Source: a bacterium (GTDB taxonomy: Bacteria; Planctomycetota; Planctomycetia; Planctomycetales; Planctomycetaceae). From it: a stretch of 64,000 nucleotides of DNA. The position numbers and the translations under genes were made by a program. Below the pieces are notes generated by a model. It saw nothing but the letters and a program-made list of their open reading frames with translations. It searched no databases and was not told where the DNA came from. The DNA lies in NCBI GenBank assembly GCA_016125225.1, contig WGME01000003.1, positions 1-64,000 on the forward strand, written 5' to 3'. Positions within the stretch are counted from its first letter, which is position 1; every line of letters starts with the position of its first letter. Below, one piece after another: positions 1-64,000 of this stretch.

Positions 1-58
1 CTGGCCCCTGTCGTGTTGCGGCCACGCTGCGGCCACCACTCCAGGGAAATCGTCATGC

Positions 59-1069
59 GTGGGTCTCCTTTCAGAAGACCTCGGCACGCAATTGGCTTGC
101 CATTCAATCCGATATTTTACGGCTTATGAAACTGCCTCTACTGGCGTTGACACAAGGGCCGTCGAGGAAGTTGTTGAATTCGTCCGTAGCGGCGGTGTGC
201 TGCAGTGCCGACTTGACGAGAGCTGCATCCCCAGGCAATACCCGTATGTAATCATCGAATCACTGACTGATGCTGAAGCCTATCGTGATGGCTACCGAGA
301 AGGCTCTAAGATTGTTGGAGAAGCATCATGGTGGGACGTTTCACGGGAACTTATTTCGCCGTTAGAGACGCGGCTTCACCCATACCTCAGTCAATCAAGT
401 GACAACCTTGATATCCGTGCATTTCTTGCCTATGTCGATGAATACGATGCAGAGATTGAAAATCAACTTCAGCCACGCCTAGAGCCAATGATCGGCTGGC
501 AAGAGTCTTTGCAAGTAAGGTTGCATCTGAAAGACATACTTGTCGTCAGAGGGCTGAACGGTGTTACCGAGAATTTTGCGGAATGGATGTTTCAAGTCTA
601 CAAAGCAGGGGGACATATCGTCGGCTATGAAGGCGAATACCCCTATTGTCGATTGGTGATTTACTCCCTTCCGAATGCTGGTGACCACTACAAATCGACT
701 TTGCCAGGTACTCAGGGCATTTCATCGATGACGAAACCGCCAGAGTCGATCGCGGTTCTGTTTTTCGAGGATGTTGTGAAGAACCTAGGGCACTCGAACG
801 ATTTTGCAGCATACGGGATCGCTGACTTGCTACAAAGATCAATATGGTTGTGCGGCAGATACGGGGCAGACGATTTGCAGATGATGATCAAGCAATGGGT
901 ACAGTCGGACGACTACTACCGTGTTGCCGTGTGCGTTCATTTACAGGAATTGTGTCCCGTCCCTGCAACTGCGGAAGGTGTTGCCCTACTGAACAAAATA
1001 AGAGAATGCTGGCCAGACCTGTTAACACATTGTGACAAGTGGATTGATTTCATCAAATTTAGGACGTAG
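59..1069 (+). CDS. Unknown protein with an internal duplication, possibly 5'-truncated
   Basis: I do not recognise this 336-residue protein. No signal peptide or membrane segment is visible, so it is probably cytoplasmic. Two stretches resemble each other: near residues 35-70 and near residues 170-205 each has a helical segment ending in a double glycine, then a YPY motif followed by a hydrophobic strand ending in SL, which suggests a tandem duplication of an alpha/beta unit. The GTG at 59 is only one option: the frame is open with no stop back to the window edge, so the true start may lie outside. Its composition is visibly AT-richer than the cytochrome gene downstream, which hints at acquisition. 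A copy of the 27-bp repeat found around the PD-(D/E)XK-like gene lies about 220 bp past its stop. No function is proposed. Confidence 0.6.
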   Translation: MGLLSEDLGTQLACHSIRYFTAYETASTGVDTRAVEEVVEFVRSGGVLQCRLDESCIPRQYPYVIIESLTDAEAYRDGYREGSKIVGEASWWDVSRELISPLETRLHPYLSQSSDNLDIRAFLAYVDEYDAEIENQLQPRLEPMIGWQESLQVRLHLKDILVVRGLNGVTENFAEWMFQVYKAGGHIVGYEGEYPYCRLVIYSLPNAGDHYKSTLPGTQGISSMTKPPESIAVLFFEDVVKNLGHSNDFAAYGIADLLQRSIWLCGRYGADDLQMMIKQWVQSDDYYRVAVCVHLQELCPVPATAEGVALLNKIRECWPDLLTHCDKWIDFIKFRT

Positions 1070-1291
1070 TCACAACGCACGGCAGAGTCGCTGGGGTGGG
1101 ATTGTCTCAGAGGTTGTTTCGTCAGCCAAGTGCGCGTGGCAGACAATCTGTCCCCAGAGACAATCGGACGCGGTTATCTGCTTGGGGCTCCCGTTTGTCG
1201 ACCCCAGCCACCCGGCGTTACTCCCGCTCTCTCAAACGTTCAGACGCATTTCTTCTCCGCGTTCCGCACTCTCCCTTCCGCGATGTCCATA

Positions 1292-1319
1292 CAGCGCTCG
1301 GCGGTTGCCTCGCGGCTAA
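1292..1319 (+). repeat. Repeat R1, single copy
   Basis: Begins CAGCGCTCGGCG and ends CCTCGCGGCTAA, matching the inverted copies at 50728-50754 and 51390-51416 apart from one or two positions and one inserted base. It lies downstream of the AT-rich unknown gene in the same orientation as the right-hand copy at 51390. Confidence 0.75.
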
Positions 1320-1341
1320 GGTGTCCGCACTCCCGTCCCGC

Positions 1342-1371
1342 GTGACATCTGTTCCACCGGCCGGGTATCAT
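1342..1371 (+). promoter_or_regulatory. Candidate sigma-70 promoter of the PA14 cytochrome
   Basis: A -35 element GTGACA (1342-1347) and a -10 element TATCAT (1366-1371) are separated by 18 bp, each one base from consensus. Transcription would start near 1378, about 60 nt before the ATG at 1438. Pattern match only. Confidence 0.4.
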
Positions 1372-1437
1372 TCGCGTACCTGAATGTCGGGTCTCCGGAC
1401 GGGAGATCGGGCCAACGGCAGCAAAGGATCGACAACA

Positions 1438-4278
1438 ATGCAACGTGGTGGATGGTGTGTGGTCGCGGCGATCGTCGTCGGGTGGGGTTCAGTCGCGGGT
1501 TCGCTCTTGGCGGCAGAGTTGTTGCCGTCGCCGAAGGTGCCGGGGTTTGAACGGTTCTATGCGGCCGAGGACACATCGCTGGTCGATGGCGGCCGGTTGC
1601 TGATTTCCGAGTTGAACTGCACGTCGTGTCACAAAGTCGATGGCGATGCCGACCTGCTGCGGGACAAGCAGGCTCCGGTGCTCGATCTGGTGGGTGAACA
1701 GGCGCGGCCGGAATGGATTCGGTCGTTCCTGCAGCAGCCGCATGTCACCAAGCCGGGCACCACCATGCCCGATCTGCTGGGCGGTATGCCCGACGGTGAC
1801 CGGGTCGGCGCCATTGAAGCCCTGACGCAGTTCCTCGCCAATACCGGAGCCGTGAGTGACACCGCCGCTGATCCGGTGGCCGCCAAACGGGGCGAGGGGT
1901 TGTTCAACCGCGTTGGTTGTCTCGCGTGCCATGATTCGCAAGCCGACGATGCGCAGCCGCTTGCCACGTCGGTCTCGCTACCGCATCTCAGCGACAAATA
2001 TACGGCACACAGTCTGGCGACGTTCTTGAAAGATCCGCACAAGGTCCGGCCGTCGGGTCGCATGCCCGCGCTGGGTCTGAAAGATGAAGACTATCGTGAT
2101 CTGGCGGCCTACTTCCTGCGGGACCGCCAGCTTCCGCCGAACATGCAGTACGCGGTCTATCATGGGAGTTGGGACAAGCTCCCGGACTTCGCTGAACTTG
2201 AGCCGGTGAAGACGGGCGAATGTGCGGGGTTTGATCTCACGGTCGCCGGTCGCGAGAACAACTTCGCCGTCCGGTTCACCACGTTGATGTTTCTGCCGAA
2301 GGAAGGGAACTATTCGTTCATTCTCGGTTCCGATGACGGCAGCCGCTTGCTGATTGATGGCAAAGTGATTGTCGATGTCGATGGCATTCATCCGCATCAG
2401 GACAAGCGCGAACGGGCCGCCTTGACCGGGGGGATGCATCAGGTGGTGGTCGAGTATTTCCAGGGGGGCGGTGAATGGACCGTCGCGGTTGAGATCGAAG
2501 GCAACGGCCTCACGCGGCAATCGATCGCCACGCTCTGCCGCTTGACCGAAGCCGCGCCGACACCGACCGACAGCAACCCGGTCTTCACGTTCCAACCCGA
2601 TCTGGTTACCCAAGGTCGCGAACTGTTCGCCTCGGTCGGTTGTGCCAATTGTCATCAGATGAAAGCCAACGAGGAACGGGTCGCCTCCACCAAGCAGGCG
2701 AAAAGGTGGAACGACCTCGCGAAGTCGGGAGGCTGCGTGTCGGAAACCCCGGCGGCCGGTCTGCCGCACTTCCATTTCACCGCGCGACAAGTGGCCGCCA
2801 TCACCGCCGCAATGTCGGTACCCGTTACCGAAGAGACACCGCCGCAACTGGTCCATCGTACATTGGTCACGCTCAACTGCTATGCCTGCCATGCCCGCGG
2901 CGAATTGAAATCAGCCCCGGTCACTACCAACGATGATGACGACGATGGCCTGCCGAAGGCGCCAGTTCTCGTCGGCGGAGTCGAAGAAGCCCGCAACGCG
3001 TTCTTCAAGTCGAGCCAACCGGAGATGGGCGATGAAGGCCGCATTCCCCCCGCACTCTCTGGCGTGGGTGATAAGCTGACCGATGACTGGCTGAAGCAGG
3101 TGCTCGATCGCGGGGCGAACGACCGCCAGAATTACATGCAGACGAAGATGCCGCGCTTCGGCGGTCGCAACATCGGCCATCTCACTGCAGCGTTCATCGC
3201 GGTTGATCGTCAGCCCGATTCCGCCCCGCAGGTCGTCTTCGATGAACCGGAATACCGCGTGAAAAGCGATGGTCGGCATCTCGTCGGGGCTAAGGCGTTG
3301 TCGTGCATCAAATGCCACGACTTTGCCCAGCATCCGTCGCAGGGTGTGCGGGCCATCAATCTCGCGACGATGACCAAACGCCTGCGGTCCGACTGGTTTC
3401 ATCGCTATGTGCTGAACCCGCAGGACTATCGACCCGGGACCCGCATGCCCGCCCCGTGGCCGTTTGGTCAGACCACCATTCGCGATGTCCTCGATGCCAA
3501 TGTCGACCTGCAGATTCAAGCCGTGTGGACGTATCTTTCTGATGGCGATAAAGCAGCGATTCCCGTGGGCTTGGTGCGCGAACCGATCGAGCTGGTCGCG
3601 ACCGACACGCCGATTCTCTATCGCAACTTCATCGAAGGGGCCGGGTCGCGGGCCATTGGTGTCGGTTACCCCGAGAAGGTGAATCTCGCCTGGGATGCCA
3701 ACAACATGCGGCTGGCGATGATCTGGCACGGGGCGTTCATCGATGCGTCCCGCCATTGGAACGGCCGCGGTGTCGGCTTTGAAGCACCGCTCGGCGACCA
3801 TGTGTTGCCCTTGCCCGATGGTCCGTCACTGGCTTCGCTAGTCTCGCCGAATGATCCCTGGCCGATGACCTCGGAACCCGCTCGCGAAAGTGGCTACCGC
3901 TTCAAAGGCTACAAGCTCGATGCTCAACAGCGGCCAGCGTTCCTGTATACAATTGGCGATGTCACCGTGATCGACAACTATCAACCGCTGGTCAAAGAAG
4001 GCCAGAAAGATCCGCACCTCGCGCGGACATTGACCATCACGGGCCCGGCTGCGGATGCGAACGCGACCGGAGAGAAATGGTACTTCCGTGCGTTACGGGC
4101 CGGTCAGATTGAACCGGGGGCAGAGGAAGGGACCTGGAAAGTCGATGGCCTTTGGACTTTGTCGCTTGCGGCCCCGGCTGTCGGGGAAGTCCGCCAGTCA
4201 CAGGGGCAGAAAGAACTGTTGATTCCGATATCTCTGACCGGCCAGCCGGTCGAAATCTTGCTGCAGTACGCGTGGTGA
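1438..4278 (+). CDS. Exported PA14-domain multi-heme c-type cytochrome
   Basis: A 946-residue secreted protein. I chose the ATG at 1438 because it begins a clear signal peptide (hydrophobic residues 8-25, cleavage near AAE); the frame also opens at 1384 but that extension has no signal-like character. Five CXXCH heme motifs are visible: CTSCH at 61, CLACH at 161, CANCH at 402, CYACH at 481 and CIKCH at 623. A PA14-like sugar-binding domain lies between the second and third (about 240-360, with a GSDDGSRLLIDG strand pair). The C-terminal 250 residues carry no heme motif. The architecture resembles the large planctomycete cytochromes thought to work in the periplasm in electron transfer or carbohydrate oxidation; the redox partner is unknown. 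mnmE follows after 10 bp. Confidence 0.88.
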   Translation: MQRGGWCVVAAIVVGWGSVAGSLLAAELLPSPKVPGFERFYAAEDTSLVDGGRLLISELNCTSCHKVDGDADLLRDKQAPVLDLVGEQARPEWIRSFLQQPHVTKPGTTMPDLLGGMPDGDRVGAIEALTQFLANTGAVSDTAADPVAAKRGEGLFNRVGCLACHDSQADDAQPLATSVSLPHLSDKYTAHSLATFLKDPHKVRPSGRMPALGLKDEDYRDLAAYFLRDRQLPPNMQYAVYHGSWDKLPDFAELEPVKTGECAGFDLTVAGRENNFAVRFTTLMFLPKEGNYSFILGSDDGSRLLIDGKVIVDVDGIHPHQDKRERAALTGGMHQVVVEYFQGGGEWTVAVEIEGNGLTRQSIATLCRLTEAAPTPTDSNPVFTFQPDLVTQGRELFASVGCANCHQMKANEERVASTKQAKRWNDLAKSGGCVSETPAAGLPHFHFTARQVAAITAAMSVPVTEETPPQLVHRTLVTLNCYACHARGELKSAPVTTNDDDDDGLPKAPVLVGGVEEARNAFFKSSQPEMGDEGRIPPALSGVGDKLTDDWLKQVLDRGANDRQNYMQTKMPRFGGRNIGHLTAAFIAVDRQPDSAPQVVFDEPEYRVKSDGRHLVGAKALSCIKCHDFAQHPSQGVRAINLATMTKRLRSDWFHRYVLNPQDYRPGTRMPAPWPFGQTTIRDVLDANVDLQIQAVWTYLSDGDKAAIPVGLVREPIELVATDTPILYRNFIEGAGSRAIGVGYPEKVNLAWDANNMRLAMIWHGAFIDASRHWNGRGVGFEAPLGDHVLPLPDGPSLASLVSPNDPWPMTSEPARESGYRFKGYKLDAQQRPAFLYTIGDVTVIDNYQPLVKEGQKDPHLARTLTITGPAADANATGEKWYFRALRAGQIEPGAEEGTWKVDGLWTLSLAAPAVGEVRQSQGQKELLIPISLTGQPVEILLQYAW

Positions 4279-4288
4279 TGCCGTGGCG

Positions 4289-5662
4289 ATGAAGGGTTTG
4301 GACGATACCATTGCCGCCTTGGCATCGGCACCGGGAGCGGCGGCTCGGGGCATCATCCGCATCTCAGGGCCGGGAACATTCGCGGTTCTGAAAGACTGGT
4401 TCGTGCCAGCCGATGCCGCTAACTGGCAAGCCGCGAAGACGCCGCAACGGCATTCCGGGAAGCTACTGATTCCCCAGGCGCGTGCTCCTTTTGAAAGCGA
4501 TGTCCAATGGTGGCCGGGCCGACGGAGCTACACCGGCCAACCTCTCGCTGAGTTGCACATGGTCGGTTCGCCGCCGGTGTTGTCGGCGGTGCTCGCTGAA
4601 CTCTATCGTCGCGGTGCCCGGCCAGCTGAACCCGGCGAGTTTACGCTGCGGGCCTTTCTCGCGGGTAAGCTCGATCTGTTACAGGCCGAAGCGGTGCTCG
4701 GCGTGATCGACGCCACCGGCGAGCAGGAATTGAAAACCGCTCTCGAACAACTCGCTGGGGGCATCTCGCAGTCGATGGTGTTGATGCGCCGCGATCTGCT
4801 GGAACTGCTCGCCGATCTTGAAGCCGGTCTCGATTTTGTCGAAGAACATCTGGAGTTCGTCAGTCGTGATGAGATCACCCGGCGACTGATGAAAGGCCGC
4901 GACATGGTGACTCAACTCGCCCAGCAGGCCCGGCAGCGGATGCACGCCGGTGAACGCCCGCGGGTGGTCCTCGCTGGTTTGCCCAACGCGGGCAAGAGCA
5001 CGTTGTTCAATCATCTGCTCGGGCAGGAGCACGCCCTGGTCTCGCCGATTCCCGGCACCACACGCGACTATCTCACAGGCATATGGCACTGCGAGGGACT
5101 CGCTGTTGATCTCATCGACACCGCCGGTTGGGAGTTCGCCGGCGACGAAATTGGGACGGCGATGCAGCAGTTCCGACACGATCAGCTCGAACGGGCCGAC
5201 TTAATCGTGTGGTGTTCAGCGGCCGATCGATCGGCAACCGAACGAGAGATCGATGCTCGATATCGCGCCGACATCGAACAGGCCGGACGGCCGGTGTTCC
5301 AGGTCATCACAAAGAGTGATCTGCAGATTGGCATCGGGGCCACAGCATCATCCTCGATCTCTGTCGCGAAGAACCTGGGACTGACGAAACTCGCTCGGGC
5401 GGTACATGCCTGTTTGAACGATCCCGCTGCACGCGATCGTTCGTGGCTCGGCTCATCGGCAGCCCGCTGTGAACAATCGCTGGTGGGCGCGGCCGAGGCT
5501 CTATCTCATGCGGTGCAACTCGCCGAACAACCGGGCAGCGGCGAAGAACTGATCGCCGGCGAATTGCGGCTGGCGCTCGAACATCTCGGCGAAATCGTGG
5601 GCGTGGTCTACACCGACGACCTCCTCGACCGCATCTTCAGCAAGTTCTGCATTGGGAAATAG
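4289..5662 (+). CDS. mnmE: tRNA uridine-5-carboxymethylaminomethyl modification GTPase
   Basis: MnmE (TrmE) acts with MnmG to modify U34 of certain tRNAs. The N-terminus has the typical DDTIAALASAPG formyl-THF-binding domain start. The inserted G domain carries P-loop GLPNAGKST (about residue 230), PGTTRD, DTAG and TKSD, and the protein ends in the conserved FCIGK tail whose cysteine is characteristic of the family. Length, about 457 residues, is normal. An in-frame GTG at 4283 is an alternative start; the ATG at 4289 fits the family N-terminus better. It follows the cytochrome gene closely and may be co-transcribed, although the functions are unrelated. Confidence 0.95.
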   Translation: MKGLDDTIAALASAPGAAARGIIRISGPGTFAVLKDWFVPADAANWQAAKTPQRHSGKLLIPQARAPFESDVQWWPGRRSYTGQPLAELHMVGSPPVLSAVLAELYRRGARPAEPGEFTLRAFLAGKLDLLQAEAVLGVIDATGEQELKTALEQLAGGISQSMVLMRRDLLELLADLEAGLDFVEEHLEFVSRDEITRRLMKGRDMVTQLAQQARQRMHAGERPRVVLAGLPNAGKSTLFNHLLGQEHALVSPIPGTTRDYLTGIWHCEGLAVDLIDTAGWEFAGDEIGTAMQQFRHDQLERADLIVWCSAADRSATEREIDARYRADIEQAGRPVFQVITKSDLQIGIGATASSSISVAKNLGLTKLARAVHACLNDPAARDRSWLGSSAARCEQSLVGAAEALSHAVQLAEQPGSGEELIAGELRLALEHLGEIVGVVYTDDLLDRIFSKFCIGK

Positions 5663-5675
5663 GCGGCAAAGAATG

Positions 5676-5812
5676 GCGAAATCCGAATGTCGAATTTCGA
5701 AAGAAATCTCAAGCACGAAATTCGCAGAATTCCTGATCAACCAGCGTCCGTTTTGAATTTAGCAATTGAGTTTTCCTTCGTCATTCTGATTTCGACATTC
5801 GACATTGGGATC
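5676..5812. repeat. Repeat R3 (dispersed AT-rich element), copy 1
   Basis: An AT-rich tract just after mnmE rich in short inverted motifs such as CGAAATCCGAATGTCGAA and TTTCGACATTCG. Its left end (about 5678-5709) matches the reverse complement of 50031-50065 with only a few differences. It holds no gene. Confidence 0.7.
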
Positions 5813-5921
5813 GCAATTCAGCTATTTGTCTAACCCCGCTTCCCTCGGCAACGCACCGTGATCTCATTACGATAACCCTTGGGGTTACGGTTTCGAATTG
5901 ATCACGAAGGAGCTTCAGAGA

Positions 5922-6716
5922 ATGTCGCGTGCTTTGCTGTTCGGCCTGGCAGGATGCATCTGGCTATGTTCATGGACGGCGGCGTCGGCCGCGGTGCAGA
6001 CCAAGACCATCAAGTACAAAGATGGCGACACCGAATGCGTCGGTTTCCTCGCCTATGACGACGCCGTGACCGGCAAGCGGCCGGGTGTGCTCGTCGTCCA
6101 TGAATGGTGGGGCCTCAACGATTACGCGCGCAACCGCGCCAAGGAACTCGCCGCTCTCGGTTATGTCGCCTTCGCGGCCGACATGTACGGCGAAGGCAAG
6201 ACGGTCGAGCATCCCAAAGATGCTGGCGAAATGGCGGGCAAGGTGCGGGCCAATGTCGAAAGCTGGCGAAGGCGGGCCGTTGCGGGGCTCGAAGTGTTGA
6301 AGAGTCAGCCGCAGTGCGACACGACCAAAATCGCTGCGATGGGCTACTGCTTCGGTGGGTCAACAGCGTTACAACTCGGTTACACAGGGGCCGATCTGAA
6401 AGCGATCGCCACGTTCCATGCCGCGTTGCCAACTCCAACGGCGACAGAAGCGCAGGCAATCAAAGCGGAAGTTCTCGTCTGCAACGGGGCCGCCGACACC
6501 TTCATTCCCGACATGGCGATTCAATCGTTCAAGAAGGGACTGGACGGGGCTCATGTGAAGTACACGTTCATCAACTACCCCGGAGCCGTACACAGCTTCA
6601 CGGTGGCCGATGCAGGTAAGCACGGCAACCCCGGCATGCAGTACAACGCCGCCGCGGACAAAGACAGCTGGGAAAATCTGACGGCTCTGCTGGCGAAAAC
6701 ACTGGGTGACAATTAA
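5922..6716 (+). CDS. Exported dienelactone hydrolase family protein
   Basis: An alpha/beta hydrolase of the dienelactone hydrolase (DLH) family. The ATG at 5922 was chosen because AAGGAG at 5907-5912 precedes it and because it begins a signal peptide (hydrophobic 5-24, cleavage near ASAA). The DLH hallmarks are present: VVHEWWG (E61), nucleophile C143 in MGYCFGG, D192 in the NGAADTF loop and H224 in GAVHSF, so a Cys-Asp-His triad is intact. The family hydrolyses lactones or ester-like bonds; planctomycetes carry many exported versions of unknown substrate. Length (264 residues) is normal for the family. A strong hairpin terminator follows within 30 bp. Confidence 0.9.
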   Translation: MSRALLFGLAGCIWLCSWTAASAAVQTKTIKYKDGDTECVGFLAYDDAVTGKRPGVLVVHEWWGLNDYARNRAKELAALGYVAFAADMYGEGKTVEHPKDAGEMAGKVRANVESWRRRAVAGLEVLKSQPQCDTTKIAAMGYCFGGSTALQLGYTGADLKAIATFHAALPTPTATEAQAIKAEVLVCNGAADTFIPDMAIQSFKKGLDGAHVKYTFINYPGAVHSFTVADAGKHGNPGMQYNAAADKDSWENLTALLAKTLGDN

Positions 6717-6742
6717 CGCTCACCGCATCCGGTCGTCATTGA

Positions 6743-6775
6743 GCCCCTGGTTGCTCGCAACCGGGGGCATTTTAT
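6743..6775 (+). terminator. Rho-independent terminator (R2 hairpin family)
   Basis: 12-bp arms, left GCCCCTGGTTGC (6743-6754) and right GCAACCGGGGGC (6757-6768), with one G-U pair, followed by ATTTTATT. It ends the hydrolase transcript. A near-identical hairpin lies at 53231-53256. Confidence 0.8.
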
Positions 6776-6784
6776 TCCGCCACG

Positions 6785-7186
6785 TTACGATGCGACTTCT
6801 TCCAGTACCGAATCGGCCACATAGATCGGCAGGTAAGGGTCGTAATGCACCGCCAAGGCGATCGCATCGCTGGGCCGGGCATCGATCTCAATCAATTCGC
6901 CATCTTTCCGGACACGAATGGCGGCAAAGTACACGTGGTCGTGCAGGTTGGTGATGACCACGTCCTGGGCATCGCCTCCCAGTTGCTCGATCGCGCTCTT
7001 CAACAGATCATGCGTGAGCGGACGCGGCGGAATCTCTCCACGCACCCGACGGTCAATCGTCGTAGCTTCAAACAATCCGATCAGAATCGGGAACTGTCGC
7101 TCACCGTCGGCTTCCCTGAGGAAGATCACCTGCTGATCGTTGATCTCAGAGACGATGATCCGCACGAGCGTCATCTGCACGAGCAC
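6785..7186 (-). CDS. DUF151 / bifunctional nuclease family protein
   Basis: A 133-residue DUF151 protein. Recognisable family features are the N-terminal strand LVRIIVSEIND, the ILIGLFEATTI segment, a LTHDLL helix and the signature RPSDAIALAV near the C-terminus. The family includes the bifunctional nuclease BBD described in plants; bacterial members have poorly defined roles. The GTG at 7186 was preferred because GGAGAG lies about six bases upstream; an ATG at 7174 is the alternative. It is convergent with the dienelactone hydrolase gene and separated from it by the hairpin terminator. Confidence 0.88.
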   Translation of the reverse strand: MLVQMTLVRIIVSEINDQQVIFLREADGERQFPILIGLFEATTIDRRVRGEIPPRPLTHDLLKSAIEQLGGDAQDVVITNLHDHVYFAAIRVRKDGELIEIDARPSDAIALAVHYDPYLPIYVADSVLEEVAS

Positions 7187-7672
7187 AATGGTCTCTCCGT
7201 CGACTCGAAAATGGGTGTCTTCGCTGCCACTCCGTTCGGCAACACCCTTGCGCGCAGCATACTCCCCGGTCGAGAGCGCTTCAAGCGGCGAATGGCCGCT
7301 GGTTCTCCTTGGTGAAAATTCGTGTGGGCGCTCTTAGTAGTTCTGCAGAGGGACTCGGGACGGACACTCAGGTCAAAGGTTCCTGCGGCTAATAGAACAG
7401 GCATCTCTGCTGATGTTCGTTGCAGCGACTGCTCGCAGGCCGGGCGAAAGTTGCCCTCAAAGTCTTCCAAATTTGAGCTTTGCTGTTCGATTTCGCAGCG
7501 TTCAGAACACTGTGCCACAAACCGGCACGCAATCTGCGGCGCCAGGGCGGCTATCTGGCGGAGCGCTCACCGCAACGGCCGTGGTTCTCATGGCCGCTGG
7601 CTTTATTCTCCGTCATTTCCAGTTCTGGCGTCTTGGGCGTCCCATTTCTTTTTCGATTTTGAGGAGCGCGAC
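7187..7672. other. Intergenic region before the DUF1559 gene
   Basis: No convincing gene; open frames here are extensions without recognisable content. A weak sigma-54-like pattern (GG at 7524-7525, GC at 7536-7537, in context GGCACGCAATCTGC) lies about 135 bp before the DUF1559 start. No other signal seen. Confidence 0.5.
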
Positions 7673-8671
<999 letters not shown>

Positions 8672-8719
8672 CACCATTTCTCTCGAAGCTTGAAATGCTG
8701 CTCTTGGGAGGTCTCGAAC

Positions 8720-9211
8720 ATGTTTGAGAGTCGCTGTAACCGTCCTTTCGGACGGGTTGCATTGTTCCTGCTTCTTACGTCTCTGACGATTGGCTGTGGC
8801 TCGTCGGCACCGAAAGGACCCGAACTGGCTCCAGCCAAAGGAAAGGTCACGCTCAATGGGAATTCCTTGAGCGGGGCTAAGATATTCTTTCATCCTCAAG
8901 ACCCGAAGCAGGTGGACGGTGTTGCCGTTGCGGATGAAGCCGGGGCCTTTGAGATCTTTTCTCTGGGCCAGTCGGGGGCCGTTCCCGGAAAGTACAAAGT
9001 CACGGTGCAGTACTTTACAAAGCCCGATGGGTCGCCGTTTCAATTATCTGCGGCCGATGCTGACGCCGGGATGGACATGGATCAGTTCATCGCCATGGGG
9101 CAGGTCAAGGTCGGTGTGCCGAAAAAGTACACCAGCCTGGAGTTTACTGATCTGACGGTCGAAGTGCCTGCCGATGGAAGCGAGAGCCTGGAACTGCCAC
9201 TGGCTAAGTGA
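8720..9211 (+). CDS. Small lipoprotein, transthyretin-like/carboxypeptidase-regulatory fold
   Basis: A 163-residue lipoprotein. The ATG at 8720 has GGGAGG about nine bases upstream and begins a lipoprotein signal (RVALFLLLTSLTIGC, lipid cysteine after TIG). The mature part has the pattern of planctomycete lipoproteins with a beta-sandwich of the carboxypeptidase-regulatory/transthyretin type: AKGKVTLNGNSLSGAKIFFHP, then GKYKVTVQY and a C-terminal strand ending in ELPLAK. It is placed directly after the DUF1559 gene, a recurrent planctomycete pair probably co-transcribed, and is followed by a terminator. Its molecular role is not known. Confidence 0.88.
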   Translation: MFESRCNRPFGRVALFLLLTSLTIGCGSSAPKGPELAPAKGKVTLNGNSLSGAKIFFHPQDPKQVDGVAVADEAGAFEIFSLGQSGAVPGKYKVTVQYFTKPDGSPFQLSAADADAGMDMDQFIAMGQVKVGVPKKYTSLEFTDLTVEVPADGSESLELPLAK

Positions 9212-9241
9212 TTGCGGCTTCGATTGATGGGTAAGGATTCG

Positions 9242-9278
9242 CCGCCGAAGAGTTGATGGCTCTTCGGCGGTTTTGTTT
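9242..9278 (+). terminator. Rho-independent terminator
   Basis: Perfect 11-bp stem: CCGCCGAAGAG (9242-9252) pairs with CTCTTCGGCGG (9260-9270), loop of 7 nt, then TTTTGTTT. It ends the DUF1559-lipoprotein transcript and abuts the convergent cytochrome gene. Confidence 0.9.
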
Positions 9279-11127
9279 ATGGTACTGCAGGATCAGATTT
9301 CAATAGGGTTTGCAACTGCTTTTCGACGCGATCGGCGTCCGACAGCAGTCTGCGTGCCTGAAGTTCTTCCATAAGCCGCCGTTGCAAATCTGGACGAAAG
9401 GGTTGAATCGAAACCGCCTGCTTCCATGCGGCCATGGTGGCGTCGGGCTGGCTTTCTGTCTCGGCACGCAAAGCCCAGTCGCTGGAATGACGCCGCATCT
9501 GCGTGAGTTGTGTGGCCCATTGTTGTGCTGCCTGCTGGCGATGCAGTGTCAGAAGCGAGTCCGTGATCATCAATGCGGCATTGGCCCGTTGCCCTGCCCC
9601 AGTCTCGGGGCGTCGAAAGGCTTCTTCCGCCAAAGGCAGCGATTGGGCGGGGTTCTGTCGCCAGATCCCTTGCGCCACATTCGACAGAACATCGCCATCG
9701 ACTGATTGCCGCTGGATCAGCCCGAGCAAGACCGACTGACCTTCCGAGATCAATGCCTGCCGGAGTTTCGGGTCCTTTTGTTTCGGTGCGCATTCCAGCA
9801 AAGCGAGACCGTAGGCACGGTCTTGCCAGACTGTGGGGATGTTGGATAGATCGGCAATCGGTTCCAGACGAAAGTCGGATGCATCAGGCCGCGTGGTCCG
9901 CAGCTCGGCGGGATGCACGGCAATGCGATGATGAGTGAAGGCCAGGTGCGGTATGTCCGTCTCGGTTTGTGGCATGTGGCAGAACAAGCAGTCGTTCTGA
10001 TGCTTCAATCGTTGGGAGTCTTCCATAGGCAGACCACAGGCCGAGGAAGAATGGCAACTGAGGCACTGGCTGCGGGAATGTTGGCGGACTGCCTCCGGGT
10101 CATGCGACGTCGAGCCATGCACTTCATGGCAGGAAATGCAGGTCAACTCGGTCGACTGTGTGTAGCACCGACTCAGCCACATTTGCTCCATGTGTCCCAC
10201 GACGGTCATGTCGTGGCTGCCGTTGGTCGCACGGTAGTCAATCCGCACCGAATTCAAAGGTCGTCCCGGGCGATAAGTGGCGGGAGATTCGCCGGGATGG
10301 AACACCGTCGCATCCCCACGCAAGTGGCATTGCGAACAAATCGCCTCGGTGAGGGTACGTGACAATTTGGCCGGGTGAATGATCTCTTGCGAGTTCGCGA
10401 GATGGTCACCTTTTGGAGATTCATGAAGGCGAGCATGGTGGTCTCCCGGGCCGTGACAGCGTTCACAACCAATGCCCAGTTCCAGGAAGTTGATGCGGTG
10501 GTAACTGTTGTCGATCGCCTCAGCCTGGCTGACGTGGCAATTCAAACAGCCAAGGTCAGCGGCCCGCTCGAAACTGGCCGGGTGTGTCAGATCGTAACCG
10601 GGAGAAACGCCCCAAGCCTGGCGCGAGGCATACCAGGTGATAGGCGACTCCACGAGAAATCCATCAATTTCCGCGAGATAAGTACGTGAGTGATGGCCCG
10701 AACCCACGCAGTACTTCACGGGGTAATCTGCAACAATGGCTGCTGAGTCATCATCCGAGCCCAGCCATTCTCGATGCCGGAGTTCGCCATCGCGGCGATA
10801 AACGCGATACTTCCGGCCTGATTTCGCGTGAAAGAATTCTCCGTCCGGTGGTTCGAGGCTCGTATCGACGGCAGCAATTGCCTGCTGATGGGCCGTGTTC
10901 TCGAAAGCCTGCGCCTGACGTGTGTGGCAGTGCTGGCAGCGCTCGCTGCCGATGTAACCGAGTGGTGCAGCGGTTTCGTCAACGTTGGGTTTCTCAACCA
11001 CCGACGCTTCGGTTGTGGCCAGAGTGGGTTTCGATGGTGCCGGTGATTCAGGAGTGGTCTGCCCACAGCCGATCAGGGTGATCAGAGATCCGACCAAGGC
11101 AGCTGCCAGCACCGTTCGCCAGAACAT
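9277..11127 (-). CDS. Seven-heme c-type cytochrome lipoprotein with a TPR-like tail
   Basis: A 616-residue protein. Residues 1-21 form a lipoprotein signal (LVGSLITLIGC), so it should be anchored in a membrane facing the periplasm. Seven CXXCH motifs follow: CQHCH, CLNCH, CERCH, CSQCH, CISCH, CLSCH and CLFCH, with extra histidines (HGPGDHHARLH, FTHHRIAVHP) that could be distal ligands. The pattern resembles the cytochrome c554/NrfA-like multiheme proteins with a doubled CXXCH region that are common in planctomycetes. The last 200 residues lack heme motifs and look like helical TPR-type repeats. Electron transfer is inferred; substrate unknown. Its start region is divergent from the aldolase gene. 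Confidence 0.88.
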   Translation of the reverse strand: MFWRTVLAAALVGSLITLIGCGQTTPESPAPSKPTLATTEASVVEKPNVDETAAPLGYIGSERCQHCHTRQAQAFENTAHQQAIAAVDTSLEPPDGEFFHAKSGRKYRVYRRDGELRHREWLGSDDDSAAIVADYPVKYCVGSGHHSRTYLAEIDGFLVESPITWYASRQAWGVSPGYDLTHPASFERAADLGCLNCHVSQAEAIDNSYHRINFLELGIGCERCHGPGDHHARLHESPKGDHLANSQEIIHPAKLSRTLTEAICSQCHLRGDATVFHPGESPATYRPGRPLNSVRIDYRATNGSHDMTVVGHMEQMWLSRCYTQSTELTCISCHEVHGSTSHDPEAVRQHSRSQCLSCHSSSACGLPMEDSQRLKHQNDCLFCHMPQTETDIPHLAFTHHRIAVHPAELRTTRPDASDFRLEPIADLSNIPTVWQDRAYGLALLECAPKQKDPKLRQALISEGQSVLLGLIQRQSVDGDVLSNVAQGIWRQNPAQSLPLAEEAFRRPETGAGQRANAALMITDSLLTLHRQQAAQQWATQLTQMRRHSSDWALRAETESQPDATMAAWKQAVSIQPFRPDLQRRLMEELQARRLLSDADRVEKQLQTLLKSDPAVP

Positions 11128-11326
11128 GGGATCTTTCTAACTGAGATCAACCCAATCGGCACATTTCCCGAGCAAACGGTATACCCCGGCAGCGTTTTCA
11201 CGAGATCGTGGCTGCGGTCTCTGGTGAGAGAATTTCACGCCTACTATTGCAGGTCGGGAATCAGAGTGAAACACTATCCCGGTTGTCGCTGGATATTTTG
11301 TCACTCACTACGAAGATCGAACTCCT

Positions 11327-12121
11327 ATGCGTCGCAATCCCGTGAAGGCGGCTTTGAAGGCCGGGAAGCCCCAGGTTGGTACGTGGTTGTCCTTGGGCGA
11401 TGTGTTTGCGACCCGCATGATGGCCCGCATCGGCTTTCCGTGGCTGACGGTCGATCTTGAACATTCGCCGATTGGCTGGACGGCGGCCGGGCAGTTGTTT
11501 GGGGCGATTGCCGATGCCGGGTGTGTCTGCCTGGCTCGCGTGCCGAAGGGAGATCACGATTACATCAAACGCGTGCTCGATGCCGGGGCCCATGGCATTG
11601 TAGTGCCGATGGTGAATACCGTCGAAGAGGCCAAGCTGGCGATCGCGGCGGCCAAGTATCCGCCCGAAGGCAATCGTTCGGTGGGCGGGGCGATGCATGC
11701 TCTTAACTTCGATGCCACGGCTGGCGATTACTACAAGCATGCCAACGACGAAATTCTGGTGGTGCTGCAGACGGAATCGCCGCAAGGGGTGGCCAATGCC
11801 GATGCGATTTACAGCCTGCCGGGCGTGGACGCCATCTTCGTCGGACCGAACGATCTGACGTTTCAGATGCGAACGCCCGATGGCAAAGACCCGAGTCCGG
11901 AAGAGTTCGAGGCGATGATGCAACGGATTCTGGCGGCGGGCAAGAAAGCCGGGACACCGGTGGGCCTGCATGTGCAGACGACTGAACAGGTCGAACGCCG
12001 GATCGCCGAGGGTTGGCAGTTCATCGCCATCGGCAGCGAACTGCGGTTCATGGTGAGTGAAGCCCAGCGAATTGTGCAGGGGCTGAACCTCAAGCAAGCG
12101 GGAGACCTGGCACGCTATTAA
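11327..12121 (+). CDS. HpcH/HpaI family aldolase
   Basis: A 264-residue class II (metal-dependent) pyruvate-type aldolase. Recognisable family features are GTWLSLGD near residue 20, the metal and substrate region VDLEHSP, the RVPKGD and [19 protein letters not shown] segments (catalytic arginine and phosphate/carboxylate loop), the NRSVGG turn and the IFVGPNDLT metal-binding strand. Related enzymes (HpaI, GarL, RhmA) cleave 4-hydroxy-2-oxo acids reversibly to pyruvate and an aldehyde. Sequence alone does not fix the substrate. It is transcribed alone and is followed at once by a terminator. Confidence 0.9.
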
Positions 12122-12148
12122 AACGGGTTGTACCCGTTTGCGTTTTTC
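12122..12148 (+). terminator. Rho-independent terminator
   Basis: AAACGGGT (12122-12129) pairs with ACCCGTTT (12133-12140), 3-nt loop, then GCGTTTTT. It starts directly after the aldolase stop codon. Confidence 0.85.
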
Positions 12149-12176
12149 AGGGTGCGGGTTTCTGTCTGAGAAGAAG

Positions 12177-12569
12177 CTACCGTTGTCGCAGTTTCGTCGC
12201 GAGTTTCATGGCCTGTGACGCACGGTCAGCGGAATCCTGATCCAAGGGAGCGACCGCTTGCTGCAATTGCTCTGTGACCCAGGCGTTCAGACTTTTTCCA
12301 GAGAGCTTAGCAGCGGTGTCAACGAGGCGATGCAATTCTGGCGAGAGTCGGGCGACGAACTGCCCCGAGAATGGCTTATCCGGGTCTTCGCCCCGTTGTT
12401 GACAGAAGTCGAGATAGTCATCGATGGATTCGCGAAAGGCCTTCCGTAACTTGGCGACGGTATTGCCCTGAAAAGTCACGACATCTCGAATGTTGATCAC
12501 CTCGCCATGAAAGATTCCGGCATCGTCATCGAATTCGACTTTTCCCAGGTAGCCTTTGTATTCCATCAT
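12177..12569 (-). CDS. hicB: HicB-type antitoxin
   Basis: A 130-residue HicB antitoxin. The N-terminal half (MEYKGYLGKVEFDDDAGIFH and VVTFQGNTVAKLRKAF) is the partly degraded RNase H-like HicB fold; the C-terminal half (FVARLSPELHRLVDTAAKL, SLNAWVTEQL) is a ribbon-helix-helix DNA-binding segment expected to repress the operon. The first ATG (12569) overlaps the hicA stop in an ATGA junction, and the next codon is also ATG, so either can serve. It should neutralise the toxin encoded just upstream. The operator probably lies at 12835-12849. Confidence 0.9.
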   Translation of the reverse strand: MMEYKGYLGKVEFDDDAGIFHGEVINIRDVVTFQGNTVAKLRKAFRESIDDYLDFCQQRGEDPDKPFSGQFVARLSPELHRLVDTAAKLSGKSLNAWVTEQLQQAVAPLDQDSADRASQAMKLATKLRQR

Positions 12570-12820
12570 GGTGTCAGACCTGCTTCCATCAGAAACCTGC
12601 GCAAAGACTTGACGGCCCCTTTGTCCATTTCCTTCTGGGGATGCGGCCGGTGAAAGACCGCACGCACGCCATTTAGCACGACGCGGACACGAGACCCTGC
12701 GCCCTCTGAGATTTCGGCGCCTGCAGCTATCAGCAGAGTTTCCGCATCCCGCCAAGCAAGATTCGCGGGAACAGGTTCCCTAAAGATGGCTTGTAAGATG
12801 CGTCGGTGCTTCGGGCTCAT
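12566..12820 (-). CDS. hicA: HicA-type toxin
   Basis: An 84-residue HicA, a small double-stranded RNA-binding-fold mRNA interferase. The expected core is present: an N-terminal helix (SPKHRRILQAIF), a strand-turn region with GAGSRVRVVLNG, and the catalytic histidine stretch AVFHRPHP followed by the basic helix KGAVKSLRRFL. The gene precedes hicB and overlaps it by 4 bp, the usual toxin-first arrangement of HicAB. The toxin would cleave mRNA when HicB is lost. A promoter with an embedded inverted repeat lies just upstream. Confidence 0.9.
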   Translation of the reverse strand: MSPKHRRILQAIFREPVPANLAWRDAETLLIAAGAEISEGAGSRVRVVLNGVRAVFHRPHPQKEMDKGAVKSLRRFLMEAGLTP

Positions 12821-12830
12821 GCCGAGTCCT

Positions 12831-12859
12831 ATGATATCACGAAGTGATACTATTGTCGA
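12831..12859 (-). promoter_or_regulatory. hicAB promoter with embedded operator
   Basis: On the minus strand TCGACA (12859-12854) and TATCAT (12836-12831) are separated by exactly 17 bp, a good sigma-70 promoter. Within the spacer lies an inverted repeat, TATCAC (12835-12840) and GTGATA (12844-12849), placed where a bound HicB would block RNA polymerase. Inference from position and symmetry. Confidence 0.6.
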
Positions 12860-12918
12860 GAGGGCAAATACATGCCGACGAGGATGCTGTCTCCGCAGTT
12901 CACGGCCGCTGAAGAGAG

Positions 12919-13929
12919 TTACGGCTCGCTTGGCTTGGAACGTTGCCGCAATTCTTCCGAAGCCCGTTTGAGCAGCCGTTGTTCCGCGGGCGACAAGGCC
13001 TGCATGCCGTGCTCGTGAACCTTAGCGAGTAACTCATCGAGTTGCCGCTCAAGTTCGAGTCGGCGGGCGGCGGCGAGTGCCTGTTGTTGTTCCTGGCGCC
13101 GAGCCTTCCACGACTGATACCAACTCGGTCGCGGCTCACGTTCCCTGCGCGAGTCGGAACGTTCGAGGCTGGTGTAGCCCTGCGAAAAGTCGTAGCCCAT
13201 GAACGAATCGTCTTCGCCTGTGGAGCCACCGCTCGGGATGCCGATCATCACATTCAAGGCCAGAAGGACAGAGCCGATGGCGACGACCCAGGTCAGGTTG
13301 ATCGCGACGCCCAACGCAACGATCAATATCGAAACGATCATGCCAGTATTGAACATGATGCGATGCGCGACTTCACCGGGCAGCCGCTGGTTGAGAATCG
13401 CGAGCAAAAACTGGCCACCATCCAAGGGGTAAACCGGAACAAGGTTCGCCAGGAACGACAACCAGTTCACGGTGAACAACAGCAGCAAAGTTTCCTGTAT
13501 CCAGGTTTCGGTATGAAACTCCGAGATGGGCAGTTCAAAGGGATTCAAGACTCCCCAAAGTTCTTCCGGGGCATAAAACCCGGGGAAGGCGAGCAGGGCA
13601 ATGGCCAGATTCACCAGCGGCCCACCGGCAATCGTCAACAGGGCAGAATTCGAACTGGGGCCGGGTTGTGTGAAGGCCAACCCGCCCAAGGGCCACAGCA
13701 GAACCTCGTCGGCCATGCCCCCGGTCACCCGCGCCGCAAAAACGTGGCCGAATTCGTGTGCCAGAATGGACAGGAAGAGCAGCCCTGCAAAGGCCAGTCC
13801 AATCTCCCAGCCGAGGCGGAATGCCAGAATCGCCGCCACCAGGGGCAATAACCAGCTCACTCGGACCTGTGTCTGAAACAGCCGTCCAAGGGGAAAGGAC
13901 CACGCAAGCACACCAAGGCGTTCGTTCAT
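12919..13929 (-). CDS. Site-2-protease (M50) family membrane metallopeptidase
   Basis: A 336-residue membrane peptidase. The start at 13929 (MNERLG) was chosen because the longer open frame upstream has no membrane or protein-like character and runs through the divergent regulatory region. Several hydrophobic helices are visible; the first zinc motif HEFGH (H58, E59, H62) lies in one and the second motif appears as PVYPLDGGQ, where the aspartate completes the zinc site. M50 proteases cut transmembrane helices, often of anti-sigma factors. The last 90 residues are hydrophilic, basic and partly coiled-coil (QEQQQALAAARRLELERQL). No PDZ or CBS domain is visible. Substrate unknown. Confidence 0.9.
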   Translation of the reverse strand: MNERLGVLAWSFPLGRLFQTQVRVSWLLPLVAAILAFRLGWEIGLAFAGLLFLSILAHEFGHVFAARVTGGMADEVLLWPLGGLAFTQPGPSSNSALLTIAGGPLVNLAIALLAFPGFYAPEELWGVLNPFELPISEFHTETWIQETLLLLFTVNWLSFLANLVPVYPLDGGQFLLAILNQRLPGEVAHRIMFNTGMIVSILIVALGVAINLTWVVAIGSVLLALNVMIGIPSGGSTGEDDSFMGYDFSQGYTSLERSDSRREREPRPSWYQSWKARRQEQQQALAAARRLELERQLDELLAKVHEHGMQALSPAEQRLLKRASEELRQRSKPSEP

Positions 13930-14178
13930 GCTGGCCTGACTTCGCTGGTCTGCTGGGACCACGAGATGCAATGCCCGTCCGGAGCTAGTTGAGTCTAGTC
14001 CGCCGACTGCGTGGCTGCAATGGGGGGCTCGTTGGGTTTCCGATACATCCCCGGCAATCGTTGCCTGGCGAGACGGGCCACGGAAATTCACCGGCGAACC
14101 GACGGCGGGTTCAGTTGCCTGCCGTCTGGTTTCAGGGGTACAGTCAGACACTTCCCCACGCATTCGTTGAGAGCCGCT

Positions 14179-15150
14179 ATGCATCTGCGCGATGGCATTT
14201 TGAGTCCCGAGGTTTGTGCGGTTGCCGGAGCCCTTTCGGTCGCTGCCGTTGGATACAGTCTGCGCCAGATGCGGGCGACCCCGGAAAGCCGCACCATTCC
14301 GTTGACAGGCATGGTGGCCGCCTTGGTCTTTGCCGGACAAATGATCAACTTCCCGCTGTTCGGGCTACCGGTTTCCGGACATTTGCTGGGGGGTGTTCTG
14401 GCCGCAGCACTCGTGGGGCCTTGGGCAGGTTGCCTAGCCATCACCGTGGTGCTGATCGTGCAGGCCATCCTCTTTGCCGATGGGGGACTGCTGTGCCTCG
14501 GGGTAAATGTTCTGAACATGGCGGTCGTGGGGTGTTGGGGCGGCGGTGCGATCTATGAATCATTGCGAAGAGTCCTGGGGTCGCACTTGCGTGGCAGTGT
14601 GGTCGCGGTGATCGTGGCGGCCTATCTGTCGGTCCTTGCGGCGGCGGGTCTGTTCTGCGTGGAGTTCGTGGCATCGGCCCATGATGTCCCGTTTCCCATC
14701 CCGCCGCTCACCTGGTTTATGGTGCTGTACCATGCCTTGATTGGAATTGGTGAAGCGGCCATTACGGGGGGCGTGCTGGCCTTCGTCTGGTCGCGTCGCC
14801 CCGAACTACTGACCGCCGGAGCGACATCCGGAACTGTCTCTTGGCGGCCCATCACAGCGGCCGGGGTCGCTGTGGCCTGTACCGTTGCGGCAGTTCTATC
14901 GCCTTGGGCGTCGGAATGGCCGGATGGTTTGGAAGCCGTCGGCGACCGCGTCGGCTTTAACGAACTCGGCCAGGACCGGGTGCTGTTTCTGTCGGACTAT
15001 GCCTTGCCCGTGCCTGTTGGTTGGGAAGCCATATCGGTCTCTGCGGCCGGGGTTCTGGGGACGGTGGTGGTGCTCTGTCTGGGCTGGTTGATCAGCAGTC
15101 GACTGGTCGCGACCCCGGGTCCCGTACCGGATGCCTCGCATGCCGGATAA
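14179..15150 (+). CDS. cbiM: Cobalt ECF transporter substrate-binding subunit CbiM with PDGLE tail
   Basis: A 323-residue membrane protein. The ATG at 14179 gives the diagnostic N-terminus MHLRDGILS, in which His2 coordinates the metal in CbiM/NikM proteins; the longer open frame upstream would bury this and was rejected. About seven hydrophobic helices follow (for example VAALVFAGQMINFPLFG and ITVVLIVQAILFADGG). The C-terminal third contains WPDGLEAVGDRVGF, the PDGLE signature of CbiN, followed by a final membrane helix, so CbiM and CbiN appear fused. It forms an operon with cbiQ (20-bp overlap) and cbiO. Nickel rather than cobalt cannot be excluded. Confidence 0.92.
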   Translation: MHLRDGILSPEVCAVAGALSVAAVGYSLRQMRATPESRTIPLTGMVAALVFAGQMINFPLFGLPVSGHLLGGVLAAALVGPWAGCLAITVVLIVQAILFADGGLLCLGVNVLNMAVVGCWGGGAIYESLRRVLGSHLRGSVVAVIVAAYLSVLAAAGLFCVEFVASAHDVPFPIPPLTWFMVLYHALIGIGEAAITGGVLAFVWSRRPELLTAGATSGTVSWRPITAAGVAVACTVAAVLSPWASEWPDGLEAVGDRVGFNELGQDRVLFLSDYALPVPVGWEAISVSAAGVLGTVVVLCLGWLISSRLVATPGPVPDASHAG

Positions 15151-15778
15151 TACTGCAGCAGTTGCCCCGGAGAATTTCTGTCGATCCTGGCCGGCCGATT
15201 TCAAACTAGCAGCGGCACTCCTGGTGATTCTGGTCGTCGGCTGGTTATCTCCCGAGCAATGGCCCGCCACCATGACGCTGGGAGTTGTCGTATTATTCGG
15301 TCATGCCTGTGCCGGAACGTCGTTGACCTGGATGATTCAGCGGGCGGCCGCCTGGGGAGTAATGTTGCTGCTGATGGCGATCGCCCTATGGTGGAGTCAA
15401 CCGTCGTCGGCGGCGGGATTATGGTTGTGGTCGTGGCTGTTGCGGTGTGGCGTCGCTGTGCTGGCTGGCCTGTGGTTGATGCAGGTCTTCACGGTGCAGG
15501 AACTGCTGAGCACGTTGCGTCGCTGGCATCTGCCGGGACTGCTGATTGTGATGGTCAGCTTTCTGCTGCGGTATCTTGTTGTGCTCTGGGAAGAACACGG
15601 GCGACTGCAGCGAGCCCAGTTGGCTCGCGGGGCCGGTTCAGCGACACGGTGGCAACGCTGGAATCTGGCGTTAGAGCGTTTGGGCCTGCTGTTGCTGCGG
15701 TCACTCGACCGGTCGGAACGCATCCACCGGGCGATGCTCTCGCGTGGGTGGGATGGCTCGCCGCGAGGGTTGGAGTAA
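15131..15778 (+). CDS. cbiQ: Cobalt ECF transporter transmembrane subunit CbiQ
   Basis: A 215-residue T component. It has four to five hydrophobic helices and the characteristic cytoplasmic coupling motifs: RAQLARG near residue 160 and MLSRGW near the C-terminus, which dock on the ATPase. It starts inside the end of cbiM (15131; a second ATG is at 15140) and ends 3 bp before the cbiO start, so translation of all three is probably coupled. Slightly shorter than many CbiQ proteins (about 220-260 residues). Confidence 0.88.
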   Translation: MPRMPDNTAAVAPENFCRSWPADFKLAAALLVILVVGWLSPEQWPATMTLGVVVLFGHACAGTSLTWMIQRAAAWGVMLLLMAIALWWSQPSSAAGLWLWSWLLRCGVAVLAGLWLMQVFTVQELLSTLRRWHLPGLLIVMVSFLLRYLVVLWEEHGRLQRAQLARGAGSATRWQRWNLALERLGLLLLRSLDRSERIHRAMLSRGWDGSPRGLE

Positions 15779-15781
15779 CGG

Positions 15782-16567
15782 GTGGAAGCGGCGGTTGTCC
15801 CATTTCCTGAGAACCGTGGTCCGCGACTCGCCGTCGAGTTTCGCGAGCTGAATTTTCGTTATCCGGGTGGTCGACAGGCCCTGTCATCCATCACCGCGGC
15901 CATTCCTGTCGGCTGTCGGTTGGCGATTGTCGGCCCGAGTGGGGCAGGCAAATCCACCCTGCTGCTCCACCTCAATGGTTTGCTTCCCGGTCAATTGCCG
16001 ACCGATGGCACTCAGTCGGCCGTTTGGATTTTTGATCAACCGATTCTGCCCACCAATCTGGCCAGCATCCGTCAGCGCGTGGGCTTTGTGTTTCAGGACC
16101 CGGATGATCAACTCTTTGCCGCGACCGTCGCCGATGATGTGGCCTTTGGACCCCGACAGTTGGGGTGTTCCAAGGCGGAGATGACCGAGCGCGTCGCGGA
16201 AGCCTTGGCCGCTGTGGGCCTGAGTCATACGCTGAATGATAACCCTGGGCAGTTGAGCTACGGTGAACGCAAACGCGTCTGTCTGGCGGGGGTTCTCGCC
16301 TGCCGACCCGAGCTGATTGTGCTCGATGAACCATCGAGCAATCTCGATCCCCGATCGCGCCGGCAACTGCGATCGATTCTTGATTCCTTATCGGCCACCC
16401 AGATCATCGCCACGCATGATCTCGATCTGGTGCTTGATGCGTGTGACACCGTCTGGGTGATTGATGACGGCCGTCTGCAGGCCGCGGGACCAACCCGGCG
16501 CATCCTGTCCGACCCATTGCTGATGGATCGTCACGGACTTGAAGTTCCCTGGAGGCTGCGGACGTAG
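15782..16567 (+). CDS. cbiO: Cobalt ECF transporter ATP-binding subunit CbiO
   Basis: A 261-residue ABC ATPase. Walker A is GPSGAGKST, the Q-loop region is VFQDPDDQLF (typical of ECF ATPases), the signature is LSYGERKRV (a variant of LSGGQ), Walker B is LIVLDEPSSNLD and the switch histidine is in ATHDLD. Only one ATPase is encoded, so it would form a homodimer. Start is GTG at 15782, 3 bp after the cbiQ stop. It completes a minimal CbiMNQO set for energising Co(II) or Ni(II) uptake. The convergent helicase gene ends 7 bp beyond. Confidence 0.92.
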   Translation: MEAAVVPFPENRGPRLAVEFRELNFRYPGGRQALSSITAAIPVGCRLAIVGPSGAGKSTLLLHLNGLLPGQLPTDGTQSAVWIFDQPILPTNLASIRQRVGFVFQDPDDQLFAATVADDVAFGPRQLGCSKAEMTERVAEALAAVGLSHTLNDNPGQLSYGERKRVCLAGVLACRPELIVLDEPSSNLDPRSRRQLRSILDSLSATQIIATHDLDLVLDACDTVWVIDDGRLQAAGPTRRILSDPLLMDRHGLEVPWRLRT

Positions 16568-16574
16568 TCTCGCA

Positions 16575-19500
16575 TCAGGTCGAGGCGAGTTCCTGTCGGG
16601 CCTGTTGTATCGCGCGGGTCAGTCGCTGTTCGATGTCCCGTTTGCGAGCGGCATCCCACGGCATGCGTACCAACCGCACCTGCGGACGCACCAGCACCAG
16701 GGCAATGTCTTCCAGCGGTTGCTGCAACCAGTTTTCCACCGCCCACGCATACACCCCGAGCTGAAATGAGTACGGAGCTAAAACGTCGGCATCTGTTTTC
16801 GATGCAGCGACCATGCCCGTTTTGAAGTCGTACAGCGACCAGCTTCCTGTGGCCTGTTGCACGAGCAAATCGATCTGCCCGGAAATGAGATCCGGCTCGT
16901 TCTTAGTTCCACTCTTTGTCGCTGGCCACGGGAACAGAAAACTTAGTTCCCGGTGCAGTTGTGCGGCCGCACTCCATGTCTGAACAATGTCCGAATCCGC
17001 CAGTCGTAGCAAGACGTCCTGCGCCGTCTGTTGCAAGGCGGCATCCCCGGAGTGGTCCTTCAATTGTTGCGATAAGGTGGACTCCCAAGTGGTCGACTGG
17101 GCGTAGTCCAACCGCTCCAGCACTTCGTGTAAAAACGTGCCGAGAGTTTCCGCGACCGTCAGTTGTTCCGCCGTGATGACCGATTTCGTCGGTTGAAAGT
17201 CGAGGAACAACGCATCGGCAATTTCCAGTTGAGAGATGCTCCACGTTCGCGGGGCCAGCGGATCGATCGCATACCGATTCAACGATTCCGGCAATGGCTC
17301 TGGAGTCGCCGTGGCCCAACGCTCGCGGAAGTCCGACAGCGACTTCGTGTCGCGTTCGTGGGGCTTCCGTTGAACATCCGGGGGATGATGATGCGGCCGG
17401 ATCGCCGGAATCGAATCGCGCGAGGTGGCCCCGACCATGGTCCCTAACAACGGGTCTGACTTCGGCAGGCCGGTCTCCAGATCGAACCGGGAAGCCAGCA
17501 GTTCCATCCAGGGGTTGGCGAACTTCGTGCCGGGTTCCCTTCCGGCTGACAGAATCAAATGGTCGGCCGCACGAGTCACAGCCACATAAAAGAGCCGCAG
17601 TGTTTCTTCCTGATCGGCGGCGGACTCATCAATTTTCAGCATCGTCAAACCAAGGTGATCGAACTCGCGACCATAGCGGTCGGGCAGTTTCACCAGGCCG
17701 CCCCATTGGGGGTGCAGATACGCCGACAGAGTTTTCGGCGGCGGTTTGCGATCGAGATCCGCCACTATCACCACCGGAAATTCCAGCCCCTTGGATTGAT
17801 GGATCGACATCAGGCGGATCACATCGCCAGCTTCGGGCAAAGTGGTGGCAAAGGCTTCGTCGGTCTCTTCCAGCACTGAGGTTTCGAGGCGAGCGACATA
17901 GTCTTTCAGCGTGAAGAGTTCGCTGCCATCAAATGTCGCCGCCTGCTCGATCAGCTTCCGCAAGTTGGCAACCTTGCGACTACCCAGGAACTCCAGCAAC
18001 AGGGCCGCATCGTAGCCGGTGAGGGCCACTGCCGTGGTCAGCAGGTCTAGAATGGAAAGCTCATCTTTCAGGGCCCACAGCCGATGCAGTGTCTGCCCCG
18101 CAAAGTGCACCCGACTTTGTGCCTCCGCTGAGAAACTTTCCGGTGCGGGTTGCCCCAGACGCGTCCACCAGTCGCCATCGTCGGGGCAGACGCCTTGCAG
18201 GTCGTCATCACTCCAGCCGAAGAACGGAGACCGCAACACGCCGATCAGCGAGACGACATCGTTGGGGTTATCAAGACAGCGGCACAGATTCAGCAGGTCG
18301 AAAACTTCCTGTTGTGCGTAAAACGTCTTTCCGCCGACGAGGTAGTAATCGAGTCCATAATCACGAAGCTGCTGTTCGTACTCCTGCACATTCGACAGTG
18401 CCCGGAACAGGATAACGATATCTCCGGGTTGAATCCGTCGCAGAATTGATTGCCCCGTAGCTGGTTCTTTGTCGCGAACTCGCGGTGTGTTATCGGCCAG
18501 CAGTTGGGCAATTCGACGTGCGATCCACTCGGCTTCGCGTTCCCGCAGTGCTTCGGCCGAGACTTTGTCAGCGGGTTGACCGGCCGGATCAACATCCGAA
18601 CTGGCCCACAGAAACTCAATCGTCGGCAACGGCGATTGCTGGGCGTGATGCGGCACCAGGGGTTCGTAATCAGGCAGGTCGTCTTGGAAGAGCAGGTTGA
18701 CGAAGTTCAGAATCTCGGGCTGGCTGCGAAAATTGCGGGTGAGCAATTTCCGACCGTCGGGGGGAAGTTCCTGACGGAGTTGCTCAAAGACCTGTGGGTC
18801 GGCGCGGCGAAACCGATAGATCGATTGCTTGCTGTCGCCCACCAGAAACAACTTGCCATGCCGAAGCGCTTCACCGCAGAGATCACGCACGATGTCAGCC
18901 TGGACCGGGTCGGTATCCTGGAACTCATCTACCATGAGCAGGCGGATCGATTGTGCGAACCGCCGACGGGCTTCGGGATGATCCCGTAACAGATTCCGTG
19001 CCTGCAGCAGCAGGTCATCGAAGTCGAGAACACCGGCCTGCATCTTGGCGGTTTCATAGGCCTCCGCCACTTGTCGCGCCAACACGAACCCGTGGCAGGC
19101 AAACTCGGCGGCAAGCGACACGTCCTCGGCGTTGAAGACCAGTTGTTCGACGAGCTTGTCGATCTGCCCCCGCAATGCCGTCAGCATGGTTTTGATGTCT
19201 TCGAAGACGGCCTCCGACTCCCAGACCGACTTGCCGCCTCCCCCCTGAACTTTGGCGGCTTCCCGCAACTCCTGGAGCTGTGCTGCCGGATCGGGCCACG
19301 GATTTTTCGGCTGCAGCCCTTCGCGCAAGACATCGCATCGGCGATTCATTTCGGCATGCGAACTTTGATGCTCGGCCAGAAACTCCCGCAGACGTTCCAC
19401 CAGAGGGCTCGTGCGGAATTCTTCGATTAGTCTGGGGCGATAAACTTGTTCCCAAGCCGTGATCCAGCGCTGTGCCAGTTCGTCGGGAGTGGGGTCTGTC

Positions 19501-20069
19501 CAATCCGACCATTCGACCCGGAAGCGTTGGCGGGCCAGCTGCCGAATCAGCTCGCGCGACTTCTCCAGGCCGAAACGGAGCACAAACGCATTCGCATCGG
19601 CCTCGTCGGCAATCAGGCGTTGATGCAGCACCGATTCCGCAGCCGACTCCAGCATGGTGTCCGCCAGTGGCGGTTCGAGCAGCACGAAACCGGGGTCGAG
19701 CCGTGCTTCGACAGCATGAGCCCGCAACAGCGACGTGCAAAAGGAGTGAATGGTGCTGATCCGGGCGGTATCGAGACCGCGTAGCACCTGCAACCAGTGG
19801 TCGACCTCATCGGGGGCACAATCATCGAGCCGCTGCTGGCACGCCTCGCGGACCCGGTCTCGCATTTCCCGGGCAGCACGATCAGTGAAGGTGATGGCCA
19901 CTAACGAAGACAGCGTCGCCGCCTCAGCGCCGGGTTCCAGATGCTTCAGAAACCGCTGCGTGAGGACGAAGGTTTTGCCGCATCCCGCGCCGGCCGACAA
20001 TGCGATTGAGACATTGCGGGTGGTAATCGCCGCCGCTTGCTGTTCGGTGTAATTCAGGGGGCCTGCCAT
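16575..20069 (-). CDS. AddA/RecB-like UvrD-family helicase-nuclease
   Basis: An 1164-residue ATP-dependent helicase/exonuclease. Motif I is SAGAGCGKT (residues near 30), followed by ITFTDRAAREMRDRV (motif Ia), LLMVDEFQDTDP (motif II), GDSKQSIYRFRRADP (motif III), TLMSIHQSKGLEFP-like MSIHQSKGLEFPVV (motif V) and LFYVAVTRAADHLIL (motif VI). The C-terminus holds a RecB-type nuclease: GQIDLL supplies the aspartate and LYDFKTG the D-x-K pair, followed by YSFQLGVYAW. Length fits AddA. The start at 20069 places motif I as usual; ATG at 20084 is possible. No AddB partner gene is adjacent, which is unusual for AddAB. Role: processing of double-strand ends for recombination, inferred. Confidence 0.9.
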   Translation of the reverse strand: MAGPLNYTEQQAAAITTRNVSIALSAGAGCGKTFVLTQRFLKHLEPGAEAATLSSLVAITFTDRAAREMRDRVREACQQRLDDCAPDEVDHWLQVLRGLDTARISTIHSFCTSLLRAHAVEARLDPGFVLLEPPLADTMLESAAESVLHQRLIADEADANAFVLRFGLEKSRELIRQLARQRFRVEWSDWTDPTPDELAQRWITAWEQVYRPRLIEEFRTSPLVERLREFLAEHQSSHAEMNRRCDVLREGLQPKNPWPDPAAQLQELREAAKVQGGGGKSVWESEAVFEDIKTMLTALRGQIDKLVEQLVFNAEDVSLAAEFACHGFVLARQVAEAYETAKMQAGVLDFDDLLLQARNLLRDHPEARRRFAQSIRLLMVDEFQDTDPVQADIVRDLCGEALRHGKLFLVGDSKQSIYRFRRADPQVFEQLRQELPPDGRKLLTRNFRSQPEILNFVNLLFQDDLPDYEPLVPHHAQQSPLPTIEFLWASSDVDPAGQPADKVSAEALREREAEWIARRIAQLLADNTPRVRDKEPATGQSILRRIQPGDIVILFRALSNVQEYEQQLRDYGLDYYLVGGKTFYAQQEVFDLLNLCRCLDNPNDVVSLIGVLRSPFFGWSDDDLQGVCPDDGDWWTRLGQPAPESFSAEAQSRVHFAGQTLHRLWALKDELSILDLLTTAVALTGYDAALLLEFLGSRKVANLRKLIEQAATFDGSELFTLKDYVARLETSVLEETDEAFATTLPEAGDVIRLMSIHQSKGLEFPVVIVADLDRKPPPKTLSAYLHPQWGGLVKLPDRYGREFDHLGLTMLKIDESAADQEETLRLFYVAVTRAADHLILSAGREPGTKFANPWMELLASRFDLETGLPKSDPLLGTMVGATSRDSIPAIRPHHHPPDVQRKPHERDTKSLSDFRERWATATPEPLPESLNRYAIDPLAPRTWSISQLEIADALFLDFQPTKSVITAEQLTVAETLGTFLHEVLERLDYAQSTTWESTLSQQLKDHSGDAALQQTAQDVLLRLADSDIVQTWSAAAQLHRELSFLFPWPATKSGTKNEPDLISGQIDLLVQQATGSWSLYDFKTGMVAASKTDADVLAPYSFQLGVYAWAVENWLQQPLEDIALVLVRPQVRLVRMPWDAARKRDIEQRLTRAIQQARQELAST

Positions 20070-20182
20070 AGTCCCGAAGATCATACCCACCGCAACATGA
20101 GACCGGCAGGTTTCCTGGGGAAATCCCTGCTTGCGACCCCGTGGCTGTTGTGAGAAGATACTCACGGTGTTTGCAGGAAAGG

Positions 20183-22468
20183 ATGCCTGCCTCGATGCTT
20201 GAACCGCCCAGCCCTGAATTGCTGAAACGCCTGCTGGACTGGCAGCTCTGCCGGCCCGGTGACTTGCGGCGTGCGCGGTACATAGTGCGGCGACTGGCTC
20301 ACGATCTTCCCGCGTTTGATTCGGTCTGGATTGATGCCCTCGTACAATTGGGCTGTCTGACACCGTATCAGGCCCGTATCCTGGAATCCTCCACACCGGC
20401 CGCTTTGAAATGTGGGGAGGCATTGATTCTGGATGAATTGGGCCGGTCCGCCTGGGGGCATACCTGGTTTGGACGGTTGCCGGGTGATTCGGCGGGCGTG
20501 GTCATCAAACAGATCACCCCACCGCGTGAACGACACTCTGGCATTGTGGAACGGGGGCGAGTGCTGGTTGCTGAAGCCGCTCGTCTCGAGTCGCGGCAGA
20601 TTGTCGCGCCGTTCCGTATGACGCACGATGCCGTCACCTGCACGTTTTTTAGCCGGTTCACTCCCGGCCTATCGCTTCAGGAATTGTTGGTGCGGCGCGG
20701 CCGTTTTCCCAACGCCGTGGTGACCGAACTGGCTTATCAGTTGGCGGGGACATTGGCCGAGTGGCATCGTGGCGGTCAGGTGCATGGCGATGTGCGGTTG
20801 TCGCATGTTCGGATTGATCCGCAGGGACAGACTTGCCTCGTCGAAGCGGGTTTGCGACCGGTGATTGAACCCGAAGTGACGTTGCATGCCACCCTCGCGC
20901 TCGAAGCCTATGATGGCATCGCTCCGGAACTGATTGGGATTGGTCATCAACCAACGCCGTCATCCGACTTGTATGCGTTGGGGTGTCTGCTGTGGCAACT
21001 CCTCGCCGGTCGCCCGCCCTATCCCGTGGCAGATCCCCTGGCGAAACTCGCAGCTCATCAGACCCGTCCCATGGACGATATCTGCGAATGGGCTCCCGAC
21101 ACGCCGACCGAACTCGCGATGTTAATCGGCGAGTTAACGGCCCATCGTCCCGAACAGCGGCCCACGGCGCAGATTGTTGTTGAACGTCTGCAGCACCAGC
21201 CACGTTGCGGTCGTCGGGGACTGCATCATTTCCGGCAATCGTTCGATGCAGCCGTGCCGCACCTGCGACCGACAGTAACCGCTGCATGGACATCGTGGCC
21301 GGCGGTCCTCACGGGGGCAGCGGCCATTGCGTTGGTGGCCGCTCTGGTGGTCCACCCGGCTTCCCGTCACGAATTATTATCGTTGGGACAAACCTGGTGG
21401 GAGTCACGACGCGATTCCGCATCTCCAACAGTCGCAGTCCAAGTCGACAGCACCAGCGGCCTGTTGCCCTTACCGCCGCTGTCTCCCGACGGAACACTGC
21501 TGCTGACAGAGGCGGGGCCGTATGCCGTGGGGACTTTGCAACACGCCGGACCCGTGCGAGTGCTGGCCGCACCGGGGGTGTGCCCCGAGATTCGCGTCCG
21601 AACGGTGCCCTTACGGATTTCGGCCGAAACGTTGCAGATCGAAGGGGTGCGCATCAAATACGATCGCTTATGGAAAGCGACGGAAACACCAAGGGCGTTG
21701 GTGATGGTACAGGCTCAGCACATCACCTTGGATCGCTATGAGCAAGACCTGGGGACAGCCGATCCGGCCACTCGTTCCGAGACGATTCCCATTGTGGGCA
21801 TGGCTTGGCGACTGGTGGAACCAGCGGACCCGGCCGCGGGAACGCTGAAGATTCAGAATTCCCTGTTCTTTGGTGACGGCGTGGGTCTGTTTGCCAACCA
21901 GACCTGCCGACAGGTGAGCGTGGAAAATTCGCTGCGGATGGGTCAGCAGGCCTGGTTCGAATTGGTCCGTGGGGATTGGACCCCGCAAATGTCCTGGACT
22001 CTACAACACGTTACCTGTCGCGAGAGTGGTCCCGTCTTTCGGGTTCGTTCGGTCAGCGACTGGGCACCCCGGTCGATGTTGGTGCAATGCAATCAAGCAG
22101 TTCTGGGATTGGAGACGCCGACGGCTGCCCTGGCCGAGTTTGATGCCGATGACGTCCCAGCCGAGGCATTCGTCTGGCAGGGCGAAGCGACATTGATTCC
22201 AGTCGAAACGGTGTTGGCCCGGCTGGTCGCAGGCAATGTCGTCATGCCCCCCCTGGCGACTGAGGATTGGGTCTTTGAAGGGCTCATGGCGGGGCGTTTC
22301 CGTTTTGCTGGACCGCCCACGTTTGCCGTCAACGATTCTCTCTTAGCCGAGACCGAAATTCCTCGGAGTTCGCCGGAACTGCCCGGCATTCAGCTGCAGG
22401 GCTGGGGGGCTTGCCACTCGTCGGTCGCAGCCCCCGACGAACCTTCGCTCTCTTTAGAACTGCCGTAG
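20183..22468 (+). CDS. Membrane-anchored pseudokinase with C-terminal beta-rich domain
   Basis: A 761-residue protein (ATG at 20183 with AGGA at 20175; ATG at 20195 also possible). Residues 1-70 form the helical lead-in common in planctomycete Ser/Thr kinases (LGCLTPYQARIL). A kinase-like fold follows to about residue 345: the beta-3 lysine is plausible in GVVIKQI, and PSSDLYALGCLLWQLLAGRPPY is the usual helix F region. The catalytic loop reads VHGDVRLSHVRID instead of HRDLKPxN, and the DFG site reads VEAG, so key catalytic residues are missing and it is probably a pseudokinase. One membrane helix (ALVAALVVHP) separates it from a C-terminal region of beta strands resembling a right-handed helix. 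Convergent with the FHA protein gene. Confidence 0.8.
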   Translation: MPASMLEPPSPELLKRLLDWQLCRPGDLRRARYIVRRLAHDLPAFDSVWIDALVQLGCLTPYQARILESSTPAALKCGEALILDELGRSAWGHTWFGRLPGDSAGVVIKQITPPRERHSGIVERGRVLVAEAARLESRQIVAPFRMTHDAVTCTFFSRFTPGLSLQELLVRRGRFPNAVVTELAYQLAGTLAEWHRGGQVHGDVRLSHVRIDPQGQTCLVEAGLRPVIEPEVTLHATLALEAYDGIAPELIGIGHQPTPSSDLYALGCLLWQLLAGRPPYPVADPLAKLAAHQTRPMDDICEWAPDTPTELAMLIGELTAHRPEQRPTAQIVVERLQHQPRCGRRGLHHFRQSFDAAVPHLRPTVTAAWTSWPAVLTGAAAIALVAALVVHPASRHELLSLGQTWWESRRDSASPTVAVQVDSTSGLLPLPPLSPDGTLLLTEAGPYAVGTLQHAGPVRVLAAPGVCPEIRVRTVPLRISAETLQIEGVRIKYDRLWKATETPRALVMVQAQHITLDRYEQDLGTADPATRSETIPIVGMAWRLVEPADPAAGTLKIQNSLFFGDGVGLFANQTCRQVSVENSLRMGQQAWFELVRGDWTPQMSWTLQHVTCRESGPVFRVRSVSDWAPRSMLVQCNQAVLGLETPTAALAEFDADDVPAEAFVWQGEATLIPVETVLARLVAGNVVMPPLATEDWVFEGLMAGRFRFAGPPTFAVNDSLLAETEIPRSSPELPGIQLQGWGACHSSVAAPDEPSLSLELP

Positions 22469-22492
22469 AATTTCGCGGCTCACAGAGCCGTC

Positions 22493-25400
22493 CTAAAGTG
22501 TGGCACTGTCGTCTTCGTCAGTGGCTGTCGGTTCTTCGGTTGGAAGGTCGGACTGCTCTGCGAGGGAATGAATCTGGCTGAATCGCCGCCAGGTCTGCAT
22601 CGTGCGATAGCCCACGAAGACTGCAGAGACCGTGCAACCCACCGCGGGTCCCAGGGCCAGGCTGCCACCCAGGAGGGGAGCGAATAAGTACCCGGCGGCT
22701 GCCACCGCACTGAACGTCGTGATCCCGAGTTGAATCGCAAACTCGGTCTTGGCCGTTTCCCAGCTATGCTTGGCTACCGCAGTACGGGCGGAGAGATTGG
22801 CCACATCACGGAAAGACTGCAATTCCCGTCGCGTTGAATCGGGATCGATGCGCTTACGCGGTTCGACAGGTGCCGTAGGATGGTTCGGCATTTGAGAGAC
22901 AGAATTCAGCGAATCATCAACAAGCGTATCACGCTCGACTGCTGGAACAGGCGGTGGCACTACCGGGCTGACTACCGCCGATCCATCCGAACTGTCACCC
23001 TTTCGTGTACGGGCCAGCAGTCGTTCCATGAACGCCGAGACTGAGTCTTCCTCGTGGGCGATTGGTTCGGAACCAGAGTTCGCGGGCGGCGGCGGAGCGA
23101 TTGTCTCCGGTACAAGTTCCGGGATGGCGGTCGGCGCGTGCTGAGATTGTGACGTCAGCAATTCATTCAAGCGATCACGCCAACTGTCGTCAGCAGCAGA
23201 TTCTTCGGATGCGGTGTCCGTCGCCACATCAAATTCTTGGGGTGTCAGTTTGGAATCGATGTGATCCATGGTCGCGACGTCTGATGCGACCTCGGCATCC
23301 ATTCCCGGTTCATCGTCCGTTCGCTCGGCGAAATCCTCAGGTAATCCGAACATGGCTGCCAGTCGCGATCGGAGCGAATCTTCTTCGTCGGCATGTTCGA
23401 CATCTGCGGTTAAGTGGTCGCTTTCCGATGGACCAGCAGCGAGGGCGTCATCCAGGGCCGTTTGAACCGATGAAGTCTCATCTACCAGAGAGTCTTCGGC
23501 CGGAATGTCTAGCTCTTGGGCGGATGGTTCAACAGTCGCCATCTCATCGGCGATGTTGTCTTCAGTAGTCAGTTCCATCACCGCTGGAATGATCGGATCA
23601 CTCGGTGAATGATCCGTCAGCTCGGTCTCATTCAACACCGAAACCGTTGGGTCAGATAACTCGTCAGCCAACACTTCCGCTGGCGAGTCCATCGTGGAAA
23701 GGGTGGCTTCCACGGGGAGTGGTGGCGGTGTGATGGCGGCGGTGAAATCGTTGTCCGGTTCTGTTATGGCGACTTCGCTCTCGACCAATGCAACCGGTTC
23801 CGGCTCGGTAGCAACGACTGCCTCGCTGTGATCTTCATGCTCGACAACCAACTCGACCGGACTTAGCGTGGCTGCTACTTCGCTATCTGACGTGCTCTCC
23901 GATTCGAGCAGAGGAGCAGCATCAGCCGTGAGACTGGCGTCAACGTCAGCAGCTTCCGATTCATGGGCGATGGCAACACAACTTGCAACATCACTGATGG
24001 GCGTAGGCTCTGTCGGCGGGGTCGTCTTGACATGAGAATCCGCCCAATGTTGCCGTTCTGCCAGCATCACCGCGGCTTCCGCCTGACGAGCAATTTCCCA
24101 GGCTTCGCGTCGTTCCTGATCGGCAGCGACTTCCCTTTGCCAGTCGGCATGTTCCTGCTGCCAGGCTTCCGTTTCCGCCTTCAGGGCGTTTTCACGAGCG
24201 GCCAGCTCGATCTGCATGTCACGCAGTTCATCGTGCTTGATCGAAAGCCGCTGTTCGAGTTGCGAGAACTCTTCAAACCGGGTGGCGAGGGCATCGAGCG
24301 CGGCCTGTACCGCTTCAAAATCGGCCGATGTGGTCTCGGATGACTCCTCGTCCGTGAGTTCTTCGGACTCCTCGGTGGTCGCGGATTCTTCGGTGGTCGC
24401 GGATTCTTCGCTGACCGCGTCGTCATCGGTTGTGGTTGTATCGGCGACGGAGGCGGCGAGTGCGGTTTCAAGATCAGCCGTGTCATCCGCGAGCACGTCC
24501 TCGACGACAGGTTCGTTGGTCGCGGCTGGATTTATCGCGTCTTGTTCGTCCGCAGGGCTCTTCGATTCCACAGTGGCTTGGGCTAGTGCCTGCTTGGCGG
24601 CTGTCTGGGCTTCTTTCCAGGCATAGAGTTCTGCTTCGAGTGCCGCCTGCAGTTCGTCGACCTTTTGTTGTGTCGATTCGAGATGCTGGGCTTCCTGATC
24701 GAGTCGCTGCCGTTGGTGGCTCAGCTCTGTCCACAACGTTTCGCGTTCTTGAATCCAGGCCGTCTGCTGATCGGCGAACAGCCGGCGTTCGCGCTGCAAT
24801 TGCTGCTGCGATTCCAGGAACTCCGTCTGATGGTGGGCGCGTTCACGCACCTCACGCGCGAGCTGTTCCTGTTGACGTCGCAACTGTTCCTGCAGACTCG
24901 CATGTTCCTCTTCGCGGACCTGGCAGCGGTGTTCCCAGGCGGTGGTTTCCGTTCGCCATGTGTCGCGCTCGGCGAGGAATTCTCGCTGAGCCTGATGGAA
25001 TTCCCGCTGGATATGCTCGAAATCCATCCGCTCTTCACTGATCCGCGAGCGTTCAAATTGCAGATCATGACGGCGTTGTTCCAGTTCGCTGCTTTGCTCG
25101 GCGATTTGATTCAGCAAGCGTGCCTGTGTCGATTCCCATTCCTGCCAGGCAGCGGACTGACGAGATGTTTCTTCCTGAAGTTCACGGCGAGTCGCTTCCG
25201 TCAGCGATTCCAACCGCTGCCGTTCTTCGACCAGTGAATTCTGGAATTCCTGCAGTTCCTGTTCGGTTTGATGCAAGCGAGATTCGCGGGCTTCCAGGTG
25301 AATCTGTCGCTGCTCGATCTCTTGCCGCGACCGCTCCAAATCATACTGCGCGCGTTCCAATACAGAACCACGGCGGGCAAGTTGAGCCGACTCCGTCGCG

Positions 25401-26107
25401 AGTTCCAATTCTCGCTGCCGGGTTTCTTTCCGCCAGGTTGTCCGAGCCGATTCCAACTCCTCGCGCAGTTGCTCCAGTTCATCCTGCAGCCGTAGCAAAT
25501 CGTCGGCTTCATCCACGACCGGACCGAACAGGGGCTGCATGAGCACGGAATCGTCATCTGCGGTGACGGGTTCAACGGTCTCAGCGATGAGAGGAGCGGG
25601 AGCCGGTTCTGCGATGATGGCAGCGGCAGGCGGAACGTCCGTGGGTACGGGTTCCAGCTCGACTTCTGGAAGTACGGCGACCAGTGCTTCCTCTTTGACT
25701 GGCTCCTCCGCCGCGGCAGAGGGAGGTGCTGCGGGAATCTTCTCCGATCGCGCGGCCGTCGTCGGCCAGCCACTCAGCAGGTCATCGGTCGTCGCAGGGC
25801 GAATGACCCAGTTGCAAGGACCGATGGTCACTCGGTCTCCGACTCGCAACTCGCATTCTGCCACGGGACCATCATTAACCCAGGTTCGGCGATCCCATGC
25901 CTTGAGGATCACGCGATCGGTGCCCACCACGATGAGCGCGTGGTTTACGGCCACTCCGTCGACAGCCATGACGAAATGGCAATCGCTCCCAGAGCCAATG
26001 CGATGCCGGCCCGGGACCAATAAACGCCGGGGCCAGCGGGCATGCCGGACCGGTTCCAGCACCATCGGTGTGGTTTGCAGCGTCTGTTCCAGTGCGGTGG
26101 CGGTCAT
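22493..26107 (-). CDS. Giant FHA-domain coiled-coil membrane protein
   Basis: A 1204-residue protein (ATG at 26107; GTG at 26113 also possible). Residues 15-110 resemble an FHA phosphothreonine-binding domain: RHRIGSGSDCHF, a NHALIVV strand, WVNDGPV and LRVGDRVTIGP. Residues about 200-490 are a long coiled coil rich in E, Q and R; a second coiled coil lies around 620-700. The regions between and after are acidic, low in complexity and rich in E, S, T, D and A. Near the C-terminus two adjacent hydrophobic helices (GITTFSAVAAAGYLFAPLL and LGPAVGCTVSAVFVGY) would anchor it. The architecture suggests a scaffold linking phospho-signals to the envelope. It faces the pseudokinase gene, 24 bp apart. 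Function is inference. Confidence 0.8.
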   Translation of the reverse strand: MTATALEQTLQTTPMVLEPVRHARWPRRLLVPGRHRIGSGSDCHFVMAVDGVAVNHALIVVGTDRVILKAWDRRTWVNDGPVAECELRVGDRVTIGPCNWVIRPATTDDLLSGWPTTAARSEKIPAAPPSAAAEEPVKEEALVAVLPEVELEPVPTDVPPAAAIIAEPAPAPLIAETVEPVTADDDSVLMQPLFGPVVDEADDLLRLQDELEQLREELESARTTWRKETRQRELELATESAQLARRGSVLERAQYDLERSRQEIEQRQIHLEARESRLHQTEQELQEFQNSLVEERQRLESLTEATRRELQEETSRQSAAWQEWESTQARLLNQIAEQSSELEQRRHDLQFERSRISEERMDFEHIQREFHQAQREFLAERDTWRTETTAWEHRCQVREEEHASLQEQLRRQQEQLAREVRERAHHQTEFLESQQQLQRERRLFADQQTAWIQERETLWTELSHQRQRLDQEAQHLESTQQKVDELQAALEAELYAWKEAQTAAKQALAQATVESKSPADEQDAINPAATNEPVVEDVLADDTADLETALAASVADTTTTDDDAVSEESATTEESATTEESEELTDEESSETTSADFEAVQAALDALATRFEEFSQLEQRLSIKHDELRDMQIELAARENALKAETEAWQQEHADWQREVAADQERREAWEIARQAEAAVMLAERQHWADSHVKTTPPTEPTPISDVASCVAIAHESEAADVDASLTADAAPLLESESTSDSEVAATLSPVELVVEHEDHSEAVVATEPEPVALVESEVAITEPDNDFTAAITPPPLPVEATLSTMDSPAEVLADELSDPTVSVLNETELTDHSPSDPIIPAVMELTTEDNIADEMATVEPSAQELDIPAEDSLVDETSSVQTALDDALAAGPSESDHLTADVEHADEEDSLRSRLAAMFGLPEDFAERTDDEPGMDAEVASDVATMDHIDSKLTPQEFDVATDTASEESAADDSWRDRLNELLTSQSQHAPTAIPELVPETIAPPPPANSGSEPIAHEEDSVSAFMERLLARTRKGDSSDGSAVVSPVVPPPVPAVERDTLVDDSLNSVSQMPNHPTAPVEPRKRIDPDSTRRELQSFRDVANLSARTAVAKHSWETAKTEFAIQLGITTFSAVAAAGYLFAPLLGGSLALGPAVGCTVSAVFVGYRTMQTWRRFSQIHSLAEQSDLPTEEPTATDEDDSATL

Positions 26108-26527
26108 CGTCACTATAGATAGACCCGAGTGCGGAGCGTCACGTAATGCCAGATTGGATCGGCCGCAAAGTTTGCCTCCTCGCGACTGTTTTCCAACTTC
26201 ATCCAGATTGAGGCTTAGGTCAGAGAGCTCTGCGGGTCAAACGGGGTGCTCAGAAAACACCAGCAGTTCCGACAAGAACAGTTGCGCGACCCGGCTGAAG
26301 CACATGCTCTGGGGAGTCGGGCCAGTGGTAACCATCGCGATTATGACGATCAACCGTTATGTAAGGGTTGTATCGAGGCCCAGAACCTTGCCCCAATTGC
26401 CTCATGCTCACGAGAGCTGCCACAGTCGTACCATCGCCGTGATGCCAGAGAATCCTCGTCCAGCAATAGGTCGATGAATCTCTGCAGGGCCAACGGAGTA
26501 TTCAAGCCCTGGGTCGGAGACCTGAAC
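26108..26527. other. Intergenic region between the FHA gene and a lipoprotein gene
   Basis: About 420 bp without a convincing gene. One frame (26246 onward) is open into the lipoprotein gene, but it would bury the signal peptide. It contains a 20-bp imperfect palindrome at 26351-26370, CAACCGTTATGTAAGGGTTG, in which eight of ten pairs match, a possible operator. Confidence 0.45.
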
Positions 26528-26800
26528 ATGCCTCGTACAACTTGCGTCTATGGTGCGCTGCTGACGGCGCTACTGATGTGTTCCGGATGTTCGATGGGAG
26601 CCACTCATCGACAATGGATGTCGACCGCGTTCGTCCACGACATCACTGCCGCGTCCCCGATGACAACGCCGCCGGTCGTGCTCGCACACCGTGAGTCATC
26701 GCCACCGAACGGCACGATTGTGGTGATCCAGCATCAGCAGTCGCAATGGGGACCGTTTCGTCTGCGCTGGTTCAGAATGACCAGCCAGCCCGCACTCTGA
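26528..26800 (+). CDS. Small putative lipoprotein
   Basis: A 90-residue protein starting at the ATG at 26528. Residues 8-20 (YGALLTALLMCSGC) form a lipoprotein signal with lipid cysteine 20 or 21, so the mature product would be about 70 residues attached to a membrane. The remainder has no recognised domain; it has a short Val-rich strand (NGTIVVIQHQQSQW) and ends in TSQPAL. It is convergent with the sigma-54 activator gene, 24 bp apart. The identification rests only on the lipobox and plausible start. Confidence 0.6.
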   Translation: MPRTTCVYGALLTALLMCSGCSMGATHRQWMSTAFVHDITAASPMTTPPVVLAHRESSPPNGTIVVIQHQQSQWGPFRLRWFRMTSQPAL

Positions 26801-26824
26801 CCAGCGATGATGGATTGTGGCGAC

Positions 26825-28840
26825 CTATGTCTCCACGAAGTCCGCATCTTCGGTACCGGCTTCGTTCATACCCAGTTGCCGCATCTTGCGGTACAGGTTG
26901 GAACGATGCAGGCCGAGAATCTTCGAGGCCTCGCTCATGTTGCCACGCACACGCCGGATGGCCCGCCGGATGTATTCCTGCTGAAAACTGTTCGTGGCTT
27001 CCGCAAGTCCCCAGTCGTCGGTTGGCTCGGTGAGTGTTTCCTTCACCGGGCTGAGAATGAACGCCAGGTCCTGGACTTCGATCCGATCTTCCGGTGCGAG
27101 GAACGCCACCCGTTCCATCAGGTTCCGTAGTTCGCGAATGTTGCCCGGCCAGTGGTGGGCCTGAATCCGTTTGCGGGCCTCTGCCGACAGATGCAACTTC
27201 GGACGGCGGGCCTGTGCCGAAAAGTGATGCAGAAAGTGTTCGGCAAGCGGTACCACATCGTCGGGCCGTTCCCGCAACGGGGGCAACTCCAACGTTACCA
27301 CATTCAGCCGGAAGTAAAGGTCTTCCCGGAATTTCTTGTGGCGGACGGCCTCGGCCAGCTTGGCATTCGTTGCCGCCACCACGCGCACATTGATCGGAAT
27401 GGCCAGCGAGCCGCCGACCCGCGTGATGACCTTCTGCTCCAGCACGCGGAGCAGCTTGGCCTGACCGTTGGGGCTCATATCGCCGATTTCGTCGAGGAAA
27501 ATCGTGCCCCCTTCGGCGAGTTCAAACTTGCCCCGCCGCATTTCATGGGCATCGGTAAACGCCCCTTTTTCATGCCCGAACAACTCGCTTTCGAGCAACG
27601 TTTCCGTTAAGGCGGCGCAATTCACCGCGATAAACGGACGGTCGGCCCGTGGTCCCTGGTAATGGAGCGCCTGTGCCGCGACTTCTTTTCCCGTCCCACT
27701 TTCGCCGAGAATTAACACCGGCAGATCGGTGTTCGCGAGACGACGAATCGTGCTGCGCAAGGCACTGATGGCGGGGCTGTCGCCGATGATCGCGACGCCT
27801 TTGGTCACCTGTTCTGTGAGCACCCGATGACTACGGAGCAGCAATTCCCGTTCGCGCGTATTCTGCAAAGCCGCCGCGACTGGTGCGGATAAATCCTGCA
27901 GAGTTTCGAGATCATCGAGATTGAATGGCCCCTGAAATTTGTTGATCACTTCAAAGACGCCGATCGGATCTTTGTCACTTCCCAGCAGCGGGACACACAA
28001 CAGGTTCCGGGTGCGGTACCCTGTGGATTGATCGACCTTCTGACTGAACCGTGCGTCGTTGTAGGCGTCATCGACCTGCACGGGTTTCCGCGAATGCAAC
28101 GTCTCACCGACGACACCCATGCGGTCGGGCAAACGCAACGATCCCCCTTCCAATCCCAACGCGGGCCGGGCGACCAATTCTTTCGCTTCCTTGTCCCACA
28201 GAAAAATGCTGGCCCGATCGCAATCGAGGACTTTCGTCGCATCGCGGGCGATCCGTTCCAGCAGGACTTCCATATCCGGCACAACCACCAGCTCCGCGGC
28301 GGTCGCCAGAATGACCTTCAGCCGGGCGAGTTTCCGGGCCGACTGCTCCCCGGCATCGGCGACATCCCAGGCCGCTCCCAATGCCCGGGCGATCAGCGAA
28401 ACGGCAGGCAGCGTGTCTTCCCGCAACCCGCGTCCCGCCAGCAACAGCAGGGCCGCCGGATGCTTTTGTGATCGCAACGGAGCCGCAATAAACACGCCAC
28501 CGGGTGGCCAGCTTCGAAAACCCGACGCTTCCTGGTCAGCGGCTTCGAGCACGAACGGCCAGGGGATGTCACTCTTCTGCCATCGGCCATATTCCGCATG
28601 GAAACGCCACTCTGGCATCCGTTCGACGACAGAGACAAGTTGCGCACCAAATTCCCCGGCTATCTCACCGAGCATCGAAGAGAGATAGGCCGCCGAATCG
28701 GAGGCATCCACGGCCTGCGTCAGTAGTTGTTCGGTCAATTCCAGCAGCCGGGGGCCGTCAGATGCCGCCACTTGGGAAGGAACGTCTTGCCAATTCAGCC
28801 ATTTGGGAGTCACAGCGTCACTCACTTCCGGACGATCCAA
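26825..28840 (-). CDS. Sigma-54-dependent transcriptional activator with GAF domains
   Basis: A 671-residue bacterial enhancer-binding protein. The N-terminal 340 residues contain at least one clear GAF sensor (VLDCDRASIFLWDKEAKELVA to VPLLGSDKDPIGVFEVIN) and probably a second, degenerate one before it. The AAA+ domain has Walker A GESGTGKE (379-386), the sigma-54 contact loop GAFTDA (426-431; the usual form is GAFTGA), Walker B GGTIFLDEIGDM, an R-finger region and RPDDVVPLAEHF. A Fis-type helix-turn-helix closes the protein (MSEASKILGLHRSNLYRKM). The start is a TTG at 28840; GTG at 28825 is an alternative. A nested hairpin lies upstream. The ligand and target genes are unknown. Confidence 0.92.
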   Translation of the reverse strand: MDRPEVSDAVTPKWLNWQDVPSQVAASDGPRLLELTEQLLTQAVDASDSAAYLSSMLGEIAGEFGAQLVSVVERMPEWRFHAEYGRWQKSDIPWPFVLEAADQEASGFRSWPPGGVFIAAPLRSQKHPAALLLLAGRGLREDTLPAVSLIARALGAAWDVADAGEQSARKLARLKVILATAAELVVVPDMEVLLERIARDATKVLDCDRASIFLWDKEAKELVARPALGLEGGSLRLPDRMGVVGETLHSRKPVQVDDAYNDARFSQKVDQSTGYRTRNLLCVPLLGSDKDPIGVFEVINKFQGPFNLDDLETLQDLSAPVAAALQNTRERELLLRSHRVLTEQVTKGVAIIGDSPAISALRSTIRRLANTDLPVLILGESGTGKEVAAQALHYQGPRADRPFIAVNCAALTETLLESELFGHEKGAFTDAHEMRRGKFELAEGGTIFLDEIGDMSPNGQAKLLRVLEQKVITRVGGSLAIPINVRVVAATNAKLAEAVRHKKFREDLYFRLNVVTLELPPLRERPDDVVPLAEHFLHHFSAQARRPKLHLSAEARKRIQAHHWPGNIRELRNLMERVAFLAPEDRIEVQDLAFILSPVKETLTEPTDDWGLAEATNSFQQEYIRRAIRRVRGNMSEASKILGLHRSNLYRKMRQLGMNEAGTEDADFVET

Positions 28841-28855
28841 CGCGGTTGTCTGTTG

Positions 28856-28929
28856 TCATTCTGAATTCGCTAGAGGGACTTCCTGACGTGAATTCCGTCA
28901 GGCACCCCTCAGGCGTGACATCAGAATGA
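28856..28929. repeat. Nested imperfect hairpin upstream of the sigma-54 activator gene
   Basis: Three nested arms: TCATTCTGA (28856-28864) with TCAGAATGA (28921-28929), GAGGG (28873-28877) with CCCTC (28906-28910), and CCTGACG (28882-28888) with CGTCAGG (28896-28902). It lies between the sulfatase stop and the activator start, so it could end one transcript or form a leader structure or operator for the next. Confidence 0.6.
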
Positions 28930-29047
28930 TATCGCATGGCGCCAAAATAATGAGTCAAAAACGCGGTTCCGTATGCACTTTTCCCGGAATCGGTCGATGT
29001 CGGTAATCTGGGGGAGATTCCCTGTCGTCAAGCAGCCACGGGAATGT

Positions 29048-30637
29048 TCAGCGGCCGGGCTTTTTCAATGGCCGGTGCGCTGCGATGCCGGCTTTCTCAA
29101 TGTCCACAGCGACGGCGTTGGTTTGTGGTGCCCCCGGCGTGCTCCGGCCTTCCGATACATATTGTTCCAGCAGAGACTTCAGTCGCGAAGCAATATCGGA
29201 CTGCTCGGTGACCAAATTCTTTCTTTCACCAATGTCCGATGCCAGATCGAATAACTGGTGGGCAGGGTACTCAGACATATCGTCTTTCCCCGGCCGGGGC
29301 ACGCTCCAACCGCCAGACCCCGGACACAGAGCGAGCTTCCATGGCCCCTGGCGAATCGCAAAGCTGCCATTGATCGAGTGATGGACCACGGCCCGCTCGG
29401 CCGGCATGGCTTCGCCAAGCAGCGCCGGCAGAAAACTCACGCTGTCTTCGGCGGCATTGGCCGGGACATCGGCATCCAGAATGTCAGCACAGGTCGCGAA
29501 GAGATCGGTCAGGCAGAGCAGGGCGGACGATTGTTGTCCCGCCTTCACTCGCTGCGGCCACCGCACCAGAAACGGCACACGGTGTCCCCCCTCATAAATG
29601 TCGGCCTTGTGGCCACGGAAGTGGTAGCTGGGGTTGTGACCTTTGGCGAGCAACTCGGGATACTTGGCCTGCGGCGAACAACCATTGTCGCTGGTGACGA
29701 TCAGTAACGTATTCTCCGCGAGGCCGGTCTGATCCAGAGCCGCGAGCAACTGGCCGAGACAATGATCCTGTTGACGCACAAAATCGGCATAGGGATTAAG
29801 ACCACTGGTTCCGAGCCACTCGGCGGTCGGGTAGATGGGGGTGTGCGGCGAAGCAAACGGTAGATACAGGAAGAACGGTGATTTCTCGGTCGCCTGACTG
29901 CGTTCCTGGATGTAGGCAATCGCCTGCGCCGTAAATTCTGGCAGCACCTGTTGCGCTTCAAACCCCGGAGCCGCAGGGCCTTTCCGAGAGCGGCCATCCG
30001 GCCGTTCGATCATCAAGGCAAAGTCGCGGTCTTCCGTCGGCAAGACGGTCACGCGATCATTTTTGAGGAAGGTGTAAGGCACCATATCGAGTGATGCACT
30101 GATGCCGAAGTACTGGTCGAAGCCCACCGACAAGGGACCATTGGAAAAGGGTTGGCTGTAGTCGACATTGAACACCTGGTCGCGTGGTTCGATGTTGAGT
30201 TCCGTGACCGATTTGCCCGGCAGTACCACCCAGTCCATGCCGAGGTGCCATTTGCCGACGCAAGCCGTGTGATATCCCTGGGCCTTCAGCAGCGAGGCCA
30301 CGGTCATGCGGTTGGGTTCGATGAGCCGGGGACTCAATCCGCCGAGCACACCTGACTGCAATTTCGAACGCCACGCGTACCGGCCGGTGAGCACACCATA
30401 ACGAGTGGGGGTACAGACCGCCGATCCGGAATGGGCATCGGTAAAGATCATGCCCTCCTGGGCCACGCGGTCGAACTGCGGCGTGGGGATTTTTCCTTCC
30501 GGGTTCAAGCAGGTGAGATCGCCATAGCCTAAGTCATCACAAAGGACATAGATGATGTTGGGCTGTTCTGCCGCGATTGCAGTCGTAGAGACTGCCAGCA
30601 TCAGCAGAAAATGCAAGGTCCGAAAATTGGGCCGCAT
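29048..30637 (-). CDS. Secreted sulfatase (arylsulfatase family)
   Basis: A 529-residue type I sulfatase. The ATG at 30637 starts a signal peptide (LHFLLMLAVSTTAIAA, cleavage near IAA). The metal site begins IIYVLCDDLGYGD. The formylglycine signature is C75-T-P-T-R79 in SAVCTPTRYGVLTGR, the Cys-type that needs oxidation by a formylglycine-generating enzyme. Downstream, KWHLGMD, SPHTPIYP and VTSDNG (second metal-binding Asp-Asn) are as expected. Planctomycetes carry many such enzymes for desulfating algal polysaccharides; the substrate cannot be told here. It is a single gene with a hairpin downstream. Confidence 0.93.
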   Translation of the reverse strand: MRPNFRTLHFLLMLAVSTTAIAAEQPNIIYVLCDDLGYGDLTCLNPEGKIPTPQFDRVAQEGMIFTDAHSGSAVCTPTRYGVLTGRYAWRSKLQSGVLGGLSPRLIEPNRMTVASLLKAQGYHTACVGKWHLGMDWVVLPGKSVTELNIEPRDQVFNVDYSQPFSNGPLSVGFDQYFGISASLDMVPYTFLKNDRVTVLPTEDRDFALMIERPDGRSRKGPAAPGFEAQQVLPEFTAQAIAYIQERSQATEKSPFFLYLPFASPHTPIYPTAEWLGTSGLNPYADFVRQQDHCLGQLLAALDQTGLAENTLLIVTSDNGCSPQAKYPELLAKGHNPSYHFRGHKADIYEGGHRVPFLVRWPQRVKAGQQSSALLCLTDLFATCADILDADVPANAAEDSVSFLPALLGEAMPAERAVVHHSINGSFAIRQGPWKLALCPGSGGWSVPRPGKDDMSEYPAHQLFDLASDIGERKNLVTEQSDIASRLKSLLEQYVSEGRSTPGAPQTNAVAVDIEKAGIAAHRPLKKPGR

Positions 30638-30756
30638 GGAGGAATCTCCCGGTGAGTCATCTTGAATCTGAGTGGTCTTGCGGTCTGCCAGCATAACGGC
30701 AGCGGCGGGCAATCGCACGTAGGCGAGCATCGTCTCGGGGCTCGGCATGGTAAGCT

Positions 30757-31923
30757 ATGCCGGAAACCATGACGACTAAAACTCCCGATGAACTGGCGGC
30801 ACTCGTCAAAGCTCAAGCCACTGTTGCGGGCTTTGATCTTGTCGGCATTGCGCCGGCGGTAGAGCCCACAGGCTGGTCGCGGTTTCTGCATTGGCTGGAA
30901 GAAGGGTTCGCGGGGGAGATGGAGTACATTCCCCGCAGGCAGGCCGCCTATGCCCATCCCGAGGGGGTGATGCCAACCGTCCGCAGCGTGATCATGGTTG
31001 CCATCAACTATGGCACCGTTGACCAGAACAACTCGACACATTCGGCGGTTGAAGCGGAGGCTTCCCTGGTTCCCGGCCGTGTCGCTCAGTATGCCTGGGG
31101 GACCGCAGACTATCATGACTATCTGAAAGCCCGCCTGCACACCTTGGCGGCGGCTTTGCATGCCACGGAACCGACGTTACGCACCCGCGCGGTGGTGGAT
31201 ACGGCCCCACTATTGGAACGGGATTTTGCACGACTGGCTGGTCTCGGCTGGTTTGGCAAAAACACCATGCTGATCAACAAGCGGCAGGGGAGTTTCCTGC
31301 TCTTGGGGGCCTTACTGACCGACGCCGAGATCACGGCCGATGTCGTGCATGGCACCAGTCACTGCGGCACCTGCACACGGTGTCTTGTAGCCTGTCCGAC
31401 CGAAGCCTTCCCCGAACCGGGAGTGCTGGATGCCCGCCGCTGCATCGCATATCTCACGATCGAACTCAAAGGGTCCATTCCGACAGAACTTCGTTCCGGA
31501 ATGGGAGACTGGTTGTTTGGCTGCGATGTCTGCCAGGATGTCTGCCCCTGGAATTGGAAGAGTCCGCGGGCCACTGACCCCGTCGTTCAACCGCAACCCG
31601 CCTTACAGCCCGCCGATGCGGGTAAGATCCTGATGACAGAAGATACCGAGCTCCGCCGTCAATTTCGGGGGACGCCGCTGTCTCGCCCCGGACCGGCCGG
31701 ACTGAAACGCAATGCGGCGATGGTTTTGGGAAACTCGAAGAATCCCGCGGCCATCGAGGCCTTGGTGATCGGACTCACTCATTCCGAGGCGATGGTCCGT
31801 GGCAGTTGTGCCTGGGCCTTGGGGCAGATTGGAACCGAAGCCTCACACACGGCATTGATCCAGCAACAGGCGATCGAAGATAATCCTGAAGTCCAGGCGG
31901 AACTGACTGCGGCGTTGCAGTAG
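30757..31923 (+). CDS. queG: Epoxyqueuosine reductase
   Basis: QueG performs the last step of queuosine synthesis in tRNA, reducing epoxyqueuosine with a cobalamin cofactor. The N-terminus has the family IAPAVEPTGWSRFLHWL and GEMEYIPRR segments. Two 4Fe-4S motifs are visible: C203-x2-C206-x2-C209-x3-C213 and C256-x2-C259-x3-C263 (GCDVCQDVCPWN). A C-terminal HEAT-like helical repeat (AAIEALVIGLTHSEAMVRGSCAWALG) occurs in the longer QueG forms. The start may be the ATG at 30757 or at 30769. The enzyme depends on cobalamin, and a cobalt importer is encoded elsewhere in this window. Confidence 0.95.
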   Translation: MPETMTTKTPDELAALVKAQATVAGFDLVGIAPAVEPTGWSRFLHWLEEGFAGEMEYIPRRQAAYAHPEGVMPTVRSVIMVAINYGTVDQNNSTHSAVEAEASLVPGRVAQYAWGTADYHDYLKARLHTLAAALHATEPTLRTRAVVDTAPLLERDFARLAGLGWFGKNTMLINKRQGSFLLLGALLTDAEITADVVHGTSHCGTCTRCLVACPTEAFPEPGVLDARRCIAYLTIELKGSIPTELRSGMGDWLFGCDVCQDVCPWNWKSPRATDPVVQPQPALQPADAGKILMTEDTELRRQFRGTPLSRPGPAGLKRNAAMVLGNSKNPAAIEALVIGLTHSEAMVRGSCAWALGQIGTEASHTALIQQQAIEDNPEVQAELTAALQ

Positions 31924-31949
31924 TTCCCGTCGTCCACTTCCTTGACGAA

Positions 31950-32327
31950 ATGATGATCACGACTATGCCCCGTTTGATTGCTCAACCGACGCTCATTGCC
32001 GCTGCCGGCAACAAACCGAAAATCATTCGGGAATACATCGGGCATGTGAATTCGCAAACGTCCGCCGTCAGCATCGCCCATATGTCGAGCCCCGGTGGTT
32101 GGACAGAACCGGGCCAGCGTCCCGAGTTTGATGAGTACACCGTGGTTTTGGCCGGCTGTTTGCGAGTGGAATCAGAATCAGAAACGATCGATGTTCAGGC
32201 GGGACAGGCGATTCACACCTCTGCAGGCGAGTGGGTGCGGTACAGTACTCCCGGCGAAGCGGGGGCCGACTACATTGCAATTTGCCAGCCGGCCTTCACA
32301 CCAGCCACCGTTCATCGCGATCACTGA
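31950..32327 (+). CDS. Cupin-domain protein
   Basis: A 125-residue single-domain cupin. It has the beta-strand pattern with PEFDEYTVVLAGCLRVESES and the second motif VQAGQAIHTSAGEWVRY, where the histidine and glutamate could bind a metal. No signal peptide. Several starts are possible (31950, 31953 or 31965). It follows queG by 26 bp and precedes dapB by 56 bp, so all three may be one transcript. Cupins of this size are often small-molecule isomerases or sensor proteins; no substrate can be inferred. Confidence 0.8.
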   Translation: MMITTMPRLIAQPTLIAAAGNKPKIIREYIGHVNSQTSAVSIAHMSSPGGWTEPGQRPEFDEYTVVLAGCLRVESESETIDVQAGQAIHTSAGEWVRYSTPGEAGADYIAICQPAFTPATVHRDH

Positions 32328-32383
32328 TCACTTTGCGATTAGCATTTCCCAGAGACAGACATTCCAGCGAAAGACATAGAAGA

Positions 32384-33184
32384 ATGACTACACCAATTCA
32401 ACTGGCCGTCCATGGTGCCGCCGGACGCATGGGACAACGAGTGATTGCCCTGGCTCAGCAAGATCCCACGTTTCAACTGATGGCCGCCTACGAGTCGGCG
32501 AAGTCACCGCGACTGGGGCAGGATGCCGGTGTGATAGCCGGGATCGGGGAATTGTCGGTCCCGATCAGCTCCACGATTGGTACCCATCCCGATGTAATCA
32601 TTGATTTCTCTTTGCCAGAGGCCACGGTCGGCCTGGCGAAGGTCTGCGAAGAACGCCGGATTCCGTTGGTCGTCGCCACTACGGGGCTGTCCGCCGAACA
32701 GCGGGCCGTCATTGCAGCGGCTGCCCAGTTTACCCCTGTGCTGATGGCTCCCAGCATGAGCTATGCCGTCAACCTCGCGATGAAACTGGTGGCCGATGCC
32801 GGCCGCATCTTGAAGCAACTTCCCAGCGGCGTCGATGTGGAAATCATCGAACGGCATCACCGTTACAAAGAAGACGCCCCAAGTGGCACGGCCCTCAAGT
32901 TTGGTCAGATTGTGGCGGAATCGATGGGCCAGGATCAGCACGTCCACGGCCGCGAAGGCCGCATCGGTCAACGGCCACGCAACGAAATCGGTTATCACGC
33001 CCTGCGTGTCGGTGATAACGTGGGCGAACACACCATCGTCTTTGGCATGCTCGGTGAAACGCTGGAAATCGCCGTGCGTGGCCAATCGCGCGACAGCTAC
33101 GCCTCCGGTGCCTTAGCCGCCGCAAAATTCCTCGTCACCCAGAAAGCCGGACTCTACTCGATGACCGATGTGCTGGGGTTGTAA
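32384..33184 (+). CDS. dapB: 4-hydroxy-tetrahydrodipicolinate reductase
   Basis: A 266-residue DapB, which reduces the product of DapA in the diaminopimelate/lysine pathway. The ATG at 32384 gives the N-terminal nucleotide-binding motif VHGAAGRMGQRV. The substrate loop is ERHHRYKEDAPSGTALK, containing the family histidines and the catalytic lysine, and ATTG and APSMSYAVN are present. The longer frame upstream would overlap the cupin gene and was rejected. It ends 4 bp from the convergent thioredoxin-NHL gene. Lysine/DAP synthesis fits a bacterium that makes peptidoglycan. Confidence 0.95.
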   Translation: MTTPIQLAVHGAAGRMGQRVIALAQQDPTFQLMAAYESAKSPRLGQDAGVIAGIGELSVPISSTIGTHPDVIIDFSLPEATVGLAKVCEERRIPLVVATTGLSAEQRAVIAAAAQFTPVLMAPSMSYAVNLAMKLVADAGRILKQLPSGVDVEIIERHHRYKEDAPSGTALKFGQIVAESMGQDQHVHGREGRIGQRPRNEIGYHALRVGDNVGEHTIVFGMLGETLEIAVRGQSRDSYASGALAAAKFLVTQKAGLYSMTDVLGL

Positions 33185-33188
33185 GCCG

Positions 33189-35273
33189 TTAATCCGCCGT
33201 CGATTCCAGGTGGATAGTTTTCTCGGTCGCCGTTGCGGAAGCGTTGAGGGGGACCAGCCAGGTGCTGGTTCCCAGCTTGCATAAGCCGCTGCCGGTGTCG
33301 CGGCAATAGGTGTAATGCAGGCTGATCTGGAGTTCGGCCTGACCCGGCTTCCCAGTGCAGGGGAGAGTGAATTTCACCCCTTGGCCTGCGATATCGGCTT
33401 CGCCGCGCACACCGAGTTCTTCTGCCGGAATCAGCATCTGAGGCGACTTGGCTGATACGCGATAGGTGACGGCGGCTTCCGGATTGAGCTTGTAGCCCAC
33501 CGGCAGCTTGAGCGTGACTTCAAAGGTGACCGCATCACCCGCGGCGACCGTTTGTGGTTCGAGCGGCATCGCGGTTCCCAGAATGGCGGCTGTTGATTCC
33601 GATACCGGAGGTGCAGGCGGCTCCAGTCCGGGAATGGTCAGCAATTTCATGGCTTTGGTATCGAGATCGACTTGGCAGATGCGGTGGTTGTTGGTGTCGG
33701 CGATGTATAAAGTGTTGCCTGCAATCGCCAAGCCAGCTGGTTCCGCGAGGTTTGAGGGTTCAATTCCCGCAGCCGGGTCGGCCCCGGACAACCAACTGGT
33801 CACGGATTTGGTGGCGATGTTGATCTGGCGAATCTTGTGGTTGTAGCTATCGGCCACAAACAGGTGGCCATCGTGATAGGCGATGCCCAGCGGATGTTGC
33901 AGGCGGGCCGCGGCACCCACGCCGTCAACGTCGCCAAACTCAAAGAGCGAACGACCGCTCGGTAAATCCGACGTACCTGCCAGGGTGGTCACCGTGCCGG
34001 TTGGTTTCGCAAGGTTATTGTCCGGTTTGGTGGTGATGGTGCGCACGGCCGAGCCTTCACTATCGACGACATAGATGAACCGGCCGTCAGTGGCCAATCC
34101 TGAGGGTTGTGCGAGGGCCGATTCCTCCAGCGAACCATTCAGAATGTCTTCACGGCCAGACCCGGCATACGGGTGGATGGTGCTCGAACCGAGCTTGTGC
34201 GACCAGATCTGATGCGGTCCCGCCATCGCGATATACAGCACATTGTCGAGCACCAGCAGATCCCACGGGCTGTTGAGCGCGGTCTGCGTGAGTGATCCTG
34301 TGCCCATTCGCATGTGGCCTTGTTCCCCCGTGCCCGCGAGAGTTCGCACGGTCTTCTGTTCAAGATCAACGACCCGTAAGAGATGGTTCTCGGTATCGGC
34401 GACATACAATTCCTTGCCGACCAGGGCCATCCCCTGAGGATGATCGAACTGGGCCGTGTTGTAGGCTCCATCGGCACGGCCTAAACTTCCGCTGCCAATG
34501 ATGTCGAGAAGTTCGCCCTTCAGGGTGGTCACCACGATGCGGTTGTGGTTGCTGTCGGAAATGAAGAGGCGGTTCGATGCGGCATCGGCCAGCAGCTTGC
34601 CGGGAAAGCGGAGCGGCGTCGGCGGCTGCTTATGACGTTCGAGGGCAAACTCCACCGGCGTTTCATCGAGCGTTCCCTTGGCCCGATGATAGGCAATCAA
34701 GCGGTCGATCACCTTCTCCAGCAGTTCGCGATTCCCTTCACCAGAAGTGTATCCGCAGTAGTAGCCCTCAGGATCGACGAGCGCGAGCGTCGGCCACGCA
34801 CGGACCGCGAACTTCCGCCAGATCACCATCTCAGCGTCGTTCACCACCGGGTGAGCAATTTCGTACCGCAGAATGGCTTTGCGGATGTTGCCGGTTTCCT
34901 TTTCGTTGTCGAACTTCGCCGAATGGACACCGATGACCACAATGTCATTGGGGTACTTCTTTTCGAGGTATTCCAGATCTGGCAGAACATGCATGCAGTT
35001 GATGCAGCAGAAAGTCCAGAAGTCGAGCAGCACGATCTTGCCGCGCAGATCCTTCATCGAGATGGGGCCGGACGCGTTCAACCACTCGACGCCCCCCTCC
35101 AGATCGGCGGCTGGCAGGCGATTCGGGAACGGGTTTTCGGGGACCGGTGCCGGTTCGGCGGCTTTCGGGGGGTCATCGGCCGCTTGGACGCAGGTGCCAC
35201 TCAGTCCCCAAGCGACGAGGCCGAAATTCAAAACCAGACGCACGAGGCATAAGCCGAAACGACGACCATCCAT
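33189..35273 (-). CDS. Exported thioredoxin-like protein with NHL repeats
   Basis: A 694-residue protein. The ATG at 35273 begins a signal peptide (hydrophobic 8-26, cleavage near VQA); a longer frame upstream has no such character. A thioredoxin/TlpA-like domain covers about residues 55-210, with FWTFCCINC, so the active pair is C90-x-x-C93, and a cis-proline-type RAWPTLALVD. From about residue 240 to 560 there are repeated NHL beta-propeller blades (DSNHNRIVVT, DTENHLLRVVD, DSYNHKIRQIN, DTNNHRICQVD). A C-terminal beta-sandwich region follows. The order thioredoxin-NHL is known from NHLRC2-type proteins. Likely a periplasmic redox or scaffold protein; partner unknown. Confidence 0.92.
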   Translation of the reverse strand: MDGRRFGLCLVRLVLNFGLVAWGLSGTCVQAADDPPKAAEPAPVPENPFPNRLPAADLEGGVEWLNASGPISMKDLRGKIVLLDFWTFCCINCMHVLPDLEYLEKKYPNDIVVIGVHSAKFDNEKETGNIRKAILRYEIAHPVVNDAEMVIWRKFAVRAWPTLALVDPEGYYCGYTSGEGNRELLEKVIDRLIAYHRAKGTLDETPVEFALERHKQPPTPLRFPGKLLADAASNRLFISDSNHNRIVVTTLKGELLDIIGSGSLGRADGAYNTAQFDHPQGMALVGKELYVADTENHLLRVVDLEQKTVRTLAGTGEQGHMRMGTGSLTQTALNSPWDLLVLDNVLYIAMAGPHQIWSHKLGSSTIHPYAGSGREDILNGSLEESALAQPSGLATDGRFIYVVDSEGSAVRTITTKPDNNLAKPTGTVTTLAGTSDLPSGRSLFEFGDVDGVGAAARLQHPLGIAYHDGHLFVADSYNHKIRQINIATKSVTSWLSGADPAAGIEPSNLAEPAGLAIAGNTLYIADTNNHRICQVDLDTKAMKLLTIPGLEPPAPPVSESTAAILGTAMPLEPQTVAAGDAVTFEVTLKLPVGYKLNPEAAVTYRVSAKSPQMLIPAEELGVRGEADIAGQGVKFTLPCTGKPGQAELQISLHYTYCRDTGSGLCKLGTSTWLVPLNASATATEKTIHLESTAD

Positions 35274-35462
35274 AGAAGTACACTCCCGAATCAAGGCACC
35301 GTATCCAGCCTCAATCGTATCAACGGAGCTTGATCCTGCCAAATGCCAACCGAGAACTTGTCGCCTCTCGGCGACTTTGCCGTACTCAATAGCCTCATTA
35401 CGCGAGTGTGATAAACTGTTCGTTTTCAACCAACATCACTGAGTCCGCCAACGAGACCGCCT

Positions 35463-36671
35463 GTGTCATCCAGTCTGCTTGATCTGACCACGGCTTGTGC
35501 AGCCGATGCTGATTCCCAACTGCTCATGCGGTTGCGGGAATCGTCAGCGATCTTCTCGGAACTGGCGGAGGTACAAGGTACCGAGTTTCAGGTCCAGGCC
35601 CGTCTGCGGGAACGCTATGCCGATGACGTCGTCCGGGCGGCGTTGACTTTGGCCGAACTGCGACGCAAAGCGGTGGGCAAATTTGCCGCCGCGGATCAGC
35701 TCTGGTTTGACCGACAAGGTCTGGAACAAGCGACCGCTGAAACGATTGCCACCTACAAAGCCCAACGATTTGATGGACCCACCTGGGACTGGTGTTGTGG
35801 GATGGGGAGCGATGCGGCGGCCTTGTCCAAACGCGTCGCGGTGACTGCCGTTGATGCCCGGCCGGTCTGTTGCCTCGAAACCGCCTGGAATGCTTCGGTG
35901 CTCGGACAGCCGGAACAGCTAACGGTCCTCTGTGGCGATGTGACGGGCATTGATCCCGCAAGGCAACTGGTCCATGTCGACCCCGATCGTCGCCCGGGGG
36001 GCGGGAATCGCGTGCAGCGATTGGAAGACTATGCTCCCAATCTGGCCTTTCTGCAGGCGTTGACATCGACTGCCCGTGGCGGAGCCATCAAGCTCAGCCC
36101 GGCATCGAACTTCGGTGGCAAGTTTCCGCATGCCGAGGTCGAACTCATCAGCCTGCAGGGGGAATGCAAGGAAGCGACCATCTGGTTTGGGGAGCTTGCG
36201 AACTCGGCAACCTATCGAGCCACGGTGTTGCCTGCCGGGGTCTCAATCGCCGGACATCCGCTGGACGCCTTGGCCGAACGGTCCACTTTGGGATGTTGGA
36301 TTTATGATCCCGATCCGGCCGTGGTCCGGGCGGGTCTCGTTGACCTGTTGGCCGAAACTCTGGGACTTCGTCGGTTGGATGACGCCGAAGAATACCTGAC
36401 CAGTGACAGCCCGGTCTGGTCGCCGTTTGTGCAGACCTTTGAAGTGCTGAAGGCGTTACCGAATCAGGATCGGGAAATCCGCCATGCCTTGCGGGCCAGC
36501 GATTTTGGTCCGCTCGAAATCAAATGCCGGCACATTCCGATCCAGGCCGATGCTCTCCGCAAAAAACTCCCCCGTGGTGGAGATCAACCCGGAGTTCTCA
36601 TCTTTGCCCGTGAGCAGGGCAAGGCGAAAGCCATTCTGGCTCGCAGATCAGTGGAACAGCCGAAACCATAA
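35463..36671 (+). CDS. Class I SAM-dependent methyltransferase, THUMP-like family
   Basis: A 402-residue protein. The methyltransferase core has motif I WDWCCGMGSDAAAL near residue 110, an acidic strand end VTAVDAR, and VHVDPDRR in place of the NPPY-type motif, as in the planctomycete and actinobacterial THUMP-like methyltransferases. The C-terminal LEIKCRHIPIQADALRKKL segment matches the THUMP-like tail that gives the family its name. The start is GTG at 35463. The target is probably RNA but this is inference. It is divergent from the thioredoxin-NHL gene. Confidence 0.85.
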   Translation: MSSSLLDLTTACAADADSQLLMRLRESSAIFSELAEVQGTEFQVQARLRERYADDVVRAALTLAELRRKAVGKFAAADQLWFDRQGLEQATAETIATYKAQRFDGPTWDWCCGMGSDAAALSKRVAVTAVDARPVCCLETAWNASVLGQPEQLTVLCGDVTGIDPARQLVHVDPDRRPGGGNRVQRLEDYAPNLAFLQALTSTARGGAIKLSPASNFGGKFPHAEVELISLQGECKEATIWFGELANSATYRATVLPAGVSIAGHPLDALAERSTLGCWIYDPDPAVVRAGLVDLLAETLGLRRLDDAEEYLTSDSPVWSPFVQTFEVLKALPNQDREIRHALRASDFGPLEIKCRHIPIQADALRKKLPRGGDQPGVLIFAREQGKAKAILARRSVEQPKP

Positions 36672-36719
36672 AACAAAAACCGTGCAAATGGCTTCTGTTT
36701 GAAGAGGCCTTTTGCACGG
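36671..36719 (-). terminator. Rho-independent terminator on the minus strand
   Basis: CCGTGCAAA (36680-36688) pairs with TTTGCACGG (36711-36719). Read on the minus strand the stem is followed by TTTTTGTTT. It ends the transcript of the 36764-37267 gene, just after the convergent methyltransferase stop. Confidence 0.75.
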
Positions 36720-36763
36720 CGATCTAAAAAACGTCGCTGTTACCAACCGACTTTTTCGTTGCG

Positions 36764-37267
36764 TTACTCCGCGATGGCTTCACGGAACGTGAATTGATCC
36801 AGCGGTTCAATCGGCATCGGCGGCATCGGTTTGAGGCTGACGCGATACGGGAACCGATAGGCGATGACCTTGCCGGAGGTCAGTTCTCCTACATATAGCA
36901 CGGATGTCGAAGAGGTGGCGCCGCGGCCGCTGGTCAATTCAGCTCGTCCGGGAATCATGACATATTTCGGCTTGTTCGTGGGGTCGATCCCGAAGTCACT
37001 ACCAATCACGCGGAAGAAGAAGTTAGTGAAGGCTCCCGATTGCGGGTTCAGTGCCGCCCCGGCCAGGCGACCGGTCAGAAAGTCGAGCACGAACACGGCT
37101 TCGGGTTGCAGCGGGCTGCTTTCGGTGGTGGTGATGGCAAACCGTTCTTCACGATCTGTGGCGACGGCCTGTGCGGTTTCCACTGGCCATAAGTACGATA
37201 ACGCGACCCCGGCGACGACTCCGGCCAAAAGCCACCACGTTCGTTGATCTTTGTTGGTCTGCTGCAC
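36764..37267 (-). CDS. Conserved-looking exported or anchored protein of unknown function
   Basis: A 167-residue protein. An N-terminal hydrophobic helix (WWLLAGVVAGVALSYLW) after a charged leader could be an uncleaved anchor or a signal peptide. The rest contains beta strands (VFVLDFLTGRLAGAALN, KVIAYRFPY) and no recognised catalytic motif. A proline-rich stretch precedes the end. It is bounded by a terminator downstream and about 300 bp of non-coding sequence upstream. I do not recognise the family. Confidence 0.7.
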   Translation of the reverse strand: MQQTNKDQRTWWLLAGVVAGVALSYLWPVETAQAVATDREERFAITTTESSPLQPEAVFVLDFLTGRLAGAALNPQSGAFTNFFFRVIGSDFGIDPTNKPKYVMIPGRAELTSGRGATSSTSVLYVGELTSGKVIAYRFPYRVSLKPMPPMPIEPLDQFTFREAIAE

Positions 37268-37563
37268 GTGATCTTACTCCTGGGCCGCGCCCGGTTGAAC
37301 AACCCGTTGTGCCTGTGCCGTCTCGATTTGTGACACGCGGCGAGGTGATCGTACACCACAGGAAACAGAATCGCCAGATCGAACCAGACCGTCATGCGTT
37401 CCGAGCTGTCAGGTCAGAAGTTTCCGCCAAGGACTACTGTACGGCGACGATTCTTCCGCAACTGTCGCCGACTCGCAAGATGCCGCTTGACGCTGGGTCT
37501 TTCCTCGTTGTCTAGTTGAGTTCGTCCGAGATAAACCGTTCTGACTTCTGGTTGAGAAAGTAG

Positions 37564-37953
37564 ATGCGAATGTTTCTCCGTTGGTCCTGCCTGCTATTGG
37601 CGTTGGGTTTCGTCGTCGTTGGTTCCCAGGAAAATTCCTTCGCACGCGGACGAGTCACTTTCCTGACCATCGAATTCGTGGATTACTGCGATGGTCTCGA
37701 ATTGCAGTTCCGTGATCGGCTGGGTGTGATCGGTCGCCATACCGGTTGTGGATTTAACGAAGTGGTGCAAGGTAATGATTTTACAACCGCTGATGGAGAA
37801 GAAGGCGTCACCGTCCAGTACTTCGATCGTACCCTGGGCCGTTCCGTACAGATTGATGTCTTTCAAACCGGGTTTCGCGCAGGAAATTTCTACGTCTATG
37901 AATTGCGTCGCGGCGAACTCCTGCGATACGGCAATTGGGAGGAAGTTCCGTAA
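37564..37953 (+). CDS. Small secreted protein of unknown function
   Basis: A 129-residue protein with a clean signal peptide (LLLALGFVVVGSQ, cleavage near SFA). The mature 100 residues contain two cysteines (DYCDGL and TGCGF) that could form a disulfide, and alternating hydrophobic strands (VTVQYFDR, NFYVYELRRGELL). No known domain was recognised. About 300 bp of non-coding sequence precedes it, with a short CGGCGAC/GTCGCCG inverted repeat near 37440-37470. The endonuclease V fusion gene follows after 60 bp on the same strand. Confidence 0.7.
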   Translation: MRMFLRWSCLLLALGFVVVGSQENSFARGRVTFLTIEFVDYCDGLELQFRDRLGVIGRHTGCGFNEVVQGNDFTTADGEEGVTVQYFDRTLGRSVQIDVFQTGFRAGNFYVYELRRGELLRYGNWEEVP

Positions 37954-38013
37954 CGGAACCCTGGCATTGCCCACCCCTCGACAGTCGGCGAATGATTCGC
38001 CAGACTCACATTG

Positions 38014-39036
38014 ATGGGAAGCAGGGGGGCGACAGAATCGTACACGGGATGGCCGGTGATCCCCGATCTGTCGTCGGAACTGCGGTTCCTGGTCAAGGAA
38101 ATCCCCTGCGGTCAGGTGACAACCTTCGGGGCCTTGGCGGAAGCCTTGGGTGATCTCGCGGCAGCACGCTGGGTAGCTACGCAACTGGCTCAGTGGCGGG
38201 ACGATCCCCAGGAAACCACGAATATTCCGTGGTTTCGGGTTGTTCGCCGCAATGGCGACCTCGCAGCGGGGGCCATTGTTCAACGCCAACACCAGGCAGA
38301 GCGGCTAGTTCACGAAGGCATTACCGTCAGCACGTCTGGCCGAGTGGATCTCGCCGTTCTCTGGAATGCCTTTCACACAGCCCAGCCGTTGAAAGCCTTG
38401 GCAGACTGGCAGCATCGTGTTGCCCCCGTGGCTCAATGTTATGCGGACATTGAGATTCCCCGTGTGGTTGCTGCCGTCGATCTTTCCTATTCGTCGCCCA
38501 CCCAGGCCGTAGCTGCCTATGTCGCTTATGACTGGAACCGGGCCGAAGTCGTCCATACGGCCACCATCACACTTCCAGTGACCTTTCCCTACATCCCCGG
38601 GTATCTCACCTTTCGGGAAGTCCCAGCGATGTGCCAGGTCATCGAGCATGTTCGCCGTCAGGGGCGGCTGGCACAGGTGATCCTTGTCGACGGCACGGGA
38701 CGCCTGCATCCTCGTCGATTCGGTGTGGCGGTTGCCGTGGGACTGATGACTCAATGCTCCACCATCGGGGTTTCGAAGCGCCGCCTATGCGGGCAACCCA
38801 GTCCCGGTGAATCCTCCGAGGAGTGTGTTTCCCTTTGGGATCAGGATGAACGCCTGGGGGCACAACTGCGGCATCCCGCGTTCCGCCAACCGTTGTATGT
38901 CTCGCCGGGGTTTGGCCTCTCGATAGATCGGTCCATCGACATCGTTCAACGTGTCTGGCAGCAGCATCGGTTACCGGAACCGCAGTTCGAGGCCGACAAA
39001 CTCAGCCGAGCGCTGGCGCGCCGAATGCATAAGTAG
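38014..39036 (+). CDS. Fusion of alkyltransferase-like domain and endonuclease V
   Basis: A 340-residue DNA repair fusion. Residues 17-105 match the DNA-binding domain of O6-alkylguanine-DNA alkyltransferases (VKEIPCGQVTTFGALAEALG and, after it, GAIVQRQHQAERLVHEGI), but the active-site motif PCHRV reads IPWFRVV with tryptophan 73 in place of the alkyl-acceptor cysteine, as in alkyltransferase-like (ATL) proteins. Residues 145-335 are endonuclease V: AVDLSYS (D156), FPYIPGYLTFRE (E202), VDGTGRLHPRRFG (D226, H232) and GVSKRRLCG, so the nuclease site looks intact. Endonuclease V cuts 3' to deaminated bases such as inosine. The ATG at 38014 was taken; a TTG immediately before is possible. No obvious ribosome-binding site. 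Confidence 0.88.
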   Translation: MGSRGATESYTGWPVIPDLSSELRFLVKEIPCGQVTTFGALAEALGDLAAARWVATQLAQWRDDPQETTNIPWFRVVRRNGDLAAGAIVQRQHQAERLVHEGITVSTSGRVDLAVLWNAFHTAQPLKALADWQHRVAPVAQCYADIEIPRVVAAVDLSYSSPTQAVAAYVAYDWNRAEVVHTATITLPVTFPYIPGYLTFREVPAMCQVIEHVRRQGRLAQVILVDGTGRLHPRRFGVAVAVGLMTQCSTIGVSKRRLCGQPSPGESSEECVSLWDQDERLGAQLRHPAFRQPLYVSPGFGLSIDRSIDIVQRVWQQHRLPEPQFEADKLSRALARRMHK

Positions 39037-39642
39037 GTACACCTAGGCCAGGAAATTCGTGAAAATTTGTCCTTGCCAAAGTTTTCTCACGTCGATACCC
39101 TCATTCACTGATTTGGTGGTCTTGTCTCAACGCTAGATTCCAAGGCAACGTTCGCCGTTCCTGTTCCGAACCGGGCTGCATCTTCAGCTCGGTCCGTTGC
39201 CGAAACAACGTTTGCAGTCGACTCGAGCAGACATGCAGATCTTTCCGGTTCCCGGCCGATCTTCCACCTGAATTGCCTGTGATTGTTAGTGAACGGCTGG
39301 ATGTTGTATTGCTGGACTGCTTTTGGACTTCAGGGCCTTGGATGCGACCAGGGTGCTGTGAATGTCCGCTCTTGTACCGCAGCTGCCGCCGTCGGCTGCT
39401 CCCCTGTATTTGCCTTCGGTTTGCCGCTTTGCGCTGCAATCGGGACTCATCTCCCGGTAGCTTTGGATGCGGTCGCCCTGTTTTTGTAGAGTATTTTGCG
39501 GGGAGTGTGGTCTCACTCCTCTGCAGCTATGGAGATGGCCTGACCGCTGTGGTCTGGCCTGGTACGTGTGGTTCGTCTCGCAGACCGGTTCGGTTGGACG
39601 TCGGGTTGGCCAGGACGAAGTGTGAAGTGTGAAGGATAGTCG
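39037..39642. other. Long non-coding region upstream of the RRM protein gene
   Basis: About 600 bp. Open frames on both strands have poor protein character. It contains a short palindrome (TAGGT/ACCTA near 39035), a weak promoter-like TTGCCA at about 39074, a small hairpin GGAGTG (39502-39507)/CACTCC (39514-39519), and an AAGGA ribosome-binding site before 39643. It could be a long structured leader or hold an unrecognised small RNA. Confidence 0.4.
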
Positions 39643-40056
39643 ATGGGTACGAAATTGTATGTGGGCAACCTGACCTACAGCACGACGAACGATGCGCTGG
39701 AACAGCTGTTCTCGCAGCACGGCGAAGTGCGCTCCGCTCAGGTCGTCATGGACCGCGAAACCGGCCGCTCCAAGGGCTTTGGTTTCGTCGAAATGGCTGA
39801 CGAAGCCGGTGCGCAAGCCGCGATCGCTGGCCTGAACGGCCAGGATGTCGGTGGTCGCCAGCTGACCGTGAACGAAGCTCGTCCGCGTGAAGAGCGTGGC
39901 GGCGGCGGTTACGGTGGCGGCGGCGGTCGTCGCGGCGGTGGCGGCGGCTACGGTGGTGGTGGCGGCGGTTACGGCGGTGGCGGTGACCGTGGCGGCTACG
40001 GCGGTGGCGGCGGCGGTTACGGTGGTGGTGGCGGCCGTCGTGGCGGTGGCTACTAA
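39643..40056 (+). CDS. RRM-domain RNA-binding protein with Gly/Arg-rich tail
   Basis: A 137-residue protein. Residues 1-82 are a single RNA recognition motif with RNP2 LYVGNL (5-10) and RNP1 KGFGFVEM (44-51), both with intact aromatics. The last 50 residues are glycine-rich with interspersed R and Y (RGGGGYGGGGG, GGRRGGGG), like RGG boxes that bind RNA non-specifically. The overall form resembles the cold-inducible RRM proteins of cyanobacteria and planctomycetes. AAGGA precedes the ATG by about 9 bases. The very long upstream non-coding region may be a regulatory leader. A hairpin follows. Confidence 0.92.
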   Translation: MGTKLYVGNLTYSTTNDALEQLFSQHGEVRSAQVVMDRETGRSKGFGFVEMADEAGAQAAIAGLNGQDVGGRQLTVNEARPREERGGGGYGGGGGRRGGGGGYGGGGGGYGGGGDRGGYGGGGGGYGGGGGRRGGGY

Positions 40057-40130
40057 TCTGTGATGCTTCGAGAGCCAAGGTCTAACCGACCTGAGCCGAC
40101 CTGTTCATCCAACCGATGCTCGTGATTTTC

Positions 40131-40170
40131 AGCCGTGGGATTTCGGACCTTGATCCGAGATTCCACGGCT
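40131..40170. terminator. Hairpin between convergent genes
   Basis: 17-bp imperfect stem: 40131-40147 (beginning AGCCGTGG) pairs with 40154-40170 (ending CCACGGCT), 6-nt loop. It lies between the RRM gene and the convergent zinc-ribbon gene. The U-tract is poor on both strands, so a bidirectional transcript end is only likely. Confidence 0.5.
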
Positions 40171-40196
40171 GTGTGCATTTCATGGACGGGTTCGTA

Positions 40197-40649
40197 CTAC
40201 TCCGCATTCGGTTCCGTGTTCCATTCCCCATCGAACGGATTATCTTCTGGTTCGCTGGGCTCAACTCTCTGTGAAGTCACGGTCAGATATTGGTATGTCA
40301 TCCGCCAGAGGATGGCACCGAACAAGGTGACAAGGCCCGCCATCATCGCGAGAAAGCCCACCGCACTGAGCCATCCACCTACCGAATAGGCTGGCCACAT
40401 TTGCTGCAGACCCCTGGTGGTGTAGATCAAGGCCGCGATGGTGCCCGGTCCGAAGATCAGCCAGATGCCTGCCAGGGCCATTCGACTCGGTTGCCGAAAC
40501 GCCCGGCGGACCAGTTCTCCTTCGGTGCGAATCCAAGACAATGGGTCAGTTGCTGCAAAACTTGTCAGCGGGGCGTTGCAGTGCATGCAGAAATGTTGAG
40601 CCGCGGCGATTGGCGATGCGCAGCTGGGGCATACCAGTGACTCGGTCAT
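40197..40649 (-). CDS. Small zinc-ribbon membrane protein
   Basis: A 150-residue protein. The ATG at 40649 (MTESLV) was chosen because a GAGG sequence lies about nine bases upstream and a zinc ribbon follows immediately: C7-P-S-C10, then C21-M-H-C24. Two hydrophobic helices follow (ALAGIWLIFGPGTIAALIY and AVGFLAMMAGLVTLFGAILW) and the C-terminus is acidic. This organisation of a short zinc ribbon on a two-helix membrane protein occurs in many uncharacterised bacterial proteins. Upstream ATG codons at 40673 and 40829 would lengthen it. Confidence 0.75.
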   Translation of the reverse strand: MTESLVCPSCASPIAAAQHFCMHCNAPLTSFAATDPLSWIRTEGELVRRAFRQPSRMALAGIWLIFGPGTIAALIYTTRGLQQMWPAYSVGGWLSAVGFLAMMAGLVTLFGAILWRMTYQYLTVTSQRVEPSEPEDNPFDGEWNTEPNAE

Positions 40650-40966
40650 CGTTGCCGCCTCTGGAAATGGCATGCTGAAATCTCCGTAAGCCGTGGGGGC
40701 CTGCAGCCCGATATCCCGGTCTTGGAACGCTGTCAGTTCATTCTCCGCAAACTTTGCCGATTCTGCCAGAAAATCTTGTGGGAAAAGCGATTTCGACTGT
40801 GGGGTCGGTCCCGAAGAGCTAGACTTCAAGTGTCACGAAGACTGCCCCAGCCAAAAGATGGGAAAGCCTCGGGGAACTCACTGCCAGACAGGAAGTTGCT
40901 GCAGCCGACTGGCAATCTTTGCCGAGATTCAACGAGAAGTCCCCGTGTGCCCGAGAGTCAGCAACC

Positions 40967-42421
40967 ATGTCGAACCGAACAAACTGGTGGATTGGCGGCA
41001 TTGCCCTGTCGACAGGGTTGGTCCTCGGAATCGGCTGGATGAGTTGGTCGTCGCAGGCGGTGCATGCCGATGGCAGTGGTCCGTCTGAGCGGGAACTTGC
41101 TGAATTATCTCGCGAGTCCGTCCAGTTACAGCAGGTGAGCCGGGTTCTCTCGCACATTGCCAACACGGTGACACCGGCAGTGGTGCACATTCAAAGTGAG
41201 CGGACTTCACCCAGTCGGGGACGCGTGGAAGAAACCGGTTCCGGCGTGATCATTGCTGGCATCGCTAAGCCCGGTTTGTTTGTGGTGACCAACCGGCATG
41301 TGATTGACGGAGCCGAACTCGGCGACATTTTTATTCAACTCGATGATGGCCGAGAAATTCATCCACTCGAAGTGCTGAGTGATGCGGCAACCGATCTCGC
41401 GGTCCTGCGCATCAATGTCACAGGCATTACTCCCGCCAAATGGGGTGACAGTAACGAAGTCGATATCGGGCACCTTGTGCTGGCGATGGGGAGTCCCTTC
41501 GGTCTCAGCCGTTCTGTCACGTTGGGTATCATCTCGGCGAAGGGACGGCGACAGTTGAAGCTGGGTTCGGCGGACGTCCTCAATCAGGACTTCCTGCAGA
41601 CCGATGCTGCGATCAATCCCGGTAACAGTGGTGGCCCATTGGTCGATTTGCAGGGCCGCATCATTGGCATCAACACCGCCATCGCGTCGAGCAGTGGGGG
41701 GAATGAAGGCATCGGCTTCAGCATTCCGTGCAATCTGGCGCAACGGGTGATGGAGCAACTGCTGGAACATGGTGTCGTTCGCCGGGCGTATCTGGGAGTG
41801 CGACTCGATCCGCAATTCGATGCTGCTGCCGCTGCTCAGTTGAAACTCGATCGCGTGCGTGGTGCCCGCGTGACGCAAGTTTATCCCAACACGCCAGCCG
41901 CCAAGGCCCAGTTGCAGAATGACGATGTCGTGCTGACATTCGATGGCATCGCGGTGCAGGATGAAAATCATCTGATCAATCTGGTCAGCCTGACGCCGAT
42001 TGGTCGACAGGTGCGGTTGAGCGTTTGGCGAGGCGGAAAAGCGATTGCTCTCACCCTCACTCTTGCCGACCGTAACGACCTGCAACAGTCGAGCGAAGCC
42101 CCCTTCGAGCCGGGCATGGGAGCCCCCATTCGCAAAATGGGGTTAACCGTGCATCCGCTCGACGAAGAACTGGCGAATCAGTTGGGTTATAGTCCCGAGA
42201 CTAAGGGCCTGCTGATTCTCAAGGTCGACCATGCCAGCCAGTTATCGTCGCAGGTGCAGGTTTATGACGTGCTGGAAGAAGTTGCCCGCAAACCTGTCGC
42301 CACAGTGAATGATCTCGAAGAAACTCTGGAAGAGTTGTCCGACTCGCAAAGCCTGCTGATCCGTGTCAGCCGCACCGCGGGGCAGTCTCAACGCCCCCAT
42401 GTGATCATTTGGCACAAGTGA
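40967..42421 (+). CDS. HtrA/DegP-like serine protease with PDZ domains
   Basis: A 484-residue trypsin-like protease. The ATG at 40967 gives an N-terminal hydrophobic helix (WWIGGIALSTGLVLGIGW) that is a signal or anchor. The catalytic triad is H111 (VVTNRHVID), D143 (ATDLAVLRI) and S221 (NPGNSGGPL). One PDZ domain follows at about 260-370 (GARVTQVYPNTPAAKAQLQNDDVVLTFDG) and a second, more divergent one at about 390-480. HtrA proteases degrade or refold misfolded envelope proteins. Single gene, convergent with the nucleoside hydrolase gene. Confidence 0.93.
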   Translation: MSNRTNWWIGGIALSTGLVLGIGWMSWSSQAVHADGSGPSERELAELSRESVQLQQVSRVLSHIANTVTPAVVHIQSERTSPSRGRVEETGSGVIIAGIAKPGLFVVTNRHVIDGAELGDIFIQLDDGREIHPLEVLSDAATDLAVLRINVTGITPAKWGDSNEVDIGHLVLAMGSPFGLSRSVTLGIISAKGRRQLKLGSADVLNQDFLQTDAAINPGNSGGPLVDLQGRIIGINTAIASSSGGNEGIGFSIPCNLAQRVMEQLLEHGVVRRAYLGVRLDPQFDAAAAAQLKLDRVRGARVTQVYPNTPAAKAQLQNDDVVLTFDGIAVQDENHLINLVSLTPIGRQVRLSVWRGGKAIALTLTLADRNDLQQSSEAPFEPGMGAPIRKMGLTVHPLDEELANQLGYSPETKGLLILKVDHASQLSSQVQVYDVLEEVARKPVATVNDLEETLEELSDSQSLLIRVSRTAGQSQRPHVIIWHK

Positions 42422-42454
42422 GCGGATGATGTTAGAAGGGCCAGTCATCGATCG

Positions 42455-43420
42455 CTAGGTCGCTGGCAGCGTGCGTGTGACATAGTCCAGCAGACCCACG
42501 CCATCGACATCGGTCAGCACTTCGATATTCGAACGCCATCGGGGACGGGAGCGGCGATCGAAAACCGTCATGCCACGCGTGATGCGACCTTCCGTTTCCA
42601 CTTCCACAGCCATGTTCTCGCGATGAAAGAGGTGCGCCTGAGAGACGGCCGCGATGGCCATCAGGTCGTTCAGGTGCAAGCCTTCCATGCCCAGGGCTTC
42701 GTGATGACTGCGTAAGGCATACCCCAGGATGGACCGCAGGAAATGCCCGGCGATGCAGTCATCATTGAAGGGAATCTGTTGCACGCGGTCGAAGGTCAGC
42801 ACGACCTTCCGGGCTAGATCGAGGGGGACGAGGGTCTTGGTACTCGGAAACCGCAGTACGTGCCGGGCCGATGTCGGATGATAGCCGACGTTGAATTCGG
42901 TTGACGGTGTGATGTCCCCGGGACCCAGGCTACCCGCCATCGAGACCAGCCCACCCAACCGCATGGGAAACTCGGGATCGAGTTCGATCGCCAACGCCAC
43001 CGTGGTGAGTGGCCCCAAGGTGATCAACGTCACTTCGCCGGGGTATTCCCGCGTCATCTCGATCATCAACTTGGCGGCACTTCGCGGATGATGCAAATCG
43101 GCATCTCCCACGGGCCAGTCTCCCAAGCCTTGCGGACCATGCAAACGGCGGTCGATTTCGAGATCTTCGGTCGATTCGGCCATAAACAGAACGGGATCAG
43201 CCACGACTTCCGGCCCGTCGGCCACGCCGAGCCGAGGGAATTTCGGGGGGTCTAACGCCTCCAGCAACGTAAAGAGGTTGCGGGCCGCCTGCGTGGCCGA
43301 AACACGCCCTCCGACCGCCGTCAATGCAACCACGTCGAGTTCCGGGTCGTGCAGAGCCATCGCAATGGCCAAGGCATCTGAGATGCCAGGATCGGCGTCG
43401 ATCATCACTTTTTTGGGCAC
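42455..43420 (-). CDS. Inosine-uridine-preferring nucleoside hydrolase family protein
   Basis: A 321-residue protein of the IU-nucleoside hydrolase family, which cleaves the N-glycosidic bond of ribonucleosides. The GTG at 43420 was chosen because GGGAG lies nine bases upstream; TTG at 43426 is possible. The calcium-site motif reads DADPGISDALAI: in the standard DxDPGxDD motif the first of the paired aspartates is replaced by serine 14. The usual histidine-aspartate near residue 240 appears as LNDLMAIA, so that histidine is asparagine. These substitutions suggest altered substrate range or reduced activity. The rest of the fold (GPLTTVALAI, STEFNVGYHPTSA) is normal. Confidence 0.85.
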   Translation of the reverse strand: MPKKVMIDADPGISDALAIAMALHDPELDVVALTAVGGRVSATQAARNLFTLLEALDPPKFPRLGVADGPEVVADPVLFMAESTEDLEIDRRLHGPQGLGDWPVGDADLHHPRSAAKLMIEMTREYPGEVTLITLGPLTTVALAIELDPEFPMRLGGLVSMAGSLGPGDITPSTEFNVGYHPTSARHVLRFPSTKTLVPLDLARKVVLTFDRVQQIPFNDDCIAGHFLRSILGYALRSHHEALGMEGLHLNDLMAIAAVSQAHLFHRENMAVEVETEGRITRGMTVFDRRSRPRWRSNIEVLTDVDGVGLLDYVTRTLPAT

Positions 43421-43575
43421 AGGCAAGCACTCCCGTTATCAATGGACTCCTTTAGCGATCCTAACGCGGAAGCCCTTCACTGCCAACTGGAATTGCGTGC
43501 CGTTGTTACAACCGGGTTAGACGAACCCGCTGTTCCGCGAGACAGTTGGTTTACGGGATGCTAAGGTAGGCATTC

Positions 43576-44283
43576 ATGAGGAACCCCATGCCACAACAGA
43601 CCTTCGGCGGCATCGTGCTGTGCGGTGGACAAAGCCGGCGCATGGGGCAGCCGAAGGCGCTGCTGCCGTGGCAAGACACGACTCTGTTGCAGCATCTGCT
43701 GCAGCAGTTCGGCGGAATCTGCTCGCCCGTTGTGGTCGCAACCTCACCCGATTTGGCACTGCCGGAGTTACCCCCCGCGGTGATTGTCTGCTGCGATGCG
43801 ACGGCGTACCAAGGGCCGCTCTCCGGATTGGTGAGAGGTCTGGATGCTCTGCCGACGAATGTTGAGGCCGCATGTGTCGCAGCTTGCGATCTGCCGTTTG
43901 TCACTCCAGTGATTCTGGAGCGGTTGATGTCACTTTGGAACCGTCAGCCGTGTGAGGCACTGGTGATGAGCGATGCGGAACGCTGGCAGCCTTTGCTGGG
44001 CATCTATCACCGATCAGTCTTACCCGTGGCACGCGAGTTACTGGCAACCGGACAACGGCGGATGTTTGATCTGCTGGACCGCGTTCATACGGTGGCAGTT
44101 GCGCCAGAGCAGTGGCTGGACATCGACCCGGATCGCATGGGCCTGCGGAATCTCAACTCACCGGACGATTACTTGGCGGCACTTCAACGACAGTCGGCAA
44201 CTCCGTCACCGCCGAAGGGGATTCCCGCAGATCTTCCAGCAGCAACTCCCGCAGTTCCGAAACCAGGAACAACGAACCCGTGA
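43576..44283 (+). CDS. mobA: Molybdenum cofactor guanylyltransferase-like protein
   Basis: A 235-residue MobA/NTP-transferase family protein. The nucleotide loop is VLCGGQSRRMGQPKALLPW, a standard LAGGxSxRMGxdK motif, followed by ACDLPFV (metal-binding aspartate) and the C-terminal DIDPDRMGLRNLNSPDDYLAAL, which matches the usual MobA ending. The last 25 residues (to TTNP) extend past that ending and lie antisense to the folC C-terminus. MobA attaches GMP to molybdopterin; a related enzyme acting on another nucleotide is possible. Starts at 43576 and 43588 are both plausible. Confidence 0.85.
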   Translation: MRNPMPQQTFGGIVLCGGQSRRMGQPKALLPWQDTTLLQHLLQQFGGICSPVVVATSPDLALPELPPAVIVCCDATAYQGPLSGLVRGLDALPTNVEAACVAACDLPFVTPVILERLMSLWNRQPCEALVMSDAERWQPLLGIYHRSVLPVARELLATGQRRMFDLLDRVHTVAVAPEQWLDIDPDRMGLRNLNSPDDYLAALQRQSATPSPPKGIPADLPAATPAVPKPGTTNP

Positions 44284-45565
44284 TGACCACCAGATCCGAT
44301 GCATGGGCAAAGCGGCGGGCCAGTTTCCAGGCGGAAACCGGGTCGGGCGCCACGTGCGACGGTCGATCGAGCGTTGACGACAAATGCCGACGCAGTTCTT
44401 CCGGTTCTACAGCTCGTGGGTTATCGACAAACTTCGTGAAGATCAACGTATCGAACTGCGGGCCAAGTTGCCGGACCAGGCCGCGATAGTCTTTGTCTTT
44501 CGAACAGGCAAAGACAAGGATGCGGCGGCGGGCAGGAAAGTCGTGATCAATGGTCTGCATCAAGGCTTGAGCCGAGGCCCAGTTGTGAGCCGCATCGAGA
44601 ACCACTGTAGGTGCCGTGCTCATGACTTCGATCCGGGCGGGCCAGGAAGTGGTGCGTAAACCGCGTCGAAGAACTTCCGCGGAGGAGATGCGATCGGATT
44701 CCGGAAGGCAATCGAGGGCGGCGACAGCCATCGCCGTGTTATCGGCCTGATGTTCCCCTCGTAACGGCACGGGCAGCTGGTCCCAGGTGCGAACCGGCGT
44801 GGTGACAGAAATCGTACGGTTTTTGGGGTCTTGCCATTTCCAGTGAAAGTCGCGGTCGATCCGCCACAACCGGGCTTTACGTTCGGTGCAGACACGTTCA
44901 ATGACTTCAATCGCCTGGGGATGCCGGCAGCCGGTGACCACGGGAATTCCCGGCTTGATGATTCCCGCTTTCTCCGTCGCAATTTCCGCGATGGTACTAC
45001 CCAGAATATGGGTATGGTCGCGGCTGATATTCGTGATGACGGTGACCCACGGCTGGCATAAGTTCGTCGAATCGAGTCGGCCACCCAGCCCGGTTTCCAG
45101 CACGGCCACGCCGGCGCGTCGTTGCAGGAAATAGTTCCAGGCCATCGCCGTCGCGATTTCAAAGTACGTGGGATGCATCCGCGCGGGCGAGCGATCCATC
45201 TCGGCGATGAGGGGCTGCAGTTGCCGCACCAACTCCACCAATTCCGCCGAAGTGGGCGATTGCCCATCGACCTGAATGCGCTCCTCGAAACGGATGAGAT
45301 GGGGCGATGTATACAGCCCGGTGCACCACCCGGCGGACGTCAGAATCGACGCCAGCATGCTGCAGACCGAGCCTTTGCCTTTGGTCCCCGCGACATGCAG
45401 CGCGGGCATCTGTCGTTGAGGATTATCGACCGCTGCCAGCAGATGCCGCATCCGATCGAGTTTGAAATCATTAGCGGAGTACGCATCGGGCAGCGTGCGC
45501 TCGTAGTTGATGCGACCGAAGAGAAATTCGATCGCCTGCTCATATGTTTCGACGAGAACCGTCAT
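44153..45565 (-). CDS. folC: Bifunctional folylpolyglutamate synthase/dihydrofolate synthase
   Basis: A 470-residue FolC, which adds glutamate to dihydropteroate and to folates. The ATG at 45565 has AGGA about eight bases upstream. The P-loop is VAGTKGKGSVCSML, the omega loop region SPHLIRFEERIQVDG is present, and ETGLGGRLDSTN and ISRDHTHILG are typical. The domain normally ends around the LVSELRELL helix; here about 20 further residues (ending PVS) run into sequence that is antisense to the end of mobA, a 131-bp convergent overlap. Length is a little above the family average. Confidence 0.93.
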   Translation of the reverse strand: MTVLVETYEQAIEFLFGRINYERTLPDAYSANDFKLDRMRHLLAAVDNPQRQMPALHVAGTKGKGSVCSMLASILTSAGWCTGLYTSPHLIRFEERIQVDGQSPTSAELVELVRQLQPLIAEMDRSPARMHPTYFEIATAMAWNYFLQRRAGVAVLETGLGGRLDSTNLCQPWVTVITNISRDHTHILGSTIAEIATEKAGIIKPGIPVVTGCRHPQAIEVIERVCTERKARLWRIDRDFHWKWQDPKNRTISVTTPVRTWDQLPVPLRGEHQADNTAMAVAALDCLPESDRISSAEVLRRGLRTTSWPARIEVMSTAPTVVLDAAHNWASAQALMQTIDHDFPARRRILVFACSKDKDYRGLVRQLGPQFDTLIFTKFVDNPRAVEPEELRRHLSSTLDRPSHVAPDPVSAWKLARRFAHASDLVVITGSLFLVSELRELLLEDLRESPSAVTELPTVVEVPPSNRPVS

Positions 45566-45945
45566 TCCCGTTTCCTGCATCGCAGGCCCGCTGTTTGGAT
45601 TCTGAAGTTCCGCTAGGACGCTCCCCATTCTAGCAGCGGCAACGAAGTTGGCGACAGTCGGCGGCAGTGAGTCCAGAGACGAGAGTCCAGTGTCGAGTGC
45701 CAGAGTCGCACAGATCGATCCTGTTTTGGGGCTGGCTCTGGACTCTCGACACTGGACTCTTGCCCCGGCAAAGTCGCCCCTGCAACCGGAACAGGCGGAA
45801 CCTTCTTCGACAGTCGGCGGCGCACTTGGCGCGTGGTCAGCGATACCGCATGATGCCGTGCTTTCCTGCGGACATTCGAATTTGCTGGGTGGATTCCGTG
45901 GGAAGTGGGGTTCTGTACGTGTCCTTTTGCCTCGGTGAGCCTGCC
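45566..45945. other. Intergenic region holding a 16-bp inverted repeat
   Basis: No convincing gene between the folC start and the DinB gene. An inverted repeat at 45683-45760 is the only clear structure. Confidence 0.5.
45683..45760. repeat. Inverted repeat R5
   Basis: AGAGTCCAGTGTCGAG (45683-45698) is the exact reverse complement of 45745-45760, a 46-nt interval apart. A shorter AGTCCAGAG (45671-45679) also recurs inverted at 45736-45744. Confidence 0.8.
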
Positions 45946-46437
45946 ATGTCGATCATTCAAATCTATCTGCAGCAAATGGATTTCCAGCGCACCCGCACCC
46001 TCGCCACGCTGGATGACGTCGCGAAACAACCCGAGCCGCTGCGTGTGCTGGGTTATCGCCCCGGTCCGGGACGGGCTCACATTGCCTGGCAGTTGGCACA
46101 CATTGGCATCACCGAAGAACTCTTTGCCACCGAGCGGTTGTTCGGGCGGACACCGGCCTACAGCGATCTGGTCCCCCGTTTCAAAGGGGGCAGTACCCCG
46201 GATGACGACCTTCCCGGCTTCGACCTGCTGCGCGAAATTCTCTTGGAGTCGCGGACCCATCTTCGGAATGCGATGGGGAGCTTCACCGATCAGGATCTGC
46301 CGGTGATTCCTGAATGGTTTCGCGAACGCGGCTGGACGCTGGAACGCATTCTGCAAGTCCTCTGCTGGCATGAAGCCCATCATCAGGGCCAGGCTCATAT
46401 CACTTTGAATCTGTGGAAAGCCAGCCAGAACGCTTAG
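45946..46437 (+). CDS. DinB-family protein
   Basis: A 163-residue four-helix DinB/YfiT-like protein. The ATG at 45946 has GGTGAG about ten bases upstream; earlier in-frame codons lie in the repeat-bearing region. The three metal histidines of the fold are represented by AWQLAHIGI in the second helix and by CWHEAHHQGQAHI near the end. Members are metal-dependent and may act as thiol transferases or have unknown stress roles. Single gene before the HAD hydrolase gene. A 7-bp hairpin (TAGGATT 46464-46470 / AATCCTA 46481-46487) follows. Confidence 0.85.
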   Translation: MSIIQIYLQQMDFQRTRTLATLDDVAKQPEPLRVLGYRPGPGRAHIAWQLAHIGITEELFATERLFGRTPAYSDLVPRFKGGSTPDDDLPGFDLLREILLESRTHLRNAMGSFTDQDLPVIPEWFRERGWTLERILQVLCWHEAHHQGQAHITLNLWKASQNA

Positions 46438-46463
46438 AGCCAGTTCAATGTCGCCGGGCAGAC

Positions 46464-46487
46464 TAGGATTCCTGCGTAGCAATCCTA
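46464..46487. terminator. Short hairpin after the DinB gene
   Basis: TAGGATT (46464-46470) pairs with AATCCTA (46481-46487), 10-nt loop. No U-tract follows, so its role as a terminator is uncertain. Confidence 0.35.
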
Positions 46488-46520
46488 CATCGAAATGTTT
46501 GCCGACTGGCGAGTGAGGAA

Positions 46521-47225
46521 ATGGTGTTGCCTTCGTCGATTTCCTGGATCGCGTTCGATGCGGTTGGCACGTTGATCACGCCGCAACCTTCCGTGGCCGA
46601 AGCCTATACACGGGTCGGGCAACGGCATGGTTCACAATTGGATTGTGAGACCGTCCGGGCTCGTTTTCGGTCGGCCTTTGCTGCCAGTCAAACGGCCTGC
46701 TTTCCGCCGGAACGACGGGGGCAAACATCGGAAGGCGAGGAATGGTCGCGGTGGCAGTGGATCGTGTCGGAAGTGCTGCCCGATGTGCAAGATCCCGAGG
46801 GCTGTTTTCAGGAATTGTGGGACCACTTCGCTGACCCGCAACACTGGGCGATTTATCCCGAAGTCACAGGCGTGATCACGGAACTTCAGCGGCGGGGTTA
46901 CCGCTGCGCGATCGCCTCAAACTTTGATGCCCGGTTACATGGGCTGCTGAAGTCGCTACCGGTGCTTGCGGATTGCGGGCCGTGTCTGGTCTCTTCGGAA
47001 GTCGGTTATCGCAAACCGGCCGAGGGATTTTACCGAACGTTGCTTGAGCGCTGTGAGGCCGCTCCCCCAGAACTGCTGATGGTAGGCGATGACTTTTCGG
47101 CCGATGTCGAGGCACCACGCGCTCTTGGCATGTCCGCCATCTGGTTAAATCGACACACCCTGGCCGATGATGCCGTGTTGTCGTTGCATGACCTGCTTGA
47201 GTTTCTGCCCGGCGGTGCCCGATAG
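46521..47225 (+). CDS. HAD-superfamily hydrolase-like protein
   Basis: A 234-residue HAD protein with a helical cap. Motif I reads FDAVGTL: the nucleophile D13 is present but the general acid/base aspartate two residues later is valine 15, as in HDHD3-like proteins. Motif II is ASNFD, motif III lysine is in YRKPAEGF and motif IV is GDDFSADVEAP. The missing second aspartate suggests a slow or non-phosphatase activity. The ATG at 46521 follows GAGGAA closely. It converges with the SpoIIE phosphatase gene. Confidence 0.85.
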   Translation: MVLPSSISWIAFDAVGTLITPQPSVAEAYTRVGQRHGSQLDCETVRARFRSAFAASQTACFPPERRGQTSEGEEWSRWQWIVSEVLPDVQDPEGCFQELWDHFADPQHWAIYPEVTGVITELQRRGYRCAIASNFDARLHGLLKSLPVLADCGPCLVSSEVGYRKPAEGFYRTLLERCEAAPPELLMVGDDFSADVEAPRALGMSAIWLNRHTLADDAVLSLHDLLEFLPGGAR

Positions 47226-47249
47226 GCCGATTGTCAGAAGGTCAGCCCC

Positions 47250-48584
47250 TCAGGGAGTCCGTCGCACGATCACCACCGTCGTATCATCCGGAGGCAAGTC
47301 CAGTCCATGAAATGTGGTCACGTCGTGCTGGATGGCGGCGATGATCTCTTCCGCGGATTGCGAGGCCAGATTCGCCACCAGTTTTTCCAACCGGGCATGA
47401 CCGTACATCTCCCCGGCGGGATTACGGACTTCGACGACACCATCGGTGCCGAGGACAAGCAGATCGCCCGGTTGCATCACGCGGGAGGTAATGGTTGTCG
47501 GCCAGGTGATCGTCGGGAAGCCCAGCGGAATGGTCGTCGGTTCCAGACGTTGAACGCGTTTCCGGGCGCGATCAAACGCAAAGGCCGGGGCATGTCCCGC
47601 ATTCGCCCAGGTCAATTCATGCGATTCCGGATCGAGCACCACATAACAACAGGTCACAAACCGGCTGTTCTGCAGGTCAGGTGTGAGACTGTCGCGCAAG
47701 GTTTCGATGAAGTCGCTGGCCTGAGGCAAGGTGCGTGACAGCACATGAGCCATCGCCCGGAGCGTTGCCATGATGAGGGCTGCCGCCAGACCATGACCAC
47801 TGACATCGCCCACCAGAAAGCCCCAGCGGCCCTGGGGTAAGGGCAGCCAGTCGTAGTAGTCGCCGCTAACGAACTCCGCCGGTTGCCACCACGAGGCGAC
47901 TTCGTAGCCGGGGACTTCCGGCCACCGCGTCGGCAGGAATGTGGCCTGAATGCGGTGCCCCATCTCCATCGCTTGCCGCAGTTCCAAAGCCCGGTGGGCT
48001 TCGTCTTCCAGGCGACGGCGTTCCAAGGCCACGGCGACGTGAGCCGCAAAGGCCTGCACGAGTTGCTCGTCCAGCGGAGCAAACCGATCACGCTTATTGA
48101 GAAGTTGCAACACGCCGAGCAGCCGCTGATCTCCCGCCAGCACCGGTGTCGCCAGGATGTTGCGGGTCTTGAAACCGGTGCGCTTGTCGACGCTGGAATC
48201 CCACCGATGATCCTCCGCTGGAACGGGGACCGAAAGCAACTGCCGATGCTGTGCGACCCAGCCCACAATGCCCTGCATGAGGGGAAAGCGGATTTCCGAG
48301 ATTTCGAGTTCCGTCACAACGCGGGTGTAGAGTTCGCGTTTGGAATCATCGTGAATGAACAGGCTGGCCCGTTCGCAGCCCACCGCCTGACAGACGCCCG
48401 TCGTCGCGATCTTGAGAATCTGATCGAGATCGCGTTCCGCTCCCAGTTCGAGCGCGATTTCCAGTAACCGTGCCAGGGCATTGGCCGGGCTGGTCTCGTC
48501 AGACATCCGATCCCGGACCGTCATGGGCAAAGTCTCACTGCGGTTCAAAAATGGCGCGTCGGGCAGGCGGTTGATGACGGGCAT
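47250..48584 (-). CDS. GAF-SpoIIE (PP2C-type) serine phosphatase
   Basis: A 444-residue RsbU-like regulator. Residues about 45-195 form a GAF sensor (CERASLFIHDDSKRELYTRVV, GIVGWVAQHRQLLSVPVP, TRNILATPVLAGDQRLLGVLQLLN). A short coiled coil follows and then a PP2C/SpoIIE phosphatase domain: SGDYYDWLPLP, LVGDVSGHGLAAALIMATLRA (the metal aspartates), LTWANAGHAPAF, LLVLGTDGVVEV and DDTTVVIVRR. Such enzymes usually dephosphorylate anti-anti-sigma factors in a partner-switching cascade. No anti-sigma or anti-anti-sigma gene is visible next to it. Start at 48584; 48506 (MSDETS) is also plausible. Confidence 0.92.
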   Translation of the reverse strand: MPVINRLPDAPFLNRSETLPMTVRDRMSDETSPANALARLLEIALELGAERDLDQILKIATTGVCQAVGCERASLFIHDDSKRELYTRVVTELEISEIRFPLMQGIVGWVAQHRQLLSVPVPAEDHRWDSSVDKRTGFKTRNILATPVLAGDQRLLGVLQLLNKRDRFAPLDEQLVQAFAAHVAVALERRRLEDEAHRALELRQAMEMGHRIQATFLPTRWPEVPGYEVASWWQPAEFVSGDYYDWLPLPQGRWGFLVGDVSGHGLAAALIMATLRAMAHVLSRTLPQASDFIETLRDSLTPDLQNSRFVTCCYVVLDPESHELTWANAGHAPAFAFDRARKRVQRLEPTTIPLGFPTITWPTTITSRVMQPGDLLVLGTDGVVEVRNPAGEMYGHARLEKLVANLASQSAEEIIAAIQHDVTTFHGLDLPPDDTTVVIVRRTP

Positions 48585-48653
48585 GACGAATCCTGCAATG
48601 GGAACCCGCTGCCCGAATGTCTCCCCGCCTGATCCAGCGTCTCAGGTGAGGGC

Positions 48654-49574
48654 TTACATGTCGAGGGCAGTCGGCGGGACGGCGGGTGGGCTGGCGGTGT
48701 GACCGAGCCGTTTGTCGATCCAGTCCGCGTCGACGAACCGCCGCAGAAACCAACGCAAAGCCTGTTCCACGGCGGCTTGCGTCTCTGGTGCGGGAACGGC
48801 CGTCCATACTATGCCATTCGCCGTCAGTCGGCACGGCCACTGATGTTTGTCCACCAGGATCTGGAAACGATCGAGCAGCCGCCGCGACCACACCAGCCCG
48901 TACAACGTCACAAAGTCTTGCCAGACACGGTTCACGCCGTCATCAGCTCGGCTGAAAATGCCTGACAACCAGAGCGAGTAACTCGCGTTTACACCGATCA
49001 GCATCGCAGAGAGGTGTCTATAGAGGGTGATTTCTTCGTCGTCCCAGCCTGGTAATCGTGACAATGAAATTTGTAAGAGCAACAACGCCGCCCCAGCGAT
49101 CAATGCGGGAAACGACAACCGTGTGCCGACGAAATTCCCGAAGCCCATCACGATGACCAACCCGTACATGAGGACCGGAGCGGTTTCCAGTTCCAGCGGT
49201 TTGCTGAAGCGTGTGAGGAAGCCCACATTGATCACCGGCCAACTCAGCACGACCAACAGCGGCAACAGCACGAACATCGGCCATGCGCGACACGTCGGCC
49301 GTCGGGCTCCCAACACCGCAATCGGCGGCACCACGCAGGTGATGGCGAGAGCGGCATACAGATAGTCGCGATGAATCCACGGCAGGTGGATCAATTCCGC
49401 GATCGCCGTGATCAGGCCCGTCACCACCGCAAGCAGCCACCACGGACGCACGGTGGTCAGGGTCGTTCCCGCTACCACGCGCCAGCGAACGACCGAGATC
49501 AGCAGCAACCAACCCCAGAACACCAGATTCAACACCGCCAGCAATGTCGTCTCCCCAACCTTCAATTCTCGCAT
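48654..49574 (-). CDS. Polytopic membrane protein of unknown function
   Basis: A 306-residue protein. The ATG at 49574 was chosen because AAGGA precedes it by five to seven bases. Six to seven hydrophobic segments can be seen in the first 190 residues (for example LLAVLNLVFWGWLLLISVV, WLLAVVTGLITAIAELI and VLLPLLVVLSWPVINVGF). The C-terminal 120 residues are soluble, with a tryptophan- and arginine-rich region (LVWSRRLLDRFQILVDKHQW). No known family was recognised. It is divergent from the small gene at 49622. Confidence 0.8.
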   Translation of the reverse strand: MRELKVGETTLLAVLNLVFWGWLLLISVVRWRVVAGTTLTTVRPWWLLAVVTGLITAIAELIHLPWIHRDYLYAALAITCVVPPIAVLGARRPTCRAWPMFVLLPLLVVLSWPVINVGFLTRFSKPLELETAPVLMYGLVIVMGFGNFVGTRLSFPALIAGAALLLLQISLSRLPGWDDEEITLYRHLSAMLIGVNASYSLWLSGIFSRADDGVNRVWQDFVTLYGLVWSRRLLDRFQILVDKHQWPCRLTANGIVWTAVPAPETQAAVEQALRWFLRRFVDADWIDKRLGHTASPPAVPPTALDM

Positions 49575-49621
49575 CCCATCCTTCGATCCCTTATGATAAC
49601 CAATCATCAAGGAATTCACTC

Positions 49622-50002
49622 ATGGCTCAGTGCGAACAAGGTTATCTCTGCGATGTCTGCGGCGATGAAGTCGAGGACATCACCGACAGCGATCTCTATC
49701 TGCGGTATGTCACCGGCGAAGTCCCGGCCCGCGTGCTGATGACCGCCAAGGAGCGCCACCTCCGCTGCAATCCCACGCTGGCCCAGTTCATCGTCGATCC
49801 CGCATTCGATCCCGTCATCGTCGAAGGCCCCTTCGACAAGCGACAACTCGATCCCGCTGATGTTGCCCGACGGGAAGACCTCATCACTCGCGGCTGGCAG
49901 CGGCTACAGGAAGTGCGCGGATTAGGAATTCCGATCAGCGACTACCCATTAGAGGAAATCCGAAATTCGAAGCCCGATATCTCAATTTCAAAACCCGGTT
50001 GA
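49622..50002 (+). CDS. Cysteine-containing conserved-looking protein of unknown function
   Basis: A 126-residue protein with a ribosome-binding site (AAGGAA) just before the ATG at 49622. The start MAQCEQGYLCDVCGDEVEDITDSDLYLRYV has a C-x5-C-x2-C arrangement suggesting metal binding, and the rest is acidic and helical (DPADVARREDLITRGWQRL). I do not recognise the family. The last 14 codons or so (encoding SKPDISISKPG) lie in the dispersed AT-rich repeat R3, so the native C-terminus may have been replaced when that element inserted. Located just before the ECF sigma factor gene. Confidence 0.75.
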   Translation: MAQCEQGYLCDVCGDEVEDITDSDLYLRYVTGEVPARVLMTAKERHLRCNPTLAQFIVDPAFDPVIVEGPFDKRQLDPADVARREDLITRGWQRLQEVRGLGIPISDYPLEEIRNSKPDISISKPG

Positions 50003-50065
50003 CCTCGACGTCTGTTTCGAGCTTCGATCTTAGAATTTCCTTCGAATTTCGACATTCGGATTTCG
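49958..50065. repeat. Repeat R3, copy 2
   Basis: An AT-rich stretch with the same inverted motifs as 5676-5812; the reverse complement of 50031-50065 matches 5678-5709 with a few differences. It overlaps the end of the 49622 gene and stops just before the sigma factor start. Confidence 0.7.
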
Positions 50066-50071
50066 AGTTTT

Positions 50072-50731
50072 ATGCAAGGCATCTGGCCCAATACCGACGA
50101 AACGCAGCAACTCCTGGCCAACGCGGGGCAGGGGAATGGGGCCGCCGTGAATGATTTGCTGGAACGGCATCGGGAATCGCTCAGGAAAATGGTGCGGCTG
50201 CGGCTCGATCGTGCTGTGGCTCGCCGGGTCGATGCCAGCGACATTGTGCAGGACGTCTTGATCGAAGCCAACCAACGACTCAGCGATTACCTCGCCGATC
50301 CCCGCCTGCCGTTTCATCTCTGGCTGAGGCATCTCGCCAAAGACCGTATCATCGACATGCACCGCCAGCATCGCGGGGCGCAACGCCGCAGTCTGGACCG
50401 CGAACAACCGTTGGCCGCGGCTTCCAATGGCGATCACTCGGCCTTCGATCTCGCCCAGCAACTCGCGGCGAATGAACTGACTCCGGCCGCTGAAAACATC
50501 CGCAAGGAACTGGAAGAACGGTTCCTCGCCGCCGTCGATCAGCTCGAAGACGACGACCGGGATATCATTCTGATGCGGCACTATGAGCAGTTGGGCAACG
50601 CGGAAGCCGCAACCGCGTTGGGACTCTCCCCGGCCGCCGCCGGCATGCGTCACCTGCGGGCCTTACGGAAACTCCGCACAATCCTCGGCGAACGCCCCTC
50701 GCTCACCGGCAACGAATCGATCACCCCTTAG
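50072..50731 (+). CDS. ECF-type RNA polymerase sigma factor
   Basis: A 219-residue sigma-70-family protein of extracytoplasmic-function type. Region 2 covers about residues 25-100: KMVRLRLDRAVARRVDASDIVQDVLIEANQR and LWLRHLAKDRIIDMHRQHRG. Region 4 covers about 150-205: LEDDDRDIILMRHYEQLGNAEAATALGLSPAAAGMRHLRALRKL. No anti-sigma gene is adjacent; in planctomycetes such sigma factors are often linked to Ser/Thr kinases, as here. The stop codon TAG at 50729-50731 lies inside repeat R1; without the segment 50728-51416 the frame would read on four codons to a TGA at 51427-51429. Confidence 0.93.
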   Translation: MQGIWPNTDETQQLLANAGQGNGAAVNDLLERHRESLRKMVRLRLDRAVARRVDASDIVQDVLIEANQRLSDYLADPRLPFHLWLRHLAKDRIIDMHRQHRGAQRRSLDREQPLAAASNGDHSAFDLAQQLAANELTPAAENIRKELEERFLAAVDQLEDDDRDIILMRHYEQLGNAEAATALGLSPAAAGMRHLRALRKLRTILGERPSLTGNESITP

Positions 50732-50754
50732 CCGCGAGGTACCGCCGAGCGCTG
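50728..50754 (-). repeat. Repeat R1, left copy
   Basis: TTAGCCGCGAGG at the outer side and CGCCGAGCGCTG at the inner side. It contains the TAG that ends the sigma factor gene and is the inverted partner of 51390-51416. Confidence 0.8.
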
Positions 50755-50784
50755 ATTGCTCTCATCGCAAAGAAGGCCAGAAGC

Positions 50785-51357
50785 ATGAATCCGATTCCCA
50801 AAATCCTCTTTGAAATATGGAATGGAATTATTCGCGATGAGTACTCCAATATGCGAATCAATTCTGAAGGAAAACTTGAAGCGCTTTTATTCGCCCGGCT
50901 CGAATCGCGATTGTTGGATACCGGCATCGAAATTCTCGTGCAGCCCAAGATCCAGGTTGATGGTGATTCTTTCATACCAGACTTGATGCTCTGTCGAGAC
51001 CTAGAAGTGATCGCAGTGCTGGAAGCGAAATATCTTCCAAAGGTTGGGCCGAAAGCCAAACGCGATATTAAGAAACTCAAGAGCATCGCAACAACTCGCC
51101 CCGATCCTCTTTATGTACTTCAACGTTATCGTGGCTCTGCATCAACTCATGCATTGAAATTCCGCCTTTCCGACATGCCGATATTCGTCTGGCTCGGTTT
51201 GTACAACCCAGAAATGCGAAAACTGAAAGTGCCTTTTTTCAAGACTGATGACGTCGAATGCCTTTCTGGAGAGTTCGTTGAGCTTCATGCGATGACGAAG
51301 GAATCGGACGCCCCAGATATTAGGAAATGGATAAACGGCATCGAGCAAATCGATTGA
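50785..51357 (+). CDS. PD-(D/E)XK nuclease-like protein of unknown function
   Basis: A 190-residue protein. The core carries the pattern of a PD-(D/E)XK nuclease: after an N-terminal helical part and a strand (ILVQPKIQVDG), SFIPDLMLCRDLEVIAVLEAKYLP supplies the aspartate of PD and then E-x-K in EAKY, about 17 residues apart. A following lysine-rich helix (PKAKRDIKKLKS) could bind DNA. The fold resembles restriction or recombination nucleases, but activity is not shown and the exact family is not recognised. The gene is clearly AT-richer than the sigma factor and kinase genes around it and is bracketed by inverted R1 repeats, suggesting a foreign or mobile origin. Confidence 0.75.
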   Translation: MNPIPKILFEIWNGIIRDEYSNMRINSEGKLEALLFARLESRLLDTGIEILVQPKIQVDGDSFIPDLMLCRDLEVIAVLEAKYLPKVGPKAKRDIKKLKSIATTRPDPLYVLQRYRGSASTHALKFRLSDMPIFVWLGLYNPEMRKLKVPFFKTDDVECLSGEFVELHAMTKESDAPDIRKWINGIEQID

Positions 51358-51389
51358 TTGAATGCGATTGTGATCGACAGCTCATTGCC

Positions 51390-51416
51390 CAGCGCTCGGC
51401 GTTGCCTCGCGGCTAA
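51390..51416 (+). repeat. Repeat R1, right copy
   Basis: Begins CAGCGCTCGGCG and ends CCTCGCGGCTAA. It is the inverted partner of the left copy and stands 19 bp before the kinase start codon. Confidence 0.8.
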
Positions 51417-51435
51417 AGGAAACTGTTGAAAACCC

Positions 51436-53136
51436 ATGACATCACCCGCTGAAATCCCGACGCTCACGCCCGATGCTGATGCGCTTCTCATCGAGATCAT
51501 CGAAGATCTGCTCGCGCAGTCGCGTGATGGCCGCATGCCCGATCTCGATGGCGTGGTGCAGCAGTATCCGCAACTCGAACAGGAGATTCGTGAACTCTGG
51601 GCGACGATGATGATCGCCGAGGATTTCGCCAGTTTTCATGGCGATCTCGATGCACTGGCCGCTGGGGACGAACCGTCGGGCAGTGGTTCGTTGCAGGTGT
51701 TGCCGCGGGAATTCGCCGAGTTCACCCTGCTGGAGGAAATCGGCCGTGGCGGCATGGGGATTGTCTACAAGGCCCGGCAGCACAGTCCCGACCGTATCGT
51801 GGCCCTCAAGATGGTGTTGCGGGGTGACATTGCCACGGCGGTCGATCTGGCCCGCTTCCGGGCCGAGGCCGAAGCCGCCGCGAAAGTGCTGCATCCGCAT
51901 ATCGTGCCGGTGTATGAAGTCGGCGAGCACGATGGCCGCCCGTACTTCAGCATGAAGTTGATCGAGGGGACCACGCTGGCCCGACGGTTGGCCGAGGGAC
52001 CGTTGCCCTCGCGGCAAGCCGCCGAGATGCTGATCCCCGTCTGCCGGGCCATTGCCGATGCGCATCGTCGCGGCGTACTGCATCGTGACCTGAAGCCGTC
52101 GAACATTCTCATCGACCGGGAAGGCCGAACCTATGTCACCGACTTCGGCTTGGCGAAACGCATCACCACCGATAATCCCGAGGCATCGCTATCCGGCAGT
52201 CTCACGCAAAGCGGGGCGATTCTGGGCACGCCGGGGTACATGGCACCGGAACAGGCCGCCGGGCGACGCGGGGAAGTCAGTCCGATCACCGATGTCTATG
52301 CCCTCGGAGCGATCCTCTATGCGATGCTGACCGGGCGACCGCCGTTTCAGGCCGCGACGGCTCTCGATACCGTGCTGATGGTGCTCGAACAGGAACCATT
52401 GCCGCCGCGGATGCTGAACCCCAAGGCCGACAGTGATCTGGAAATGATCACGTTGAAATGCCTGCAGAAACCGGCCGATTTGCGGTACCGCGATGCCGAT
52501 GCTCTTGCCGATGATTTGCAGGCTTACCTCGCGAATGAGCCGATCGCGGCCCGCAGTTCGCACTTCTCGCAGATCATCACGCGGGCCTTCCGTGAAACGC
52601 ATCACGCTGCGATTCTGGAGAACTGGGGCCTGCTGTGGATGTGGCACAGTCTGGTGGTCTTCATTCTGTGCGTCATCACCAACATCATGTATGCCCAAGG
52701 GGTCGATCAGCGCTGGCCGTTCGTCGCGCTCTGGGGCTGCGGCGTCGGCACCTGGGCGGCGATCTTCTGGGAACTGCGGCGGCGTTCGGGGCCGATCACC
52801 TTCGTCGAACGGCAGATCGCCCATGTGTGGGCAGGCAGCACCATCGCCAGTACGTTGCTTTATGGTCTGGAATGGATGCTCGACCTGCCGGTGCTCACCT
52901 TGTCACCCGTGCTGGCCCTCATCGCCGGCAGCGTCTTCCTCGTGAAAGCGGGCATCCTTTCGGGCAAGTTCTACGTGCAGTCGGCCGTGCTGTATGCGAC
53001 CTCGTTCGCGATGGCACTCTTGCACCGCATCCCCGGCTGGGACTTCGGCCTGACACTCTTTGGCTTTGTCATGGGCCTGTGCTTCGCCTTGCCGGGCTGG
53101 AAGTACTGGAAACAACGGCAAGCCGCGGGCAATTGA
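51436..53136 (+). CDS. Transmembrane Ser/Thr protein kinase
   Basis: A 566-residue protein. Residues 1-85 form the helical lead-in common in planctomycete kinases (LDGVVQQYPQLEQEIRELW). The kinase domain (about 98-370) is complete: GRGGMGIVYKA (103 onwards), VALKMV lysine, HRDLKPSN (H216, D218), DFGLAKR (D236), GTPGYMAPEQ and DVYALGAILYAML. The C-terminal third has five to six hydrophobic helices (LVVFILCVITNIMYA, LALIAGSVFLVKAGI) and no extracellular sensor domain, so the input signal is unclear. It follows an ECF sigma factor gene, suggesting regulation of or by it. Confidence 0.93.
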   Translation: MTSPAEIPTLTPDADALLIEIIEDLLAQSRDGRMPDLDGVVQQYPQLEQEIRELWATMMIAEDFASFHGDLDALAAGDEPSGSGSLQVLPREFAEFTLLEEIGRGGMGIVYKARQHSPDRIVALKMVLRGDIATAVDLARFRAEAEAAAKVLHPHIVPVYEVGEHDGRPYFSMKLIEGTTLARRLAEGPLPSRQAAEMLIPVCRAIADAHRRGVLHRDLKPSNILIDREGRTYVTDFGLAKRITTDNPEASLSGSLTQSGAILGTPGYMAPEQAAGRRGEVSPITDVYALGAILYAMLTGRPPFQAATALDTVLMVLEQEPLPPRMLNPKADSDLEMITLKCLQKPADLRYRDADALADDLQAYLANEPIAARSSHFSQIITRAFRETHHAAILENWGLLWMWHSLVVFILCVITNIMYAQGVDQRWPFVALWGCGVGTWAAIFWELRRRSGPITFVERQIAHVWAGSTIASTLLYGLEWMLDLPVLTLSPVLALIAGSVFLVKAGILSGKFYVQSAVLYATSFAMALLHRIPGWDFGLTLFGFVMGLCFALPGWKYWKQRQAAGN

Positions 53137-53230
53137 GTCGCCACAAAGAGGCAGATTCATTGGCCGCAAAGAGGCACAAAAGACGCAAAAAGGAAAATCC
53201 CGGTTTGTCCAACAAACGGATTCTCATTTA

Positions 53231-53256
53231 GCCCTCGGTTGCTCGCAACCGGGGGC
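53231..53256 (+). terminator. Hairpin after the kinase gene (R2 family)
   Basis: GCCCTCGGTTGC (53231-53242) pairs with GCAACCGGGGGC (53245-53256) with one G-U pair. It is almost the same as the terminator at 6743-6768. The following CTCTTCT is only moderately U-rich. Confidence 0.6.
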
Positions 53257-53280
53257 CTCTTCTGCATGATTCTGGTGCAT

Positions 53281-53307
53281 GCCCCCCGTTGACGAGCAAT
53301 GGGGGGC
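53281..53307 (-). terminator. Hairpin after the acyltransferase gene (R2-like, inverted)
   Basis: GCCCCCC (53281-53287) pairs with GGGGGGC (53301-53307). Read on the minus strand it is flanked by TAGCC and resembles the R2 family. It ends the transcript of the convergent 53324-54244 gene. Confidence 0.5.
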
Positions 53308-53323
53308 TAAATGGTCGCGGCTG

Positions 53324-54244
53324 TTATGCGTTCCGTCGCAGCCATGCCAACGTGAATGCCAGCGAATTCAACCGCGTGTCGGTGGTGTCGGCGCGGGACA
53401 TGAAGACGACGGGGGCCGTGGTGCCGACGAGGACGCCGCCGAAGCGGCAGTCGGCGGTGTACATGATCGCCTTCACCGTGAGGTTCGCCGCCTGCAGGCT
53501 GGGGAAGAGCATCGCATCGGCGGCTCCGATGACCGACCCGGCGAGCCGTTTCTTCTCCCCGGCGTCGCTGGCATAGGCGAGATCGAACGACAATGGCCCC
53601 TGCACGATGCAACCCGTGATCTCGCCTGCTTCATGGATTCGCTGTAACTCGGCGGCTTCGAGCGTGTCGGGCATGGCTTCACTGGCTTTTTCGCTGGCGG
53701 CCATCACGGCGATTTTGGGCGGTTCCTGTGAGCTATTCGCATCGGTCAGTGCCGTGGCGACACTCACCAGACTGTCGAGCAGATCACGTTTCTGCTCGAG
53801 TGTGGGTTGAATGGTGATGCCGGTATCAGTGAGCAGAAAGCGGCGGTTATCACGCGGAATTTCCATCAGCACAACCTGCCCGATGACATGCCCCGTGCGC
53901 AACCCTGTCTCACGCGACAGCACGGCTTTCATGAGGGCGGGCGTCGCGATCTGGCCTTTCATCAGGAGTGCCGCTCGGCGCGCTTTGACCTCCGCGACGG
54001 CGACGGCAGCCGGTTCTTCGGTATCGAGAATGGTGATCGCTGAGATGTCGAGTTGATGATCGCGGGCCAGCGTTTCAATCTCATGGCGTGACCCTGTGAC
54101 GCAGGGTTTCACCCAACCCCGTCCTGCGGCGATAGACAACGCTTCCAGCACCGTGCGATCGGCCCCGCCCGCGGCAATCACCGGCACGGGGTCAGTGGTA
54201 CGATCGGCCTGGGCATACAAAGCATCAAAACTCAGCAGACTCAT
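53324..54244 (-). CDS. Phosphate acetyl/butyryltransferase family protein
   Basis: A 306-residue protein of the Pta/Ptb family, which moves acyl groups between CoA and phosphate. The N-terminal strand [26 protein letters not shown], the [19 protein letters not shown] segment and the C-terminal pattern [40 protein letters not shown] (phosphate-binding glycines) are typical, especially of the butyryltransferase-type subgroup. The central part is somewhat shorter than in acetate Pta. The acyl chain length is not determinable. It converges with the kinase gene. Confidence 0.85.
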
Positions 54245-54260
54245 CGGACGTCAATTCCTC

Positions 54261-54287
54261 AGCGAGCGGCGGGCGTGAGCCCGCTGG
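54261..54287. repeat. Repeat R6, copy 1
   Basis: AGCGAGCGGC followed by GGGCGTGAGCCCGCTGG, a GC-rich element with internal CGGGC/GCCCG arms. A near-inverted copy lies at 54372-54396. Confidence 0.6.
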
Positions 54288-54371
54288 TTGGGTGTCAAAG
54301 TGATAATGGTCAGGGTAGCAGAGTGGCAGATGCTTGAGTATCAGGAGACATGATCGATCGTGCGTCCATTC

Positions 54372-54396
54372 AGGGGGCTCACGCCCCTCGCTCGCG
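54372..54396. repeat. Repeat R6, copy 2 (overlaps the agmatinase-like gene end)
   Basis: The reverse complement starts GCGAGCGAGGGGCGTGAGCC, close to copy 1. It supplies the last codons (RERGA) of the agmatinase-like protein. Confidence 0.6.
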
Positions 54397-55320
54397 CAGT
54401 GCCGTTAACGACAGAAACTCGAACACCAGATTCGCGGCGAGAATCGCCGTGATGCCTGCGTGATCATACGGCGGCGAGACCTCGACGAGGTCATAGCCCA
54501 CGGTGTTGACTGATTTGAGGCCGCGGACGAGTTGCAGGATTTCATGGCTCGTCAACCCGCCGACTTCGGGCGTTCCGGTTCCCGGTGCGAACGCGGGATC
54601 GACGCAGTCGATATCCAACGTGACATAGCAGGGCCGGTTGCCGATGCGTTCGGTGATCTCCTGCAACACCGAGGAAACCGTCCGCGTGCGGAACTCTTCC
54701 AAAGTGATCATGCGAGCCCCGAGGTTCAGCGCATCGCGATAATCCTGCGGACCACCGGTGGGACCACGGATGCCGATTTGGATGTAGGCGTCGCGGTCCA
54801 TAAGACCGGCTTCGAGAGCGCGAATGAAGGGCGTGCCATGGCTGATGGTCTGGCCAGGGTATTCGTAGTCCCAAGTATCGGGATGGGCATCGAAATGGAC
54901 CACGGCGAGGGGGCCATGCTTCGCGGCATGCGCCCGCAACAGCGGCAGCGAGATGGAATGGTCGCCGCCGAGTGTGATTAGCGTTGCCTGCTGATCGAGG
55001 ACCGCCATCGCAGCGGCTTCGATGGCTTCATGCGTTGCAAGAATGCTCGGCGGGACGACGGCGACATCGCCCAGATCGACCAGCTTCAACGCCTCAAACG
55101 GATTGACCTGCTGGACATTGTTGTACCCCCACAACAGCAGCGACTGTTCGCGAATCGACCGGGGCCCGAACCGCGTGCCGCTGCGGTTAGACGTGGAACT
55201 GTCATAGGGAACGCCCAGGATCGCGGCATCAAACCCCGCGGCCGATGTCGCGTGTGGAGCGCGACCGAAGGTGGCGATACCGGTGAACGGGGCAGGAGGG
55301 AGTGGGGTTGCACTGGTCAT
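54379..55320 (-). CDS. Agmatinase/arginase family protein
   Basis: A 313-residue ureohydrolase. The ATG at 55320 precedes the family N-terminus (upstream codons fall in the hairpin region). The binuclear manganese ligands are all visible: GGDHS (118-122, H121), FDAHPDTWDYE (D144, H146, D148) and DIDCVDPAFAPGTGTPEVGGL (D236, D238). SHGTPFIRA is the substrate loop of agmatinases. It may convert agmatine to putrescine or act on another guanidino compound. The end of the gene is formed by a dispersed repeat, and two R2-type hairpins lie upstream of its start. Confidence 0.9.
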   Translation of the reverse strand: MTSATPLPPAPFTGIATFGRAPHATSAAGFDAAILGVPYDSSTSNRSGTRFGPRSIREQSLLLWGYNNVQQVNPFEALKLVDLGDVAVVPPSILATHEAIEAAAMAVLDQQATLITLGGDHSISLPLLRAHAAKHGPLAVVHFDAHPDTWDYEYPGQTISHGTPFIRALEAGLMDRDAYIQIGIRGPTGGPQDYRDALNLGARMITLEEFRTRTVSSVLQEITERIGNRPCYVTLDIDCVDPAFAPGTGTPEVGGLTSHEILQLVRGLKSVNTVGYDLVEVSPPYDHAGITAILAANLVFEFLSLTALRERGA

Positions 55321-55337
55321 ATTGATTGAGTGTCTTA

Positions 55338-55416
55338 GCCCCCGGTGAGTCACCGGGGGCCATGCGTTTCCTTCCGCGTCAATGACAAACCAGCCCCCGG
55401 TCATTGACCAGGGGCT
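55338..55416. repeat. Two R2-type hairpins in tandem
   Basis: Hairpin one at 55338-55360 has perfect 11-bp arms beginning GCCCCCGGTGA. Hairpin two at 55392-55416 has arms AGCCCCCGGTCA and TGACCAGGGGCT with one mismatch. They stand between the oxidoreductase and agmatinase-like genes, both on the minus strand. Confidence 0.75.
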
Positions 55417-55438
55417 AAGACCAATTCACCGGTTGATG

Positions 55439-55470
55439 AAAGGCCCGCCACGCGGCGGTGGCGGCTTTTC
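55439..55470 (-). terminator. Hairpin after the oxidoreductase gene
   Basis: CCGCCAC (55445-55451) pairs with GTGGCGG (55458-55464), 6-nt loop. AAAG on one side and CTTTT on the other could add pairs. It lies 25 bp after the Gfo/Idh/MocA stop. Confidence 0.55.
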
Positions 55471-55494
55471 ACCATAACCACTCAACTATCAACC

Positions 55495-56886
55495 TTACAC
55501 CGTCACGTCAATTTCGTAACCCTTGCGTTGTTCGCGGGCGAGCCATTGGTTGGCTTCGTCATCGCCCACGATCATCTCTTTTTCTGAATCCCAGTTGAGC
55601 TTGCGACCGAGACGGATCGCGATGTTCGCGAGATGGCAGGTGGTCATCGCGCGGTGATGCGAGTAGACATCGGAGATCGGGTCGGTACGGTCGGCGATGC
55701 ACTCGAAGAAGTTCGCCATGTGGTTGCCGGGTTTTTTGCCCTTGTACAACTGCATGAGCCGTTCTTCAGTAACGGGGTTGGTCTTCAGGTCTTCCGCCGG
55801 CTTGCCCTTCATCGAGCCACGGCTAACGTGGAAGCGGCCGTCGGTTCCTTCGAAAAGAATGCCGTTGCCATCTTGCGATTCGCTGACGATGTGCATCTCC
55901 ACATCGTTCGGGCACATCACGGTCACATCGAAGCTCACGGCGGCGTTGTAGCAGTCGTCGCGGGTCGGCATGCCATTCTTGAATTCACAAGGATGCTTGG
56001 CGACCCCTTCCACTGTCAGCGGGCCCGATTCGTCGATGCCCAGCGCCCAGGAAGCGATGTCGACGTGGTGGGCACCCCAGTCGGTCATCTTGCCGCCCGA
56101 GTATTCGTACCACCAGCGGAATTCGTAATGACACCGCGAAGCCGGGTATCTCTTGTTCGAGGAATTGGCCTGCTCGCTGGAACGATAGGCAACGAGCGGG
56201 GCCTGACCCAGCCACATTTCCCAGTTGAGTTCCGAGGGCACCGCCGCTTCGGGAATGGTACCGCTGTCGGTTGACCCGCCGATGTTGCAGATCACCTTCT
56301 TCACCTGACCGATGCGGCCATCCTTGATCATCGCGACGGCTTGCAGAAACCGCAGGCCCATCTCGCTGCGTTGTTGCGTGCCCACCTGGAAGACCCGCTT
56401 GGTCTCTTGCAGCACTTTGCGGATCTGCTTGCCTTCATGGATGGTCAGCGTCAGGGGCTTCTCACAGTAGACATCTTTACCGGCCCGCATGGCTTCGATG
56501 GCGATTTTCGAGTGCCAATGATCGGGAGTGACGATGGTGACCACATCGATATCTTTGCGGTCGAGCAGTTCGCGATAGTCTTCATACATCGCGACATCGA
56601 TGGTCTTACCCTTCTTCTCGGCGGACTCCAGGGCTTTGGCTTTCCCCTTTTCGACATGGTTTTTGTCGACATCGCAGACGGCGACACAGTCGGCATGTTG
56701 CATGGCCTGCGGGCCGACCCCATCCCAGCGGTCGCCAGTGCCGATGCAACCGAGCACGTGCTGCCCGTTCACCAGGTTGTAACCCAAGGCCCGATTTTGC
56801 GTGGTGGTGTACCAGTAAGGGAGTGTCGCCCCGGCGAGAGCGGCCGTCGTTTTCAGAAAAGTTCGGCGATTCGAGCGATCCGTCAT
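55495..56886 (-). CDS. Tat-exported Gfo/Idh/MocA-family oxidoreductase
   Basis: A 463-residue NAD(P)-dependent dehydrogenase-like protein. It begins with a twin-arginine signal (SNRRTFLKTTAALAGATL, RR at residues 7-8), so it should be folded in the cytoplasm and exported. The Rossmann part has VLGCIGTGDRWDG, VCDVDKNH and VTIVTPDHWH, then the catalytic EKPLTLT lysine. The second half contains the Gfo/Idh C-terminal domain. Planctomycetes have large families of these, thought to oxidise sugars or inositols; the substrate is not evident. Single gene, divergent from the phosphofructokinase gene. Confidence 0.92.
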   Translation of the reverse strand: MTDRSNRRTFLKTTAALAGATLPYWYTTTQNRALGYNLVNGQHVLGCIGTGDRWDGVGPQAMQHADCVAVCDVDKNHVEKGKAKALESAEKKGKTIDVAMYEDYRELLDRKDIDVVTIVTPDHWHSKIAIEAMRAGKDVYCEKPLTLTIHEGKQIRKVLQETKRVFQVGTQQRSEMGLRFLQAVAMIKDGRIGQVKKVICNIGGSTDSGTIPEAAVPSELNWEMWLGQAPLVAYRSSEQANSSNKRYPASRCHYEFRWWYEYSGGKMTDWGAHHVDIASWALGIDESGPLTVEGVAKHPCEFKNGMPTRDDCYNAAVSFDVTVMCPNDVEMHIVSESQDGNGILFEGTDGRFHVSRGSMKGKPAEDLKTNPVTEERLMQLYKGKKPGNHMANFFECIADRTDPISDVYSHHRAMTTCHLANIAIRLGRKLNWDSEKEMIVGDDEANQWLAREQRKGYEIDVTV

Positions 56887-57168
56887 GGATGTGTCCCAGA
56901 GTGGAAGAGTCTGCGAGAGAATGGGGCAACAGACCGCCCCTGAGTCGATTTCCGGCGATTTTCCGCCTGATCAATCAGCGCTGGCTGTTGCGTTCAAATC
57001 TTTGTACACCGGATCTCACAGCAGCCACAAGGTTCCGAAGAGAATTTCCCCCTCAGGTCGAGTCCGCGAACGGTTGATTTCCAAGCCATTTCACGGACAC
57101 TGTGGGCACCGTTGCTCGCGGATCAAGGCCTTGGGAACCTGTTTCCCGGGGTGGATTAGGGATTACCA

Positions 57169-58377
57169 ATGCCTGTGGGAAATGCGTTAATCGGACAGTC
57201 GGGCGGGCCGACGTCTGTGATCAATTCGTCTCTGGCCGGTGTGGTCGATGCCGCCATGAAAGCGAAATCGATCGGCCGGGTCTTCGGCATGCGGTTCGGC
57301 ATCGAAGGGGTGCTGAACGATTTTCTGATCGACCTGGGAGCGGAATCCGCCGAGGTCCGCAAGGGGCTGCGACACACCCCCGGCAGTGCGCTCGGTTCCA
57401 GCCGTCTGAAACTGAAGGATGAGCATTTCCCCACGATCATGAAGCAACTGAAGAAGTACAACATTCGTTACTTCTTCATGTGCGGCGGCAACGACACCAT
57501 GGACACCATTCATCGCGTGGTCGAATATGCCAACGCGAATGGCCACGAAATGGTCGGCGTCGGTGTGCCGAAGACCGTCGACAACGATCTCTATGGGACC
57601 GATCACACGCCGGGCTATCCGAGTGCGGCCCGCTATGTCGCCTTGAGCGTGCAGCAAGCCGGTGTGCTCGCGCGGGACATGCAGAAAGTCGACCAGTTCG
57701 TGGTCTTCCAGACGATCGGTCGCAGTGCCGGTTGGTTGCCCGCCGCAGCTGCGGCAGTCCGTGGGGCGACATCGGCTCCGCATATTCTGCTGCTGCCCGA
57801 ACGCAAGTTCGATCGCGACAACTTCCTGCAGGCAGTCGCGGCGGCGCACAAGAAGCATGGCTTTGTCTCGATCGTCTGTGGTGAGGGAATCACCAATGCC
57901 GACGGCTCACCGGTGAGTGCCTCCACCACGCGTGATAAATTTGGCAACGTCGAATTCGGGGCGATGGGTGGGACCAGCGTGGCCATTTCGCTGCATCAGA
58001 TCATCTCGAAAGAATTCGGCTGGCGCGGCGAGTTTCAGGTGACGGAATCGCTGCCGATGTCCGCCGCCGATCGGGGCGTGAAACTCGATTTCCTCGAAGC
58101 CTATGCTTGCGGGCAACAGGCGGTGAAGCTCGCGCTCCAGGGCAATGGGGGCGTGATGGTGACCATGCAACGCACCAACAAGGCGAGCGAACCCTACCAC
58201 ATGGAATTCGGCACGATTCCGCTGAAAGAAGTCGCTAACCACGAACGCCCGCTGCCGGACAACTTCATCAGCAAAGATGGCTATGATGTGACAAAGGCCT
58301 TCGTCAATTATGTGACGCCACTGTTGGGCGATATTCCCGAGTACGTGTCGCTGTCGGGCAAACGCGCAAAACCGTGA
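57169..58377 (+). CDS. Pyrophosphate-dependent-type 6-phosphofructokinase
   Basis: A 402-residue phosphofructokinase. The nucleotide/PPi loop reads GQSGGPTSVIN and the catalytic motif CGGNDTMDT (G107, N108, D109), where ATP-type enzymes have GGDGS. The PKTVDNDL motif (134-141) and the GRSAGWL and GEGITNADG segments fit the PPi-type subgroup. The enzyme interconverts fructose 6-phosphate and fructose 1,6-bisphosphate reversibly in glycolysis or gluconeogenesis. The start at 57169 follows a region of about 280 bp without clear signals. The SIS gene downstream may be functionally linked through hexose phosphates. Confidence 0.92.
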   Translation: MPVGNALIGQSGGPTSVINSSLAGVVDAAMKAKSIGRVFGMRFGIEGVLNDFLIDLGAESAEVRKGLRHTPGSALGSSRLKLKDEHFPTIMKQLKKYNIRYFFMCGGNDTMDTIHRVVEYANANGHEMVGVGVPKTVDNDLYGTDHTPGYPSAARYVALSVQQAGVLARDMQKVDQFVVFQTIGRSAGWLPAAAAAVRGATSAPHILLLPERKFDRDNFLQAVAAAHKKHGFVSIVCGEGITNADGSPVSASTTRDKFGNVEFGAMGGTSVAISLHQIISKEFGWRGEFQVTESLPMSAADRGVKLDFLEAYACGQQAVKLALQGNGGVMVTMQRTNKASEPYHMEFGTIPLKEVANHERPLPDNFISKDGYDVTKAFVNYVTPLLGDIPEYVSLSGKRAKP

Positions 58378-58386
58378 ACAACGACT

Positions 58387-58440
58387 AGCCCGCAGCGCCA
58401 GCAAGGGCATACTTAAAGTCCCTTGCTGGCGCTGCGGGCT
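58387..58440. repeat. Repeat R4 hairpin, copy 1
   Basis: Perfect 21-bp arms: 58387-58407 (starting AGCCCGCAGCGCCAGC) and 58420-58440 (its reverse complement), 12-nt loop. It lies between the phosphofructokinase and SIS genes. A second copy is at 62325-62383. Confidence 0.85.
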
Positions 58441-58498
58441 GGTGATTACGAACTCAGTCAATACTAGACTCACGCCTCCCGCACGCTAAGAAAAAACC

Positions 58499-59518
58499 AT
58501 GCAAGCCAACACCGCTCCTTATTCGCAGTTCGGCCTGGTGCAGGATATGTGCACTGTGCCCGATGTCATTCGCAAGTTTGATCCTGCCGTTGTGCAGCCG
58601 ATTGTTGAACCGATCAAAGCGGCCGGGAAGTTGTTTCTGACCGGCGAAGGGTCGAGCCGGTTGTTCCCCGGCAAGGCGGCGATCATGCATAGCCGCCGCC
58701 AGGGCTGGCCGCTGGTGCTGCATACCGAAGCTGGCCGTCAATCGCAGGAATATCCCCTCGCCGATTGGGCCGTGCTCGGCATGTCGAACTCGGGTCGTAC
58801 CGCCGAAGTGATTCGGTTGTTCAACATGCTCAAGGACGACGGCCATAAGCGGCTCTTCTCGTTGACTGCATTGGCGGAATCCACTTTGGAAGGTCTCGCT
58901 CATCAGGGCTTTGTCCTCAAGTGTGGCAAAGAAGGGGCTGTTGCCGCGACCAAGAGCGTCATCGAGCAGGCTCTTTTCTGCCGGGCTTTGGTGGAGGCCG
59001 TGAATGGCTCGACCGATCTCGCCGCGAAGTTGCCCAAGCTGGCCAGCGCTGTCGAAACCGCCCTCACCATGCCGTTGGACACCGAATGGATCGATAAGCT
59101 CGCCTACGCGGGGACGATCTATTTCGCCGGCCGCAACGACGGCGTTTCGGAAGAACTCGCCCTCAAGACGAACGAAATCACCCGCAAACGGAGTGACTAT
59201 CTCGAAGGGACCTACGCGGTTCATGGCATCGAAGAGATCATGACCGCCGATGATGTGGTGATCTGGATCGATCCGTATATTGAATCGGAACAGAAGTTCC
59301 ACGATTGCCTGGTGAAAGGGGTCGGCCTGACCGTGATCGCCGTGGCTTCCCGGCCGACCATGTTCCCGACCATCATGATTCCTGACGCCGGTGATTTGAA
59401 CAGTTTCGTGCAGTTGTGTGCCGGGTGGAACATCCTCGTCGAGATTGGCATGAAGCTCGGCATCAACGTTGACAAGCCGCAACGCGCCCGCAAGGTCGGG
59501 AACGAATTCACCGGTTGA
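58499..59518 (+). CDS. SIS-domain sugar-phosphate isomerase-like protein
   Basis: A 339-residue protein with two SIS-type halves. The first holds GKLFLTGEGSSRLF and GMSNSGRTAEVI, the phosphate-binding loop of sugar isomerases, and the second IYFAGRNDGVSEELALKTNEI. The overall arrangement resembles the isomerase part of GlmS or agaS/frlB-type deglycases but lacks the glutaminase domain. It probably isomerises a phosphorylated hexose or amino sugar. It follows the phosphofructokinase gene across a repeat hairpin and ends near a nearly empty R1 pair. Confidence 0.88.
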   Translation: MQANTAPYSQFGLVQDMCTVPDVIRKFDPAVVQPIVEPIKAAGKLFLTGEGSSRLFPGKAAIMHSRRQGWPLVLHTEAGRQSQEYPLADWAVLGMSNSGRTAEVIRLFNMLKDDGHKRLFSLTALAESTLEGLAHQGFVLKCGKEGAVAATKSVIEQALFCRALVEAVNGSTDLAAKLPKLASAVETALTMPLDTEWIDKLAYAGTIYFAGRNDGVSEELALKTNEITRKRSDYLEGTYAVHGIEEIMTADDVVIWIDPYIESEQKFHDCLVKGVGLTVIAVASRPTMFPTIMIPDAGDLNSFVQLCAGWNILVEIGMKLGINVDKPQRARKVGNEFTG

Positions 59519-59520
59519 TT

Positions 59521-59587
59521 TTAGCCGCGAGGCCCAGCCAAGCGTTGCGTGGTTTGTATGCAGCGCTCGGCTATGGCTCACAGCTAA
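59521..59587. repeat. Almost empty inverted pair of repeat R1
   Basis: A 67-bp unit: 59521-59547 (TTAGCCGCGAGG at its outer end) and 59561-59587 (CAGCGCTCGG at its inner end), with only 13 bp between. The arms are less perfect than at 50.7 kb. It exactly fills the space between the convergent SIS and PAP2 genes and may be a cassette without cargo or a hairpin terminator. Confidence 0.6.
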
Positions 59588-60268
59588 TCAGGCGACGATC
59601 CGCAGTTGAGGCGGTTGGCCGCTCGTCTCGCCGGAGTCGGACATGATTTCCCGCGTAATCATCACGCAGACATGCCCCATCACCCAGCCAACGGCGGCCC
59701 CGGCGAGGACATCGCTCGGGAAATGGGCGGAACTTTGAATGCGGTGCAGTCCTACGAGTACGGCCAGCGTGAAGAACCACCAGCGTCCGCGGGGATAGAC
59801 CGCTGCCAATGCGACCGCGAATCCGAAGGCCGTCGCGGTATGGGCGGACGGAAAACTTTGAGCTGCTGACCCGCCGGAACCCAGCGGCAGCCAACTTTCA
59901 AAGGTCTGCCAGACATTCGCTGAGGCGAAGCTGAAGTTCCGAGGCCGGGTACGGGCGATCATCAGCTTGATCACATTCGCCGTCAGACCACCGGACAGCG
60001 CTCCGATGGCACACATGGCAGGTGCCCAACTCCGGCGGTCGGCATCGAGGATGGCAATGGTCGCCACGACGAGGGCGACACCGATACCGTGCCCGAACGG
60101 TTCCACCTTGTTCAACACATCCATGATGAACTTGGGGAAATGTCCGTCACGGCAGGCTTTGGCAATCGTCATGTCCATGCTGAGAGCACACAAAGCCGCC
60201 AGCACCAGAACTGCCGGGACGATGGTTCGCAGTGGGCGTGGCAATGGCGAGAGGGAACGGGTCGACAT
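59588..60268 (-). CDS. PAP2-family membrane phosphatase
   Basis: A 226-residue membrane phosphatase. The ATG at 60268 is preferred over 60292 because a GGA-rich sequence lies before it. All three PAP2 motifs are present: KLMIARTRPR, SFPSAHTAT (catalytic histidine) and HRIQSSAHFPSDVLAG (second histidine and aspartate). Five to six hydrophobic helices are predicted. Members dephosphorylate lipid phosphates such as phosphatidate or undecaprenyl pyrophosphate. The end is next to the R1 pair, converging with the SIS gene. Confidence 0.9.
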   Translation of the reverse strand: MSTRSLSPLPRPLRTIVPAVLVLAALCALSMDMTIAKACRDGHFPKFIMDVLNKVEPFGHGIGVALVVATIAILDADRRSWAPAMCAIGALSGGLTANVIKLMIARTRPRNFSFASANVWQTFESWLPLGSGGSAAQSFPSAHTATAFGFAVALAAVYPRGRWWFFTLAVLVGLHRIQSSAHFPSDVLAGAAVGWVMGHVCVMITREIMSDSGETSGQPPQLRIVA

Positions 60269-60426
60269 CGATTTCCATCCGGGGACAGACATTACCGGTC
60301 GCGGATGGTACCGCCGTAGCCCCCAATCGAGAAGAGCAGTTTGAACCTTAAGTTCCACTCAGCAAGCCGCTTGGGGCAAACTCCCGTTGGCAGAATCGCC
60401 AGAATCTCCTACAGTCCCCGATTCCG

Positions 60427-62310
60427 ATGGATCGACAGCGACACTTGAAGGGATTCCGGGTCATGGATCAGGCCCCGCGACGCGAACTCTGGCGGCACCA
60501 GCTGCTCATTCTCCTCGTCGCCGGACTGGTGTTCTTCACCAATCTGGGAGCGGCGGCACTCTTTGATGAGGACGAGCCGAAAAACGCCGTCTGCGGTCGC
60601 GAAATGTTTCTGCGAGGCGACTGGATTGTCCCCACGTTCAACGCCGAACTGCGGACCGACAAGCCGATCCTGATTTACTGGATCATGCTCTGTTCGTATT
60701 CCGTGTTCGGAGTGAGCGAGTTTGCTGCCCGGTTTGGTTCCTCGGTGCTGGCCATAGGCACATCGCTGCTGACTTATCACCTCGGCCGACGTTTGTTTCA
60801 TCCGCAGGTCGGTTTGTATGCGGCGGTGGTTCTGTGTACGTGCCTGATGTTCTCGGCGGTAGGTCGCGCGGTGACGCCCGATTCGACATTGATTTTTTGC
60901 ACGACGATGGCCTTTTTCTGTTACGTCTGGTCGGTGACAGCCCGGTCTTGCGGGACATTTGGTGCCCCGGAACCACAAACACAACGCCGCCTCGCCTGGA
61001 ATGAATATGCCGCCGCGAATGTCTGGTCGGCGTTGCCCATGTACATCGCGATGGGTTTCGCAGTACTGGCCAAAGGACCGATCGGGTTCCTGCTGCCGTG
61101 TTCGATCATCGGGTTGAATCTGCTGGTGCGGTGGGAACTGGATGAGGAAGGCCAAGTGCTAAGTGCTGAGTACCGAGTGGATCAGCAAACATGGTCCGGC
61201 TTTTTGCTTTCCGCTTTCCGCTTTCCGCTGCGTCTCTTCCATCCCGCCAGGTTCTGGGCGGCGCTTCTCGCTATGCGGGCGTTCTGGGGATTGCCGATCA
61301 TCGCGGCGATTGCGTTGCCGTGGTACATCGCTGTGGGGCAGGCGACGAATGGGGCGTGGCTGGCGGGCTTTCTGGGTGATCACAATGTCGGCCGGTTTCT
61401 CGAACCGAAAGAAAATCACAGCGGGCCGGTGTTCTATTACCTGATCGTGATTTTCCTCGGCACGTTCCCCTGGTCAGCCTTTCTACCGGCCGCGATCTGG
61501 AATCTGGTGCAACGCTTGAAGCAGCAGGCTGCCTGGTCGCCGGGGTTGGTCTTCGTCAGTTGTTGGGCCGGGTTCTGGATCGCGTTCTTTTCGCTGGCGA
61601 GTACCAAGCTGCCCAACTACATTCTGCCGTCTTACCCGGCGGTCGCATTATTGATTGCCGTCTTTCTGTATGAGTGGCAGCATCAGTTGGCGGCGATCTC
61701 TTTGAAAGCCTTTCAACGGAGTTGTACGGCTCTCATTGCCGCCGGTGTGGTGTTTCTGATCGCCGTGCCGATTGCCATGTCGATTCTGCTGCCCGAGATG
61801 ATCGGACTGGCAGCGTTGGGTTTGATTCCGCTGATAGGAGGCATCGTCGCCTATCGGGCGGTGTCACAGGTTCAACGGCAACGAGCCGTCCGCGTGGTGG
61901 CACTCACGGCTGTCTGTCTCGCCGTCGGTGTGGTCGGCATTGCCCCGGGTTATGTGGCCCCCTATCAGGATGGCCCCCAGTTTGGTCGGCGGGCTAAAGC
62001 AATGGCGAACGGCGAAACGCCGCAACTCGCGACATTCGATTACTTCGCCCCGACCCTGGTTTTCTACGCCGAAACACCGATTCACAAACTACAAATTGCT
62101 GACGACATTCCAGCGTTCTTCGGCGAACATCCCGAAGGCCTGCTGCTGACCCGCGAAGATCGTCTGGAACAATTGAAGGACGTCTTACCCGCAGACATTA
62201 CGGTGCTGGGCCAGCAACGGCGCTTCCTTCGTCGGCACGATCTGGTCCTGTTGGGCCGACAACCAACAGCGCACGCCGTGCAACCCGTGTCACATTCGAC
62301 ATCGCGATAA
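60427..62310 (+). CDS. ArnT-like GT-C glycosyltransferase
   Basis: A 627-residue membrane glycosyltransferase of the dolichyl-phosphate-mannose type. The N-terminal loop DEDEPKNAVCGREM contains the catalytic DE-type motif, followed by PTFNAELRTDKPILIYW and about eleven membrane helices, with the C-terminal soluble part after about residue 510. The start may be 60427 or 60463. Between helices, 61154-61229 looks like an in-frame insertion of repeat sequence (encoding LSAEYRVDQQ and FRFPLR) and contains three tandem GCTTTCC units. Likely transfers a sugar from a lipid carrier to an envelope acceptor. Confidence 0.88.
   Translation: MDRQRHLKGFRVMDQAPRRELWRHQLLILLVAGLVFFTNLGAAALFDEDEPKNAVCGREMFLRGDWIVPTFNAELRTDKPILIYWIMLCSYSVFGVSEFAARFGSSVLAIGTSLLTYHLGRRLFHPQVGLYAAVVLCTCLMFSAVGRAVTPDSTLIFCTTMAFFCYVWSVTARSCGTFGAPEPQTQRRLAWNEYAAANVWSALPMYIAMGFAVLAKGPIGFLLPCSIIGLNLLVRWELDEEGQVLSAEYRVDQQTWSGFLLSAFRFPLRLFHPARFWAALLAMRAFWGLPIIAAIALPWYIAVGQATNGAWLAGFLGDHNVGRFLEPKENHSGPVFYYLIVIFLGTFPWSAFLPAAIWNLVQRLKQQAAWSPGLVFVSCWAGFWIAFFSLASTKLPNYILPSYPAVALLIAVFLYEWQHQLAAISLKAFQRSCTALIAAGVVFLIAVPIAMSILLPEMIGLAALGLIPLIGGIVAYRAVSQVQRQRAVRVVALTAVCLAVGVVGIAPGYVAPYQDGPQFGRRAKAMANGETPQLATFDYFAPTLVFYAETPIHKLQIADDIPAFFGEHPEGLLLTREDRLEQLKDVLPADITVLGQQRRFLRRHDLVLLGRQPTAHAVQPVSHSTSR
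61154..61229. repeat. Repeat-like insertion within the glycosyltransferase gene
   Basis: AAGTGCTAAGTGCTGAGTAC (61154-61173) is itself repetitive, and GCTTTCC occurs three times head to tail (61206-61226). The tract keeps the reading frame and would form a loop between membrane helices. Confidence 0.7.
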
Positions 62311-62324
62311 TGGATCTCACCACT

Positions 62325-62383
62325 AGCCCGCAGCGCTAGCAAGGGACTTCATCAATCAGGTGCCCTTGCTGGCGCTGCGGGCT
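62325..62383. repeat. Repeat R4 hairpin, copy 2
   Basis: Arms 62325-62345 and 62363-62383 (right arm ending GGCGCTGCGGGCT) have one mismatch in 21 bp. Between convergent ArnT-like and methyltransferase genes. Confidence 0.85.
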
Positions 62384-62391
62384 GGTTGATG

Positions 62392-63171
62392 TTACTTCTT
62401 CCGCAGAATGTAAACGACATCCTCCGTGGCGTCGTTGATCTCAATGGGCCATTCGGTGTCGTAGCGGAAGTCATAGGTCTCGACGAGTTCCAACGCCGGG
62501 GTGGCATCGAACAGGCGTTGCATCTGCTGCCGCGTGTAGGTGCGGAAGATGGTTTCGTCCTGAATGCGAAACTGCTTGCTGGGCGTGTAGACATCGTAGG
62601 TCATGCCGATCCGCTCCACGCGCTTCTTCAAGTCGACTTCGATCGACCACAAGCACGAATTGACGGTGAGCGACCCGCGCGATGCCGACCAGCGCTCTTC
62701 CGTGCAACGCTGTTCGGTTTGCGGAGTGAGATGCAGGCCGAGCACATAGATGCCCCCCTTGTTGAGACAATTCGCGATGCACTGGAAGTGCGATTCCGCG
62801 GCGGCTTCATCGGGCAGGTGGCGATAGGTGTTGATCATGTTGAAGCAGGCATCGACCTTCCGCTTCAACTGGAAGTTGCCCATGTCGCCAATGAATGCTG
62901 TTTCAGGCAAGCCGTGCCGTTTGAGTCGGGCATTGCAGAACTTCACGGCATGCGGATTCAGATCGAGGCCACTGATTTCGTAACCCGCCTGTGCAAGTTT
63001 GATCATCAACCGGCCGGTCCCGCAGCCGGGTTCGAAGATCCGTTTCACTTCGCGTCGGGCGTGTTCCTGGAACATCTCGAGCAGAAATTTGTATTCCGCC
63101 TTCCAGTCTGATCCGAAGATCAGGTCGTAGTATTTCGGGAAGTCGTACAGGTGCCCGGCGATGGTTTCCAT
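62392..63171 (-). CDS. Class I SAM-dependent methyltransferase
   Basis: A 259-residue protein. Motif I is IFEPGCGTGRLMIKLA near residue 45, with ISGLDLNPHAV (acidic post-I position) and FIGDMGNFQL, then FNMINTYRHLP (motif IV). The first 25 residues (YDFPKYYDLIFGSDW) are typical of small-molecule methyltransferases of the Methyltransf_25/11 type. The last 100 residues form a beta-rich cap. The substrate cannot be guessed. It converges with the ArnT-like gene across the R4 hairpin. Confidence 0.88.
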   Translation of the reverse strand: METIAGHLYDFPKYYDLIFGSDWKAEYKFLLEMFQEHARREVKRIFEPGCGTGRLMIKLAQAGYEISGLDLNPHAVKFCNARLKRHGLPETAFIGDMGNFQLKRKVDACFNMINTYRHLPDEAAAESHFQCIANCLNKGGIYVLGLHLTPQTEQRCTEERWSASRGSLTVNSCLWSIEVDLKKRVERIGMTYDVYTPSKQFRIQDETIFRTYTRQQMQRLFDATPALELVETYDFRYDTEWPIEINDATEDVVYILRKK

Positions 63172-63433
63172 GAGATCACAGCTTCGAAGTCAGTTGGCAA
63201 CGGATAAAATGGTCGCCAGAGTCTACCGAAAGTTGGCACAAAACACCCCTGATGGCAGACTCTGCGGCCCCTTGTTCAGTCTTCTGCGAACGACGGCTCA
63301 AGAATGTTCGGTCTCCATTCGTGATTGCCGCCCGACAGGTTATTCTGCAGGCATGCAAACCTGATGGCTAATGGCCAGCGCCTGACAGGTTTTCGCAACC
63401 GTCAAGGTGCCCGCAAACGATTCGGCTTGCCGC

Positions 63434-64000
63434 ATGACCTCGAAAGTTCCTTCCCCTTCCGTGCGTGATCGTCTCACAGATTTCGGTTCGCACGCGCGTG
63501 CCTGGGTACAGCGGTACTATGTCCCCTTGCTGGTGGCGGCGCTGGCATGGATCTATGTGATGTGCCATCTCGATCCGGCGGGCAGTTATCCCAACATGCC
63601 CGAAGGCCCGGGACTGACCATCGACGAGACCTTCAACGTCCAGCAGGGCGTCGTCATGGTCGAGGCGATCCGGCAGTATGGCATCGGGTTGCTCTCGCCA
63701 TCGGCGATCAAGGAAGTCTTTTCCCCGCCGCTCCACCTGCCCGACCATCCACCTTTGGGACGGCTCTGGCTCGGCGTGCATCATCATCTGGTTTGGGCGA
63801 TCGCTCCACCGGCGAATGAAGACGAACTCTTTGTTACGGCCTGTGCGCGGGCGGGGTCAGCAACGGCGTTCGCGCTCACGATTCTGCTCGTCGGCTGTTG
63901 CTGCACCGCCTGGTATGGCGATTGGGCGGGCTTGATGGCGACGCTTGGTTTTGCGGTGTTGCCCCGCCTGCTCGGGCATGCCCATCTTGCGGCCTTGGAG
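63434..64000 (+). CDS. GT-C-type membrane glycosyltransferase, 3' end beyond window
   Basis: The first 189 residues of a larger protein, cut by the window edge. A membrane helix (YYVPLLVAALAWIYVM) is followed by a loop with LTIDETFNVQQGV, the DE catalytic motif of GT-C enzymes, then DHPPLGRLWLG (acceptor/donor loop), a second helix pair (FALTILLVGCCCTAW, GLMATLGFAVLPRLLGHAHLAALE). These match dolichyl-phosphate-mannose-type glycosyltransferases. The ATG at 63434 is not preceded by a strong ribosome-binding site. It may act with the ArnT-like enzyme upstream. Confidence 0.8.
   Translation, partial: MTSKVPSPSVRDRLTDFGSHARAWVQRYYVPLLVAALAWIYVMCHLDPAGSYPNMPEGPGLTIDETFNVQQGVVMVEAIRQYGIGLLSPSAIKEVFSPPLHLPDHPPLGRLWLGVHHHLVWAIAPPANEDELFVTACARAGSATAFALTILLVGCCCTAWYGDWAGLMATLGFAVLPRLLGHAHLAALE

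Follow-up and report, generated by a model that had tools for sequence, protein, structure and literature searches.

In the sections of the literature cited here, RAYT genes that lie between inverted REPs or TIRs are described as REPtrons or TIRtrons (PMC3733652, PMC2817692), and an inverted REP doublet is termed a REPIN (PMC3116915). REPs and REPINs appear there as short sequences without genes of their own, which are moved by RAYTs (PMC3733652, PMC2817692, PMC3116915), and the copy number of a REP usually exceeds 100 per genome (PMC2817692). Another small ORF in an inverted-repeat stem loop is found in the 23S rRNA intervening sequence (IVS), which is patchily distributed and encodes an S23/four-helix protein; its structure and its excision by RNase III are described in the cited part of PMC4990558. 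The GxxExxY protein (PF13366, TIGR04256) belongs to the PD-(D/E)XK superfamily, and its small gene is often located within inverted repeats in the genomes we sampled. A literature search for units in which REPs or inverted repeats are combined with PD-(D/E)XK or four-helix genes, judged from its search results, returned no arrangement that we recognised as described. 

Here we analyse a gene enclosed by inverted repeats in a 64,000-nucleotide stretch of planctomycete DNA (the window). An ORF of 219 amino acids (50072-50731, forward strand) encodes an ECF-type sigma factor, with Pfam matches to Sigma70_r4_2, Sigma70_ECF and Sigma70_r2. Its TAG stop (50729-50731) lies inside the left REP arm (50728-50754, forward strand), which consists of a TTAG tag and a stem-loop. 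The right arm (51390-51416, reverse strand) is inverted, equals the exact consensus of the repeat and differs from the left arm at 2 positions, giving 25/27 identity; when extended, the pair aligns over 30 nt (90%) and encloses 635 nt. The arms are 662 nt apart and the 635-nt loop contains one gene (50785-51357, forward strand), the ends of which are 30 and 32 nt away from the arms. It encodes a PD-(D/E)XK-type protein of 190 amino acids (E28, D66, E80, K82) and is poor in GC, at 45.5% (GC3 49%) versus 62% for the sigma factor and kinase genes and 59% for the window. The Ser/Thr protein kinase gene follows (566 amino acids, 51436-53136, forward strand; Pfam Pkinase, E 1.3e-45), and adjoins the sigma factor gene in the same-genus genome G001 and in other relatives. 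Joining 50727 to 51417, by eye, keeps the sigma frame open for four codons up to a TGA at 51427-51429, six bases 5' of the kinase ATG at 51436. The preliminary description had claimed 27-bp inverted repeats, a sigma stop supplied by the left repeat, this open join and an AT-rich gene with a PD-(D/E)XK pattern, and all four are borne out; the pattern reads P65 D66 ... E80-x-K82. No target-site duplication is seen at the window unit, and the complete arm-gene-arm arrangement occurs once in the window genome, with no second copy. Rfam gives no match across 50000-52000, and there is no rRNA at the locus, which falls between the sigma factor and kinase genes.

Both arms belong, in opposite orientations, to a dispersed repeat of the REP type, the units of which look like stem-loops with a TTAG tag. 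With up to 3 mismatches allowed, the genome contains 48 copies of the 27-mer, fewer than the >100 usual for REPs, and 0 of the reversed control sequence; a related 23-mer occurs 3 times in the window, where 0.01 would be expected. The other 46 copies of the 27-mer were examined in 40 genome stretches, with arms counted at up to 8 mismatches. These stretches contain 62 arms. Limiting the distance to 1.5 kb gives 16 inward pairs, of which 15 are spaced by 35-54 nt and the last by 187 nt; 30 arms have no close pair at the mismatch threshold used, which misses some partners with indels. Typical close pairs are short hairpins with loops of 8-27 nt, and two of them yield strong predicted hairpins; the folding energy of single arms is not unusual (z -0.95 and -0.61). 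Covariation is seen in the inner stem of the arm, with 15 cells changed on both sides and 0/500 shuffles as high (45 distinct arms; this is a shuffle count and not a probability). The 5' tag is TTAG, sometimes TGAG, and the REP consensus given in the cited part of PMC3733652 is GTAG. Among the copies examined in the genome-wide search, a gene lies in the loop only at the window pair, the rest being solo arms or close pairs too short to hold one. Since the repeat itself is genome-wide, the unusual feature of the window pair is its long, gene-bearing loop. The REP family is present in 8/170 genomes of the family, and no copies are found in the two other same-genus genomes, one of which is 64% complete. 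Elsewhere in the window, we observe a solo arm of this family with one extra base (1292-1319) and a worn pair (59521-59587).

We call the repeat a RAYT-type REP despite its TTAG tag because in G017, from another genus, a Y1_Tnp gene (26.1 bits, cut-off 23) sits between two pairs of it, with arms at 2-5 mismatches. The window unit thus resembles REPtrons and TIRtrons in that one gene lies between inverted copies of a dispersed tagged stem-loop, and in that the same REP brackets a Y1_Tnp gene in G017, but its cargo is a PD-(D/E)XK-type protein and not a RAYT. Like a REPIN, the repeat forms one hairpin from two inverted arms, is dispersed and has many singlets, whereas the window loop comprises 635 nt and a gene instead of 8-27 nt. 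The window genome contains four Y1_Tnp genes (L011, L012, L013, L014). With up to 9 mismatches allowed, none of them has a copy of the window REP within 1.5 kb; one copy with 10 mismatches is present, in L013. These genes adjoin inverted repeats of other families, with bracket scores (defined below) of 48, 68, 49 and 25. The search of the window genome revealed no RAYT bracketed by the window REP, so the unit probably cannot move at present unless a RAYT is provided. The Y1_Tnp search of REP-containing stretches covered 40 stretches from seven genomes, with part of the G155 copies. A second Y1_Tnp-like match in these stretches (G155, L289) is unbracketed, at a distance of ~1.4 kb from a REP.

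Our preferred explanation, to which we give a fair probability, is that the window unit is a cargo-bearing REPIN in which the nuclease gene rides as a passenger and which a RAYT moves in trans; the movement is what we infer. The TTAG-tagged stem-loops would serve as ends for a REP-specific Y1 (HUH) transposase, which, supplied in trans, would cut and join these ends as single-stranded DNA. The DNA between the two arms, here the nuclease gene, would travel along. The gene in the window loop, together with similar small genes inside other inverted repeats of related bacteria (see below), suggests that repeats of this kind can carry genes around.

Searches of Pfam, NCBIfam, PHROGs and PADLOC with the enclosed protein gave no hits, and there is no significant sequence match in the PDB. 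Residues P65, D66, E80 and K82 are invariant across 11 sequences. Comparison of the predicted model (pLDDT 79.7, pTM 0.81) gives NucC (Z 8.3), OkrAI (8.2) and BstEII (7.9) as the best VIA structural rows, middling by the tool's own note; the best Foldseek matches have E 3.2e-3 (Bax1, McrBC), with nothing at E 0.001. The protein models as a restriction-endonuclease-like fold with the PD...ExK motif kept, a putative nuclease that matches no named family, and our guess is that it acts as a solitary restriction-like nuclease. GxxExxY proteins share the superfamily and the frequent location within inverted repeats (19/30 loci, see below), but their brackets are mostly other repeats and they have no detectable sequence relation to the window family. 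Common ancestry was rejected at the sequence level, with an hhalign probability of 0.35% and no Pfam or NCBIfam match to PF13366.

Relatives of the protein occur in 12/397 genomes of the class, the window genome included, and in 10/170 genomes of the family, a count that includes the window genome, a remnant in G001 and broken pieces in G155. Both searches find one gene copy per genome. In a 392-genome phylum sample, a shallower look with at most 8 candidates scored per genome, the window genome alone is positive. A contig scan with the window protein as the sole query confirmed no relative; with query A2 it yielded 8, in records titled proteobacteria and one Gemmatimonadetes, and distant relatives are present in four plasmid records. 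The passenger gene was probably acquired horizontally. A phage origin was rejected, one relative of the protein having no match among 50,697 phage records. In G001, a truncated relative (L125, 1462-1746) is located at another site and has no bracketing inverted repeat.

An insertion between the sigma factor and kinase genes had also been proposed, and the relatives support it as an addition. In G001, the orthologous genes (77% and 76% DNA identity) are adjacent with no gene between them. Spacing was scored in 17 relatives, with kinases recognised by motif alone and L056 and L064 left out. The kinase glycine-loop motif follows 289-384 nt past the sigma stop in 6 of them (G001, G004, G005, G025, G028, G032), leaving no room for a nuclease gene, and was not found after the sigma factor in the remaining 11. 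Owing to the gene-less G001 site and the motif spacing in the relatives, the most plausible interpretation is that the gene was added in the window lineage. At the position of the cassette, the G001 junction (L046, 2149-2220) carries a hairpin of 72 nt that belongs to another REP-like family. A second pair of this repeat is present within the 15 kb of G001 sequence examined; the 40 window-genome stretches contain no copy of it at up to 6 mismatches. A hairpin is present at the junction in both genomes, from different repeat families. It is possible that the junction is prone to acquiring hairpins and that a pre-existing REPIN took up the gene.

To score bracketing by inverted repeats, we aligned 300 nt upstream of each gene to the reverse complement of 300 nt downstream. 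Scores of at least 40 are obtained at 5/16 nuclease-family loci (window 45, G200 40, G184 106, G209 46, G137 85), compared to 0/211 control ORFs of 120-320 amino acids. The cut of 40 was set after the scores were known; at 30, the counts are 5/16 for the family, 1/211 for the controls, 26/30 for PF13366 and 17/24 for PF05635. The top control (score 36) is itself a GxxExxY (PD-(D/E)XK) gene. Because G137, G184 and G200 occupy the same site, the independent count is 3/14; with syntenic copies taken once and the GxxExxY control set aside, this stands against 0/210 (p 2e-4). The window-genome control is conservative, as its stretches were chosen around REPs. A check set of 16 sigma-factor loci scored 14-23. 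The test omitted L134 (contig edge), the plasmid relatives L150 and L151 and the G001 remnant, and took the borders of search matches as gene borders. A strong bracket is absent at 11/16 nuclease-family loci, from which it follows that the gene family is independent of the repeats.

Other gene families show the same placement. GxxExxY genes lie inside inverted repeats at 19/30 loci (L152-L181; those of the 56 PF13366 matches that came with loci), and many of these brackets consist of short similar units. Some of the loci are close copies or orthologs, so that they are not all independent. The GxxExxY genes of the window genome and G001 have flanking sequence in common and both are bracketed (36 and 68), indicating that brackets can be inherited. 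Genes of the four-helix bundle family PF05635 are within inverted repeats at 11/24 loci (L182-L211; 24 of 30 matches tested, with the partial or fragmentary L197, L201, L204, L205, L209 and L211 left out). The wider pattern, in which small PD-(D/E)XK and four-helix genes lie within inverted repeats, is strong in the sampled genomes, with copies that are partly related; two of the bracketing repeats were tested for dispersal.

One of these repeats serves two families, bracketing a relative of the window protein in G184 and a GxxExxY gene in G137. In G184, the nuclease-family relative occupies the sole inward pair longer than 155 nt (597 nt) among 30 pairs, from an analysis of 100 of the 116 listed copies. 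The same repeat forms five inward pairs longer than 200 nt in G137 and G200, which belong to a third genus, and one of these pairs contains the GxxExxY gene. The long-loop pairs also contain a SUKH gene in G200 (L254, 866-1261), an L-rhamnose mutarotase gene in G137 (L298, 667-1056) and two G137 ORFs without a Pfam match (L253, 90 amino acids; L252, 245 amino acids, the end of which overlaps an arm). The repeat cargo therefore extends beyond nucleases.

These observations bear on the more interpretive claims made earlier for the locus. A repeat-bounded unit is supported, as the arms come from a dispersed family and relatives of the protein are in some cases enclosed by other inverted repeats. 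The suggestion that the nuclease helps the unit to move finds no support: the window REP brackets a RAYT-type gene in G017, and another repeat holds non-nuclease genes. The same two facts weaken the idea that the REP family has the nuclease as its cognate mover. To speak of an undescribed system was too strong, given that REPtrons and TIRtrons are already known. If our reading is true, a REPIN with a non-transposase gene, together with the recurrently bracketed PD-(D/E)XK and four-helix genes, would mean that repeats of this kind act as vehicles of gene transfer, and protein families with no role known to us would gain a testable context.

Alternatively, the bracket could be a coincidence: an acquired gene would have entered the operon in an ordinary way, and two independent REPs would have settled at the 3' ends of the sigma factor gene and of the new gene. 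That about half of the arms are unpaired and that most nuclease-family loci have no strong bracket would fit such a history. However, random placement predicts ~0.1 inward pairs at 200-1500 nt, the arms lie close to both ends of the gene, and the protein relatives and two other gene families are bracketed far above controls. We regard a coincidence as unlikely.

The cargo-bearing REPIN leaves the nuclease a passive role, and more active ones can be conceived. One is that at least two PD-(D/E)XK families, with no detectable sequence kinship, are recurrent hairpin-loop passengers and that the nuclease aids its own spread, for example as a minimal homing-like element on REPs; we consider this quite unlikely. 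More specifically, the PD-(D/E)XK protein could cut gene-less REPIN hairpins, with repair copying the gene into the loop, so that the arms would be the halves of its own target. The gene does occupy a loop of a repeat whose other copies are solo arms or short hairpins, and the G184 relative is likewise in the one long inward pair of its repeat. The REP and nuclease families also co-occur in 3/170 genomes (8 and 10 carriers; p 0.007, a value that ignores genome kinship). Nevertheless, each genome has a single gene copy despite many gene-less repeats, the long-loop pairs of G137 and G200 hold the other genes listed above, and the REP family is partnered by a RAYT in G017. Nuclease-family genes are also found apart from REPs, with no REP copy in the 12 kb around the gene in G139, and in G155 a broken gene with the nearest REP ~1.3 kb away. 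Target cutting of this kind appears very unlikely to us.

It is just as improbable that the unit is an IVS-like RNA element, whose arms would pair in the transcript and whose loop RNase III would separate or remove from the sigma-kinase message: RNA folding of the unit does predict that the arms pair (z -3.2, 20 shuffles), and the described IVS and the bracketed PF05635 genes from the same genome set offer precedents, but the window unit lies outside rRNA and its protein has another predicted fold, its arms belong to a dispersed REP that brackets a RAYT elsewhere, and RNA processing alone leaves the dispersal unexplained. No rRNA is present in the stretches of the 20 PF05635 loci searched, which include the 11 bracketed ones. 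At one PF05635 locus (L189), an RNase P RNA lies directly beside the gene.
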